DNA from: Microbacteriaceae bacterium
Lineage (GTDB): Bacteria > Actinomycetota > Actinomycetes > Actinomycetales > Microbacteriaceae
Length of the DNA stretch: 53,941 bases
Reading direction: 5' to 3'
Assembly (NCBI GenBank): GCA_024639935.1
Contig: JAHEFZ010000010.1
Coordinates: 1 to 53,941, forward strand
In this document: piece after piece, positions 1-53,941 of the stretch
How positions within the stretch are numbered: position 1 is the stretch's first letter
Layout of the letters: every line of letters starts with the position of its first letter
Translations under genes and position numbers: made by a program
The notes under the pieces: generated by a model
Told to the model about the DNA's origin: nothing
The model's database searches: none
The model's input: only the letters and a program-made list of their open reading frames with translations

Positions 1-321
1 TCTGACGAAGAACGTCGCGTACTCGAAGAGATGGAACGACAGCTCTCTGGCTCGAATGCCGATGTCGTCAATCCCTCGCCTCGCCGTGCGAACCCGACCT
101 TGATCACCATCGGGATACTTGTCCTTGTAGCCGGGGTCGGCGTATTGCTCGCTGGCGTGGCAACCCAACTTCCGGTACTCGGTGTCGCGGGATTTGTCGT
201 GATGATGGTCGGCGCGACTTTGACTGTGAATCGTCGTGGCGAAGCGCGCCCGGTATCGAAGCCTCGCTCCGATTCCAAACTCGCGGATCGTTGGGAACGC
301 CGCCTCGACGGCGATCTTTAA
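1..321 (+). CDS. DUF3040-type small membrane protein, 5' end outside the window
   Basis: The reading frame is open from the first base of the window, and the first residues (SDEERRVLEEMERQL) match the N-terminal motif of actinobacterial DUF3040 proteins, so only a few codons are missing. The visible 106 residues have two hydrophobic stretches (about residues 33-54 and 58-75), then a basic hydrophilic tail. Function is unknown; a member of this family just before mraZ is usual in Actinobacteria. An internal ATG at 31 would give 96 residues but would cut the conserved N-terminus. A terminator follows, separating this gene from the dcw cluster. Confidence 0.75.
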   Translation, partial: SDEERRVLEEMERQLSGSNADVVNPSPRRANPTLITIGILVLVAGVGVLLAGVATQLPVLGVAGFVVMMVGATLTVNRRGEARPVSKPRSDSKLADRWERRLDGDL

Positions 322-337
322 GGACTAGTTCCGTATC

Positions 338-362
338 AAACCCGGCTGCGGCCGGGTTTTTT
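338..362 (+). terminator. Intrinsic terminator after the DUF3040 gene
   Basis: A perfect stem (AACCCGGC with GCCGGGTT) around a TGCG loop is followed at once by a T run. It lies 17 bases after the stop codon and insulates the mraZ promoter region. Confidence 0.85.
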
Positions 363-410
363 GTTGCGCTCTGTCAAGAATCACGCAAACAAAATGGCAA
401 AAATTTTGCT

Positions 411-460
411 CAAAGTGGAGCATTATGGGGTAAAGTGGAGTAAAGTGGAGTAAAGTAGAA
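411..460 (+). promoter_or_regulatory. MraZ-box array upstream of mraZ
   Basis: Five consecutive 10-base units start at 411, 421, 431, 441 and 451. Units 3 and 4 are identical (TAAAGTGGAG), unit 1 differs by one base, unit 5 by two, and unit 2 keeps only the TGG-like core. MraZ is known to bind short direct repeats with an AAAGTGG or TGGG core about one helical turn apart in its own promoter, and this array lies 40 bases before the mraZ start. The repeats probably overlap the promoter, with TAAAGT units as possible -10 elements. This suggests autorepression of the whole cluster. Confidence 0.75.
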
Positions 461-499
461 CAAACACCAGTTAGTGAAGCCAGCGGGAAGGAGGCGGCC

Positions 500-931
500 A
501 TGTTGCTCGGAACCTATGAACCCAAGCTCGACGACAAGGGACGCGTCATCCTGCCCGCCAAGTTTCGTGACGAACTCGCTGGCGGCATCGTCCTCACCCG
601 TGGCCAAGAACGGTGCATTTACGTATTCCCGCGTGCAACTTTCCAGGGACTCCTTGAATCCGCGTCTTCCGCACCCATTTCGAGCAAAGTCGCGCGCGAC
701 TACTCGCGCTTGTTGCTGTCGGGGGGAAGTGACGAAACACCGGACAAACAAAACCGCGTCATGATTCCCGGACAGCTCCGCGAGTACGCGGCGCTTGGCC
801 GAGACCTGGTCGTAATCGGTGTCGGAAGTCGCGCAGAGATTTGGGCGGCCGATACGTGGGCCACTTACTACGCCGAAAAGGAACAGGCATACAGCGATAC
901 CGAGGAGGAGGTGATTCCGGGACTCTTTTAG
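500..931 (+). CDS. mraZ: Transcriptional regulator MraZ
   Basis: A 143-residue protein with two AbrB/SpoVT-like MraZ repeats. The first contains [20 protein letters not shown] near the N-terminus; the second contains [15 protein letters not shown] about residues 84-98. MraZ forms ring-shaped oligomers that bind direct repeats in its own promoter and control the division and wall cluster. The ATG at 500 has a strong Shine-Dalgarno sequence (AAGGAGG) and sits 40 bases after the five-unit repeat array. Length is as usual for the family. It is the first gene of the long plus-strand dcw block. Confidence 0.97.
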
Positions 932-1006
932 CGCGATGATGCGACTCCCCGCCGTACCTGAAGTTCTTCCCCACGGCAGGTAACGGAAGGGAATCGGATC
1001 ATCGCG
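932..1006 (+). promoter_or_regulatory. Long stem-loop RNA in the rsmH (mraW) leader, candidate mraW RNA motif
   Basis: Bases 932-960 and 977-1006 are near-perfect inverted repeats. The outer nine bases pair perfectly (CGCGATGAT with ATCATCGCG), the inner six pair perfectly (TACCTG with CAGGTA), and between them are four single mismatches and one bulge. The apical loop is 961-976. A structured RNA called the mraW motif has been described in the leaders of actinobacterial mraW operons, and position and shape agree. It begins right after the mraZ stop codon and ends 14 bases before the rsmH start, so it could act on transcription or translation of the downstream genes. Assignment to the motif is by position and structure, not by a covariance search. 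Confidence 0.65.
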
Positions 1007-1020
1007 ACCACCGGAATACT

Positions 1021-1971
1021 GTGAACACTCCGACACACACACCAGTACTTCTCGATGAATGCCTCGATGCATTGGCACCTGTTCTATCTCACGGCAATTC
1101 CGTAGTCGTCGATGGAACACTGGGTCTCGGCGGACACAGCGAGGCAATTCTCACGCGTTTTGCGAATACGACGGTAGTAGGAATTGATCGAGACACATCC
1201 GCACTTCGACGTGCTAGCGAGAGACTTGCGGGATTTGGTCCTCGTTTCATCGGGGTTCACACCACCTACGACCACATCACCGAAGCGCTCGCGACCTCCC
1301 GCCACACCTCCGCGAACGCGATTTTGCTTGATCTCGGAATTTCTTCCATGCAGATCGATGAACGCGAACGAGGTTTCGCCTATGCCGTCGATGCACCGCT
1401 TGACATGCGAATGGACCAAACGACGGGACAGACGGCGGCCGACATTCTTCGCGAATACGACGAAGCCGAACTCATTCGAATTTTCCGAGAATTTGGCGAA
1501 GAAAAGTTGGCTCCCCGATATGCCCGCGCGATCGTGTCCGAACGACGGGAGAGACCAATCACGCGAAGTGAACATTTGGTTCGAATCGTGAACGACGCAA
1601 CGCCGTATGCGTTCAAAAATTCGGGACACCCGGCAAAACGCGTTTTCCAAGCCCTCCGCATCGAAGTGAACGGTGAACTGTCGATTCTTCGTATCGCGAT
1701 CGAGAACGCATTGTCTGCTCTCGCCGTGGGTGGTCGCCTACTCGTGTTGTCCTATCACTCCCTCGAAGATCGCATCGTCAAGATCGCGTTTGCCGCAGCC
1801 AGTACGTCAACAGCGCCCCACTCATTGCCCGTCGTTCCCGCCTCGCTTCGCGCCGGGTATCGATTGGTTTTCTCGGGTGCACGAATCGCCAGCACGGCCG
1901 AGATTTCCCGAAATTCTCGCGCTGCGTCCGTGAAATTTCGGGCGATCGAACGATTGGACACCGCCGCATGA
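1021..1971 (+). CDS. rsmH: 16S rRNA (cytosine1402-N4)-methyltransferase RsmH
   Basis: A 316-residue SAM-dependent methyltransferase that modifies C1402 in the P site of 16S rRNA. The N-terminal HTPVLLDECLDAL is the family signature, followed by the SAM-binding DGTLGLGGHS (about residues 36-45), LDLGISSMQIDERERGF near residue 110, and the late SYHSLEDRIVK motif. Length is normal. The GTG start at 1021 is chosen because it places the signature at residue 6. It lies downstream of the 932-1006 RNA structure and overlaps the next gene by four bases (ATGA), so both are probably translated together. Confidence 0.96.
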   Translation: MNTPTHTPVLLDECLDALAPVLSHGNSVVVDGTLGLGGHSEAILTRFANTTVVGIDRDTSALRRASERLAGFGPRFIGVHTTYDHITEALATSRHTSANAILLDLGISSMQIDERERGFAYAVDAPLDMRMDQTTGQTAADILREYDEAELIRIFREFGEEKLAPRYARAIVSERRERPITRSEHLVRIVNDATPYAFKNSGHPAKRVFQALRIEVNGELSILRIAIENALSALAVGGRLLVLSYHSLEDRIVKIAFAAASTSTAPHSLPVVPASLRAGYRLVFSGARIASTAEISRNSRAASVKFRAIERLDTAA

Positions 1972-2585
1972 CTATGTTGACCCAGCCAGCCTATTCACCG
2001 CACTATGCGGTGAGGCGTCCGATTGAACCGGGATCTCGCCACGCAACGCCCCACCTTCGTCCTGTTTCCCCGGTTCGTGCATTACCCGTGCCGACGACAG
2101 CAGCGAAGATTCGATCAATCTTTTCTGGTCGAAACGTCACAATTATCGTTATGTCGTTCGTGCTTCTGACTGTCGGACGACTCGTGCTGTCCGTCGCAAT
2201 CGATGCAAACGCTTATGCGATAGCTGCCAAAGCCCACGAAAGTCAAGATTTGGGACGAGACGCACAACTCATCGGCGAACAACTCAATGTGCTCAATTCA
2301 CCGCAGCATTTGTCTTCGGTGGCGCAAAGTCTTGGGATGATTTCCAACGCACGACCTGCCTATCTCCGAATCAGTGATGGCAAGGTGTGGGGGAACCCTT
2401 ACGTGGCAGGGCAGGAGTCGCTTGACCGCACAGACATTGCAAACTCTCTAGAATCCACCCTGATACCTAAGTCCACCGCTCAGGGCGTGGCATCAGTGGA
2501 GAGAGTATCTCCTCAGGCAGACTCGGTGAAGACCCGAACGACCGTGACCTCGACGACAGGAATTCCTGCGCCGAACACTCACTGA
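1968..2585 (+). CDS. ftsL: FtsL-like division protein
   Basis: A 205-residue bitopic protein in the ftsL position between rsmH and ftsI. A basic cytoplasmic N-terminus of about 50 residues is followed by one membrane segment (about residues 56-78) and an extracytoplasmic helix-prone stretch that resembles the short coiled coil of FtsL. The tail is polar and low in conservation. In known systems FtsL joins FtsQ and FtsB to activate FtsW and FtsI at the septum. Sequence similarity in this family is always weak, so the call rests on position and topology. The start overlaps the rsmH stop. Confidence 0.8.
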   Translation: MTMLTQPAYSPHYAVRRPIEPGSRHATPHLRPVSPVRALPVPTTAAKIRSIFSGRNVTIIVMSFVLLTVGRLVLSVAIDANAYAIAAKAHESQDLGRDAQLIGEQLNVLNSPQHLSSVAQSLGMISNARPAYLRISDGKVWGNPYVAGQESLDRTDIANSLESTLIPKSTAQGVASVERVSPQADSVKTRTTVTSTTGIPAPNTH

Positions 2586-2610
2586 AATTGACCGAGGAGG
2601 AGCGGACGGA

Positions 2611-4353
2611 ATGCATCGTTCCTCAGAGTTTTCGCGACGGGTCGGATTTTTGCTTGGATCGGTGTTCCTTGTGGCGGCGTTCTTTATTGGACGATTGATT
2701 GTCATTCAAGTCGTGGACGCGGGCAGGCTCAATGCCGAGGCAGAAGCCCACCGGACCATCTCACGCGTTCTTTATGGAGTGCGAGGTGATGTTGTCGACG
2801 CGAACGGAATAGTGCTTGCCTCTACGGTCGACCGCTACGACATCACGGCGTCACCGAGATACACGGCTGATTTTCTCCGGGACGGGGCGACGGTCACCGT
2901 GGAAGAAGCCCTCACAGAAATTGCCAAGCTAACCGGGACCAAAGTTTCACTGTTGCGTGCAGAGATCGCGAAGGATCCTGCCGCCGACTTCGCTTATTTG
3001 GTGAAGGGTGTGACGATTTCGATACTGCGCCAGATCCAAGGCCTTGGTATCCCGTGGGTCTATTACGATCTGCGTCCAACTCGAACGTATCCGCGTGGAG
3101 CGGTAGGCGGCAACCTGGTTGGTTTCATGGGTACGGACGGCCCACTCGCGGGCATCGAGCTGTCCAAGGATTCGTGTTTGGCGGCAACTAATGGTCTCCT
3201 GACCTATGCCAAAGGACGCGATGGAATACGAATTCCTGGCTCAACGCTCGAGCAAATCCCACCAATCGACGGGGGAACGATTCACCTCACGATTGATTCG
3301 GATTTGCAATGGTTTTCTCAAAAAGTGGTGAGCGCGCGCGGAAAAGAATTAGGGGCGGCGTGGGCAACTGCTCTTATTGTTCGAATCAACGACGGCCACA
3401 TTCTCGCCGCGGCTGATTGGCCAAGCGTTGATCCCAACAACGTTGACGGCTCCAGGGTTGATGACATGGGGGCGCGACTTTTTTCTTCTCCCTATGAACC
3501 GGGGTCAGTCGTCAAACCAATTACGGTCGCCTCAATGATCGACCAAGGACTGCTTGATCCTTTGGATGGGTTCACGGTACCGGGACGGTTTCCCGTCGGA
3601 GACGGAAAATACATTGTCGATTCATTCGCCCATGGAACGGAACGGTGGACCACGACGGGGATTCTCCTCAATTCATCAAACATCGGCATGAACGTGATGG
3701 CCAACAAACTCAATAAACGAGCGCGATTCGACATTCTCAGTTCGTTCGGAATTGGACAGAAGACGGCGGTTAGTTTCCTCGGTGAGGACGCGGGATTTAT
3801 TGCAGCTCCGGATGTCGTTGACAACGTCACCCAATACACCGAAATCTTTGGTCAAGGGATTACGACGACGAGTGCACAAATTGCGAGTGCCTATCAAACC
3901 CTGGGAAACCACGGGATTCGCAAACCGCTGACATTGATTTCCGGCTGTGAGAAGCCAGACGGAACGGTGATCGACCAGCCAACAACGGAGGGGGTGCAGG
4001 TTGTCTCGGCCGACGCTGCGGATCAAACCATTTCCATGATGGAAACGGTGGCCAAAAATGGGTTTTTGAAAACCTTGGTCGGTGTCCCCGGGTATCGCAT
4101 TGCCATCAAGTCGGGAACGGCCGAGGTGGCACGAAACGGCGCATACACCGATGACCGAATAATCTCAGTGGCCGGCGTTGCCCCCGCTGAGAATCCACAG
4201 TTCGCCATTGTTGTTACCTTTGGATTGCCTCAATTCGAACGAACTTCCCTCGCGGCAGCCACCTCGTTCGCTACACTCATGGGGCAAACGCTCAAGTACT
4301 ATCGGATTCCGCCGTCCACGGGGAGGGCCGAGAATTGGCCGATCGAATGGTGA
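2611..4353 (+). CDS. ftsI: Septal penicillin-binding protein (FtsI / PBP3, class B transpeptidase)
   Basis: A 580-residue class B penicillin-binding protein that cross-links septal peptidoglycan. One N-terminal membrane anchor spans about residues 11-32; a dimerisation domain follows, with the RGDVVDANG motif after residue 58. The transpeptidase domain shows all three motifs: Ser299-x-x-Lys302 (in EPGSVVK), Ser355-x-Asn357, and Lys500-Ser-Gly-Thr. The ATG at 2611 has a GAGGAGG ribosome site. All catalytic residues are present, so this enzyme should work if substrate is supplied. It forms the division synthase pair with FtsW further along the cluster. Confidence 0.96.
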   Translation: MHRSSEFSRRVGFLLGSVFLVAAFFIGRLIVIQVVDAGRLNAEAEAHRTISRVLYGVRGDVVDANGIVLASTVDRYDITASPRYTADFLRDGATVTVEEALTEIAKLTGTKVSLLRAEIAKDPAADFAYLVKGVTISILRQIQGLGIPWVYYDLRPTRTYPRGAVGGNLVGFMGTDGPLAGIELSKDSCLAATNGLLTYAKGRDGIRIPGSTLEQIPPIDGGTIHLTIDSDLQWFSQKVVSARGKELGAAWATALIVRINDGHILAAADWPSVDPNNVDGSRVDDMGARLFSSPYEPGSVVKPITVASMIDQGLLDPLDGFTVPGRFPVGDGKYIVDSFAHGTERWTTTGILLNSSNIGMNVMANKLNKRARFDILSSFGIGQKTAVSFLGEDAGFIAAPDVVDNVTQYTEIFGQGITTTSAQIASAYQTLGNHGIRKPLTLISGCEKPDGTVIDQPTTEGVQVVSADAADQTISMMETVAKNGFLKTLVGVPGYRIAIKSGTAEVARNGAYTDDRIISVAGVAPAENPQFAIVVTFGLPQFERTSLAAATSFATLMGQTLKYYRIPPSTGRAENWPIEW

Positions 4354-4366
4354 AGGAAGTCGACGC

Positions 4367-5911
4367 GTGACTGGAAACATCCCACCGGTGATTCGGCCCG
4401 AACATGCTAGCCCGCGGTCACTTGAACTCTTGGTGTCAGAGCTCGGGCTTAAGTCAATCGGCAACCTGCGTGGTGTGGAAGTTTCTGGACTGACGGTGAT
4501 GACTCGAGAGGTGATATCTGGCGACATTTTTGTTGCAGTGCGCGGTGCGAATCGCCACGGTGCCGAATTCGCCCTCGATGCACGTAAAAACGGTGCAGTC
4601 GCCATTCTCACGGACGAAGACGGTGCGCTAATTGCGGCAGAGTGCGAATTGCCCTTAGTTATCGCCGAATCACCACGCGCGTCACTCGGCGACATCGCAC
4701 GGTGGGTTTATCGGACCGATGACGATGCTCCACAATTTTTTGGAATTACCGGCACCAATGGGAAAACGTCAACGGCCTATTTGCTTGATGGGGTGTTGCG
4801 GCAAATTGGGCTCACAACGGGTTTGTCGACAACAGCAGAGCGCCATATCGCGGGGGAGATTTACGTCTCAAGATTGACGACGCCCGAGGCCAGCGAATTG
4901 CACGCGCTTATTGCCCGAATGAAAGAAGCCGCTGTGCGCGCGGTCGTAATCGAAGTCTCCGCTCAGGCGTTGACCCACAATCGTGTTTCTGGAATCAGGT
5001 TTGATGTCGTCGGGTTCACCAACCTCTCACATGACCACCTCGACGACTATTCCGACATGGACGACTATTTCCGCGCAAAGCGCGGGCTCTTCACCCCCGA
5101 CGTCGCCCGTCGTGGAGTTGTCTCACTCGACACACCGTGGGGGCACCGGATCGTTGACGAATCACACATTCCCGTCACGACAATTTCGTCAACAGGTGAT
5201 CCGTCCGCTCACTGGCAGGTTGAGGTGACGGAGGACAACCCGGCTTTCACGGCGTTTCGCTTGACGTCGGTGGACGGTGTGTCCATTTCGACACGTGAAC
5301 CGGTCATCGGTCACCACATGGCTGCGAATGCTGGGCTTGCCCTGGTCATGCTGATTGAGGCGGGATACGAACCTGATGCCATCGCCGCGGCTCTGGAACG
5401 GGACAACGGAATTCAAACCTATTTGCCGGGGCGCACCGAAAAGGTGTCGGGTGACAAGGGCCCCAATGTTTACGTCGATTTCGGGCATTCACCCGACGCG
5501 TTTGAACACACACTCTCGGCCGTTCGGCGTTTCACGCCAGGTCGCACGATCATGGTTTTCGGTGCGGATGGAGACCGCGACGCGTCGAAGAGATTTGATA
5601 TGGCACGGGTCGCCGCCGAGGGGTGTGACATCCTCATCATCACGGATCATCACCCTCGATTCGAAGACCCCGCATCCATTCGAGCGCAATTGTTGGATGC
5701 GGCCCGATCGGTTGCTCATGGACCCGAAATTTTCGAAGAATCGCCGCCCGAGAATGCGATTCGGCTCGCCGTTTCTCTTGCGCGAGATGGAGACTCCATT
5801 TTGTGGGCAGGCCCAGGACACCAGGATTACCGGGATATTCGAGGGGAGCGGACTCGTTATTCCGCCCGCGAACTTGCTCGCTCCGCCCTGGCCGAAGCCG
5901 GTTGGGCATGA
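4367..5911 (+). CDS. murE: UDP-MurNAc-tripeptide synthetase MurE, probably not meso-DAP specific
   Basis: A 514-residue Mur ligase that adds the third stem residue to UDP-MurNAc-L-Ala-D-Glu in the cytoplasm. The ATP loop GTNGKTS is at residues 129-135, followed by TTPEAS, FTNLSHDHLD and the C-terminal PGHQDYRDIRG. The specificity motif reads His428-His-Pro-Arg, where meso-DAP enzymes have DNPR, so another diamino acid (lysine, ornithine or diaminobutyrate, as is common in Microbacteriaceae) is likely; this is inference. The GTG at 4367 is chosen because AAGGAAG precedes it and the frame upstream lies inside ftsI. It overlaps the following murF remnant by four bases. Confidence 0.92.
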   Translation: MTGNIPPVIRPEHASPRSLELLVSELGLKSIGNLRGVEVSGLTVMTREVISGDIFVAVRGANRHGAEFALDARKNGAVAILTDEDGALIAAECELPLVIAESPRASLGDIARWVYRTDDDAPQFFGITGTNGKTSTAYLLDGVLRQIGLTTGLSTTAERHIAGEIYVSRLTTPEASELHALIARMKEAAVRAVVIEVSAQALTHNRVSGIRFDVVGFTNLSHDHLDDYSDMDDYFRAKRGLFTPDVARRGVVSLDTPWGHRIVDESHIPVTTISSTGDPSAHWQVEVTEDNPAFTAFRLTSVDGVSISTREPVIGHHMAANAGLALVMLIEAGYEPDAIAAALERDNGIQTYLPGRTEKVSGDKGPNVYVDFGHSPDAFEHTLSAVRRFTPGRTIMVFGADGDRDASKRFDMARVAAEGCDILIITDHHPRFEDPASIRAQLLDAARSVAHGPEIFEESPPENAIRLAVSLARDGDSILWAGPGHQDYRDIRGERTRYSARELARSALAEAGWA

Positions 5912-6336
5912 TGGATGTCGTGGCGCTCGCCGACGGCACGATACTTCTCGACGCCCACGACGCCACCGATTTTGATGCGGTGAAACATGCACAGCGAGCG
6001 CTAGCGGAATATCGAATCAATGGTTTTGACACGGTTCATGTCGCAGGACTACTTGGCGGAGAAAACGTTGCCGACGACTTGGACGCTCTCGGGCGTGTCA
6101 ACGTTCGGCTCAACATTCATCACCTCGTTGTGGTGGGGGAGAAAGCCCATGGTATGCACCGTGCGGCCGAACACGAAGGGTCGTGGGATGGAGAGTCAAT
6201 CCCCGTTTCTGACGTGGCACGCGCCTACGATGAGATTACGAGTCTTCGCGGCCCCCGGGTAGCGATTCTTGTGACCGGCGGAGTGGATACGTCGCTTGGC
6301 GAAATAGTCGAGCGACTGAAGGGGGATCGACCATGA
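5908..6336 (+). CDS. murF: Stand-alone degenerate C-terminal domain of MurF (truncated murF)
   Basis: Only 142 residues occupy the murF slot, where about 450-470 are expected. They match the third (C-terminal) domain of MurF: the stretch [17 protein letters not shown] (residues 61-77) and EGSWDGES (90-97) are typical. The N-terminal substrate domain and the central ATP-binding ligase domain with GTNGKT are absent, so the protein cannot ligate D-Ala-D-Ala. Within the kept domain the motif normally DAYNANPDS reads DAHDATDFD (15-23), and the usual GEM loop and final lysine-serine loop are changed. Yet the frame is clean, it begins about where the domain begins, and it is coupled by ATGA overlaps to murE and mraY. 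It may be a retained remnant or a repurposed partner protein. The ATG at 5911 is an alternative start. Confidence 0.8.
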
Positions 6337-7430
6337 GGTCTGTACTCTTTGGCGCTAGTTTCGCCCTCGCGTTTTCGCTTTTCATGACACCGGTCTTCAT
6401 TCGACTGTTTATTCGCCTCGGCTGGGGTCAGTTGATTCGCGACGACGGGCCACAAAGCCACCACACCAAACGTGGAACGCCGACAATGGGCGGAATCGTC
6501 ATCATTCTTGGGGCAAGTGTCGGCTACGCGCTCGGGCACCTGGTCGAGCAGGATGCGCCCACCCTCAGCGGCCTTCTCGTCATTCTGATGATGACAGGAA
6601 TGGGAATTGTCGGATTCATCGACGACTTCACCAAGATTCGAAAACAGCGAAGTCTCGGTCTCGGGGGCTGGGCGAAAGTTCTCGGACAGGCGATCGTTGC
6701 TACGGTTTTTGCCCTTCTTGCCATCAATTTTCCCGATGAGAACGGAATCACCCCCGCCTCGATGGCGGTCAGCGCGGTGAGAGACATAGCGTGGCTCGAC
6801 TTCGCCGTCATCAGTGGAATCGTCGGCGTCGTCCTTTACGTGTTGTGGACCAACCTCATCGTCATCTCTACGGCGAACGGTGTCAACGTTGCTGACGGAT
6901 TGGACGGCTTGGCATCCGGAAGCGCGATTCTTGCCATAATCTCCTACGTCATCATCGGCTTCTGGCAATTTAATCAGTCATGTTTTGGCTCTGCCCTGGA
7001 CCCCGAAGTGGCGTACAAGTGTTACGAGGCTCGAGACTCTCTTGACCTAGTTGCCATTGCTGCCGCCATCGCTGCGAGCACAGTCGGGTTTCTGTGGTGG
7101 AACACAACACCCGCTCAAATTTTTATGGGGGACACCGGGTCGCTCGGTCTCGGCGGTGCGATTGCCGCCCTCGCCATTTTGACCCGAACCGAACTCCTCA
7201 TCATTCTCATCGGCGCGATTTTCGTGATCGTGGCGGGTTCGGTCATCATTCAGCGGGCTTACTTCAAATTGACGAGGGGAAAGCGGATTTTTCTTATGAG
7301 TCCGCTTCATCACCACTTCGAACTAAAGGGTTGGGCCGAGATAACTGTCGTTGTTCGCTTCTGGTTGATCGCGACGCTCGGAGTCGGTTTAGGTGTCGGT
7401 TTGTTCTACCTGGAATGGGCGAGCCAGTAG
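6333..7430 (+). CDS. mraY: Phospho-MurNAc-pentapeptide transferase MraY
   Basis: A 365-residue polytopic membrane enzyme that moves phospho-MurNAc-peptide onto undecaprenyl phosphate to make lipid I. About ten membrane segments are visible. The conserved sites are present: [18 protein letters not shown] near residue 34, the Asp-Asp pair in [33 protein letters not shown], and the late [13 protein letters not shown]. Length is normal. The start overlaps the murF remnant (ATGA) and the stop shares one base with the murD start. Nothing suggests loss of function, in contrast with the genes before and at murG. Confidence 0.96.
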
Positions 7431-8905
7431 TGTCCCGTTTAGTCGGGCTGACGAGCTGGAACGCTGATTGGAAGGGTCTCAAGGTCCTCGTTGTGGGACT
7501 GGGCGTAACTGGTTTTTCCGTCGCGGACACGCTGTGGGAGTTGGGGTGTGAAACGTTCGTTGTGAGCGCAAGCGCCTCGGACGAGCACACCGCGATTCTT
7601 GACGTAATCGGAGTCGCGTATGCAATAGAACCGGACCAGAACAACATGGTCCCGTTAGCAGCCGACTTCGCGCCCGACCTGATTGTCGTGAGTCCGGGCA
7701 TTTCGCCTCAACATCCGATCGTGATGTGGGCAGCCACGGGAACAATCCAAATTTGGAGTGACATCGAACTCGCCTGGCGAATTCGAGACAAAGTGTTGAC
7801 CTCTGAGTGGATCCTCATCACAGGGACGAACGGAAAGACCACAACGACCCAGCTCGCGGCACACTTTTTATCGACAGCAGGGTTCCGGGTTGCGGCGGTT
7901 GGCAACATCGGTGTACCCGTCCTGGATGCTGTTCGCGACCCCACGGGTTTTGAATTCCTCGTCGTGGAGATTTCTAGTTTTCAATTGCACTGGTTGCCCA
8001 CCGGCGGAGAAGGCGCGCTTCGCCCCGTTGCCAGCGCGTGTCTCAACATTGCGAACGACCATCTCGATTGGCATGGCTCTTTCGAGGCATACCGCGCTGT
8101 GAAAGGCGCGGTGTATCACAACACTCGCAAGTCGGTGTTCTATAGCCGTATCGACCCGGCGACCGAGGCCCTTGTGCGCGACGCGAATGTCGAAGAGGGA
8201 TGCGAGGCAATTGGCTTCGGTCTGGTCACTCCAGACACCGGCGAATTGGGAACAATTGACGGCATATTGGTCGACCGCGCCTTTGTGTCCGATCGGCGGA
8301 ATAACGCCCAGGAATTGACGACTGTAGATCACCTTTCGGAACTCGGCTTTGCGACACCCCACATGATTCTCAATATCCTCGCTGCATCAGGAATGGCACT
8401 GTCTGTTGGGGCGTCCGCAGCCGATGTGGCCGCGGGGCTGGATTCTTTCCAACTCGACCACCACCGGTGTGAGACGGTAGCCGAACACGGCGGTGTGACG
8501 TGGGTCGACGATTCGAAAGCGACCAACGCGCATGCGGCGAATGCATCGCTTCGAGCATTCCCGTCGCTGGTCTGGATTGTCGGAGGGATGTTCAAGGGAA
8601 CGCAGATTGATGAGTTGGTGCAGGCGCACCGATCAAGACTTCGTGCGGTCATCGCCATCGGAGTCGATCGAGATGAGCCACGTCGCGTGATGGCAGAATG
8701 GGCGCCCGATGTGCCGTTTATCGAAATCGTCGCGGATGACGTCATGAACGCTGCTGTTTCAGCGGCGGCACGGAATGCGTCACCGGGAGACACGGTGCTG
8801 CTGGCACCCGCGGCCGCATCGATGGATCAATTTGATGATTACGCGGACCGTGGGCGTCAATTCCAAGCGGCGGTGCGCGCTCAGGTTGGTTTGACGGATG
8901 ACTAG
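7430..8905 (+). CDS. murD: UDP-N-acetylmuramoyl-L-alanine--D-glutamate ligase MurD
   Basis: A 491-residue Mur ligase adding D-glutamate to UDP-MurNAc-L-Ala. A Rossmann-like N-terminal domain starts with VLVVGLGVTGFSVAD (from about residue 20). The ATP loop GTNGKTTTT follows near residue 130, then NDHLDWHGS and, in the C-terminal domain, WVDDSKATNAHAA. All catalytic motifs look intact. The GTG at 7430 overlaps the mraY stop by one base and gives the usual N-terminus (SRLVGLTSW); an ATG at 7415 in the same frame lacks a ribosome site. The end overlaps ftsW by eight bases. Confidence 0.94.
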   Translation: MSRLVGLTSWNADWKGLKVLVVGLGVTGFSVADTLWELGCETFVVSASASDEHTAILDVIGVAYAIEPDQNNMVPLAADFAPDLIVVSPGISPQHPIVMWAATGTIQIWSDIELAWRIRDKVLTSEWILITGTNGKTTTTQLAAHFLSTAGFRVAAVGNIGVPVLDAVRDPTGFEFLVVEISSFQLHWLPTGGEGALRPVASACLNIANDHLDWHGSFEAYRAVKGAVYHNTRKSVFYSRIDPATEALVRDANVEEGCEAIGFGLVTPDTGELGTIDGILVDRAFVSDRRNNAQELTTVDHLSELGFATPHMILNILAASGMALSVGASAADVAAGLDSFQLDHHRCETVAEHGGVTWVDDSKATNAHAANASLRAFPSLVWIVGGMFKGTQIDELVQAHRSRLRAVIAIGVDRDEPRRVMAEWAPDVPFIEIVADDVMNAAVSAAARNASPGDTVLLAPAAASMDQFDDYADRGRQFQAAVRAQVGLTDD

Positions 8906-10049
8906 TCAGCGGTTCCGCCGCCTCCAACTGCGAAACCCGTTCGAGGCGGACTCGCCCATCGTCTCGATGCTCATTGCTGTGACAGTCCTGTTGTCGGTTT
9001 GCGGAGTATTCATGGTGCTGTCGGCGTCATCCGTGACAAGTGGCTTGAGCAATGGGGGAAATTTCTTCGCTGATGGTTTCATGCAGTTGGCGAGTGCAGT
9101 ACTCGGTGGGGCCGCATGCGTCACCATCGCACGGTGGCCAGTGTCGTTCTGGAGCAATGGAAGAAACTGGTTCGTCGGTCTCGGTTTCGTCTTGCAATTC
9201 GCGGTTCTCACAGTCGGCACAGAATATGGCGGCAACCGGAACTGGCTCGACATCGGGTTTTTCTCTTTTCAGCCCTCAGAATTCCTCAAATTGGCGGTGA
9301 TTGTGTGGTTTGCCTCGTGGATTCATGACAACGAGCACATGCTCGATGAGCCACTTCAGCGCTGGGTTCAACCATTGATTTGGGTTGGGGTCCCGATTGG
9401 AATGGTCGGTCTGGGCGGTGACCTGGGCACGACCGTGATTATGGGTCTCATCGTTTTGGGAATGCTTGCATTCGCGGGTATGCCTTCTCGCACGATTTGG
9501 ACCCTCGCGGCCATGGCGGCACTGGCCGCCTTCGCGCTCATTAACGTCGGAGGGTCAAACCGTGGTGCTCGATTCGAGGCGTGGATCCAAGGATGCACTC
9601 CCGAGCAATACGAGACCGTGTGTTGGCAGACGATGCACGGGCTGTGGGCCCTATCGTCCGGAGGGCTATTCGGACTCGGCCCCGGTAGCTCACGAGCAAA
9701 ATGGTCGTGGCTTCCTCATGCGGATTCTGACTACATTTTTGCGATTGTGGGCGAAGAATTGGGAATGGTGGGAGCGATTGCCTTGATCGTGCTTTTCGTT
9801 ACCCTCGCTGTCACGCTGATTCGGTTGATTCGCGAATTTCCTCAGCCGTTGACGCGCGTGCTGATCGGTGGTGTTTTTGTGTGGATTGTCGGTCAGGCAT
9901 TTGTCAATATCGCCGTCGTCCTCAACCTGCTCCCAGTCCTCGGAGTCCCGCTGCCGTTCATTTCTTCCGGCGGCTCTGCACTGGTGGCAAACTTTCTTGC
10001 GATCGGTGTATTGATCAGTTGCATACGGCACGAGGAACGTCTCGGATGA
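8898..10049 (+). CDS. ftsW: Lipid II polymerase FtsW (SEDS family)
   Basis: A 383-residue SEDS-family membrane protein with about ten membrane segments. SEDS proteins polymerise lipid II into glycan strands, FtsW acting with its class B partner FtsI. Visible signatures are YGGNRNWLDIG, GDLGTTV, DSDYIFAIVGEELG and PFISSGGSALVAN. The loop before DSDYIF contains GLGPGSSRAKW. Length is close to the family norm. It overlaps murD upstream and murG downstream (ATGA), consistent with translational coupling along the cluster. Confidence 0.95.
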   Translation: MTSQRFRRLQLRNPFEADSPIVSMLIAVTVLLSVCGVFMVLSASSVTSGLSNGGNFFADGFMQLASAVLGGAACVTIARWPVSFWSNGRNWFVGLGFVLQFAVLTVGTEYGGNRNWLDIGFFSFQPSEFLKLAVIVWFASWIHDNEHMLDEPLQRWVQPLIWVGVPIGMVGLGGDLGTTVIMGLIVLGMLAFAGMPSRTIWTLAAMAALAAFALINVGGSNRGARFEAWIQGCTPEQYETVCWQTMHGLWALSSGGLFGLGPGSSRAKWSWLPHADSDYIFAIVGEELGMVGAIALIVLFVTLAVTLIRLIREFPQPLTRVLIGGVFVWIVGQAFVNIAVVLNLLPVLGVPLPFISSGGSALVANFLAIGVLISCIRHEERLG

Positions 10050-10453
10050 CCGTATATCTGCTCGCGGGCGGGGGGACAGCGGGTCACGTCAATCCATTGT
10101 TGGCCACCGCCGATGCGATTCGCACACAAGAACCGAATTCAACGATTCTAGTTCTGGGCACTGCAGGGGGGCTGGAATCGAGATTGGTACCTGTTCGGGG
10201 ATACGAATTGCTGACAATCGAACGAATCCCGTTTCCGCGTCGGCTAAATTTTTCTGCCTTCACGTTTCCTGCTCGGTTTATTCGCGCGGTACGTCAGTCA
10301 AGGATGATAATCGCGTCACGAGGGGTGGACATCGTGGTGGGGTTCGGAGGATACGCCGCGGCACCCGCCTATGTAGCAGCCCGACTGTCCGGTATTCCGC
10401 TCGTTATTCACGAAGCTAACGCTCTTCCCGGTATGGGGGGCGCGGTTGACTAA
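10046..10453 (+). CDS. murG: MurG, N-terminal part of a frameshifted gene
   Basis: The 135 residues from the ATG at 10046 are the first half of MurG, the transferase that adds GlcNAc to lipid I to form lipid II. The N-terminal loop GGGTAGHVNP and the HEANALPG motif (about residues 122-129) are typical. The frame then runs into GMGGAVD and a stop at 10451. The next frame resumes MurG at once with ARLTKYVAV. Relatives have a few more residues (Asn-Arg-Leu-Gly type) between PGMG and ARLT. The break falls at a run of six G (10435-10440). A true small deletion, a one-base homopolymer error or slippage are all possible. Confidence 0.85.
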   Translation: MTVYLLAGGGTAGHVNPLLATADAIRTQEPNSTILVLGTAGGLESRLVPVRGYELLTIERIPFPRRLNFSAFTFPARFIRAVRQSRMIIASRGVDIVVGFGGYAAAPAYVAARLSGIPLVIHEANALPGMGGAVD

Positions 10454-11117
10454 ATACGTCGCGGTGACCTTCCCGGACACGCCACTTCCCCATTCACAAC
10501 TAACGGGAATGCCGCTCCAAACCGAAATTGCCACTCTTGACCGCACCGCAACGCGTTCTGAGGCCCTTCGCCACTTCGGACTCGCCGCTAATCGCCCGGT
10601 TTTGCTGGTAACAGGTGGATCGACGGGCGCGGCGCGAATCAACGCGACCGTGGCCGAGACGGCAGCCGATGTGAGGAAAGCCGGTTGGCAAATCATTCAC
10701 ACTGTGGGCGAAACACGAAATTTTATCGACCCACAAATTCAGGGTTATCGCGCACTTCCGTATTGCGATCGAATGGATCTTGCGTTGGCGGCCGCAGATT
10801 TCGTTGTCGCTCGATCTGGCGCCGCCACGGTCAGTGAACTGGCGGGACTGGGCATTCCGTCGGTATTTGTGCCCTATCCGGTTGGTAACGGCGAGCAGGA
10901 ATTGAACGTTCGTGACCTCGTCTCGGCGGGAGGCGCAATCCTCTGTCGGGACGCTGAGTTCAGCGCGGAGTGGGTGCGTGGCACACTGATTCCCTTGTTG
11001 TCGAACAACAAACAACGCGACGCGATGTCGAGCCGAGCGACTGCTACGGGTATTCGAAATGGTGCCGAGCGACTCACAAACATCGTGTTCGCAGCGCTCG
11101 CCGCGACACGGGCTTAG
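10446..11117 (+). CDS. murG: MurG, C-terminal part of a frameshifted gene
   Basis: The second half of MurG, 223 residues if read from the TTG at 10446, which overlaps the end of the first half. It continues the family from TKYVAVTFPDT, through TGGSTGAARIN (donor UDP-GlcNAc domain), to ARSGAATVSELAGLGIPSVFVPYP, the conserved nucleotide-sugar site. Together the halves add up to about 358 residues, the usual MurG length, and no other defect is visible. Codon use and the conserved residues show no sign of old decay, so the break is recent, an artefact, or bridged. No convincing ribosome site precedes the TTG, so independent translation is doubtful. Confidence 0.85.
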   Translation: MTKYVAVTFPDTPLPHSQLTGMPLQTEIATLDRTATRSEALRHFGLAANRPVLLVTGGSTGAARINATVAETAADVRKAGWQIIHTVGETRNFIDPQIQGYRALPYCDRMDLALAAADFVVARSGAATVSELAGLGIPSVFVPYPVGNGEQELNVRDLVSAGGAILCRDAEFSAEWVRGTLIPLLSNNKQRDAMSSRATATGIRNGAERLTNIVFAALAATRA

Positions 11118-11126
11118 GGTTGAGTC

Positions 11127-12518
11127 GTGATTGTGCCCGACTTGACGGTTGAACTCCCCGACGAACTCGGCCGGGTCCATTTCATCGGGATCGGCGGAAG
11201 CGGCATGAGCGGCATTGCCCGCATGTTTCGCGAGAAGGGCATTGTTGTCACCGGCTCGGACCGTTCTGAGTCCCGCACAGTGACGGACCTTCGGGCACAG
11301 GGAATAGACGTTCAGATTGGACACGAACCGGTGTCGGTGCGTGATGCCAATACGGTCGTGGTTACCGGAGCGCTGTGGGCGGACAATCCTGAATTGGTTT
11401 GGGCGATCGACAACGGACTTCGCGTGGTGCATCGGTCACTTGCTCTGGCGTGGCTTGTTCGCAACCATCGGGTGTTGTCGGTGGCGGGAGCCCACGGGAA
11501 AACTACCTCGACGGCGATGATTGTGACGGGACTTCGCCATGTCGGTCGCTCTCCGTCGTTTGTCAATGGTGGCGTTTTGACAAACATTGGCACATCGTTC
11601 GGGCAAGGTACTGACGCCGAATTCGTCATCGAAGCCGATGAATCGGATGGGTCCTTCCTCGTTTATCCGACATCGATCGGACTGATCACGAATATCGACA
11701 CCGACCATCGAGACCATTACGGTTCGGACGCGGCCTTCGACGACGCGTTCGTGGCATTCGCCAACAGTTGTCGTGAGGTTGTAATTGTCTCGGGAGATGA
11801 CCCGACTCTTCGGCGACTGATGCCGCGAATCACGACCACGACAGTGACCTTCGGCGAATCGGCCGAGGTCGATTTTCGCGTGAGCAATATCGAATCGTCG
11901 TCAGACGGTGTCTCCGCAACAATTACCCACGGCGACGAGGTCATCGCATTTCGGTTGCCCGTACCCGGAGCGCACAATGCTCTCAATGCTGCGGGTGCAA
12001 TCGCACTGTTGTGCACTCTCGGCGTCGAATTCCCTGCGGCGGCAACAGCGCTAAGTGATTTCTCGGGAACCGGTCGACGTTTTGAGCTCATTAACACGTC
12101 CCGAGGTGTCCGTGTTTACGACGACTACGCCCACCATCCGCGCGAAGTTCGCGCAGCGTTGGCCACGGCAAGAAGTGTTGTGGGTCAGGGGCGAATAATC
12201 GCAATCCACCAGCCCCATTTGTATTCGAGAACGAGAGACATGGCGGTCGATTTCGCTCGTGAGTATGAACGTGGCGCTGACTTCACCGTTGTCCTCAACG
12301 TTTATGGCGCGCGGGAGGATCCGATCGAGGGCGTAACAGGCGCTCTCGTTGCTCAGGCGTTCAACGACCCGACGCGTGTGTCCTACTGTCCAAATTGGTC
12401 GGACGCCGCAAAAGCTGCCGCGGCGAGGGCAGAAGCGGGTGACATCATCATGACCCTGTCCTGCGGTGATGTATATCGCATCATCCCCTCGGTCGTTGCG
12501 GAACTAGACGGACCGTGA
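11127..12518 (+). CDS. murC: UDP-N-acetylmuramate--L-alanine ligase MurC
   Basis: A 463-residue Mur ligase that starts the stem peptide by joining L-alanine to UDP-MurNAc. The N-terminal nucleotide-sugar motif is FIGIGGSGMSGIA (about residues 19-31), the ATP loop GAHGKTTS is near residue 118, EADESDGSF and DTDHRDHYGS follow, and the C-terminal domain has VYDDYAHHPREVRA. All are intact. The GTG start at 11127 lies nine bases after murG, and the end overlaps ftsQ by four bases (GTGA). Confidence 0.95.
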   Translation: MIVPDLTVELPDELGRVHFIGIGGSGMSGIARMFREKGIVVTGSDRSESRTVTDLRAQGIDVQIGHEPVSVRDANTVVVTGALWADNPELVWAIDNGLRVVHRSLALAWLVRNHRVLSVAGAHGKTTSTAMIVTGLRHVGRSPSFVNGGVLTNIGTSFGQGTDAEFVIEADESDGSFLVYPTSIGLITNIDTDHRDHYGSDAAFDDAFVAFANSCREVVIVSGDDPTLRRLMPRITTTTVTFGESAEVDFRVSNIESSSDGVSATITHGDEVIAFRLPVPGAHNALNAAGAIALLCTLGVEFPAAATALSDFSGTGRRFELINTSRGVRVYDDYAHHPREVRAALATARSVVGQGRIIAIHQPHLYSRTRDMAVDFAREYERGADFTVVLNVYGAREDPIEGVTGALVAQAFNDPTRVSYCPNWSDAAKAAAARAEAGDIIMTLSCGDVYRIIPSVVAELDGP

Positions 12519-13339
12519 AGCGCCCCGACCTGCCCGGAGCGCCCGGTTCGCAGCGATCAGTTCGGGATTCGGTGCGATTTGTTGTGGGTGCCGAGAAAGC
12601 GAGTCGATTCGCTAACCGAGAATCGGACGAACGACGATTTACGGCTGGGCGGCGCCGACAACGGCGCGCGTGGCTAACGGGTGGCGGGATGCTCGTCGCG
12701 ATGGCACTTGTTGTCACGGGAATTGTGATGTCGCCGCTCCTCACGCTGACAGACATCGTCGTGAAGGGACGGGAGGCCGTTCCCGAACGGGTGATAGCTG
12801 GTGCGGCTTCCGACCAGGTTGGTCAGCCTCTCGTTGCACTCAACTTCGATGCGATTCGTGAACGGCTGAATTCGGTGACGCGTATTCAGTCATTCGCGAC
12901 TGAGATTCAGCCCCCACACACTCTTGTCATTCGCGTTGTCGAACGGCAAGCGATTGGTTTTATGGCTAGTGACTCTCACTGGGAAGTTGTCGACGCGGCC
13001 GGTGTCGTCATTGACACGGTCTCGGACAAACCAGCAGGAATTCCCGAACTTTTAGCGGGGTCCACCACGGACATCTCGTTTGGCGCCATCGCAGAGACGC
13101 TGGTTATGTTGCCGAGCACTATCCGAGACAACATTGCGTTGATTTCTGCCCCGACACGGGACAGTGTTCGGTTCACTCTTCGCGGGGTGGGTCACGAAAT
13201 TGTTTGGGGCTCTCCCGACAATTCGTCGGTAAAGATTGTGGTGATGGATCGCGCTCTTCGCGTCGCTGATCGGTCGAACGGTGTTTATGAGATTGATGTT
13301 TCTGCCCCGGACAACATTGTTTTACAGCCGATGGGCTAA
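12515..13339 (+). CDS. ftsQ: FtsQ-like division protein
   Basis: A 274-residue bitopic protein in the ftsQ position. An arginine-rich cytoplasmic N-terminus of about 50 residues is followed by one membrane segment (about residues 54-74) and then a POTRA-type domain beginning LTLTDIVVKGREAVPERVI. The rest is the extracytoplasmic beta domain that contacts FtsB and FtsL in known systems. GTG start, overlapping murC. No ddl gene stands between murC and ftsQ here. The sequence is weakly conserved but topology, POTRA and position agree. Confidence 0.88.
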   Translation: MKRPDLPGAPGSQRSVRDSVRFVVGAEKASRFANRESDERRFTAGRRRQRRAWLTGGGMLVAMALVVTGIVMSPLLTLTDIVVKGREAVPERVIAGAASDQVGQPLVALNFDAIRERLNSVTRIQSFATEIQPPHTLVIRVVERQAIGFMASDSHWEVVDAAGVVIDTVSDKPAGIPELLAGSTTDISFGAIAETLVMLPSTIRDNIALISAPTRDSVRFTLRGVGHEIVWGSPDNSSVKIVVMDRALRVADRSNGVYEIDVSAPDNIVLQPMG

Positions 13340-13372
13340 TTCCCGACACGCCGAGTGCGTTAGCGGAGTAGT

Positions 13373-13401
13373 GGCGCCCACCTGACTACCGTGTGGGTGC
13401 C
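13373..13401 (+). other. Hairpin in the ftsQ-ftsZ gap
   Basis: GGCGCCCAC (13373-13381) pairs with GTGGGTGCC (13393-13401), with one G-T wobble and an 11-base loop. There is no T run, so a plain intrinsic terminator is unlikely. It lies in the 117-base gap before ftsZ, together with a TTGACT hexamer at 13421, and may mark a processing site or a separate ftsZ transcript. Confidence 0.4.
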
Positions 13402-13456
13402 TGAAAGGGCAGGAAAAGTCTTGACTTCAAGTTGAGCCTGAACGTTGGAGGAATCC

Positions 13457-14572
13457 ATGGCATCCGCAAGCAACAATTATCTCGCGGTCATCAAGGTTGT
13501 CGGCGTCGGTGGTGGGGGTGTCAATGCGGTCAATCGAATGATCGACACCAAAATCAAAGGCGTCGAGTACATTGCGGTCAACACGGACGCGCAGGCCCTT
13601 CTGCTCAGCGATGCCGATGTCAAACTCGATGTCGGGCGGCAACTTACCCGTGGACTTGGTGCTGGAGCCGATCCAGAGGTTGGCCGTCGCGCCGCGGAGG
13701 ATCACGCAACAGAAATCGAAGAAAGTCTCGCTGGCGCTGACCTCGTCTTTGTCACAGCGGGCGAAGGTGGCGGCACCGGTACCGGTGGCGCACCTGTCGT
13801 CGCGCGAATCGCGAAGTCAATCGGTGCCTTAACAATTGGCGTGGTGACGACGCCGTTTGGCTTCGAAGCGCGTCGCCGCCGCGAACAGGCTGAAGCGGGG
13901 GTTCAACGCCTTCGCGAAGAAGTGGACACGTTGATTGTTGTGCCCAATGACCGACTACTTCAACTCGCTGACCCTACGATTTCGGTGACCGAAGCCTTTG
14001 CGATCGCGGATGAAGTTCTGCTCGCCGGCGTTCAGGGCATCACGAACCTCATAACAAACCCCGGGTTAATTAACTTGGATTTCGCCGACGTTCGAAGCGT
14101 CATGCACGGTGCAGGAACGTCGCTCATGGGAATCGGAAGCGCACGCGGTGCCGAACGAGCGATCAAGGCAACGGAGATGGCGATTGCGTCGCCGATGCTC
14201 GACCAAACGATTAACGGCGCACACGGAGTGCTGTTGTCATTCCAGGCAGGTTCCAATCTTTCCATCATGGAGGTCAACGAGGCTGCGTCGCTCATCTCGG
14301 ACGTCATTCATCCCGAAGCCAACTTCATCTGGGGAATGGGTATTGACGACACTCTCGGTGACGAGGTGCGCGTGACGGTGATTGCCGCGGGATTCGACGA
14401 GCGCGATACTGTGCGACCAGAACGTATGGGCACGGTCGCGTCGTTTCAGACCCTCGATGAGGAACTTCAGCACAGTGATTTCGGCAGCTCGGGAACGACG
14501 ACCGACATACCGGTGTTAACCGACCAGTTTGCCGATTCCGACGCGTACGACCTTCCCGAATTTCTTCAGTAG
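13457..14572 (+). CDS. ftsZ: Cell division GTPase FtsZ
   Basis: A 371-residue tubulin homologue that polymerises into the Z-ring. The GTP-binding loop GGGTGTG is at residues 104-110, the N-terminal glycine loop [13 protein letters not shown] at about 16-28, and the T7 region NLDFADV is present. The C-terminal tail is short and ends in YDLPEFLQ, matching the conserved peptide that binds FtsA/SepF-type anchors. The ATG at 13457 is preferred because TTGGAGGAA before it is an ideal ribosome site; the upstream TTG at 13445 lies within that site. SepF, the likely membrane anchor, is encoded two genes downstream. Confidence 0.98.
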
Positions 14573-14578
14573 CTCGTT

Positions 14579-15253
14579 GTGCGGTCCGCAGCCGAACGAT
14601 GGCAAGTGGTGTGCGCCGATGTGGCGGACGAATGCGCGAAGTGGGGGCGCGATTTTCACGACGTCACGCTTGTCGTCGTGACAAAGTTTCACCCAGTCTC
14701 TGTTATCGAGGAACTACTGAACGTGGGCGCTCGCCATTTTGGTGAGAGCAGGCACCAAGACGCGGCGCCCAAGGCTGATGCGCTCGAGGGTCGGGAATTG
14801 ACCTGGCATTTCGTCGGGCAAATTCAGTCAAACAAGGCCAGGGCGATCGCGAAGTATGCCTCCGTTATTCACTCGTTGGATCGCGATTCCGTGGTGGACG
14901 CCCTCGCCACATCCGAACATCGGGTTGATGGCTTTATTGAACTGAACTTGACCGACGATCCCGGTCGTGGGGGAGTGCAAACCGCCGACGACATGTTGCG
15001 GCTCGCCGAGCGAATCCTCGTCGCTGGCACAATTGACCTCCAAGGTGTGATGGCGGTAGCACCTCAAAACGCTGACCCTGGTAAGGCATTCGCGCAAGTT
15101 GCAACGATGTCGGAGATACTTCGGCAGGCCCACCCGAGCGCGACGAACATCTCGGCGGGAATGAGTGCCGATTGGCAACAGGCCATTGAGCATGGCGCGA
15201 CACACCTTCGAATTGGTTCGTCAATCACGGGAAATCGCCCAACACCGCGTTAA
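14579..15253 (+). CDS. yggS: YggS/PROSC family pyridoxal-phosphate homeostasis protein
   Basis: A 224-residue single-domain PLP-binding protein with an alanine-racemase-type barrel. The cofactor lysine is in LVVVTKFHP (about residue 40), followed by GESRHQDAAPKA and WHFVGQIQSNKAR, all family signatures; the C-terminal SAGMSADWQQAIEHGATHLRIG binds the phosphate. It balances free PLP and amino acid pools rather than acting as an enzyme. The GTG at 14579 comes six bases after ftsZ. Its place between ftsZ and sepF is the usual one in Gram-positive bacteria. Confidence 0.93.
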   Translation: MRSAAERWQVVCADVADECAKWGRDFHDVTLVVVTKFHPVSVIEELLNVGARHFGESRHQDAAPKADALEGRELTWHFVGQIQSNKARAIAKYASVIHSLDRDSVVDALATSEHRVDGFIELNLTDDPGRGGVQTADDMLRLAERILVAGTIDLQGVMAVAPQNADPGKAFAQVATMSEILRQAHPSATNISAGMSADWQQAIEHGATHLRIGSSITGNRPTPR

Positions 15254-15285
15254 TCTGTTGAAAACCTCAAGGAGAGGAAATCGTC

Positions 15286-15732
15286 ATGAGGAAAACGCTT
15301 GAATATCTTGGGTTCGTTTCATCACCATCACAATTTCCCCGTGAGCGCTCGAGCGTCCGGCCCGAAGTGCCTCGTAACACGGGACCTCGTCACGTCGCTG
15401 CGCCGGTGCGCTCGATGAGCCGATCACGTCATGAACCGGCATATTCGGTCATTCACACGATGCGACCTCGACGATATGCGTCGGACGCATCAGGCATTGC
15501 AGAGACGTTCGCTGACGGATCACCGATCATCGTGGACTTGTCGATGATGCAAGAGTCGGAAGTGAGGCGCCTAATTGACTTCATGTCGGGTCTCGTCAAG
15601 GGTCTGGACGGCACCATTCGACGCGTTGCGGTCAAGGTGTTCATGTTGACCCCCGCCGGGATCGAACAGTTCGACGACGAACTTGACCAGAACAGCCTGC
15701 AGACGAGCGACGACGAAGAACTCCTGGCATAG
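15286..15732 (+). CDS. sepF: Division protein SepF
   Basis: A 148-residue SepF. The N-terminus RKTLEYLGFV is a short amphipathic membrane-binding helix, then a basic linker of about 50 residues, then the globular domain with IVDLSMMQESEVRRLIDFMSGLVKGLDGTI. The acidic C-terminus (TSDDEELLA) is unusual but short. SepF binds the FtsZ tail and anchors the Z-ring to the membrane; no ftsA is seen, as expected in Actinobacteria. The ribosome site AAGGAGAGG is strong. The yggT start follows four bases after the stop. Confidence 0.94.
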   Translation: MRKTLEYLGFVSSPSQFPRERSSVRPEVPRNTGPRHVAAPVRSMSRSRHEPAYSVIHTMRPRRYASDASGIAETFADGSPIIVDLSMMQESEVRRLIDFMSGLVKGLDGTIRRVAVKVFMLTPAGIEQFDDELDQNSLQTSDDEELLA

Positions 15733-15735
15733 TCC

Positions 15736-16014
15736 ATGCCAGGGCTGGGCAACATCCTCTGGGGGATTCTGTGGTGCTTCTCGGCATTGCTGTGGATTCG
15801 CTTCATTCTGGAGTGGATTCAGCAAATCGCGCCGCAGTGGCGTCCGCGTGGCCTCGTGCTGCTCATCGCTGAAGCGACATACACGGTGACAGACCCACCG
15901 TTACGTTTTCTCCGACGATTTATCAAGCCGCTGCGTTTGGGTGCAGTGGCGATCGACCTGTCGTGGACGTTGTTGCTGTTCGGCACGTACATTGCAATGT
16001 CCTGGGTTGTTTAG
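15736..16014 (+). CDS. YggT family small membrane protein
   Basis: A 92-residue protein with two hydrophobic segments (about 6-26 and 70-91) and the connecting TVTDPPLRFLRRFIKPLRLG, the YggT signature. Function is not established; the family is almost always next to sepF and divIVA in Gram-positive genomes and is thought to act in division or envelope stress. It follows sepF by three bases. Confidence 0.9.
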   Translation: MPGLGNILWGILWCFSALLWIRFILEWIQQIAPQWRPRGLVLLIAEATYTVTDPPLRFLRRFIKPLRLGAVAIDLSWTLLLFGTYIAMSWVV

Positions 16015-16034
16015 GGTTCGCGGTAAAGTGTTGT

Positions 16035-16052
16035 CAACCGAAAAAGCGGTTG
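16035..16052 (+). other. Short hairpin in the divIVA leader
   Basis: CAACCG (16035-16040) pairs with CGGTTG (16047-16052) around an AAAAAG loop. A TAAAGT hexamer at 16024 just upstream could be a -10 element, which would place this hairpin at the very 5' end of a separate divIVA transcript. No T run follows. Confidence 0.35.
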
Positions 16053-16074
16053 TCCTAAGGAATGAGGCCGGCCA

Positions 16075-16611
16075 ATGTTGAGCGCTGAAGACATTGTTAA
16101 CAAACAATTCAAGACAAAACGCGATGGTTATGACCCCGATGATGTTGATGACTTTCTCGATGAGGTCGTCAAGGAACTTCGTCGAATCCAAATCGAAAAC
16201 GATGGACTTAACCGAAAAGTATTGGCCACTGAATCGCGAGTCGCGGAATTGCAACGCACCGGGGGTTACACGGCTACCAACCCAATAGTGGGAACTGCAG
16301 AGACTGGAACGTCGAGTCAATTGCTCCAACTCGCCCGCAAACTTCACGACCAACACATCCAAGAGGGTTACTCCGAGCGGGACAGAATTATCGAAGAGGG
16401 CAAAAACCACGTGACGAGAATGTTGGCGGAAGCCGAACTTCGTCAGCGTAACGAGATCAACGTGCTTGACCAGCAACGAATTGCGGTCGAGCGTGAAATT
16501 GAACGTCTCAAAGATTTCGAGAAAGAGTATCGCCAGCACCTCAAGCAGCACCTCGAAAAGCAGCTTGCGGATCTGGCCAACAGCGGTCAGGAATCCGCCA
16601 ACTCCTTCTAG
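16075..16611 (+). CDS. divIVA: DivIVA / Wag31 polar growth protein
   Basis: A 178-residue DivIVA homologue. The N-terminal membrane-binding domain has LSAEDIVNKQFKTKRDGYDPDDVDDFLDEV (residues 2-31, shown in outline), followed by a first coiled coil, a glycine-threonine linker around residue 62-83, and a second long coiled coil rich in E, R and Q to the C-terminus. In Actinobacteria this protein marks poles and directs wall growth there. It is shorter than mycobacterial Wag31. The stop at 16611 is only five bases before rluD, so the lspA gene expected here in relatives is missing. Confidence 0.95.
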   Translation: MLSAEDIVNKQFKTKRDGYDPDDVDDFLDEVVKELRRIQIENDGLNRKVLATESRVAELQRTGGYTATNPIVGTAETGTSSQLLQLARKLHDQHIQEGYSERDRIIEEGKNHVTRMLAEAELRQRNEINVLDQQRIAVEREIERLKDFEKEYRQHLKQHLEKQLADLANSGQESANSF

Positions 16612-16616
16612 CCTCG

Positions 16617-17540
16617 ATGCCGCAGCATCGTTCACTCTTAGTCCCTGACGGTCTTGTTGGGGAACGAGTCGACGTTGCTGTCGCTAAATTGATGGGATTT
16701 TCTCGGACTTTTGCGGGAGAAATCATCGAACGAGGTGGAGTCGACGTGGACGGACGGGCCGCATCGAAGTCCGACAGGTTGTCCGCAGACATGCTGTTGT
16801 CCATTTCGTGGGAAGACCCGCGCGAGCCTGCGATAGTGCCCGTGGTCATTGCTGATATGCACATTGTCTACGACGACGCGGACATAGTCATCGTCAGTAA
16901 GCCACCGTTCCTTGCCGCGCATCCTTCGCTCGGGTGGGAGGGCGACACGGTGCTCGGGGCTCTCGCCGGTGCCGGATATCGAATTGCAACGTCAGGGCCA
17001 CCGGAGCGCCAGGGAATCGTGCATCGACTCGACGTCGGCACATCGGGCCTCATGATTGTCGCCAAGAGCGAGATTGCCTATTCGGTCATGAAGCGAAAGT
17101 TCAAGAATCGTGAAGTTTTCAAGGAGTATCACGCGCTTGTTCAAGGCGAAATGGTGCCCGCATCGGGAACTATCGACGCACCTGTTGGTCGTCACCCTGG
17201 ATCCGCATGGAAATTTGCCGTCACCCACGACGGGCGCCATGCGGTGACCCATTTCGATACCCTCGCCAATTACGCGGCAGCGACACTCTTATCCGTGGGA
17301 CTCGAGACCGGTCGTACCCACCAAATTCGTGTCCATATGGCCGCCCAACGCCATCCGCTTGTCGGCGACGTGCTGTATGGGGCAGATCCCACCATTGCGG
17401 CGCGACTCGAGCTGACGCGCCAATGGTTGCACGCCGTTCGGCTTCGATTTAGTCACCCCACGACGGGGAACGAACTAGAGGTCACGAGCGACTATGCGCC
17501 AGATTTGGTTCGTTCGTTAGAACTTTGTGCAACGCGCTGA
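16617..17540 (+). CDS. rluD: RluA/RluD family 23S rRNA pseudouridine synthase
   Basis: A 307-residue pseudouridine synthase with an N-terminal S4 RNA-binding domain (about residues 14-60) and the catalytic domain. The active-site signature HRLDVGTSGLM (about residues 135-145) contains the nucleophilic aspartate, and GLETGRTHQIRVHMA follows later. RluD-type enzymes modify helix 69 of 23S rRNA; the exact site here is inferred. The ATG at 16617 follows divIVA directly. In many relatives lspA lies between the two. Confidence 0.9.
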   Translation: MPQHRSLLVPDGLVGERVDVAVAKLMGFSRTFAGEIIERGGVDVDGRAASKSDRLSADMLLSISWEDPREPAIVPVVIADMHIVYDDADIVIVSKPPFLAAHPSLGWEGDTVLGALAGAGYRIATSGPPERQGIVHRLDVGTSGLMIVAKSEIAYSVMKRKFKNREVFKEYHALVQGEMVPASGTIDAPVGRHPGSAWKFAVTHDGRHAVTHFDTLANYAAATLLSVGLETGRTHQIRVHMAAQRHPLVGDVLYGADPTIAARLELTRQWLHAVRLRFSHPTTGNELEVTSDYAPDLVRSLELCATR

Positions 17541-17607
17541 CGCGCCTCACTAACCCCGTCGCCGTCCGACCTAAACTGAAAGTCCGCAAACACCAAAAGG
17601 AGCGTCC

Positions 17608-21146
<3,539 letters not shown>

Positions 21147-21150
<4 letters not shown>

Positions 21151-21644
21151 TCGGAAACGATTTCTCCGACTCGGTGATAGCGACGGTCGACATATACAAG
21201 AGGCGGATAATCGGCGTGCGTCTCGCCGTCGCTGATATCAAAAACGATCGTCGCGTTGTCACCGACCTCGGTGACGGCCACAACGGTTGCGAGCAGTGCT
21301 GCTCGAACGCCGTGTATCTGAGGGAGGCCGCCGAAGCCGGGCGACCAATGGTCGCCGGCGAAGCGTTGCACGAAGTCGCCTGCCATGATGCGTGAAACAC
21401 CGACTTGGTCGCTACTGAGGAAGTGAAGAATGACCCGTTTACCCATCGCCAATGCGGGGTACGACGAGGCGTGTTGCGCGATGTTGACAGTCGCACGGGG
21501 GGGAGAAGCAGAGAACGAGGCGAGCGACGTGGCGGTGAAGCCAACTGGGGTCCCGTCATCCAGGTTTCCTGTAATCACCGCAACGCCAGCGGGATGCAAG
21601 GAAAACGCTGCGAGAAATGCATCCTGTGGCGTCACGATGGTCAC
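21147..21644 (-). CDS. Flavin reductase-like FMN-binding protein
   Basis: A protein of about 165 residues with the flavin reductase (FMN-binding split barrel) fold: [33 protein letters not shown] near the N-terminus is the family signature, and CTerminal elements GGLPQIHG and [12 protein letters not shown] follow. Such proteins reduce FMN or FAD with NAD(P)H, often for a partner monooxygenase; none is encoded next to it, so the partner is unknown. The GTG at 21644 is chosen because it gives the usual short lead before HPAGVAV and has GAGAGG upstream; the frame is open to an ATG at 21710. It shares four bases with the dnaE stop. Confidence 0.82.
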
Positions 21645-21739
21645 AATCCTCTCAATGGCTGTCCCGTCTCCATTATTCCCGAACGGTAACATGGAGTTAC
21701 ACGGCAACACAGTTGTCGCCCTATGCGAAAGATGAATTC

Positions 21740-22207
21740 ATGTTTTGCCCCTTCTGCCGTTTTACTGACACTCGGGTCATCGACTCGCGCACGTCAGATG
21801 ACGGACTGTCCGTTCGTCGTCGACGAGAATGCCCGGACTGCGGTGGTCGCTGGTCAACTCTCGAAACGGCAAGCCTGTCGGTGATCAAGCGCAACGGAGT
21901 TATCGAGGCATTTTCACGCGAAAAAATTGTGGCGGGAGTGCGCAAAGCCTGCCAGGGTCGCCCAGTTTCGGACGCAGATTTGGCGGGGCTTGCCCAACGA
22001 GTCGAGGAAAGCATTCGAGCTACCGGCGTCTCACAAATTGATGCCAACGAAATCGGTTTGTCGATTCTGCCGGAGCTTCGCACCATTGACCAGGTAGCCT
22101 ATTTGCGATTCGCGAGTGTATATCAAGCGTTCGATTCTCTCAATGATTTTGAGTCGGCAATCGTCGTCTTGAGAGCCGAAGAGGAGTCTAAGGGCGCGCC
22201 CGCGTGA
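21740..22207 (+). CDS. nrdR: Transcriptional repressor NrdR
   Basis: A 155-residue NrdR: a zinc ribbon with Cys3-x-x-Cys6 and Cys31-x-x-Cys34, then an ATP-cone domain ([24 protein letters not shown]). It represses ribonucleotide reductase genes according to dATP and ATP levels; those genes are not in the window. The ATG at 21740 is chosen because the protein then begins MFCPFC as in the family; the upstream open frame overlaps the divergent promoter region. The stop overlaps pyrD by four bases (GTGA). Confidence 0.95.
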
Positions 22208-23220
22208 TTTACCGCACCGTGTTTCGACTGGTGTTCGCGCGGATGGACGCCGAGCATGCCCACGAATTCGTGATGTCTCTGTTGGTTTTCGGTCAACGCC
22301 TTGGCCTAACGCACCTTCTTCGAATCGTCACGCGACCACCGCGTTCGGCGAGAGTCGATGCTCTGGGATTGCACTTCGAATCACCGTTCGGACTCGCTGC
22401 AGGTTTCGACAAAAACGCTATCGCCTTTCGAATCCTTTGGGGACTGGGTTTTGGGCATGTGGAGGTCGGAACAGTCACCGCACATCCTCAAGAGGGAAAT
22501 CCTCGACCTCGACTCTTTCGCCTTCGTTCCGACCACGCGTTGATCAACCGAATGGGATTCAACAACGACGGAGCTGCGGTCGTCGCACCCCGGCTTCGCC
22601 GTCGCCGAGGCCCCATCGTGGGGGTCAATATCGGAAAGAGTAGAAAAGTTGACGTCGACGACGCGCGGGGTGACTATCTTGCGTCGACCAGGCTATTAGC
22701 GCCCGTTGCTGATTATCTTGTGGTTAACGTGTCGTCGCCGAACACGCCAGGTTTGCGGGGGCTTCAAGAGATTGACAAACTCGGTCCACTGTTGCGGGAC
22801 GTAAAGAACGAAGCCGGAATGACGCCGGTCTTGGTCAAGATTGCGCCGGACTTGACGGATCGCGCCATTGACGCCGTAGCTGACCTTGTTGTGCAAATCG
22901 GGTTGGACGGAATCATTGCCACGAATACGACGCTTTCCCGCGAGGGACTGACCACCCCCGCCGTCGAAGTTGACGCGATGGGCGCTGGCGGATTGTCAGG
23001 GCCGCCGCTCGCTCAACGCTCCACCGAGATCGTTCGTCGATTGCGCGCGCGGGTCGGCAGGGATTTGTGCATCATCTCAGTTGGCGGAGTCACAACGTCC
23101 GCAGATGTCGCGGAGCGATTGGCGGCAGGCGCCACCCTTGTTCAGGGCTACACGGCGTTCCTTTACGAAGGACCTTTCTGGGCAGCCCGGTTATCCAAAG
23201 CATCAACCCGCGGGTTATGA
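22204..23220 (+). CDS. pyrD: Dihydroorotate dehydrogenase (quinone), class 2
   Basis: A 338-residue membrane-associated FMN enzyme that oxidises dihydroorotate to orotate with quinone, in pyrimidine synthesis. The N-terminal helical extension typical of class 2 is present, then [11 protein letters not shown], the substrate loop [25 protein letters not shown] with the catalytic serine region, and the FMN phosphate site [26 protein letters not shown]. The GTG start overlaps nrdR. The end overlaps the convergent DUF3043 gene by six bases. Confidence 0.95.
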
Positions 23221-23787
23221 GGGTTGTTCGCCGCGTGAAACTTGGGGCTTGGGAACTCGCAACGGACGGAACTGGAATGCGCGGGTCGATGCGTACCAGC
23301 GGTGTCCCTTCTCAATGTTCGCCGCGCCGAACTTACGAGACATGACCCGAATCAATTTGCGGCTGAAAACAAAAGCGTCGGCGACGGCGATGATAAAAAA
23401 TCCGTACATCGCGATGAGAACCGTGAGCTGAAAGACTGCTCCGGATCCATCCGTCGCGCTGTACTGGGGGAGGAAGGTTGCGATGATGACAGCGAACATC
23501 AGCGGGATCATGAATTCTCCGACCGTGTACCGCGCGTCGACGAAATCACGCACAAATCGCCGTTGCGCACCCTTGTCGCGAGCAGGCATGTATCTCTCGT
23601 CGCCCGCTTCATAGCCTTGGCGCGCAACAAGGCGGTCGTTCGCGCGCTTCCGGCGGTCTTCCTTAGTTGTCTTGGACTTTGCGCGCTTCGCGACAAGAGG
23701 ACGCTTGTTGGCGGCTTCACGTTCTTTACGGCTCGGTGTGGCTCGTCCTTTGCCAGTTGTGGGCGAAGTGTCAGCGGAGTCGGTCAC
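23215..23787 (-). CDS. DUF3043 membrane protein
   Basis: A 190-residue actinobacterial DUF3043 protein of unknown function. The first 90 residues are very basic and polar (many Lys and Arg), then comes GAQRRFVRDFVDARYTVGEF, two membrane segments (about 92-110 and 120-142), and a charged C-terminus. The GTG start at 23787 has a GAGAGG ribosome site. It is divergent from the M20 peptidase with a 38-base gap, a neighbourhood common in Microbacteriaceae, and overlaps the end of pyrD. Confidence 0.85.
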   Translation of the reverse strand: MTDSADTSPTTGKGRATPSRKEREAANKRPLVAKRAKSKTTKEDRRKRANDRLVARQGYEAGDERYMPARDKGAQRRFVRDFVDARYTVGEFMIPLMFAVIIATFLPQYSATDGSGAVFQLTVLIAMYGFFIIAVADAFVFSRKLIRVMSRKFGAANIEKGHRWYASTRAFQFRPLRVPKPQVSRGEQPS

Positions 23788-23812
23788 GACGTTTCCTCTC
23801 GATCGGTGCTTC

Positions 23813-23818
23813 TAAGAT
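23813..23818 (+). promoter_or_regulatory. -10 element for a leaderless transcript of the M20 peptidase gene
   Basis: TAAGAT is followed by seven bases and then the ATG at 23826, which has no ribosome site. This spacing puts the transcript start at or next to the start codon. Confidence 0.6.
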
Positions 23819-23825
23819 TACCGTT

Positions 23826-25220
23826 ATGGCGCATTCCTCTCGTTCCGTCGACGATATTCGTGATCGAATCGACTCAGCTTTCCCCGAATCGTTAGAGACG
23901 CTCAAATCTTTGGTCCGAATACCTAGCGTCTCGTGGGACGGCTTTCCGAGCGATGAGGTCCACCGTTCCGCGGAATTCGTCGCCGAGCGAGTCCGAGCCT
24001 TGGGACTATTCGGGGATGTCCGTGTAGTGACAGAACCTTTTCCCGACGGACCCGGGTACGGACAACCCGCTGTGCTCGCTCGTCGCAACCCTGCGCCGGG
24101 CTATCCGACGGTGCTGCTGTACGCACATCACGACGTGCAGCCTCCAGGTGACTCGCTGGTGTGGGAGAGCGATCCGTTCGAACCCGTCGAACGTGACGGA
24201 CGTCTTTATGGCCGAGGTGCGGCCGACGACAAAGCAGGTGTTGTCGTGCATCTCGCTGCGCTCCGAGCACTCATCGACATTCTCGGTGACGATCTCAACA
24301 TTGGAGTCGCTCTTTTCATCGAAGGCGAAGAGGAGTTTGGGTCGCGTTCCTTTACCTCAATCCTCGACCGCCACGCAACGATGTTGGAAAGTGACGTAAT
24401 CGTGGTCGCGGACTCGGACAACCGATCCGAGGATATCCCGTCGCTGACAGTGAGCCTCAGGGGAAACGTGGCGTTCTCGCTCACGGTATCGACCCTCAAC
24501 CATGCTTCTCATTCGGGAATGCTGGGAGGAGCAGTGCCCGACGCGATGATGGCGGCAACGACGCTTTTGTCCCGCCTGTACAACGACGATGGTTCCGTGG
24601 CGATTGCTGGACTAGAAACGCACGATGCTTCGGTGCCTGATTTCACGCGGGAAGAACTTGTACACGATTCGGGATTGAAAGAAGGGGTGAGTGATATCGG
24701 GACTGGCCCGATACTCTCGCGCCTGTGGTTCCAGCCAGCCATTTCTATCACTGGCATAGACGCGCCGACCGTCCAAAACGCCTCCAATACGCTGATCCCC
24801 TCGGTGACGGTCAAGATTTCGGTTCGCATCGCACCAGGGCAGAGCTCGGCCGACGCATTCAAACACATCGAAAAACATATACGCACGACCGTCCCGTGGG
24901 GCGCCCATCTCGAGTTCAGCCACATCGATCTGGGAGATTCCTTCCTTGTGGATTCGTCGGGGAGCGCCGCCGCACTTGAACTAGACGCACTGCGCGACGC
25001 CTGGGACGGAGCCGACCCGGTCAAGGTAGGAGTGGGCGGATCCATTCCGTTCGTCGCCGACTTGGTGCACCGTTTCCCCGGCGCCCAGATCCTTATTACT
25101 GGCGTCGAGGACCCGTTATCGCGAGCACACAGCCCGAACGAATCGCTGTCGCTCAGGGTTTTACGCCGGGCTATTCTTGCGGAGACATTGTTCTTGGTCC
25201 GACTGAATGATCGCGAATGA
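23826..25220 (+). CDS. M20 family metallopeptidase (dipeptidase type)
   Basis: A 464-residue M20 zinc peptidase. Metal and catalytic motifs are LLYAHHDVQPPG (about residues 98-109), the aspartate in YGRGAADDKAG, the general-base pair in IEGEEEFGS, and a late GVGGSIPFV. A dimerisation domain (NHASHSGMLGG) lies between. It probably cleaves dipeptides or small acylated amino acids in the cytoplasm; the exact substrate is not readable. A second M20 gene lies at 49576-50880. The ATG at 23826 is chosen because the TAAGAT hexamer sits seven bases upstream and the family N-terminus begins there. Confidence 0.88.
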   Translation: MAHSSRSVDDIRDRIDSAFPESLETLKSLVRIPSVSWDGFPSDEVHRSAEFVAERVRALGLFGDVRVVTEPFPDGPGYGQPAVLARRNPAPGYPTVLLYAHHDVQPPGDSLVWESDPFEPVERDGRLYGRGAADDKAGVVVHLAALRALIDILGDDLNIGVALFIEGEEEFGSRSFTSILDRHATMLESDVIVVADSDNRSEDIPSLTVSLRGNVAFSLTVSTLNHASHSGMLGGAVPDAMMAATTLLSRLYNDDGSVAIAGLETHDASVPDFTREELVHDSGLKEGVSDIGTGPILSRLWFQPAISITGIDAPTVQNASNTLIPSVTVKISVRIAPGQSSADAFKHIEKHIRTTVPWGAHLEFSHIDLGDSFLVDSSGSAAALELDALRDAWDGADPVKVGVGGSIPFVADLVHRFPGAQILITGVEDPLSRAHSPNESLSLRVLRRAILAETLFLVRLNDRE

Positions 25221-25233
25221 CTGACGGACGAGG

Positions 25234-25239
25234 TAAAAT
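25234..25239 (+). promoter_or_regulatory. -10 element for a leaderless erpA transcript
   Basis: TAAAAT followed by six bases (CAAGTC) and the ATG at 25246, with no ribosome site between. This fits an actinobacterial leaderless promoter. Confidence 0.65.
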
Positions 25240-25245
25240 CAAGTC

Positions 25246-25608
25246 ATGACCGAAATCATTGGCAATACCATGACGGAAAAATCCCACGGCGTCGTACTGA
25301 CTCCGACCGCAGTCGTCAAGGCAAAAGCGTTGATGGAGCGCGAACAACGTGACGACCTACGTCTTCGACTCGTCGTCAAAGCCGGCGGCTGCAGTGGATT
25401 CAAGTACGACATGTTCTTTGACGAGCGTGACAACGACGGAGACGCGATTGTTGCATTCGACGGGGTCGAAGTGGTCGTCGACAAAAAGAGCGCGCCGTAT
25501 CTCGACGGTGCATCAATCGATTACGAGGACACGCTTCACTCATCAGGATTTCAAATTAACAACCCCAATGCAGCCAGCACGTGCGCTTGTGGAGACTCGT
25601 TCAACTAA
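25246..25608 (+). CDS. erpA: Iron-sulfur cluster insertion protein (ErpA/HesB type)
   Basis: A 120-residue A-type iron-sulfur carrier. The three cluster-binding cysteines are visible in GGCSGFKYDM (about residues 45-54) and in the C-terminal CACGDSF. It delivers [Fe-S] clusters to apoproteins; the nearby Rieske protein of the bc1 complex is a plausible client, which is inference. Transcription appears leaderless, and a clear intrinsic terminator follows within 20 bases, so the gene seems to be its own unit. Confidence 0.92.
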   Translation: MTEIIGNTMTEKSHGVVLTPTAVVKAKALMEREQRDDLRLRLVVKAGGCSGFKYDMFFDERDNDGDAIVAFDGVEVVVDKKSAPYLDGASIDYEDTLHSSGFQINNPNAASTCACGDSFN

Positions 25609-25624
25609 CTTTCGTCGAAAAGAG

Positions 25625-25661
25625 AAAACCGCGCAAAATCCTTAGATTTTCGCGGTTTTTT
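25625..25661 (+). terminator. Intrinsic terminator after erpA
   Basis: AAAACCGCG (25625-25633) pairs with CGCGGTTTT (25651-25659), with extra A-T pairing in the loop region, and ends in a T run. It separates erpA from the cytochrome oxidase genes. Confidence 0.85.
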
Positions 25662-25738
25662 CGTGTCAAAAGAGCAAAATTGGCTCGGGTAGTGTCGTAG
25701 AATACAAACACAGTAATAGGGATGTCGAGAGGTTTACC

Positions 25739-26593
25739 GTGCCAAAGATTTTTCTCCGCTTGATCGCGACAGGCGCCGCGATTGCTGCAGCACTCTCCCT
25801 CTCTGGTTGCACGTCGCAAGAACTTCGCGGATTTCTTCCATCAGAAGCGGGTGTGACCAATCAGACGTCTCTCATTATTGGATTGTGGTCCACATCCTGG
25901 ATTGTCCTGTTGGTTGTTGGCGCGATCACCTGGCTGCTCATCATTTGGGCGGCGCTGGCGTACCGTCGACGAAAGACGGACACCGGACTCCCGTCGCAAC
26001 TTCGATACAACACGCCAATCGAGACGTTCTTCACAATCGTTCCACTTATTTTGGTGCTCGGTTTTTTTGCCTTCACGGCGCGAGACCAGGCGACCATCGA
26101 GGCGGTGAACCCCAACCCCGATGTCAAGATTGAAGTGTTCGGGAAGAGATGGGCGTGGGACTTCAACTATCTTTCGGACGATGTTCACTTCTCGGGTGTA
26201 CAAGCGAGAGAGTTGCCCGACAAGACAATCGACATCAACTCCTTGCCGATTTTGTATTTGCCCGTTGGCAAGTCTGTCGAAATCAGCATCGAGTCGCGTG
26301 ACGTCAACCACTCGTTCTGGATTCTCGATTTCCTCTACAAAAAGGACATGATTCCGGGCAAAACCAATCACTGGTACGTCACCCCCGAAAAAGAGGGCAC
26401 CTACCGCGGTAAGTGCGCCGAACTCTGTGGGGAATACCACTCCCTCATGTTGTTCACGGTGAAGGTTGTGTCAGAATCCGAATACGACGCACAAATGCAG
26501 AAACTTCGCGATCAGGACATGGTCGGCCGGCTCGGTCCCGAGTACAACGCGAACAACAATCTCCCCGGCACCGACGGCAATACAGACAGCTAA
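25739..26593 (+). CDS. ctaC: Cytochrome c oxidase subunit II (aa3 type), lipoprotein
   Basis: A 284-residue subunit II. The N-terminus is a lipoprotein signal with lipobox LSGC (Cys24). Two membrane segments (about 41-68 and 87-110) are followed by the periplasmic cupredoxin domain. The dinuclear copper site CAELCGEYHSLM is complete, with DVNHSFWI supplying the first histidine. It accepts electrons from cytochrome c or the QcrC domain. GTG start with GAGAGG upstream. As a lipoprotein it needs LspA, which is absent from its usual place near divIVA. Confidence 0.95.
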   Translation: MPKIFLRLIATGAAIAAALSLSGCTSQELRGFLPSEAGVTNQTSLIIGLWSTSWIVLLVVGAITWLLIIWAALAYRRRKTDTGLPSQLRYNTPIETFFTIVPLILVLGFFAFTARDQATIEAVNPNPDVKIEVFGKRWAWDFNYLSDDVHFSGVQARELPDKTIDINSLPILYLPVGKSVEISIESRDVNHSFWILDFLYKKDMIPGKTNHWYVTPEKEGTYRGKCAELCGEYHSLMLFTVKVVSESEYDAQMQKLRDQDMVGRLGPEYNANNNLPGTDGNTDS

Positions 26594-26602
26594 GGCACAG
26601 TC

Positions 26603-28279
26603 ATGACAACGACAGCACCACGTTCCGCCCCTTCAATTCCCGAAGGCGCAAGTACGCCGTCAGCGGGCCGTCAGGGATCGGTCTTTCTCGACTATGTGAC
26701 AACAACGAACCACAAAACCATCGGATACATGTACTTCGTTACCTCGTTCGGTTACTTCCTTATCGCCGGTGTAATGGCCTTGATCATTCGTGCCCAACTG
26801 TTCCAACCTGGCATGGACCTAGTGACCAAGGAACAGTACAACCAGCTTTTCACGATGCATGGAACTCTGATGTTGCTGATGTTTGCGACACCGCTCTTTG
26901 CCGCGTTCGCGAACGTTCTGATGCCCATTCAGATTGGCGCACCGGATGTTGCTTTCCCCCGCCTTAACGCCCTCGCGTTCTGGTTCTACTTCTTTGGGTC
27001 AGCCGTTGCCACTGCCGGGTTCCTCACGCCGCAAGGCGCGGCGTCATTCGGCTGGTTTGCCTACACGCCGTTGTCGACCGTGACGTACACGCCGGGTGTT
27101 GGCGCGAACATGTGGGTATTCGGTTTGGGCCTCTCGGGTTTCGGAACCATCATGGGTGCCGTCAACTTCATCACGACGATTATCACCATGCGTGCCCCCG
27201 GAATGACGATGTGGCGGATGTCGATTTTCTCTTGGAACACGCTCATCACTTCTCTACTTGTCGTCATGGTCTTCCCGGTATTTGCGGCGGCAGCTCTGAC
27301 GCTCGGGTCGGACCGAGTGTTCGGTTCGCACGTCTATGACGCGGCCACCGGTGGGTCCATTCTCTGGCAACACTTGTTCTGGTTCTTTGGACATCCCGAG
27401 GTTTACATCATCGCGTTGCCGTTCTTCGGGATCGTGTCCGAGATCATCCCTGTGTTCGCTCGCAAGCCGATTTTCGGCTACAAGACGCTAGTGTTCGCAA
27501 CTATCGCAATCGCTGCGCTGTCGATGACGGTCTGGGCGCATCACATGTACGTCACGGGAAGCGTGCTGCTTCCCTTCTTCGCACTCATGACGATGTTGAT
27601 CGCCGTTCCAACGGGAGTCAAGATTTTCAACTGGGTGGGAACGATGTGGCGAGGGTCAATCACCTTTGAGACACCGATGGTGTTCACGCTCGGCTTCCTT
27701 GTGTCGTTCGTATTTGGGGGATTAACCGGCGTGATTCTCGCGTCACCGCCCCTGGACTTCAACCTCTCGGACTCGTACTTCGTCGTGGCACACTTCCACT
27801 ACGTAATCTTTGGAACCGTTGTGTTTGCAATGTTCGCCGGTTTCTACTTCTGGTGGCCCAAGTGGACCGGAGCCAAATTGCGCGAAGACCTCGGTCACTT
27901 GCACTTCTGGTTATTGTTCGTCGGTTTCCACATGACGTTCCTTATTCAGCACTGGGCGGGAGTGATGGGAATGCCCCGCCGATATGCGACGTATATGGTC
28001 GAAGACGGTTTCACCTGGATGAACCAGCTGTCGACAGTCGGCTCGATGATTCTTGCCGTGTCGATGATTCCTTTCCTGTTCAATGTTTGGTGGACCAAGC
28101 GAAATGCACCAATGGTCGGAGTTAATGACCCGTGGGGTTACGGTCGATCGCTCGAGTGGGCAACATCCTGCCCGCCGCCGCGCCACAACTTCACGTCGAT
28201 ACCCCGCATTCGGTCCGAAGCACCCGCATTCGACCTCAACCACCCCGAGGTAGCTCCGCCAGGATATTCGGATAAGTAG
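26603..28279 (+). CDS. ctaD: Cytochrome c oxidase subunit I
   Basis: A 558-residue haem-copper oxidase subunit I with twelve membrane segments. The haem a ligand lies in MHGT, the copper B and cross-link site in FGHPEVYI, the histidine pair in AHHMYVTG, and the final haem ligands in [10 protein letters not shown]. It reduces oxygen to water and pumps protons. It follows ctaC by nine bases and precedes ctaF, the normal actinobacterial order. Confidence 0.98.
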
Positions 28280-28290
28280 GAGGATTCACC

Positions 28291-28710
28291 ATGCCAACCA
28301 ATACCAAACTATTCCTCTGGCTAGCGTTGTTTTTCCTGGTTTTCTCGGTGGTGTACCCGACGTGGATTTACATCGCAGGTTCGCCAATCGAATGGGTGGG
28401 AAGCCTCGCGATCCCGCTCACGATGGTGATGTTCTTGCTTCTTGGTGGGTTCCTCTACATAAATTTGCGTCGGCAGGCGGGGGGCACTCTTCCCGAAGAC
28501 AGCATGGTGGCCGATGTCGACGACGGAGACACGGAAATGGGCTTCTATCTTCCGTGGTCGTGGTGGCCGTTCTTCGCGGGTGCAGCAGGCGGTGTGGCGA
28601 TGCTGGCGATGAGCGTCGGAATCTGGCTCGCGCTGTTCTCTCTAGGGCTCGTTCTCATTACGTTCATCGGCTGGTTCTTTGAGCCGGTTCGGGGCGCATA
28701 CCGCCGTTAG
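28291..28710 (+). CDS. ctaF: Cytochrome c oxidase subunit IV (actinobacterial CtaF)
   Basis: A 139-residue membrane protein with four hydrophobic segments in two pairs (about 7-27, 35-55, 90-108, 110-130), the layout of actinobacterial subunit IV. The middle loop is acidic (VADVDDGDTEMGFYLPWSWWPF). It stabilises the aa3 oxidase and the bc1-aa3 supercomplex. The AGGAGG ribosome site is strong, and the gene follows ctaD by eleven bases. Confidence 0.92.
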   Translation: MPTNTKLFLWLALFFLVFSVVYPTWIYIAGSPIEWVGSLAIPLTMVMFLLLGGFLYINLRRQAGGTLPEDSMVADVDDGDTEMGFYLPWSWWPFFAGAAGGVAMLAMSVGIWLALFSLGLVLITFIGWFFEPVRGAYRR

Positions 28711-28775
28711 ACGTTGGCCAACAACGGCGCGGGTGGCTTTCCGATCAGTTCTATGTCCGCACGAGCGCATAGGGT

Positions 28776-29066
28776 GTGGTCGTGACCACTACGCGCGGAA
28801 CAGAACCCGACCCCGACGACCCATCGACAGGGCCGGAGTCAACAGCGAACGAACCATCCGAAAATCCTGACGTCAAGCAGGTCGACCTTACTCCGGACGG
28901 CTCAGTATCCTTTGAAGTCCCACCCAACACCAACTTGGTCGTCAACGTTGTCGGCAAGCAGGGCGGCGGGTGCTTCTCGTCGCTTTTATCGGGCTGCGGG
29001 TGCCTTGCTGGCGGGCTGATTGTGCTCGCCCTCATCTTGGCTGCGATCGGTTCCCTGTCGCGCTAA
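28776..29066 (+). CDS. Small membrane protein of unknown function
   Basis: I do not recognise this 96-residue protein. The first 40 residues are acidic and proline-rich and probably disordered; a short beta-like segment follows (SVSFEVPPNTNLVVNVVG), then a cysteine-glycine cluster (GGGCFSSLLSGCGCLAGG) leading into one C-terminal membrane segment. It could sit in the membrane near the oxidase, but only its place between ctaF and qcrB hints at that. GTG codons at 28776 and 28782 are both possible starts; the latter has AGGG at a better distance. Its stop interlocks with that of qcrB. Confidence 0.6.
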   Translation: MVVTTTRGTEPDPDDPSTGPESTANEPSENPDVKQVDLTPDGSVSFEVPPNTNLVVNVVGKQGGGCFSSLLSGCGCLAGGLIVLALILAAIGSLSR

Positions 29067-30679
29067 TGCGTACGTGACTCGAGTTCTTTGGTGACAACTG
29101 GCGCAATTCGATCTTCGAAATAGAACCGAGAAACCGACGCCCTCATTCGAGCACCGATCGTGATCTTGCCACGAGCGTTCGGGCGAAGTTGCGCAGGCGC
29201 GTATTCATCGAACGACACAAGTTTCCACTGCTCAAATTCGTCGAGCGGGGTGTGAATCTCGCGATATTCGCCTCCGGGCAGGCGGACAATTCGGCTTGAC
29301 TCGTATCCGTGAAGGACCAGTTCCCGATCCTTTCGTTGAAGAGCGAGAGCGATCTTCTTCGCCATCCAAAACGCCGCAATTGGACCGACGATGAGTAGAA
29401 CCTGGAGTGCGTGAATGACGCCTTCGATGGTGGTTCGGAAGTGGGTAGCGATCAGGTCGGACGCCGCTCCAGCCCAGAGGACCGCGTAGAACGTGACGCC
29501 GGCCGCGCCGATTGCAGTGCGTGTGGGCTGGTTTCGCGGTCGCTCAGCGATGTGGTGTTCGCGCTTGTCGCCGGTGACCCACGCCTCAAGGAACGGGTAA
29601 ATCATGACGATGACAATGAACAACATCAAGACGACGATGGGAACCAACAAGTTGAGTGACCACGTATAGCCGTCAACGACGAATTCCCATCCAGGGGGCA
29701 TCAATCGCAGCATTCCGTCCGCGAACCCGATGTACCAGTCGGGCTGTGTTCCGGCCGATACAGGGGAGGGGTCATAGGGACCGTAGTTCCAAATCGGGTT
29801 GATCGTAAACAGCGATGCAATCAACATGATTATTCCGAAGACGAGGAAGAAGAACCCGCCGGCCTTCGCCGCGAAGACGGGGAGAATTGGCGAGCCAACG
29901 ACGTTGTCGTTCGTGCGCCCTGGGCCCGCGAATTGCGTGTGCTTGTTGATGATGAGCAACACCATATGTATCGCGATTAATGCGATTACCAAAGCAGGCA
30001 AGAGCATGATGTGCAGAACGTACAAGCGAGGGATGACGTCGTTGCCTGGGAACTCGCCACCGAACAACAGGTAAGAAATCCAGGTTCCGATTCCGGGGAT
30101 CGCCTTGATCATGCCGTCGATGATTCGAAGACCGTTGCCCGAGAGCAGGTCATCGGGGAGTGAATAACCGGTGAATCCTTCAGCCATTGCGAGAATGAAG
30201 AGAACGAATCCGATAACCCAGTTGATTTCACGAGGCTTACGGAATGCGCCGGTGAAGAACACGCGAAGCATATGAAGGCCGATTGACGCGACGAACAACA
30301 ACGCCGCCCAGTGGTGAACCTGGCGCATAAGCAGTCCGCCACGGATGTCGAACGTCAGGTTCAGCGTCGACGAATAAGCCGCCGACATGTGGATGCCCTT
30401 GAGTGGCACGTAGGAACCGTCGTAGTGCACTTCAACCATCGAGGGGTCGTAGAAAAAGGTAAGGAACGTGCCCGACAGCAAAATAACGACGAAGGAATAC
30501 AGGGCAATTTCCCCGAGCATGAACGACCAGTGGTCGGGGAAGATTTTGCGGCCGAGGAATTTGACCGCGCCAGAGATGCTGGTCCGTTCGTCAATGTAGT
30601 TTGACATCCCGCCAACAAAACGCATTCCGGCACCGGTCGAAGTCGGGGCTGTGCTTTTCTTTTGTGTTGCGACGCTCAT
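29063..30679 (-). CDS. qcrB: Cytochrome bc1 complex cytochrome b subunit
   Basis: A 538-residue cytochrome b of the actinobacterial type, with eight or nine membrane segments and the long C-terminal extension typical of the phylum. Haem ligands are in RQVHHWAALLF and in LHIMLLPALVIALIAIHMVL; the quinol site reads NPIWNYGPYDPSPVSAGTQPDW (outline), with the family PEW-like motif altered to PDW. The ATG at 30679 overlaps the qcrA stop (ATGA), which favours it over the upstream ATG at 30694. Confidence 0.95.
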   Translation of the reverse strand: MSVATQKKSTAPTSTGAGMRFVGGMSNYIDERTSISGAVKFLGRKIFPDHWSFMLGEIALYSFVVILLSGTFLTFFYDPSMVEVHYDGSYVPLKGIHMSAAYSSTLNLTFDIRGGLLMRQVHHWAALLFVASIGLHMLRVFFTGAFRKPREINWVIGFVLFILAMAEGFTGYSLPDDLLSGNGLRIIDGMIKAIPGIGTWISYLLFGGEFPGNDVIPRLYVLHIMLLPALVIALIAIHMVLLIINKHTQFAGPGRTNDNVVGSPILPVFAAKAGGFFFLVFGIIMLIASLFTINPIWNYGPYDPSPVSAGTQPDWYIGFADGMLRLMPPGWEFVVDGYTWSLNLLVPIVVLMLFIVIVMIYPFLEAWVTGDKREHHIAERPRNQPTRTAIGAAGVTFYAVLWAGAASDLIATHFRTTIEGVIHALQVLLIVGPIAAFWMAKKIALALQRKDRELVLHGYESSRIVRLPGGEYREIHTPLDEFEQWKLVSFDEYAPAQLRPNARGKITIGARMRASVSRFYFEDRIAPVVTKELESRTH

Positions 30680-31707
30680 CGTAAACGCTCCCAATAACTA
30701 GGTCCAACTGGCTCCAGGAAGTCGCTCTGGGCGACCAGATATCCCTCAGCGTCGACGGTGATCGGCAGCTGGGGGAGAGGGCGTGCCGCGGGTCCGAAAA
30801 TCACGGCACAGTGGTTTGACACATCAAATTGTGACTGGTGGCAAGGGCATAGCAGGTGGTGGGTTTGCTGTTCGTAGAGTGCCACGGGGCAACCCACATG
30901 GGTGCAAATCTTGGAATACGCGACGATTCCGTCGTACGACCACCCCTTGCGGTCTTCGGCTTCGTTGAGTGCGTCGAGGGGGAGCCGCATAACGAGAACG
31001 GCGGATTTTGCTTTTTCGTTGAGGAAGCCCTCTTCGATTTCGAGAATGTTCTCGGGTATGACATGGAAGGCCGAGCCAATCGTCACGTCACTCGCCTTAA
31101 TGGGGACTCCGTTTGGGTCGCGGGTCAGACGCACACCCTTTTCCCACTTTGTGTATCCAAGGACGTCTTCTGGGCGATTTGACGGGGCGAGGTCACGGAA
31201 CAATGCAATTGCTGGGATAGGCATGGCGACGAGTGCGCCAATCAGGGAATTACGAAGTAAGCGACGCCGGGTCCATCCCGATTCCTTATTCGCTTCCGTG
31301 AAAATTTCAACGGCGCGTGCGCGAGTTGCGTCGTCACCGCGTGTCGCGTGTCGTTCTTCGACGAGCTCGTGACCATGCATAAGAGCCTTCGCCCAATGGA
31401 CGGCGCCAATACCGAGGCACAACAACCCTGACGCTATGGCCAGACCGACGAACATGTTGTTGTAGCGCGTCGACATGAGATCCCCAGGAACAATGGGGAA
31501 AATGAAATTGAGAGCGAACGCTGAGGCGCTGAGGATGCCGGAAAGCGCGAACAAGAGGGAAATTCCCCTCTCCGCGCCGCGCGCACGCTCGGGAGATTCG
31601 TCATGAACGCGCGTGTGTTCCGGTTCAAAGCCAGGGTTCTGCAGGCGATCAGGGCGTGACACCGCGCTACCTGCGCTGGTGACGACGTCCGACTTTTTGT
31701 CAGCCAT
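30676..31707 (-). CDS. qcrA: Rieske iron-sulfur subunit of the bc1 complex
   Basis: A 343-residue actinobacterial Rieske protein. Three membrane segments lie in the N-terminal half (about 49-70, 84-105 and 150-170). The [2Fe-2S] ligands are in CTHVGC and CPCHQS. The segment just before the third membrane helix contains TRRRLLRNS, a twin-arginine-like site, and tatA and tatC are in this window, so Tat-dependent placement of the Rieske domain is likely. It passes electrons from quinol to QcrC. Ribosome site AAAGG before the ATG. Confidence 0.95.
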   Translation of the reverse strand: MADKKSDVVTSAGSAVSRPDRLQNPGFEPEHTRVHDESPERARGAERGISLLFALSGILSASAFALNFIFPIVPGDLMSTRYNNMFVGLAIASGLLCLGIGAVHWAKALMHGHELVEERHATRGDDATRARAVEIFTEANKESGWTRRRLLRNSLIGALVAMPIPAIALFRDLAPSNRPEDVLGYTKWEKGVRLTRDPNGVPIKASDVTIGSAFHVIPENILEIEEGFLNEKAKSAVLVMRLPLDALNEAEDRKGWSYDGIVAYSKICTHVGCPVALYEQQTHHLLCPCHQSQFDVSNHCAVIFGPAARPLPQLPITVDAEGYLVAQSDFLEPVGPSYWERLR

Positions 31708-31728
31708 GGGATGAACCTTTCTGTAGAC

Positions 31729-32514
31729 CTAGTTCGACTTCGCGCTGAGCCAAATGGTGATGGCGACGAGGCCGCCAAGCGCGAAAATCCAGACGAACAA
31801 CCCTTCCGAGACAGGGCCGAGCGCTCCGAGATCCATGCCTCCAACCGAGGGGCTCTCGTCAAGGAACTTGAGGTAGGCGATGATGTCGCGCTTTTCGTCC
31901 GGTGTGATGTTCATGTCAGAGAAGACGGGCATGTTCTGCGGTCCGGTGACCATTGCCGCGTAGACGTGTACTGGATCGATGTTGTGGAGGTTCGGTGCCC
32001 ACTTTCCCTCGGTCAAAGCACCGCCGGCGCCCGCGACGTTGTGACACATGGCACAGTTGACCCGGAAAAGCTCGGCGCCGTTGGACGGGTCGCCACCGGC
32101 GAGCGATGAAGCTTCGGGAACGCCGGGGCCGGGAGCGAGACTGGCAACCCACGCCGCCATCGCGTCAATTTCGGGCTGCGTGAATTGAACGGGCTTCTTT
32201 TCGGCCTGGGGGCCACTGCCCGACATCGGCATACGACCGGAACCCACCTGGAACTCGACTGACAGCGCGCCGGCTCCGATTAGCGAAGGACCGGCTGCAG
32301 AGCCTTCCGCACTGAGCCCGTGGCACGATGCGCAGTTCGAGGCGAAAAGCTTTTTGCCGTCGTCGATTTGAGTGGGCGAGACGGGGGCATCGGCAGCACT
32401 CGCCGTCCCGGTGACTGTTGCGTAAGCCCCGCCCGACACGAACAGTCCAACAAGGATGAGGACTAAAGACGAGAGCGGGTGGCGACGGCCTTTGCGATTG
32501 AGTGTTCGTGACAT
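31729..32514 (-). CDS. qcrC: Dihaem cytochrome c subunit of the bc1 complex
   Basis: A 261-residue cytochrome cc with an N-terminal signal/anchor segment (about 16-36), two haem-binding sites CASCH and CAMCH, and a C-terminal membrane anchor (about 238-257). This fused dihaem protein replaces soluble cytochrome c in Actinobacteria and hands electrons directly to CtaC in the supercomplex. Axial methionines are likely in RMPMSG and NMPVFSD. It is followed by qcrA and qcrB and preceded by ctaE on the same strand. Confidence 0.95.
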   Translation of the reverse strand: MSRTLNRKGRRHPLSSLVLILVGLFVSGGAYATVTGTASAADAPVSPTQIDDGKKLFASNCASCHGLSAEGSAAGPSLIGAGALSVEFQVGSGRMPMSGSGPQAEKKPVQFTQPEIDAMAAWVASLAPGPGVPEASSLAGGDPSNGAELFRVNCAMCHNVAGAGGALTEGKWAPNLHNIDPVHVYAAMVTGPQNMPVFSDMNITPDEKRDIIAYLKFLDESPSVGGMDLGALGPVSEGLFVWIFALGGLVAITIWLSAKSN

Positions 32515-32526
32515 TGAGTTCTTTCG

Positions 32527-33150
32527 TTATTTCAACACGTAGATGACGAGGAAGAGGCCGATCCACACCGCATCTACGAAGTGCCAGTAATACGACACGG
32601 CAACCATAGACATGGCGTCGCGGTGAGTGAAAACCTTGAGTGCCTGGATGCGACCGATCATCAGGATGAAGGCGATGAGCCCGACCGTGACGTGCAGTCC
32701 GTGGAAACCCGTGGTGAGGTAGAAGCCGGAACCGTAGGCGTCGCTGTTCAGCATGACCCATTCGCTCGTGAGCACCGCATATTCGTAGACCTGACCAACC
32801 ACAAAGAATGCGCCCATCGCGTAGGTGAGCCAGAACCATTCAACAACACCCCATTTGGTTGGCGCCCAACCAGTTCTGCGGGGTTGCAAACGTTCGGCCG
32901 CGAAGACGCCCATTTGGCACGTGACCGAGGACAAAACGAGCACAGTGGTGTTGAGCGTCGAAAACGGAACGTTCAGTTTCTCAGTTTGCATCGCCCAGAC
33001 CTCGGGGGCCATCGACCGCAGAGAGAAGTAGATCGCAAAGAGTCCCGCGAAGAACATCACTTCACTCGCAAGCCACACAATCGTTCCGACGGCCACCGCA
33101 TTGGGCCGGTTTACCACCGAATGCGGACGGGTTATAGAGGCGCTAGTCAC
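32527..33150 (-). CDS. ctaE: Cytochrome c oxidase subunit III
   Basis: A 207-residue subunit III of five-helix actinobacterial type. Signatures are VWLASEVMFFAGLFAIYFSLR near the N-terminus, GFHGLHVTVGL in the middle, and YYWHFVDAVWIGLF at the end. It stabilises the core of the oxidase. The frame is open far upstream, but the GTG at 33150 is chosen because the family N-terminus begins here and a CATAAT hexamer lies seven bases ahead. It heads the minus-strand operon ctaE-qcrC-qcrA-qcrB. Confidence 0.95.
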   Translation of the reverse strand: MTSASITRPHSVVNRPNAVAVGTIVWLASEVMFFAGLFAIYFSLRSMAPEVWAMQTEKLNVPFSTLNTTVLVLSSVTCQMGVFAAERLQPRRTGWAPTKWGVVEWFWLTYAMGAFFVVGQVYEYAVLTSEWVMLNSDAYGSGFYLTTGFHGLHVTVGLIAFILMIGRIQALKVFTHRDAMSMVAVSYYWHFVDAVWIGLFLVIYVLK

Positions 33151-33157
33151 AACTTCT

Positions 33158-33163
33158 ATTATG
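33158..33163 (-). promoter_or_regulatory. -10 element for a leaderless ctaE transcript
   Basis: CATAAT on the minus strand is followed by seven bases and the GTG at 33150, with no ribosome site. It would start the whole ctaE-qcrCAB message. Confidence 0.6.
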
Positions 33164-33252
33164 TCGAATCTTCGCCCTTCCACTGACCAAATCAGGGTGT
33201 TTTGGCGAGTATTTTGCGCACTTTTCAGGAAAGTTGTCCGCCTGCGGAGCGA

Positions 33253-33258
33253 TAGGGT
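33253..33258 (+). promoter_or_regulatory. -10 element for a leaderless trpD transcript
   Basis: TAGGGT is followed by six bases and the GTG at 33265. The AGGGG between them is too close to serve well as a ribosome site. Confidence 0.5.
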
Positions 33259-33264
33259 AGGGGA

Positions 33265-34311
33265 GTGCTCAACGACAACTGGTCGACCATTCTCGCAGAA
33301 TTGCTCGAGCGCCGTTCGCTGTCGGTTGCTGACGCCTCGAAAGCGATGACCGACATCATGAACGGTGACGTGAGTGAGGCTCGACTCGCCGGTTTCCTCA
33401 TCGCTCTTCGAGCAAAAGGAGAGTCGGTCGACGAGGTCGTCGGGTTCCGCGATGCGATTTTGTCCGCGGCACTTCCACTCGATGTGTCCTCCGATGCTGT
33501 GGACATCGTGGGGTCGGGGGGAGACCCGGTTGGAGTAATCAACGTCTCGTCGATTGCAGCTATCGTGGTCGCGGCCGCCGGTGTTCCCGTCATCAAGCAC
33601 GGAAATAGGGCGGCTAGTTCGAAATCCGGGGCAAATGATGTCTTGACGTCTCTGGGGATCAACGTTTTGCTCGAACCTGATCGGGTAGCGCGTGTCTTCG
33701 CCGAAATCGGCGTGACGTTCGTCAATGCGATGGTCTTTCATCCAGGATTCCGGAACGCCGGCCCTGTTCGTCACGAGTTAGGGATTCCCACAATCTTTAA
33801 TGTGCTTGGTCCGCTGTGTAACCCCGCGCGACCGCAGGCAAACGCCCTCGGGATGTCGAACGCGACACGCATTCCGCTCGCAGTCGGACTATTTCAGCAA
33901 CGCGGTGCGACGGCACTGGTCTATCGAGGCGAAGACGGAATTGACAAAATCACGACGACGGGACATTCGAAAGTGTTTGAGGTGAGCCGTGGGAGCGTTA
34001 CCGAACACGATTTCGATCCTCGCGAGGTGGGATTCCGCTATTCAGCAATCGACGACATTCGGGGAGGGAGCCCCGACGAAAACGCCGCGCTGTCTCGGCA
34101 AGTTCTCTCGGGAGAGAAAATCGCGGCTCGCGACATCATCGTTCTCAATTCCGCAGCGGGAATCGTCGCGCATCGAGTGTCGAAGAACCCTGCCGAGCGT
34201 GACCGGTCATTCGTTGAGCGCATGTCCGAAGCGGTCGACATTGCCACACACTCAATCGATTCCGGTGCGGCGAGCGCGAAACTCGATGCCTGGGTTGCCG
34301 CGACGAACTAG
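33265..34311 (+). CDS. trpD: Anthranilate phosphoribosyltransferase
   Basis: A 348-residue member of the TrpD family, which joins anthranilate to PRPP in tryptophan synthesis. The PRPP loop reads GSGGDPVGVINVSS (usual form GTGGDG), followed by KHGNRAASSKSGANDVL, the anthranilate-site arginine in RHELGIPTIFNVLGPLCNPA, and GEDGIDKI. No other trp gene is nearby; a lone trpD beside ctaE is common in Actinobacteria. The small changes in the PRPP loop leave some chance of a TrpD-like paralogue. GTG start, divergent from ctaE. Confidence 0.9.
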   Translation: MLNDNWSTILAELLERRSLSVADASKAMTDIMNGDVSEARLAGFLIALRAKGESVDEVVGFRDAILSAALPLDVSSDAVDIVGSGGDPVGVINVSSIAAIVVAAAGVPVIKHGNRAASSKSGANDVLTSLGINVLLEPDRVARVFAEIGVTFVNAMVFHPGFRNAGPVRHELGIPTIFNVLGPLCNPARPQANALGMSNATRIPLAVGLFQQRGATALVYRGEDGIDKITTTGHSKVFEVSRGSVTEHDFDPREVGFRYSAIDDIRGGSPDENAALSRQVLSGEKIAARDIIVLNSAAGIVAHRVSKNPAERDRSFVERMSEAVDIATHSIDSGAASAKLDAWVAATN

Positions 34312-34336
34312 GGAAGCGGTCCTATTCAGACGGAAC

Positions 34337-34373
34337 ATGTCAGAATTGTTCAACCTGACATAATGTACATTAT
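34337..34373. other. Inverted repeats in the trpD-Nudix convergent gap
   Basis: Two overlapping symmetrical elements fill part of the 88-base gap. ATGTCAG (34337) and CTGACAT (34355-34361) are a perfect 7-base inverted repeat with an 11-base spacer. ATAATGTACATTAT (34360-34373) is a perfect 14-base palindrome. No T run is present, so this may be a weak two-way terminator or a protein site; I cannot decide. Confidence 0.45.
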
Positions 34374-34399
34374 CGGATAAAGCAACAAGCGCAGGGACG

Positions 34400-34876
34400 C
34401 TAGGAAACGCCGTCCAGCACGTCAATGAGGCGAGAAGGCCCGATAAACGGCGATTCTGCGCGGAGTTCAGCGAGAGTCCACCAGCGGATGTCGATCACGT
34501 CGTGATGTTCGGATTCGGTCCACCCGGAACGGTCGAGTTCAAATTCGTCGACTCGGAGCGCGAAAAAGTGATCAACATACGAATGGAAGTGCTGGCCGTC
34601 GGGCCAATCCCAATAGCCGGCCACTGCATCCAGTTTCTCGCCCAGTGCGGCGGGTTCGACCGTTAGGCCCGTTTCTTCCCGCAATTCCCTCACCGCAGCC
34701 TCGAGTGGGGTTTCACCGTCGTCGATTCCACCGCCGGGCGTAATCCAACGCGGTGGCAGCCCAACACGGTGATCGAAAAGGGTGAACATGAGCAAAAACT
34801 TGCCTCGACCGTCGTGCAGCACGATTCGTGCGGTTTCGCGGTGTAAAACGTGTGTTCGTCCCTCGGGATGAATCAT
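34400..34876 (-). CDS. Nudix hydrolase
   Basis: A 158-residue Nudix protein with a complete catalytic box: GGGIDDGETPLEAAVRELREETGL matches G-x5-E-x7-REUxEExGU (about residues 48-71). Such enzymes hydrolyse nucleoside diphosphates linked to another group; the substrate here cannot be read. A tryptophan-rich stretch (GYWDWPDGQHFHSY) after the box may shape the binding site. The start overlaps the end of the YczE-like gene (ATGA), so the two and the SDR gene probably form one minus-strand operon. Confidence 0.92.
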   Translation of the reverse strand: MIHPEGRTHVLHRETARIVLHDGRGKFLLMFTLFDHRVGLPPRWITPGGGIDDGETPLEAAVRELREETGLTVEPAALGEKLDAVAGYWDWPDGQHFHSYVDHFFALRVDEFELDRSGWTESEHHDVIDIRWWTLAELRAESPFIGPSRLIDVLDGVS

Positions 34877-35487
34877 TTCCCGCCCTTGTCAACCAATCCG
34901 AAGGCCCGCATGGAGACTTGGACCATCGGGCCAATCCCCACGACAAACAACGCAGTCCCCAGACCGACGGGCCCGCCGAAAGCAAGTCCGATGAGCGTTG
35001 CGCCTCCTTCGAGGACCGTACGGACGAGCCACACGGGTTTGCCGAACTTCTTCACGGAACCGGTCATCAGTCCGTCCCGCGGACCCGGCCCGAGACGCGC
35101 TCCGATGTAGACACCGGTTCCCAGGGCAATTATTGCCATTCCGAGCAGGTACCACCCGATTTGCCCGACGATCCCCCATTCGGCCGCCGAGGGGACGAAA
35201 CGAAGCGATAAATCGATGAAAGGGCCGATGAGAAGTGCATTGAAAACCGTTCCAAGACCCGGTTTTTGCTTCAGAGGAATCCACAACAGCAAGATCAGTG
35301 CGCTCGCGAGCACGGTAGCCAGTCCGAAACTCAGCCCCGTGATGTTGGCAAGGCCCTGTCCGAAGACGTCCCACGGAGCGAGACCCAGCATCGCACGAAT
35401 CTGAAAGGCAATACCAAGTCCAAAGAGATACAGGCCGACGATGAGTCGAGCCAGAACGAGTGGTCGGGGGAAGTCTATGGAGGCCAT
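34873..35487 (-). CDS. YczE/YitT-like integral membrane protein
   Basis: A 204-residue protein with five or six membrane segments. The N-terminal RLIVGLYLFGLGIAFQIRAMLGLAPWDVFGQGL (outline) and the later GTGVYIGARLGPGPRDGLM are characteristic of the YczE family of Gram-positive bacteria. Function is unknown; transporter or export roles have been proposed for relatives. It lies between the SDR and Nudix genes on the same strand, eight bases after the SDR stop, where a hairpin is found. Confidence 0.8.
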   Translation of the reverse strand: MASIDFPRPLVLARLIVGLYLFGLGIAFQIRAMLGLAPWDVFGQGLANITGLSFGLATVLASALILLLWIPLKQKPGLGTVFNALLIGPFIDLSLRFVPSAAEWGIVGQIGWYLLGMAIIALGTGVYIGARLGPGPRDGLMTGSVKKFGKPVWLVRTVLEGGATLIGLAFGGPVGLGTALFVVGIGPMVQVSMRAFGLVDKGGK

Positions 35488-35491
35488 GATT

Positions 35492-35515
35492 CCGGCTATT
35501 CGCCGAAATAGCCGG
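35492..35515. other. Perfect hairpin over the SDR stop codon
   Basis: CCGGCTATT (35492-35500) and AATAGCCGG (35507-35515) form a perfect 9-base stem with a 6-base loop. The SDR stop codon lies in one arm and the downstream YczE-like start is a few bases away. It may reduce expression of the downstream genes; no T run is seen. Confidence 0.45.
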
Positions 35516-36260
35516 TGTCGCCCACCAGTCGCGTGTTGTCCGTTGGTACGGGCTCGACCGCGGCCAGGGCGATTTCCGCCGCGAATTCCGCCACGTTGTA
35601 CAACTTCCCCACCGCCTCCTTGCGTGCGTCGATAGTTCCGGGGTTGGCGCGATCCAAGAGCGTGGCGGTGACCGTTCCTTCGATCATGTCGGCGGACACG
35701 ACGACAAAACCAATGCCGTCGGCCTCGAGCGAGGGAATCATGTCGCGCAGAGCGTCTTCGCCGGCCCGTTTAGACAGTGCAACGGGAAGGTATTCGGGCA
35801 TGGTGTCGACGGTGCGAATGAAGTGAGCCTGGTGGCTTGTGACGAAAACAATTCTCGACCCATTGTGAAGCAGCGGTCTGAGGGTCTGGAGCGCATTTAC
35901 CTGCGCGTCGCGATTGAGTCGCATCGCGTAATCGTCACCCTTTCCCGTCTCCATCCCACCCGAGGCATTGAGAACGAGGATGTCGAGTCCACCAAATTCC
36001 TTGTGCAGCGTGTCCCGGAGAGCAGCAATTGACTCATAATCGGTGAGGTCGGCGCCGACGACGATCGCTTCTCCGCCGTTGTCCCGAATTCCCGCTGCGA
36101 CCTTGTCGGCGCGCGCCTCTTTGTCACGGAAGTTAATGGCAACTTTTGCGCCTGCTTCGGCAAAATATGCGACAGTCTCTGCACCGATTCCGCGGGACGA
36201 ACCCGTGACGAAGGCGGTTTTTCCCGCGAGTTGGCCGGGTTTTAGGGGGTTTGAACTCAT
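35496..36260 (-). CDS. Short-chain dehydrogenase/reductase family protein with displaced tyrosine
   Basis: A 254-residue SDR fold protein. The nucleotide loop TGSSRGIG (about residues 19-26), NASGG and the serine in IVFVTSHQAH are present. The active-site tyrosine normally lies four residues before the lysine (YxxxK); here the segment is EYLPVALSKRAGED, so the tyrosine is seven residues before the lysine and valine holds the standard place. Either the active site is rearranged or the protein is not a classical dehydrogenase. The leading TAGTTT hexamer six bases before the ATG indicates a leaderless message. Confidence 0.85.
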   Translation of the reverse strand: MSSNPLKPGQLAGKTAFVTGSSRGIGAETVAYFAEAGAKVAINFRDKEARADKVAAGIRDNGGEAIVVGADLTDYESIAALRDTLHKEFGGLDILVLNASGGMETGKGDDYAMRLNRDAQVNALQTLRPLLHNGSRIVFVTSHQAHFIRTVDTMPEYLPVALSKRAGEDALRDMIPSLEADGIGFVVVSADMIEGTVTATLLDRANPGTIDARKEAVGKLYNVAEFAAEIALAAVEPVPTDNTRLVGDTGYFGE

Positions 36261-36266
36261 GGGGCA

Positions 36267-36272
36267 AAACTA
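36267..36272 (-). promoter_or_regulatory. -10 element for a leaderless SDR transcript
   Basis: TAGTTT on the minus strand, six bases before the ATG at 36260, without a ribosome site. It is divergent from a matching element for the phosphodiesterase gene. Confidence 0.55.
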
Positions 36273-36291
36273 TCACGCAATGGTGGCGTGA

Positions 36292-36297
36292 TACCGT
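36292..36297 (+). promoter_or_regulatory. -10 element for a leaderless phosphodiesterase transcript
   Basis: TACCGT, six bases before the ATG at 36304, no ribosome site. The 43-base divergent gap holds both hexamers and little else. Confidence 0.5.
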
Positions 36298-36303
36298 GCC
36301 CGC

Positions 36304-37053
36304 ATGACGTTCCTCACGACCGAGCACGCGTATTTTTCTGGGCCGGCTCCCCGAGTGTTCGCCCACCGCGGATTGCACCTCGACGCTCCCGAGAACACCG
36401 CCGGGTCATTCCGAGCAGCACTGGCGGCAGGTACAACCTTTATCGAGACGGACGTCGTCGGGTCAAAGGACGGTGTCGCCATCATCGCGCACGACCTGAC
36501 GCTCGATCGAGTGTCTAGCCACACGGGACCGCTCTCTGATTACACGGCCGCCGAGCTCGCGGAGATTGATGTGGGCGGCGAGGGATTCCTCACCCTTTCG
36601 CAGGCTTTTGAGCAATTTCCGACCGCGCGCTTCAACATCGACGTCAAAGACAACGCCGCAATCGACGGTGTCGTTCATGCCGTGAATCACGCCGATGCGC
36701 GGGACCGCGTCCTGATTACGTCGTTCAGCGCGGGGCGTCGCCGGGCGACGATTGCCCGTATACCCGGTGTCGCGAGCAGCGCGTCGGCCGCAGAGTTTGC
36801 GGTTATCGCAGCAGCGACGCGCCTTGGCGTCACCCCTCCCCTCCCCCTCGTTCAGGCGTTGCAGATCCCCGAGCGAGCCGGCGGAATCACTCTCGTCTCC
36901 GAACAAATGGTCGAGCGTTATCACGGTGCGGGACTCGAAGTTCACGTCTGGACAGTCAATGACGAGGAGACGATGCGCCGATTGCTTGGTATCGGAGTGG
37001 ACGGAATCGTCACGGATCGAGCGGACATTGCGCTTCGCGTGGTGAATTCCTAG
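36304..37053 (+). CDS. Glycerophosphodiester phosphodiesterase family protein
   Basis: A 249-residue GDPD barrel. The catalytic AHRGLHLDAPENTAGSF (about residues 20-36) holds the HRG and PEN motifs; ETDVVGSKDGVAIIAHDLTLDR gives the metal-binding E-x-D and the second histidine. The C-terminal VHVWTVNDEETMRRLLGIGVDGIVTDRADI completes the family pattern. It cleaves glycerophosphodiesters to glycerol-3-phosphate and an alcohol. No signal peptide is seen, so it is probably cytoplasmic. Confidence 0.92.
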   Translation: MTFLTTEHAYFSGPAPRVFAHRGLHLDAPENTAGSFRAALAAGTTFIETDVVGSKDGVAIIAHDLTLDRVSSHTGPLSDYTAAELAEIDVGGEGFLTLSQAFEQFPTARFNIDVKDNAAIDGVVHAVNHADARDRVLITSFSAGRRRATIARIPGVASSASAAEFAVIAAATRLGVTPPLPLVQALQIPERAGGITLVSEQMVERYHGAGLEVHVWTVNDEETMRRLLGIGVDGIVTDRADIALRVVNS

Positions 37054-37142
37054 ATTCTTAGCTGATTCTTTTCTTTCGCTCAGGAATATCTCGGCGAGTT
37101 CTGGCTTTATAACAGGTAGGCCACGAGCCGAAGGAGAACACA

Positions 37143-37532
37143 ATGAGCAATAAACGCATGCAGGGCACGCGACTCGGATCAATCAGTTCGGAAACCGAAG
37201 ATGGCGTCGAGTTCGTCGAACGTCACAACGTCACATTCCGCACGGCGGACGGCGAAGAATTTGTCGTGACGTTCATGGCCGGAGTAGAACTCCCCTACGA
37301 CTGGCGATCGCCGCGATCGAGCAATATCGGGCGGCGTCTTGACGCCAAGGGAAAACCCATTCAGGGAGACGACCCCAACGCTCCGGCGCCTGTCGCCCCA
37401 ACGGTGACCCATTGGGAACAGTTGATGAAACGACGGACGATCGAGGAACTCGAAGTCATTCTTCACGACCGGATCATCGCGATGCGTGAGAGCGGTCAGC
37501 TCGATCTGGGCAGCTTGCGTAAAACGGCTTAG
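37143..37532 (+). CDS. rbpA: RNA polymerase-binding protein RbpA
   Basis: A 129-residue RbpA, an actinobacterial factor that binds the principal sigma factor and stabilises the open promoter complex. The N-terminal tail has RMQGTRLGSISSETEDG; the core domain has RTADGEEFVVTF but lacks the cysteines of zinc-binding forms, like the mycobacterial type; the C-terminal sigma-interaction domain has THWEQLMKRRTIEELEVILHDRI. The ribosome site AAGGAG is clear. Its stop interlocks with that of the mannosyltransferase gene. Confidence 0.93.
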   Translation: MSNKRMQGTRLGSISSETEDGVEFVERHNVTFRTADGEEFVVTFMAGVELPYDWRSPRSSNIGRRLDAKGKPIQGDDPNAPAPVAPTVTHWEQLMKRRTIEELEVILHDRIIAMRESGQLDLGSLRKTA

Positions 37533-38251
37533 AACCCGCGAATCGAGCGGCGAATCCCCCAGCCCGTGATTCGGATGAACGCCTCGACGACGATTCCGAG
37601 GTGCATCTTCGACATGCCGGACGCTCGTTCGACGAACGTGATGGGATGTTCGATTACCGTGCCCCCCTCTGATTCGACGCGGTCGGCGATTTCAATCTGA
37701 AAGCAGTAACCACTTGAGGCGATGGTTTCGAGGTGGATTTGGCGCAACTTCTCGACTCGAATTACTCTGAAACCCGCGGTCAAGTCGTATATTTTTGATT
37801 GAAGCGCGAGGCGGGCATAGGAGTTTCCCGCTCGAGAAATCATGTGGCGCAGTACGTTCCACCCGTCGACCCGGCCGCCCCGAACCCACCGTGACCCGAT
37901 GACGAGATCCGCGGTCACACCGCGAGCGATCCCCAACAGGGTTGGGATGACGGCGGGGTCGTGCGAACCGTCCGCGTCGATTTCGACGACCCAGTCGTAA
38001 TCGTGCTCGAATGCCAATCGAAATCCGGCGATGTAGGCCGGCCCGAGGCCCGATTTTCGCTCGCGGTGAAGAACACTCACGTGAGCGTGGGCTGCCGCGT
38101 AGGTGTCAGCGATTGAGCCAGTTCCGTCGGGCGAATTGTCGTCAATCACGAGAACATCCGAATCCGGTGCCGCTTCGAGAATCCGATCCAGAACCGCGGT
38201 GAGCGACTCACTCTCGTTGTAAGTCGGAACAATAATGAGAGCGTTGCTCAC
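37529..38251 (-). CDS. Polyprenol monophosphomannose synthase (GT2 family)
   Basis: A 240-residue GT2 glycosyltransferase of the dolichol/polyprenol-phosphate mannose synthase type. ALIIVPTYNESES starts the fold; VIDDNSPDGTG and the DxD-like EIDADGSHDP bind the nucleotide sugar and metal. It moves mannose from GDP-mannose to polyprenyl phosphate for lipoglycan or protein mannosylation. The GTG at 38251 overlaps the lnt stop (GTGA) and matches the family N-terminus. In mycobacteria Lnt and this enzyme are fused or adjacent, and the pairing here agrees. Confidence 0.92.
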   Translation of the reverse strand: MSNALIIVPTYNESESLTAVLDRILEAAPDSDVLVIDDNSPDGTGSIADTYAAAHAHVSVLHRERKSGLGPAYIAGFRLAFEHDYDWVVEIDADGSHDPAVIPTLLGIARGVTADLVIGSRWVRGGRVDGWNVLRHMISRAGNSYARLALQSKIYDLTAGFRVIRVEKLRQIHLETIASSGYCFQIEIADRVESEGGTVIEHPITFVERASGMSKMHLGIVVEAFIRITGWGIRRSIRGF

Positions 38252-39750
38252 GCGTCGCGCTTCCGACGCAGTCCGATCAACGGGACGACGCCCATCACCA
38301 TGAGTGCCCATTCCAGGGGAAGTCCGATCACACTTGCCGGGGTCACCACTGTCGACAGTGGCACGTCCGCAACCATTACCCCAGGGGTGAACGGTTCCAA
38401 GCGATCGAGGTCACGACCATCCGGTGCAATGATTGCACTGACTCCGACGGTCGACACATTCACCACCGAGCGTCCCGTTTCAACGGCGCGCATGCGGGCA
38501 ATGCCGAGCTGTTGGATGCTTTCGTCGGTTCTTCCGAAGTCAGAGTTGTTGGTCGGTGCGAAAATGACATTGGCGTTGGCGACCAGCATGCTGCGAAACA
38601 GATCGTCGTCAACGATGTCGTAACAGATGGCAATCCCCGCGATGGCATCCCCCGCGGTCATGACCGGGTCACGCGTGCCGCGCGTGTAGTCGCGAGGAAC
38701 CATGTCGAACATGGAGGGAGCGAGCGGGTAGAAGAATTCGCGGTTGGGAAGGTACTCCGCGAAGGGCACGGGATGGACCTTGTCGTACTGATCGACGGCT
38801 CCTTCTCCTGCTTGCCACTTCAACACTGAGTTGAAGGTTTCACTCCCTCGTTCAGTGATTGTTCCGAAGATAAAGGGCGCGTTCGTCCCGAGAGAGATGC
38901 TGTCCGCCAGCGCCGCGGCCGCGGGCCAGCGAAGCGGGTCGATGTCCATCGCGTTCTCTGGCCAGATGACCACGTCGACAGTGCCAATGTCCGCCGAGTT
39001 CATGGCGGCGACGTGTTGTGCGACGGCATCGCCCTGACGCGCATTCGAGAACAGCGCCGAATCGCTATTTCCTTGAACGGCGGCTACTCGCACCGAGCCG
39101 GAGGGTGCTGTGGCAAGGAGGAGGTACGGGAACGGCAACAGCGCGAGTAAACCGACGGTGATGGCCGAGAGGTGGAGTGCCTTTCCTCTGAGAATCGCAA
39201 CGTTCTGCCACGTCAAAACGTACGCGACCACGACGAGGACAATGATCGCGCTTGCACCCGTCAAACCGGCGAGAGTAGCGAGGTATCGAAATGGTGAGTC
39301 GGCGAGTCCGTGACTGACTCGCGCCCATCCGAAGCCTCCCCACGGGAACTGTGCGGCGATGGCTTCGCGGGTGACCCACGCCGCCGCAACAAAAAAACTG
39401 CCGAGCAAGCGGCCTGAGACGGTGCGGAGTTCCAGGGAGTCGACGGCACGCCAGGCGGCGCTAATGGCAATGCCCCCGACCGAAAACATGACGGTTTGCA
39501 AACCGACCAGTCCGAGCCACGGCGCGAGCCCCAAATACACCATGAGCCACTTGGCCACGGTGCCGTAGTAGACAAAACCCGTGACCGCACCGATAATCAT
39601 CGACTGTGCCATTGTGGCGCGACGAAATGCGAACACCATGAGCGGCACGCCAACGAACAGTAATGGCCAAATGCCGGGTTGCGGGAATGCCAGGCTCGCG
39701 AGGACAGCGCCCGATCCGGCGTAAATGAGTCGGACGGCGAGGGCTTTCAC
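38248..39750 (-). CDS. lnt: Apolipoprotein N-acyltransferase Lnt
   Basis: A 500-residue Lnt: about eight membrane segments, then a nitrilase domain with the Glu-Lys-Cys triad in IWPENAMDID, DKVHPVPFAEYLP and IAICYDIVDDD. It adds a third acyl chain to the N-terminal cysteine of lipoproteins after LspA has cut the signal, so its presence implies that the lipoprotein pathway operates although lspA is not where expected. GTG start; 16 bases after helY. Confidence 0.94.
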   Translation of the reverse strand: MKALAVRLIYAGSGAVLASLAFPQPGIWPLLFVGVPLMVFAFRRATMAQSMIIGAVTGFVYYGTVAKWLMVYLGLAPWLGLVGLQTVMFSVGGIAISAAWRAVDSLELRTVSGRLLGSFFVAAAWVTREAIAAQFPWGGFGWARVSHGLADSPFRYLATLAGLTGASAIIVLVVVAYVLTWQNVAILRGKALHLSAITVGLLALLPFPYLLLATAPSGSVRVAAVQGNSDSALFSNARQGDAVAQHVAAMNSADIGTVDVVIWPENAMDIDPLRWPAAAALADSISLGTNAPFIFGTITERGSETFNSVLKWQAGEGAVDQYDKVHPVPFAEYLPNREFFYPLAPSMFDMVPRDYTRGTRDPVMTAGDAIAGIAICYDIVDDDLFRSMLVANANVIFAPTNNSDFGRTDESIQQLGIARMRAVETGRSVVNVSTVGVSAIIAPDGRDLDRLEPFTPGVMVADVPLSTVVTPASVIGLPLEWALMVMGVVPLIGLRRKRDA

Positions 39751-39766
39751 GGGTTCAGCCTATTCG

Positions 39767-42172
39767 CTAGAGCGTTGCCGAATCGGCGACGATACCCCGC
39801 CGAATGAGCGGAATGGTGTCGCGAGCGATCGCGGCCAGTGCGGGCTCTGCGACATGGGAAATCTGATCAAGGGAATCGATGACCTGCTTCGCCCAACGGA
39901 CAAAATCACCGCCCGCGAGGCCACATTCACGCAAGACGTCGTCGAGGCGCTGACCTTTCGCCCATCGTTGAATTCCGAGGGCGAGTCCGAAGGCGAGTGG
40001 CGGCGTGATTTCCAGGTCTTGTGCGGTTTCGGCGTCGCTCAGCGCGTCCCAAATTCGCTCCATTGCTGTCGTGACGTCGCTAAACGAACCCTTGGGGATT
40101 CGCATGGTCAGGTTGTTGTCGTCATCGCGACGTGATTCGTAGATCACCGTGGACAAGGCGGCGGCCAGAAGCGGACCGTCGAGCCGCTCCCACAGCCCCG
40201 ATCGCAGACATTCCGCGATGAGAAGGTCACGCTCACCGTAGATTCGCTTGAGTGCCGACCCCGCGTCCGTCAGCGTGTAGTCATCGCCGTCTGGGACGAG
40301 ATAGCCGTGAGTGTGCAACACCTGGCAGACCCGGTCGAAAACGCTTGCGATTGCGCCTGTCTTGTTGGCAATCTGGTGAGCAATGCGGTCCGTCTGACCC
40401 TGCAGTTTCCAGAACCGTTCGCCCCAGCGTGCGTGCTTTTCGCGATCGGGACACGGGTGACAGGCATGTTTGCGCATTCGACCGCGCAGCCTTTCGATGT
40501 GGTCGGCCCGTTTCTTGGCCACGGCGTGCGGGGTGTGACCGCCGCGTTCGTTTTTACCCTCGAGGTCGGTCAGTTCGCGCCGAATTTTGGAATATTCGCG
40601 GAAATCACCGAGATGGCACTCCATCGCCTCCGAATACTCGGCGAGTGACTTCTGGTTCTGTCGAACCGTCACGGACAGGTCAACTACGGCTCGGTCCGCC
40701 TGGAACTGAGCGAATGATTGTTCAAGAATCTCGCGCGCCGCGTTCCGCCCGTAGCGTTCGATGAGGTTGACCGCCATGTTGTAGGTCGGAACGAAACTCG
40801 AATACAACGGATAAGAGCGCCGAGACGCCAACATTCCCAGCGCGTGGGGGTTCATCCCGTCGCGCCAGATGATGACCGAATGTCCCTCGACGTCGATTCC
40901 ACGACGTCCGGCACGACCCGTCAGTTGGGTGTACTCCCCCGGCGTGATGGCGACACGAGTTTCGCCGTTGTACTTGTCCATTTTTTCGAGCACGACACTT
41001 CGAGCGGGCATATTGATACCGAGGGCGAGCGTTTCCGTTGCGAAAACCAACTTGACGAGTTTGCGTCGAAACAGGTGCTCGACGATTTCCTTGAACACGG
41101 GAATCAACCCGGCGTGGTGCGACGCGACTCCCGCCATGAGCGAGTCTTCCCACTCGTGGAAACCCAGCGAAGCGAGATCTTCACCGGACAAATGCGCGGT
41201 TCGATTTTCGATGACTGACCGGATCTCGTCGCGTTCCTCCGGGGACGTCAAGACCTCGCCAGAGAACAGCACATCGCGAACCGCGTTGTCACAGCCTTTT
41301 CGAGAGAAAATGAAGAAGATCGCCGGCAACATGGTGTGATCGTCGAGAACCGAGGCGATATCGACCGCGCTGGAGCGTCGTTCGCGAGGGCCTTTTGAAT
41401 CAAACCGGTTTCGCGCCCGATACTCTTGCGGCCAACTGCGTCGGCCATGACCACCCGTCATGCGGCCGTTAAATCGATGCTGACCCCGTCCAAGTCCCTG
41501 GACATCGCGATGAATCCTCGGCGGGTTCTGGAACTCCCCTCCCGGCTCAAAAAGCTCGTAAAGTTCACCGCGGGCGTAAACATGCTGAAACAGTGGCACG
41601 GGTCGGTCCTCGGACACAATGATGTCCGTGTGGCCGCGAACGGCCGCCAGCCATTCGCCGAATTCTTCCGCGTTCGACACGGTCGCCGACAGCGACACGA
41701 TCGACACGTCTTGAGGCAAGTGAAGGATGACCTCTTCCCACACGGGTCCGCGGAACTTGTCGGCAAGGTAGTGAACCTCGTCCATGACGACGAATCGAAG
41801 GTCTTTCAGCAGGTCGCTCTGGGCGTAGAGCATGTTCCGCAAAACCTCGGTCGTCATGATGACGATGCGGGCGGTCGGATTGATGCTGGTGTCACCGGTC
41901 AATAACCCGACTTCGTCAACTCCATAAATGGCTTGAAGATCCTGGAATTTCTGGTTCGACAGGGCTTTCATCGGCGTCGTGTAGAACGTCTTGTCGGTCA
42001 TGGTCTGTTGAGACAGGTACACGGCATAGTCGGCGATGATGGTCTTACCGGCTCCGGTCGGTGCGGCGACTAGCACGCCCCTGCCCTTGTCGAGTGACTC
42101 ACACGCCTTCAGCTGGAAGGCATCAAGCGGGAATGGTTGCGAGCGGCGGAATTCGTCGAGGGTGACGCCCAT
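39767..42172 (-). CDS. helY: HelY/Mtr4-like DExH-box RNA helicase
   Basis: An 801-residue Ski2/Mtr4-like superfamily 2 helicase. Walker A is APTGAGKT (about residues 37-44), the DExH box reads DEVH, then SLSATVSNAEEFG, FIFSRKGCDNAV, ALGINMPARSVV and QLTGRAGRRG. The C-terminal third contains the DSHCT-type domain. Actinobacterial homologues (HelY) are thought to act in RNA metabolism. The ATG at 42172 shares one base with the tatC stop (TGATG), which fixes the start; the upstream open frame is a tatC shadow. Confidence 0.92.
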   Translation of the reverse strand: MGVTLDEFRRSQPFPLDAFQLKACESLDKGRGVLVAAPTGAGKTIIADYAVYLSQQTMTDKTFYTTPMKALSNQKFQDLQAIYGVDEVGLLTGDTSINPTARIVIMTTEVLRNMLYAQSDLLKDLRFVVMDEVHYLADKFRGPVWEEVILHLPQDVSIVSLSATVSNAEEFGEWLAAVRGHTDIIVSEDRPVPLFQHVYARGELYELFEPGGEFQNPPRIHRDVQGLGRGQHRFNGRMTGGHGRRSWPQEYRARNRFDSKGPRERRSSAVDIASVLDDHTMLPAIFFIFSRKGCDNAVRDVLFSGEVLTSPEERDEIRSVIENRTAHLSGEDLASLGFHEWEDSLMAGVASHHAGLIPVFKEIVEHLFRRKLVKLVFATETLALGINMPARSVVLEKMDKYNGETRVAITPGEYTQLTGRAGRRGIDVEGHSVIIWRDGMNPHALGMLASRRSYPLYSSFVPTYNMAVNLIERYGRNAAREILEQSFAQFQADRAVVDLSVTVRQNQKSLAEYSEAMECHLGDFREYSKIRRELTDLEGKNERGGHTPHAVAKKRADHIERLRGRMRKHACHPCPDREKHARWGERFWKLQGQTDRIAHQIANKTGAIASVFDRVCQVLHTHGYLVPDGDDYTLTDAGSALKRIYGERDLLIAECLRSGLWERLDGPLLAAALSTVIYESRRDDDNNLTMRIPKGSFSDVTTAMERIWDALSDAETAQDLEITPPLAFGLALGIQRWAKGQRLDDVLRECGLAGGDFVRWAKQVIDSLDQISHVAEPALAAIARDTIPLIRRGIVADSATL

Positions 42173-42936
42173 CAGGCGACGGCCTTGGAACGTTTTCGGG
42201 CAGTGCGGCGGTCGTGAATCCAGGCAATCAACGCGGCAAGGAAATACAGGACCAACATCGGAATCGCGAGAAGGAACATCGATACGACATCGGCGGCGGG
42301 AGTTGCGAGGGCGGTAAAAGTCGTGATTCCCACGATCGCCCAACGCCAACCCTTGATGATGGCGCGGGCCGACATCACGCCCATGAAGTTCAGCAGCACG
42401 AGGAACACGGGCAGGTCGAATCCGACTCCGATCGCGATGACGAACTTGATGGCGAAGTCAAGATAGTACTTGGCGGTCAACAGTGTGGTCGACCCGTCCG
42501 GCGCAAAGCCGGTCATCAACTCGACGACGTGAGGAAACAGCCACCAACCGGTTCCACACCCGAGCAAAAAGAGCGGAATCGCGGTCAGCAGAAAGCCGAC
42601 GGCGAACCGCTTTTCGCGTCGCACGAGAGCCGGCGTGATAAACGCCCAAATTTGCCACAGCCAAATGGGGCTGGACGCGACAATGCCGATCGTCACCGCG
42701 ATAGAAATCTTGGTGTCGAATGCTTCAGAAATCGACGTGTAATTGATCTGAGCGACACGGCCACTGTGATGGGCGACGTCCATCAGTGGTGCTGCGAGCA
42801 ACGACCAGACCGCATCGGCGATAAGAAAACCGCCAATCGATGCACCAACGATTGCCAGTGCCACCTTGACGAGCCGACCTCGAAACTCGACGAGATGCTG
42901 GCCGAGCGACATGCGCCTCTCGGAGTTTCGAGCCAT
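42172..42936 (-). CDS. tatC: Twin-arginine translocase subunit TatC
   Basis: A 254-residue TatC with six membrane segments. The N-terminal MSLGQHLVEFRGRLVK is the signal-binding site with the conserved HLxELRxR pattern, and PIWLWQIWAFITPAL and the later SPIWLWQ region are typical. The C-terminus is a basic tail. With TatA it exports folded proteins; the Rieske protein QcrA is a probable client in this window. It follows tatA by two bases. Confidence 0.95.
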   Translation of the reverse strand: MARNSERRMSLGQHLVEFRGRLVKVALAIVGASIGGFLIADAVWSLLAAPLMDVAHHSGRVAQINYTSISEAFDTKISIAVTIGIVASSPIWLWQIWAFITPALVRREKRFAVGFLLTAIPLFLLGCGTGWWLFPHVVELMTGFAPDGSTTLLTAKYYLDFAIKFVIAIGVGFDLPVFLVLLNFMGVMSARAIIKGWRWAIVGITTFTALATPAADVVSMFLLAIPMLVLYFLAALIAWIHDRRTARKRSKAVA

Positions 42937-42938
42937 TG

Positions 42939-43115
42939 TTATTTAGACGGCGTCTTCTTCGAGTCGTCGTCCTTGGGGGACGTCATCTCGTTCCGGAAAA
43001 TTTTCAACGATTCCGCGAGGCTTTTCGCGAGGCCGGGAAGCTTGGGTGCTCCGAATACGAGAAGAATGACGACGAGAAGGATGAGGAAGTGCCATCCGTT
43101 GAGGTTGCCGAGCAT
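42939..43115 (-). CDS. tatA: Twin-arginine translocase subunit TatA
   Basis: A 58-residue TatA, easy to miss because it is short. It has one N-terminal membrane segment (NGWHFLILLVVILLVFGAP), then the hinge KLPGLAKSLAESLKIFRNE amphipathic helix, and a charged lysine-aspartate tail. The FGxxKLP pattern is the family signature. The ATG at 43115 has an AAGGAG ribosome site. It lies between pafC and tatC, the standard actinobacterial order. Confidence 0.93.
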   Translation of the reverse strand: MLGNLNGWHFLILLVVILLVFGAPKLPGLAKSLAESLKIFRNEMTSPKDDDSKKTPSK

Positions 43116-43153
43116 GCTGAACTCCTTGCGTTGTGGTGTCAGTCTATCGCCGA

Positions 43154-44140
43154 CTAGACGTTTTGCGCGTACGCGTCGAGCGCGTTACGGGCGAAGGTCG
43201 AGACGGCCACTCGGGTGGCCGCTGGTGCTTCGATGGCGGCGATACCCGAAAGGACGCTGATCATTCGCACGGCAGTCCCCTCGTGCGAAAACGGGAGGGT
43301 CAGTCGCTTTCGTCCGCCTGTTTCGATCGGCCTCACGCCGGGGCGCAGATAGGGGGCAATCAGCGGAAGTGCTTCGGGGTCGATGACGAGGTCGACGAGA
43401 AGATCGTCGTCGCTTTCGCTGAACAGTGACGACGTCAGCGTCAGTGCATCGATCGAGCGCGGTTCGATGGGCGTATCGAGCACGACGAGGTTTTCCATAC
43501 TGTCGAGGTTGAAAGTGCGAATGTCCTCGCGCTGCAGGCAATAGCCCTTGAGGTAGCGCTGCCCGCCCTCGAGGTCTTGGCGGTAGGGGTCGACGTCTCG
43601 ACTACCCCGCTCCCCCTGATTGTTCGTGTACGTGAAGCGAATGCGAACTCCCTTTTCGATCGCATCCTGGATGCGGTTCGCGGTGGGGTTGTTTGGGTCG
43701 ATTTCGACGGCGAACGCGTCGGTGACCGCGTTCGAGTCAGGACCGCGCAATTTGGCAACCAATCCGTCGAACTCGGGAATCCGGCGGTAATACGGGTGCG
43801 CCTTGAGAAGTTCGAGGCCCGCGAGGAACACCGCGCGTTGCTTCGCACTGAACGGTGCGGGAACCTGCATGACCTCGGCCACCGTGAGGATGATGACCTC
43901 GTTCTCTTCGAACGCGTCCCAGTCGATGTTGAAGAGCTCGGTGTCGAAGTTATACCGCGCCTCGTTGGCACCGCCGTCGCAGGCAATGGTCTGCACCGCG
44001 TCGGAGACTCGTTTCGGCGTCGTGCCGAACTGCTTCGCGACGTCCGCGACCGTGACCGACCCGCGCAAGAGCACGAACGGCACAATGGCAAGGAACAGAT
44101 TGAGGCGGTCGCGCGCACTATCGCCGGTCGGCCTAGCCAT
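43154..44140 (-). CDS. pafC: PafC, WYL-domain transcriptional regulator
   Basis: A 328-residue protein with an N-terminal winged helix (LLRGSVTVADVAKQFGTTPKRVSDAVQTI) and a WYL domain in the second half (RIRFTYTNNQGERGSRDVDPY ... QRYLKGYCLQREDIRTFNLDSM). PafB and PafC form the activator of the LexA-independent DNA damage response in mycobacteria, probably sensing single-stranded DNA through the WYL domain. The start overlaps pafB by eight bases. SOS-linked genes (imuA', imuB, dnaE2) lie 7 kb away. Confidence 0.92.
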   Translation of the reverse strand: MARPTGDSARDRLNLFLAIVPFVLLRGSVTVADVAKQFGTTPKRVSDAVQTIACDGGANEARYNFDTELFNIDWDAFEENEVIILTVAEVMQVPAPFSAKQRAVFLAGLELLKAHPYYRRIPEFDGLVAKLRGPDSNAVTDAFAVEIDPNNPTANRIQDAIEKGVRIRFTYTNNQGERGSRDVDPYRQDLEGGQRYLKGYCLQREDIRTFNLDSMENLVVLDTPIEPRSIDALTLTSSLFSESDDDLLVDLVIDPEALPLIAPYLRPGVRPIETGGRKRLTLPFSHEGTAVRMISVLSGIAAIEAPAATRVAVSTFARNALDAYAQNV

Positions 44141-45101
44141 GGTCGCTCACCAACCGTTCGAGTCGAGTGATGACAGCGTCTCGGAGCGATAGCGGTGACA
44201 ACACGATCGCTTCGGCCCCATATTCGCAGAGTTCGTCGGCAAGAACTGCTTCGTCGAGGTAGTGCACCGTATAAGTGTCTCCCTCGATTGTGGTACTCCG
44301 GCGGTTCGCGAGGGCAACGGACGCCTTGGTGCCCGGCGTCACCCGAATCGTTGCCTCGAGCGAATCCCACAGTTCGGTGAGGTGGCGCACAAACAGGTCT
44401 GCGGCTCTGACATCGGGTTTCTGGGCGGGCGCTACTCCGCCGGCGGGCAACACTTTGCCCACAATTCGTCGAAGTAGAAAGGTTCGCTCGGCATTGCGGT
44501 CGTGATCGAACCCGAGCAGATGCCAACGACCGTCATAGTTGACGACGGACAGTGGGGTGACGGTTCGAACTTCGTATTTAGCCTGACCCGGTTTGAGATA
44601 GGGGAACCGGACGACCAGGTTCTTGTGGATGGCCTCGGAGACCGCGGGGTATGCCGTGTCATGCGTGTCGATGCGCGGAGCGAGGTTGGCCGCCGCGGAA
44701 TCGACGCCATCCGCCGCCAGCAGCCGCAGTCGCGCCTCGCTCGCCTCAACCGAATGCGCACTTTCGCTCCACACGGCGCTCGCAGCGGTCAAGAGTGACA
44801 GTTCGCCGGCACTGAATGCAAACGTGTACTCATCCGACGGAATGAAATACAGCGAATCGGCGGGGTTTTCGGGTTCCGTTGTCTTGAGCGGAATCCCCAT
44901 CGACTTGAGTTCGTCCTTGTCGCGTTCAAATTTTTTGTTCAACGAGTCGGTCGCCCCGTTTTCCGCGAATTCGTCGCGGTACCCGCGAACGTTGGCGAAG
45001 ATGTCGGCCTTGGACATTCCGCGATCGGATGGAAGGAGCGCAAGCAGGAGACAAAAGAGTCGCTCTTCCGCGGAAACCACGGCATCGTATTTGTCCACCA
45101 C
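44133..45101 (-). CDS. pafB: PafB, WYL-domain transcriptional regulator
   Basis: A 322-residue partner of PafC with the same plan: an N-terminal winged helix (AEERLFCLLLALLPSDRGMSKADIF) and a WYL domain with VRFPYLKPGQAKYEVRTVTPLSVVNYDGRWHLLGFDHDR. A TAGAGT hexamer ends six bases before the GTG at 45101, so that codon is the likely leaderless start; the GTG at 45107 would touch the hexamer. The gene heads an apparent internal promoter of the long minus-strand operon. Confidence 0.9.
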   Translation of the reverse strand: MVDKYDAVVSAEERLFCLLLALLPSDRGMSKADIFANVRGYRDEFAENGATDSLNKKFERDKDELKSMGIPLKTTEPENPADSLYFIPSDEYTFAFSAGELSLLTAASAVWSESAHSVEASEARLRLLAADGVDSAAANLAPRIDTHDTAYPAVSEAIHKNLVVRFPYLKPGQAKYEVRTVTPLSVVNYDGRWHLLGFDHDRNAERTFLLRRIVGKVLPAGGVAPAQKPDVRAADLFVRHLTELWDSLEATIRVTPGTKASVALANRRSTTIEGDTYTVHYLDEAVLADELCEYGAEAIVLSPLSLRDAVITRLERLVSDHG

Positions 45102-45107
45102 AACCAC

Positions 45108-45113
45108 ACTCTA
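45108..45113 (-). promoter_or_regulatory. -10 element for a leaderless pafB transcript
   Basis: TAGAGT on the minus strand lies six bases before the GTG at 45101, within the 56-base gap between the FKBP gene and pafB. Confidence 0.5.
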
Positions 45114-45157
45114 ATTGGCGGAACACGCCAAATCGTCACAATTCCGTGAGAGCGAAA

Positions 45158-46120
45158 CTATTTCGTACCGAGAATGTCGATGACAAAGATCATCGTGGCG
45201 TTCGCGGGGATGCTCGTCGGTTCCTGGCCCGCTGGGTAACCCTCCGAGGGTGGAATGGCAACCAAAACACGCGACCCGACCGATTGACCGATCACTGCCT
45301 TGGCGAAACCGGGAACGACACCGACACCGTCGTTGGTGGTGAACGATTGGGCGATAAGGTCTGCGGGTCGATTGATGTCCCACGTGGAATCAAACACCGA
45401 ACCGCCCCACACCACGCCGGTGTAGTGCACGACGATCGTCTGACCCTCTGTGACGATCGGACCATCGCCCTTCGTTAGGGTCGAGATGCGAAGCTCGGTC
45501 GGAGGGGCAATGTTGGGGACCGCGATTCCGGGGCGTCCGTCTGGCGCGGTCGTCACGGCGGGCATGCCGTCCTGGGCGAATTGCGGAAGGCCGCTTGCCG
45601 AATGCGGATACACGCCCGTGATGTCAAAGACGACAACAACGGTGTCATTCGGATTTGCACCGATCGGCCCCTGGTCTCCGAAAATGTCCCCCGTCGTTCC
45701 GACGAGAGAGAACCGTTCGCCCGCGCGGTGGCAAAGGAACGCGTCGTTCAACACGTTGGACACACCGTCGATCGCGATTCGCTGCGAGGGCGAACCGTTT
45801 GCCCCGTATTGCGTTGCTTGGATTACGGTTTGGTCGACACCGCGCGACAGAGTCGCCTCAAAATCGACATAAGAACCCGGTTCGATGATCTCTCCCGAGC
45901 CGGGAATCACCGTTGCGGTGCTTGAATCCCGGCCCACCAGCGGTGTCGGGAATTCGACCACCGGCGGCTGTCCGAAAGGACTGGATGCGGACACGAGACC
46001 GGCGGAACCGTCCCCCAGCGGATTGACGCATGAGTCGCTCGCGGGGGAACATCCCACGAGGGTTAGCGCCGAGAGGGCGGCGCCCAGGGCCACAGCAACG
46101 GGGCGAGCAGGAAAACGCAC
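45158..46120 (-). CDS. FKBP-type peptidyl-prolyl isomerase, lipoprotein
   Basis: A 320-residue exported protein with a lipoprotein signal (lipobox LVGC, Cys24) and two FKBP-like domains. The C-terminal domain is canonical (VHYTGVVWGGSVFDSTW ... VPGFAKAVIGQSVGSRVLVAIPPSEGYP). The first domain (about 60-190) is divergent. It folds proteins at the outer face of the membrane. The GTG at 46120 is preferred because AAAGAGG lies before it and it gives a compact signal peptide; the ATG at 46144 lacks a ribosome site. It requires LspA for maturation. Confidence 0.88.
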   Translation of the reverse strand: MRFPARPVAVALGAALSALTLVGCSPASDSCVNPLGDGSAGLVSASSPFGQPPVVEFPTPLVGRDSSTATVIPGSGEIIEPGSYVDFEATLSRGVDQTVIQATQYGANGSPSQRIAIDGVSNVLNDAFLCHRAGERFSLVGTTGDIFGDQGPIGANPNDTVVVVFDITGVYPHSASGLPQFAQDGMPAVTTAPDGRPGIAVPNIAPPTELRISTLTKGDGPIVTEGQTIVVHYTGVVWGGSVFDSTWDINRPADLIAQSFTTNDGVGVVPGFAKAVIGQSVGSRVLVAIPPSEGYPAGQEPTSIPANATMIFVIDILGTK

Positions 46121-46145
46121 GGGAACCTCTTTCGACACACTCATT

Positions 46146-47123
46146 CTATTCGTCGCGTCGCCGCGAGTTCTCAGCGAGAGTCTCGGCGTCACGAACCGCG
46201 CGACGCAGTCGCTTCTCGGATTGTTCTCGATCGCCGACGGCTCCGGGTGTCCACGTTTCAATGTCGGAATCGTCGAACTCGGGTTTCGTGCGCCGTTGAG
46301 CCTTCGGGGGGACCACTCCGGGCGACAGGCGACGGCTCGTGACGAGAAAACCGGTGTGGGCGACCATGCGGTGGTCGGGGCGTACCGCGAGCCCCTCGAC
46401 GTGCCATCCGCGCACGAGTGTCTCGGTCGATTCGGTTCGCGTGAATCCACCGTGGTGCCGAATCGCCTCGACGGTGCGGGACATTTGTGTCACCGTTGCG
46501 ACATAGGAAACCAGGACGCCGCCGGGCCCGAGAATCTCGCCCACCGCGTCGACGCACTCCCAGGGGGCCAACATGTCCAGCACAACGCGATCGACCTGGC
46601 CCGCACTGAATGCATTGGGCAGCTCTTCGACGAGATCGCCGACGATGATCCGGTGGTTGCTCGGCTTTTCTCCGAAATATCCCTCGATGTTCGCCGCGGC
46701 GATTGATGCGAACTCTTCGCGGCGTTCGAACGACGTCACTGACCCTGACTCCCCGACGGCTTGAAGCAGAGCCAGACTCAGCGCACCGCTTCCGACTCCC
46801 GCTTCGACAACGACGGCCCCCGGGAAAATGTCGCCGAACGTCACGATGTGGGCCGCGTCCTTGGGGTACACGATTGCGGCACCGCGCGGCATCGACATCG
46901 CGAAATCCGTGAGCAGCGGGCGGAATGCGAGGTATTCGGTGCCGTGCGAATTGGCGACAACAGAGCCGTCGGTCAAGCCGATTAGGGCTTCGTGCGGGAG
47001 GACGCCTCGATGGGAATGCAACTCTCCGCCCTCGACGAGCGACACGGTGTGATGACGACCCTTCTCGTCAGTCAGCTGGACGCGGTCCCCCCATTGGAAC
47101 GGGCCACGACGCGGTCGTTTCAC
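46146..47123 (-). CDS. trmI: tRNA (adenine58-N1)-methyltransferase TrmI
   Basis: A 325-residue SAM methyltransferase of the TrmI family. The N-terminal small domain has FQWGDRVQLTDEKGRHH; the catalytic domain has the SAM loop VVEAGVGSGALSLALLQAVG and DRVVLDMLAPWE. It methylates A58 in the T-loop of tRNAs. The acidic-basic tail after residue 270 is extra. The GTG at 47123 overlaps the HAD stop (GTGA). In Actinobacteria this gene is often close to the proteasome and paf genes, which fits pafB-pafC downstream. Confidence 0.92.
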   Translation of the reverse strand: MKRPRRGPFQWGDRVQLTDEKGRHHTVSLVEGGELHSHRGVLPHEALIGLTDGSVVANSHGTEYLAFRPLLTDFAMSMPRGAAIVYPKDAAHIVTFGDIFPGAVVVEAGVGSGALSLALLQAVGESGSVTSFERREEFASIAAANIEGYFGEKPSNHRIIVGDLVEELPNAFSAGQVDRVVLDMLAPWECVDAVGEILGPGGVLVSYVATVTQMSRTVEAIRHHGGFTRTESTETLVRGWHVEGLAVRPDHRMVAHTGFLVTSRRLSPGVVPPKAQRRTKPEFDDSDIETWTPGAVGDREQSEKRLRRAVRDAETLAENSRRRDE

Positions 47124-47779
47124 GCACGAGCCTTGGTGAAGACCTCGCGAATGTGGGACACGTCGCGACCGACAACCGTGTGCCAGATTGTGTAGTTCGC
47201 GTTCTCGGGAAGGGGGACGTGTAACGGAAGGGCGATGGTGACGGCCCCCGCGGCGACGGCACTGGCCGTGCCTGGTACGGAATCCTCGAGCGCGACACAT
47301 TCGGTCGCGTCCACGCCGACGAGGGCAGCCCCCAGGACATAAGGTTCTGGGTGCGGTTTGGAATGAGTGACGTCTTCACCGCAGACAACGCCGGCGAAAA
47401 GACCGACCGCGTCGGCCACAAAATTCGCCGTCGAGCGGTACGACATCGTCACGATGACCTGCGGAATCCCCGCATCGTGAATGCTGCGAATGAGTTCGAG
47501 CGCCCCAGGACGCCACGGAATCTGAATCGCGTTCATTTCGTCGACTTCATCGACCATTCGCTGAACAATTGCGTCCACGGGCATGTCTACACCGCACCGT
47601 TGCAAGTGTTCCGCGGCGTTAGTCAACCCGGCGCCGATGAGCGCGAAACCGTCCGCCTCGGACCAGGTTCCGCCGAACTCTTCAACGAGTCGCTGTTCGG
47701 CGATGAGCCAATACGGCTCGGAGTCGATGATCGTTCCGTCAAGATCCCACAACACGGCCCCAGGGTTCATCGCACTCAC
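47120..47779 (-). CDS. HAD-superfamily hydrolase, beta-phosphoglucomutase-like
   Basis: A protein of about 219 residues with all HAD motifs: DLDGTIIDSEP (nucleophile), TMSYRST, the lysine in SKPHPEPY, and the acidic ALEDSVPG. It probably removes or moves phosphate on a small metabolite; the substrate is unknown. The start is uncertain: the GTG at 47779 lies seven bases after a TAGACT hexamer, while ATG codons at 47770 and 47815 are alternatives and none has a ribosome site. It is the first gene of the minus-strand operon running to 37529. Confidence 0.85.
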   Translation of the reverse strand: MSAMNPGAVLWDLDGTIIDSEPYWLIAEQRLVEEFGGTWSEADGFALIGAGLTNAAEHLQRCGVDMPVDAIVQRMVDEVDEMNAIQIPWRPGALELIRSIHDAGIPQVIVTMSYRSTANFVADAVGLFAGVVCGEDVTHSKPHPEPYVLGAALVGVDATECVALEDSVPGTASAVAAGAVTIALPLHVPLPENANYTIWHTVVGRDVSHIREVFTKARA

Positions 47780-47786
47780 GTCGTTG

Positions 47787-47792
47787 AGTCTA
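47787..47792 (-). promoter_or_regulatory. Possible -10 element for the HAD-trmI operon
   Basis: TAGACT on the minus strand, seven bases before the GTG at 47779. If real, it makes the operon message leaderless and favours that start codon. Confidence 0.4.
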
Positions 47793-47830
47793 GACGCGTC
47801 TATTGTTAACGACATACAGGAAGGTCGTCG

Positions 47831-48673
47831 ATGTCAGTGTTCTCTGCGAAAACGGGTCGCCCCCTGATCGTTGCCTTCGAGGGGTGGAACGACGCCGGAG
47901 ACGCCGCCACGAACGCGGTTCGCGCGGTTATCGCTCGTTATTCACTGGATTCGACGTTCTCGGTTGATACCGAGGTCTATTACGACTACCAGCAGGTCCG
48001 ACCGACCATTGAATTCACTCCAGACGAGGGTCGTCGAATCAACTGGCCGACCGCGACGTTGTTCTCCCCCACCGACATTTCGACCAGCGTCCACGTGTTG
48101 CTCGGCACCGAGCCATCACGGTCGTGGCCTACCTTTGCCGTGACCTTTCTCGACGAGGCGCTGGCGGCCGACATCACCGGCGTCATTGTGGTCGGCGCGG
48201 CGCTCGCCGAAGTGCCCCACACCCGTCCCATCGAGGTTGGGCGGACGAGCGATAACGCACAGGTGCGCGAACTTTTGGACTGCGAACGTTCACAGTATGA
48301 AGGGCACATCGGTATCACCACGGTGATTGCCCAGTTCGCCGAACAGGTTGGGATTCCGACCGTGTCGTTATGGGCGGGTGTCCCCCATTACGCGCTTCAC
48401 TCACCATCACCGAAGGTGACCCTTTCTCTCGTGACCGAACTCAACGCGATCACCGATCTCGACATCGATCTTGCTGAATTCGAGACTCAAGCCGAAGAGT
48501 GGGAAAAGTCGGTCGACGAAATCGCGGAAGGTGACGAGGACATGGCGGATTACATCCAACGACTCGAAGAAGACCGGGATGCCGCAACGGGACCCGAAGC
48601 GTCGGGCGACGCGATTGCCGCCGAGTTTGAAGAGTTCCTGCGCAAGAGCGACGAGGGACCGAAAGGCTCTTAG
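47831..48673 (+). CDS. PAC2 family protein
   Basis: A 280-residue PAC2-domain protein (proteasome assembly chaperone 2-like ATP-grasp-linked family). The N-terminal PLIVAFEGWNDAGDAATNAV is the family mark, followed by TGVIVVGAALAEVPHTRP and SLWAGVPHYALHSPSPK. The C-terminal 70 residues are acidic and probably helical. Function in bacteria is unknown. An AGGAAGG ribosome site precedes the ATG. Its stop interlocks with uppP. Confidence 0.9.
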   Translation: MSVFSAKTGRPLIVAFEGWNDAGDAATNAVRAVIARYSLDSTFSVDTEVYYDYQQVRPTIEFTPDEGRRINWPTATLFSPTDISTSVHVLLGTEPSRSWPTFAVTFLDEALAADITGVIVVGAALAEVPHTRPIEVGRTSDNAQVRELLDCERSQYEGHIGITTVIAQFAEQVGIPTVSLWAGVPHYALHSPSPKVTLSLVTELNAITDLDIDLAEFETQAEEWEKSVDEIAEGDEDMADYIQRLEEDRDAATGPEASGDAIAAEFEEFLRKSDEGPKGS

Positions 48674-49563
48674 GGCTGAATCACGCCCATCGTCAGCAAG
48701 ACAAGAATCGTCCCACCGAGCACAATGCGGTACAGCACGAACGGCAGGAAACTGTGTTTCTTGAGATAGTTCATGAGGAACGCGATGACCGACAGCCCAA
48801 CGACAAAGGCGACAGCGGTCGCGGCACCGATTTCGTACCACGTGAACGGGATGGCGGGAATTGCTCCCTCGCCGGTGATGTGGTCTTTAATGGCGCTGTA
48901 CGTCTCGTAGAGACCGCTCGCGAGGACCGCGGGGATGGCCAAGAGGAAAGCGAATCGCGCGGCGGCGGCTCGACTGAAACCGAGCGCGCGGGCCATCGAG
49001 ATGGTGGCGCCGGAACGCGAAACCCCAGGAATCAGAGCCAGCGCTTGGGCGAGCCCGATGGAAACACCCTGTGACAGTTTCATGTCCGCGAGGACGCGGT
49101 CGGTTCGCCCCGCTTTGTCGGCGATCCACAGGAGGACACCGAAGATCACTAGCACCGCCCCGATGAGCCACAACGACCGGAACGTCTCTCGAATCGTGTC
49201 CTGAAACACCAACCCGAGTACCGCGATGGGAATCGTTCCACCGATGATGAACCAGCCGAGGCGGGCCTGGACCCGCTGCTCGGGAGTCAAGAATCGTCCC
49301 GCGCCGCGACGACGAGAGAACACGGACAGGAACCACGATCGGAGGATGTTCGCAATGTCCTTACGGAAATAGAGCAGTACGGCGAGTTCCGTGCCAATCT
49401 GGGTGATCGCGGTGAACGTCGCACCAGGGTCTTCCGCACCGGGCATGACCAACCCCGCGATTCGCAGGTGGGCGCTCGACGAAATCGGCAAGAACTCGGT
49501 CAACCCCTGGATGAGCCCGAGAATCAGGGCGGGGACAATGTTGACGTAGTCCAGGGGTGTCAT
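48670..49563 (-). CDS. uppP: Undecaprenyl-diphosphatase UppP (BacA type)
   Basis: A 297-residue membrane enzyme with about eight membrane segments. The active-site stretches are GLTEFLPISSSAHL (about residues 20-33) and PGVSRSGATISMARALG. It turns undecaprenyl diphosphate into the monophosphate carrier that MraY uses, so it supports the wall pathway of the dcw cluster. It overlaps the end of the PAC2 gene and follows the second M20 peptidase on the same strand. Confidence 0.94.
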   Translation of the reverse strand: MTPLDYVNIVPALILGLIQGLTEFLPISSSAHLRIAGLVMPGAEDPGATFTAITQIGTELAVLLYFRKDIANILRSWFLSVFSRRRGAGRFLTPEQRVQARLGWFIIGGTIPIAVLGLVFQDTIRETFRSLWLIGAVLVIFGVLLWIADKAGRTDRVLADMKLSQGVSIGLAQALALIPGVSRSGATISMARALGFSRAAAARFAFLLAIPAVLASGLYETYSAIKDHITGEGAIPAIPFTWYEIGAATAVAFVVGLSVIAFLMNYLKKHSFLPFVLYRIVLGGTILVLLTMGVIQP

Positions 49564-49575
49564 ACGCCCATTGTT

Positions 49576-50880
49576 CTAGTACTCGAGCAGAAAATCGGTG
49601 AGGACGCGATGTCCGAAATCGAGCGCGTCGAGCGGGACGCGCTCGTCCACCCCGTGGAACAACGACGGAAAGTCGAGGTCGGCGGGCAGGCGCAACGGCG
49701 CAAATCCATACCCCGCGATGCCGAGTAGCGCGAGTGCCTTGTTGTCGGTGCCGCCCGACAGCAAATAGGGCAACATGACGGCGTCGGGATCCTGCGCGCG
49801 AAGCACCCTCGCCATCGCGTCGACAATGGGTGTGTCGTAGGTATTCTCCAGCCCGATGTCCTGCGTCGCGATGGACACCTCGATGTCGGGGCCGACGATG
49901 TTCCGCACCCGCGCGAGCACGTTGTTTTCCTCGCCCGGAAGGGGGCGAATGTCGATGGCGGCGCTCGCCGAATCGGGGATGACGTTGTGTTTGTAGCCGG
50001 CATTCAGCTGCGTAGGGTTCGACGTGGTCGACAGGGACGGTTCGAGGAACCCCGCAGCGAGGCCCGTCGCCCCGATGATGTCGCGCGGGTCGCCGTTCGG
50101 GTCGAGCCCCAGAATGTCGGCGACCGCAGCGACCAGAGCGGTCGTCGTGCGTGTCATCTGGACCGGCCACTGTTCGCGCCCCAACGTCACGACCGCCTCG
50201 GCCAGTTTCGTCACGGCGTTGTTGGGGATGACCCGCGAGCCGTGCGCGGCCGTTCCGCGCGCCGTGAGGGTCGCCCAGATCAGGGCCTTTTCGCCCGTTT
50301 GCAACAGGTAGGCGCGGCGCTCGCCGATGGTGACGGAATAACCGCCGACTTCGCTGATCGCCTCGGTTGCGCCCGCGAACAGGTCGGGGTGCTGGGTGAC
50401 GAGGTGGTGCGAACCGTACTTGCCGCCGTTCTCTTCGTCGGCGAAGAACGCGACGACGAGGGTTCGGTTCGGACGGCGACCGCTCTCGAGGATTTCCCGC
50501 ATGGCGGTCAGAATCATGGCGTCCATGTCCTTCATGTCGACCGCCCCGCGACCCCACAGCATGCCGTCGCGGATTTCGCCAGCGAACGGGTCGACGCTCC
50601 ACGCGTCGGGGTCGACGGGAACGACGTCGAGGTGCCCGTGCACGACGAGCGCGGGAAGGTTGGGATTGGCCCCTTCTACACGGGTGACGACCGAGGTGCG
50701 ACCGGGCTCGGAGTCGATGTAGGTGACCTCGAGACCGAGCGACTCGAGGTAATCGCCGACGTAGCGGGCGGCCTCGGTCTCGGAATTCGCGACCCCGTTC
50801 CCCCAGTTCGACGTGTCGAACCGGATGAGGTCGCGGGCGATGCGCGCGGTCTCGGACAGGTCGGGGTGATGCTCGGTCAC
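49576..50880 (-). CDS. M20 family metallopeptidase
   Basis: A 434-residue M20/DapE-like zinc peptidase. Motifs are LVVHGHLDVVPVD (about residues 74-86), the bridging aspartate in GRGAVDMKDMDA, the glutamate pair in FFADEENGGKYG, and the late SGGTDNKAL. A dimerisation domain with TARGTAAHGSRV is present. It resembles actinobacterial peptidases annotated as carboxypeptidase or dipeptidase; the substrate is unknown. The GTG at 50880 has GGTGGAGG before it. It is clearly distinct in sequence from the M20 gene at 23826. Confidence 0.88.
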   Translation of the reverse strand: MTEHHPDLSETARIARDLIRFDTSNWGNGVANSETEAARYVGDYLESLGLEVTYIDSEPGRTSVVTRVEGANPNLPALVVHGHLDVVPVDPDAWSVDPFAGEIRDGMLWGRGAVDMKDMDAMILTAMREILESGRRPNRTLVVAFFADEENGGKYGSHHLVTQHPDLFAGATEAISEVGGYSVTIGERRAYLLQTGEKALIWATLTARGTAAHGSRVIPNNAVTKLAEAVVTLGREQWPVQMTRTTTALVAAVADILGLDPNGDPRDIIGATGLAAGFLEPSLSTTSNPTQLNAGYKHNVIPDSASAAIDIRPLPGEENNVLARVRNIVGPDIEVSIATQDIGLENTYDTPIVDAMARVLRAQDPDAVMLPYLLSGGTDNKALALLGIAGYGFAPLRLPADLDFPSLFHGVDERVPLDALDFGHRVLTDFLLEY

Positions 50881-50898
50881 GCCTCCACCGTAGCGTTT

Positions 50899-50925
50899 TT
50901 GTCGAACAACGAATGCTGGTATGGT
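50899..50925 (+). promoter_or_regulatory. Promoter for tRNA-Leu
   Basis: TTGTCG (50899-50904) and TATGGT (50920-50925) are spaced by 15 bases, with a TG two bases before the -10 (extended -10). The tRNA starts 29 bases downstream. Confidence 0.5.
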
Positions 50926-50953
50926 GGTGACTCGTCGCAGCAATGTGACTCGC

Positions 50954-51036
50954 GCGCGGGTGGCGGAATGGCAGACGCGCTAGCTTGAGGTGCTAGTGCC
51001 CTTATGGGCGTGGGGGTTCAAGTCCCCCTTCGCGCA
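50954..51036 (+). tRNA. tRNA-Leu (anticodon GAG)
   Basis: An 83-base class II tRNA. The acceptor stem pairs GCGCGGG with TTCGCGC, discriminator A; the anticodon stem CTAGC/GCTAG holds the loop TTGAGGT with anticodon GAG; a long variable arm (GCCC/GGGC) is typical of leucine; the T arm is GGGGG-TTCAAGT-CCCCC. CCA is not encoded. It reads CUC and CUU codons. Confidence 0.96.
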
Positions 51037-51044
51037 CGCGATGG

Positions 51045-51075
51045 CCCCGGATCGGAAACGGTCCGGGGTCTTTTT
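51045..51075 (+). terminator. Intrinsic terminator after tRNA-Leu
   Basis: A 10-base stem (CCCCGGATCG with CGGTCCGGGG, one G-T pair) capped by a GAAA tetraloop and followed by TCTTTTT. Confidence 0.9.
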
Positions 51076-51108
51076 ATCTGCCGTTTGATTAATGTCCGCA
51101 GCACGAGG

Positions 51109-51114
51109 TACATT
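51109..51114 (+). promoter_or_regulatory. -10 element for a leaderless imuA' transcript
   Basis: TACATT is followed by seven bases and the ATG at 51122. Its last two bases are the first two of the SOS palindrome, so LexA binding would block this promoter. Confidence 0.55.
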
Positions 51115-51130
51115 CGAACATATGTTCGAA
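51113..51130. promoter_or_regulatory. LexA SOS box over the imuA' start
   Basis: TTCGAACATATGTTCGAA is a perfect 18-base palindrome containing the Gram-positive/actinobacterial LexA consensus TCGAAC-N4-GTTCGA. The ATG of imuA' (51122-51124) is inside it. Repression of imuA'-imuB-dnaE2 until DNA damage follows from the known role of such boxes. Confidence 0.93.
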
Positions 51131-51751
51131 GTAGCGGCGTTACGCGACAAGATTCGCGAAATGGAGGGGACGAAGGTCGTCCCCCGCCTTCCCGTGCACG
51201 CCGCTCTGTCCCCGCTGATTGGGGGCGGGCTGGTGCCGGGCGGGGTCTATTCGATTTCCCCATCCGTTAGCCTCGCGCTGGGGCTCGCCGTCGAATCGGT
51301 GCGCGAATCGGGGTGGTGCGCCGCGATCGGATTCCCTCACCTCGGAATCGAGGCGGTTGCGGGCGCCGGCATTTCGCTCGAGCGGTTCGTGTCGATCCCC
51401 ACACCGAAGGAACACTGGGCGACGGTCGTCGGTGCCGTCTGTGACGGCTTCCGCGTCGTTCTCGCACGGTCCCCGCACGGACTCTCCCCCACGAGCGCCG
51501 CGCGTGTCACTGCCCTCGCACACCGCACCGGCGCGGTCCTCGTCGTTCTGGGCGACTGGCCGGGGGCGACCGCCCGCATCGAGGTGACCTCGATCGTGAA
51601 TCACGGCGTCGGCGACGGACACGGGGTTCTGTCCGCGCGCGACATCCACCTGCGATCGTCGGTGCGCGGGGTCGTCAAGAACGGCACACTGCCCTGGCCG
51701 CTCGACCGCGAAATCGAAACGCCGGTCCGTCGACTGAGGGTTGTGTCGTGA
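51122..51751 (+). CDS. imuA': ImuA'-like mutasome accessory protein
   Basis: A 209-residue RecA-related protein without a standard ATP loop, in the imuA' position. The opening ALRDKIREMEG and the following PVHAALSPLIGGGLVPGGVYSI resemble actinobacterial ImuA'. It helps ImuB and DnaE2 carry out damage-induced translesion synthesis. The ATG at 51122 gives the family N-terminus, lies inside the SOS box and is seven bases from a -10 hexamer; an ATG at 51092 in the same frame is less likely. The end overlaps imuB by four bases (GTGA). G+C is far higher than in the left of the window. Confidence 0.85.
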   Translation: MFEVAALRDKIREMEGTKVVPRLPVHAALSPLIGGGLVPGGVYSISPSVSLALGLAVESVRESGWCAAIGFPHLGIEAVAGAGISLERFVSIPTPKEHWATVVGAVCDGFRVVLARSPHGLSPTSAARVTALAHRTGAVLVVLGDWPGATARIEVTSIVNHGVGDGHGVLSARDIHLRSSVRGVVKNGTLPWPLDREIETPVRRLRVVS

Positions 51752-53100
51752 CCCGGGTTCTGGTCGTCGACATCCCCGGGTGGTCCGACCGATTCGAGGA
51801 CGAGGCGGCGGCCGTCCGCCACTTCGACCCCGTCATCGTGTCCGTCGAAAACACGGTTCCGCTGGTTCGAGTGTTGCGACCGGGGCGCATCGCGATGGGC
51901 GCGCGCGGACCGGCGCGGTACTACCGGGGCGAAGACATGGCGGTGGCGGCACTGCGGGCCGTTCACCCCGACGCGCGCATCGGAATAGCCGACGGGCTGT
52001 TCACCGCCGTCACCGCGGCGACCCGCGCCGACCCCGTGTGCATCGTGCCGGCGGGGATGTCGGGGGTGTTCCTCGCGCCGCTGTCCGTCGACCGGGTGGG
52101 TGACCCCGACCTCGTCGGGTTGTTACGGCGACTCGGCATCACGACACTCGGTGCATTCGCGGCGCTCGACCCGGGGGCGGTGCGCGACCGATTCGGTGTC
52201 GCCGGCGAACTGGTGCACCGATCGGCGGCCGGCCACGACGACTCCCCCGTCATCCCCCGCGACGTTCCTGTCGACTACACCCGCGTCATTGACTGCGAAC
52301 CCGCGATTGTCCGTGCCGACGAGCTCGCGTTCACCGTTCGTGCGGTCGCCGACGAATTCATCGACACCCTCGCCCGCGCGCGATTCGTCTGCACCGCGGT
52401 GTGGGTGACGCTGTCCACGGAACGCGGCGACGAACACGAACGGTGCTGGGCACACCCGCGGTCCTTCACCGCATCGGACGTCGTCGACCGGGTGCGGTGG
52501 CAACTCGATTCGATCGCCCGATTCACGACCGACACCAGCACCGACGGCTTCGCGGGCGACGGCATTGTGCGCGTGCGCATCGCGCCCGACCAGCTCGCCC
52601 ACATCAGTCGATATGAACCCGCGTTGTGGGGCGAACCCGCGGGTGACCGAATCCACTCGGTGCTGTCCCGTGTCCAGAGCATCCTCGGGCACGAGGGTGT
52701 GCTCACTGCCACGGTGACGGGTGGGCGAACCCTCGCCGACCGCGAGGTGTTCAGCCCGTGGGGGGACAAACCCGTCATCGAACGCCGAGCGACCGAACCG
52801 TGGCCGGGGCACCTTGCGGCGCTGCTACCGACGACCGTGTACCACGACCGCCCGACCGTCGTTCTGCGGGGACGGGACGTCATCGCCCCCACCGAACTGT
52901 TCGGCGAACCCCCGCGCGTTCTCGAATTTGAGGGGCGAACGCGGGACATCGTCGAATGGAGCGGACCGTGGCCCATCGCCGAACGGTGGTGGTCGGGCGG
53001 GGCTCTGCGCTACCGCCTTCAGGTCGTCGACGCGCGCGGAACGGCGTGGGTGCTGTTGTCCGACGGCGACGCGTGGACCATCGAAGCGCGGTACGACTAA
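51748..53100 (+). CDS. imuB: ImuB, Y-family polymerase-like mutasome hub, apparently lacking the fingers segment
   Basis: A 450-residue ImuB. After the first strand (RVLVVDIPGW) the sequence passes almost directly to the region HFDPVIVSVENTVPLVRVLRPGRIAMGARGPARYYRG, which in relatives comes some 50 residues later. The segment with the CSAAARAEGVRRGMRRRDAQ-type fingers motif is not present. The thumb and little-finger parts look normal (GLLRRLGITTLGAFAAL). ImuB is thought not to be catalytic but to link DnaE2 to the beta clamp and ImuA', so a shortened form may still serve. It overlaps imuA' and dnaE2. Confidence 0.85.
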   Translation: MTRVLVVDIPGWSDRFEDEAAAVRHFDPVIVSVENTVPLVRVLRPGRIAMGARGPARYYRGEDMAVAALRAVHPDARIGIADGLFTAVTAATRADPVCIVPAGMSGVFLAPLSVDRVGDPDLVGLLRRLGITTLGAFAALDPGAVRDRFGVAGELVHRSAAGHDDSPVIPRDVPVDYTRVIDCEPAIVRADELAFTVRAVADEFIDTLARARFVCTAVWVTLSTERGDEHERCWAHPRSFTASDVVDRVRWQLDSIARFTTDTSTDGFAGDGIVRVRIAPDQLAHISRYEPALWGEPAGDRIHSVLSRVQSILGHEGVLTATVTGGRTLADREVFSPWGDKPVIERRATEPWPGHLAALLPTTVYHDRPTVVLRGRDVIAPTELFGEPPRVLEFEGRTRDIVEWSGPWPIAERWWSGGALRYRLQVVDARGTAWVLLSDGDAWTIEARYD

Positions 53101-53941
53101 TGGTCGACTACGCCGAACTACACGCCCACAGCGCTTTCAGCTTTCTCGACGGGGTTTCCTCGCCCGAGCGGCTCGTCAGCGAGGCGATTCGTTTGGGGCT
53201 TTCGGGGCTCGCCCTGACGGATCACGACGGATTCCACGGTGCCGCCCGATTCGCCGAAGCGGCCGAGGGCACAGGACTGCCCACCATCTTCGGATCCGAA
53301 CTGACGCTGCGAGGCGACATCGACGAGCACCTGCTCGTTCTCGCCCGCGGACAGGCGGGGTACCACCGACTCGCGGGCGCCATCACCGAAGCGCACCTGT
53401 CCGGTGGGGCCAAACACGAACCGCGGTACGAGCTCGACGACCTCGCCGAACGGGCGAACGGCGACTGGATCGTTCTGACGGGGTGTCGCCGCGGACCCGT
53501 CCGCACCCACCTGCCTGAGGGGTCGCTGCCGACCCCCGTCGACATTCGGGCGGCCGGGTACGCTCTGGACGACCTGGTGGAACGGTTCGGTCGGGAATCC
53601 GTCGTCGTCGAACTGTGGCACCGCGGGGTTCCACTGGACGACGTTCACAACGACGTGCTTGCGGAACTCGCGCAGGAACGGGGACTACCCGTCGTCGCGA
53701 CGGGGAACGTGCACTACGCGCTGTCGGCGGAATACGAACTGTTCACCGCGTTCGCCGCGCTCGGCAGTCGCCGCTCACTCGACGACCACGACGGGTACCT
53801 GCCGGCGGGTCCCGCGAACCGCATGCGATCCCCCGCCGAGATGGGCCGCCTGTTCGCGCGTTTTCCCGGTGCCGTCACCGAGAGCGTCCGCATCGCGCGC
53901 GAATGCGCGTTCGAACTGAAACGAGCGACACCGAACCTGCC
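53100..53941 (+). CDS. dnaE2: Error-prone DNA polymerase DnaE2 (ImuC), 3' end outside the window
   Basis: The first 280 residues of a C-family polymerase are visible, mostly the PHP domain: YAELHAHSAFSFLDGVSSPE, ALTDHDGFHGAARF and TGNVHYAL are typical of DnaE2 rather than DnaE. It is the translesion polymerase of the mutasome, acting with ImuA' and ImuB after SOS induction. The ATG shares its A with the imuB stop (TAATG). The frame stays open to the last base. A separate DnaE (17608-21150) is the main replicase. Confidence 0.93.
   Translation, partial: MVDYAELHAHSAFSFLDGVSSPERLVSEAIRLGLSGLALTDHDGFHGAARFAEAAEGTGLPTIFGSELTLRGDIDEHLLVLARGQAGYHRLAGAITEAHLSGGAKHEPRYELDDLAERANGDWIVLTGCRRGPVRTHLPEGSLPTPVDIRAAGYALDDLVERFGRESVVVELWHRGVPLDDVHNDVLAELAQERGLPVVATGNVHYALSAEYELFTAFAALGSRRSLDDHDGYLPAGPANRMRSPAEMGRLFARFPGAVTESVRIARECAFELKRATPNL

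Follow-up and report, generated by a model that had tools for sequence, protein, structure and literature searches.

MurF is an essential enzyme that has been studied as a drug target, and it is suspected that the Mur ligases assemble into complexes. MurT, the Mur ligase of the MurT/GatD lipid II amidase, has no UDP-binding domain, and its substrate is lipid II. The Mur synthetases of Mycobacterium tuberculosis are reported to interact with FtsZ, FtsW, FtsQ, Wag31, and the SepF ortholog (PMC3605390). The MurE-MurF fusion of Bordetella is reported to bind MurG, which gives MurF a place in a Mur complex in addition to its catalytic role (PMC6420597); MurF in that fusion is complete and active, whereas the dcw cluster that we describe here has the C-terminal domain only. 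In Pontimonas salivibrio CL-TW6T, the peptidoglycan genes are described as mostly typical of Microbacteriaceae, and the main text of that description does not mention murF (PMC6106888). An earlier note on the DNA analyzed here, made from the letters alone, suggested that its dcw cluster is in an undescribed state. In the literature that we searched (most subscription papers were outside its scope), there was indeed no description of a stand-alone MurF C-terminal domain in dcw, or of a link between such a domain and a membrane-type MurF.

The window (the whole stretch of 53,941 nucleotides that we analyzed) is the entire contig C19 of a Microbacteriaceae genome of 1.31 Mb in 23 contigs, which is 95.8% complete. 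Its dcw cluster spans mraZ to ftsZ. On the forward strand, murE (4367–5911) is intact, with all three Mur ligase domains and a score of 356 bits against TIGR01085, which is over the cut-off. mraY (6333–7430, forward strand) is also intact. They are separated by a single open reading frame of 142 codons (5908–6336, forward strand, from ATG to TGA), which we will call the remnant. The stop codon of murE (5909–5911) overlaps the ATG of the remnant, and the ATG of mraY at 6333 overlaps the remnant's stop, with ATGA at each junction. This agrees with the earlier note, which described an intact frame without internal stops and with 4-base overlaps on both sides. An alternative in-frame start, a GTG at 5803, would give 177 amino acids; relatives fit the ATG at 5908. 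Close relatives with a name come from an uncultured Microbacteriaceae bacterium and an Actinomycetota MAG (82–83% identity in the remnant protein). Elsewhere on the contig, its sole tRNA is a tRNA-Leu (gag) at 50954–51037, and a scan of the window with Rfam found nothing beyond this tRNA.

Judging from its sequence, the remnant corresponds to just the C-terminal domain of MurF, a homology that is clear through its relatives. Pfam found no Mur domain in it at E ≤ 1, and TIGR01143 (MurF) matched it at model positions 298–418 with E = 0.055 and 12.4 bits, which does not reach the cut-off of 288.6 bits. Among the matches listed, the best was to a MurF frame of 479 codons (genome G054; E = 1.1e-20), and the remnant aligns to residues 325–464 of a full MurF of 467 amino acids (E = 3e-21). 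Like MurF, the remnant is encoded between murE and mraY, and it has an 18-residue stretch as in the full MurF proteins of the same family. Unlike MurF, it has neither the N-terminal domain nor the central ATPase domain. The P-loop, RWRM, and KSS motifs are gone, the DAYNASPDS motif of its relatives has become DAHDATDFD, and the NAxP motif of the C-terminal domain is absent from all 38 of the shortened forms that we read (described below). By itself, the remnant cannot act as a ligase, and the earlier note was right that only the third Mur ligase domain is left and that its motif is degenerate. One block is strictly kept: EGSWDGES, at residues 90–97 (6175–6198, forward strand), fits the pattern EGSWxGES that is found in 38 of 38 shortened forms. 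An AlphaFold2 model of the remnant, built from three close sequences, had a pLDDT of 50 and was unusable in detail; the ten best Foldseek matches of this low-confidence model were all Mur-type ligases. Two other matches of the remnant, to uroporphyrinogen-III synthase (NF005568, E = 3e-4, 19.7 bits against a cut-off of 273) and to the biotin carboxylase C domain (E = 0.08), were taken as chance.

The shortened gene is not peculiar to one assembly. Of 15 genomes in the genus, 14 (the window's own included) have a murF shortened in this way and free of stops; the 13 others are 52–83% identical to the remnant. This rules out the collapse of an assembly and shows that the truncation is common to sister genomes. 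The sole genus genome without a match to the remnant, G008, is 61% complete. Across 299 genomes of the family, the remnant matched 295 at E ≤ 0.01; these matches include the other shortened forms (29 genomes and G058) and are otherwise MurF reading frames where we inspected them. Four family genomes gave no match: G029 carries a full MurF, G184 has a contig-end piece only, and no MurF over the TIGR01143 cut-off was seen in G094 and G230. We read 38 shortened forms, from 29 genomes with the second MurF-type enzyme described next, from eight further genomes of the genus, and from G058. They are 139–337 residues long, with no internal stops. (The other genomes among the 270 without that enzyme were judged by the lengths of open frames among the matches listed and by a subset of loci that were read.) While reading loci, we also noticed that in several genera (L151, L155, L157, L159, and L163), murE is apparently not at its place in dcw: there is only a 23–32% match there, which is probably murF itself.

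The earlier note proposed that a MurF might be encoded elsewhere, and a genome-wide search did find a MurF-type enzyme with a P-loop. The best TIGR01143 match in the window's genome is a protein of 509 residues (contig C7, 71374–72900). It scores 190.2 bits, under the cut-off of 288.6. Because it has hydrophobic segments within residues 1–153, we will call it TM-MurF. It has the ATPase domain (Mur_ligase_M, 103 bits, E = 2.4e-29) and the C-terminal domain (Mur_ligase_C, 24.9 bits, under the Pfam cut-off of 28.4), with the P-loop GSYGKTS and the NANP-type motif DDSYNANP. No N-terminal UDP-sugar-binding domain (PF01225) was found in it at E ≤ 0.1, and it leaves positions 1–63 of TIGR01143 unmatched. 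In 25 aligned rows of TM-MurF, the P-loop and DDxYN(A/S)NP are present in 25/25, and EGSW is absent from 25/25. In the window's genome, the gene order is gpsA, an alpha/beta hydrolase, TM-MurF, and then ddl, and the order hydrolase, TM-MurF, ddl was found in all 25 TM-MurF loci that we examined (23 of the family's 29, and 2 from another family; for instance, L009:6650–10080). TM-MurF resembles MurT in being a Mur ligase without the N-terminal UDP-sugar domain, and MurT structures are weak sequence matches of TM-MurF (and weak fold matches of the remnant's low-confidence model). However, membrane segments and a MurF-type NANP motif set TM-MurF apart, and its neighbors are the hydrolase gene and ddl instead of gatD. 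We propose that TM-MurF most likely performs the ligation of D-Ala-D-Ala and is the working MurF, which would make UDP-MurNAc-pentapeptide or its lipid-linked form. The hydrolase encoded upstream may belong to the same step.

The distribution of TM-MurF fits this proposal. A search of the family at E ≤ 1e-30 gave 30 matches; apart from one canonical MurF (in G084, 108 bits), these are TM-MurF, which is thus present in 29 of 299 genomes. In all 29, the murF of the dcw cluster is shortened, and in 28 of the 29, there is no MurF over the TIGR01143 cut-off. In the exception, G124, another canonical MurF, of full length, is encoded outside dcw (L112, G124:C1:1902000–1916000) and is followed by a distant second Ddl-like gene, with 29% identity. 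Conversely, G058 (90% complete) has the short form, and TM-MurF was not found in it. Nine less complete genomes of the genus (61–83% complete) were searched separately at E ≤ 1e-15. TM-type matches were found in G011, G012, G004 (in two pieces), and G003 (partial), and neither kind of MurF was seen in the other five. In total, 10 of the 15 genus genomes showed TM-MurF. Farther afield, TM-MurF is rare in a sample of the class (3/345, including the window's genome) and commoner in a sample of the phylum (23/346, including the window's genome and G388). None of the 21 other TM-MurF genomes in the phylum sample has a MurF over the TIGR01143 cut-off, which supports TM-MurF as a working MurF.

Given the near-perfect co-occurrence of the remnant and TM-MurF within the family, we considered that the two might be parts of a split enzyme, with the small C-terminal domain as a subunit or activator that supplies something TM-MurF lacks. 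TM-MurF does lack EGSW as well as a recognizable UDP-binding domain. However, TM-MurF has a C-terminal domain of its own with DDSYNANP, even if its Pfam score is under the cut-off. Furthermore, two genomes from another family of the order, G570 and G388, have TM-MurF and no MurF over the cut-off, and no match to the remnant was found between their murE and mraY. The distance from the aligned end of murE to mraY is about 77 bp (L164, approximately 6205–6283; L165, approximately 10877–10799). Since no murF is left there, the C-terminal domain is dispensable in these two genomes, and we consider a split enzyme to be unlikely.

The remnant is under purifying selection. With a codon model, we estimated omega at 0.112 for all 14 sequences from the window's genus (g1), 0.116 and 0.097 for two subsets of these, 0.142 for g74, 0.119 for g31, 0.098 for g80, and 0.177 for g38. 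Likelihood ratio tests against omega = 1 gave 140–569 in the seven sets (two of which are nested in a third). Synonymous sites appear to be near saturation in the wider sets, as judged from tree lengths, and the closest set (0.097) is the safest. For comparison, omega was 0.016–0.033 for mraY and 0.022–0.042 for murE, so the remnant's values are about 2–8 times theirs. If the EGSW block is removed, omega is 0.08–0.11 in all seven sets. Estimates for segments of 20–30 codons were noisy: the segment from EGSW to YD (residues 107–108) ranged from 0.001 to 0.451, and two values of 1.000 resemble failures of the optimizer. EGSWxGES is kept in 38/38 short forms across codon trees with lengths of up to 18, but it is also present in most full MurF proteins of the family, so its role in the full enzyme may be catalytic or structural. 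Other invariant residues of the remnant (Gly, Arg, Gly, and Ala) are encoded by many codons; for instance, one arginine is invariant in 38/38 shortened forms with four or more codons in use. Because the residues are invariant while their codons are free, the remnant protein itself is constrained.

The earlier note had argued that the remnant is not plain decay, and omega of 0.10–0.18, which is not near 1, bears this out. The opposing view is that the remnant is a translated pseudogene that is being lost slowly and stays in frame only to avoid polar effects. This would account for lengths that fall from 337 to 139 residues between clades, for the total loss in G570 and G388, and for an omega above that of the neighboring genes. 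But omega of around 0.1 argues strongly against it, as do the lack of stops in 38 forms and the persistence of EGSWxGES over such long trees. We consider slow decay to be very improbable.

There is also a signal at the DNA level. TACGAT (6226–6231, forward strand), which encodes Y107 and D108 after the EGSW block, is a −10-like hexamer about 100 nt before mraY. It shows no synonymous variation in the shortened forms (TAC in 37/37 and GAT in 35/35). Among 33 conserved aspartate columns in the remnant, mraY, and murE, this is the only one that is all GAT; the next reaches 0.54. Just 8 of 527 columns in these three proteins use a single codon, namely the two of YD and six others (TTC, ATC, CAG). 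The actinobacterial −10 is TANNNT, which was found in 37/38 short forms (two read TACGCT and still fit) as compared to 32/73 genomes with the full form (one further locus, G061, gave no motif). GAT is used in 30 of 46 YD pairs from full-form genomes. So the element may predate the truncation, and a role of the DNA may overlap with that of the protein.

In light of this signal, we considered that the 3' end of murF might be kept as a promoter for mraY and later genes, while the frame couples the translation of murE and mraY and the protein is a by-product. A promoter for mraY inside the tail of murF is possible. Coupling fits with the position of the start, which in 38/38 short forms is no more than 8 nt from the murE stop, although the nearest start codon was picked, so this is partly built in. 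On the other hand, residues are conserved all along the domain while third codon positions vary freely, omega is low outside the EGSW block as well, and six other columns have a single codon too. No sigma-70 pair was called in the window (the scan gave 0 promoter-like sites), G159 keeps a short form whose hexamer fits neither TACGAT nor TANNNT, and G570 and G388 manage without such a piece. Also, the dcw promoter reported for M. tuberculosis is upstream of murE (PMC3605390). Overall, we view a cis-element and spacer as the sole reason for keeping the remnant as possible but rather doubtful.

How often was murF shortened? In a tree of the flanking genes (seven dcw proteins from 50 loci), the shortened state appears in at least five clades, and the placements have supports of 0.97–1.00: g74 with g31 and g1; two genomes inside g43; g38; one genome inside g84; and g80 with g45. 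Both g43 and g84 also include genomes with a full MurF. The parts that were retained differ as well. In coordinates of full MurF, they cover roughly 325–464 in g1, and they begin at 252–258 in g74 and in G124 of g38, at 271–333 in g31, at about 165–230 in g80, g45, and the rest of g38, and at 123 in G159. In g43, the C-terminal domain is kept from 294 or 326, and G127 adds a weak N-terminal stretch (E = 0.004). G159 falls with g43 in the tree of TM-MurF (0.82) but not in that of the flanking genes, a discrepancy that suggests transfer. In the tree of the C-terminal domain, however, a single clade of shortened forms was not rejected by the AU test (p = 0.709, with 24 of the 38 short rows and 21 full rows), or when using core columns only (p = 0.268, with 15 short and 21 full rows). 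The shared loss of catalytic columns may pull the shortened rows together in this tree. Because the C-domain tree allows one clade, the case for independent origins comes from the flanking-gene tree and the differing retained segments. We conclude that the catalytic part of murF was probably removed, and the C-terminal domain kept, several times over; alternatively, the gene may have been shortened once and the locus then transferred.

On balance, we lean towards the view that catalysis passed to TM-MurF and that the old C-terminal domain was kept for a non-catalytic job, probably as a scaffold. The basis for this is the distribution of the shortened forms, the loss of the catalytic parts, purifying selection, and the near-exclusive presence of TM-MurF. 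In this lineage of Microbacteriaceae, a membrane-anchored TM-MurF encoded beside ddl would have displaced the canonical MurF. Once freed from catalysis, the old murF would have been trimmed by deletions that removed the substrate and ATPase domains without closing the frame, and its C-terminal domain would have been kept as a separate small protein that is made between MurE and MraY. This protein might act, without catalysis, as a module for interaction or regulation in the cytoplasmic peptidoglycan and divisome machinery, and its EGSWxGES region would be the likely contact. The promoter-like element in the same stretch of DNA was perhaps kept too. The reports on the M. tuberculosis synthetases and on the MurE-MurF fusion fit with an interaction module, without proving it. 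Several observations weaken our proposal: G570 and G388 lack the domain, the remnant's omega is above that of mraY and murE, there is constraint at the DNA level, EGSWxGES is present in full MurF, TM-MurF was not found in G058, five incomplete genus genomes showed no MurF of either kind, and a single origin was not rejected.

If MurF catalysis was removed yet the C-terminal domain was kept, then a long-standing question, whether MurF does more than ligation, becomes testable. And a membrane-type MurF that is nearly mutually exclusive with the full MurF, that has membrane segments, and that has no recognizable UDP-binding domain raises the question of at which step D-Ala-D-Ala joins. A bolder idea, which we think has a small chance of being correct, is that TM-MurF adds D-Ala-D-Ala to a lipid-linked precursor after MraY, so that the last two cytoplasmic steps of peptidoglycan synthesis are swapped, and that the orphan C-terminal domain, with its EGSWxGES region, serves as an adaptor linking MurE, MraY, and the divisome to one another. 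If true, MurF in actinobacteria would turn out to have a hidden function apart from catalysis.
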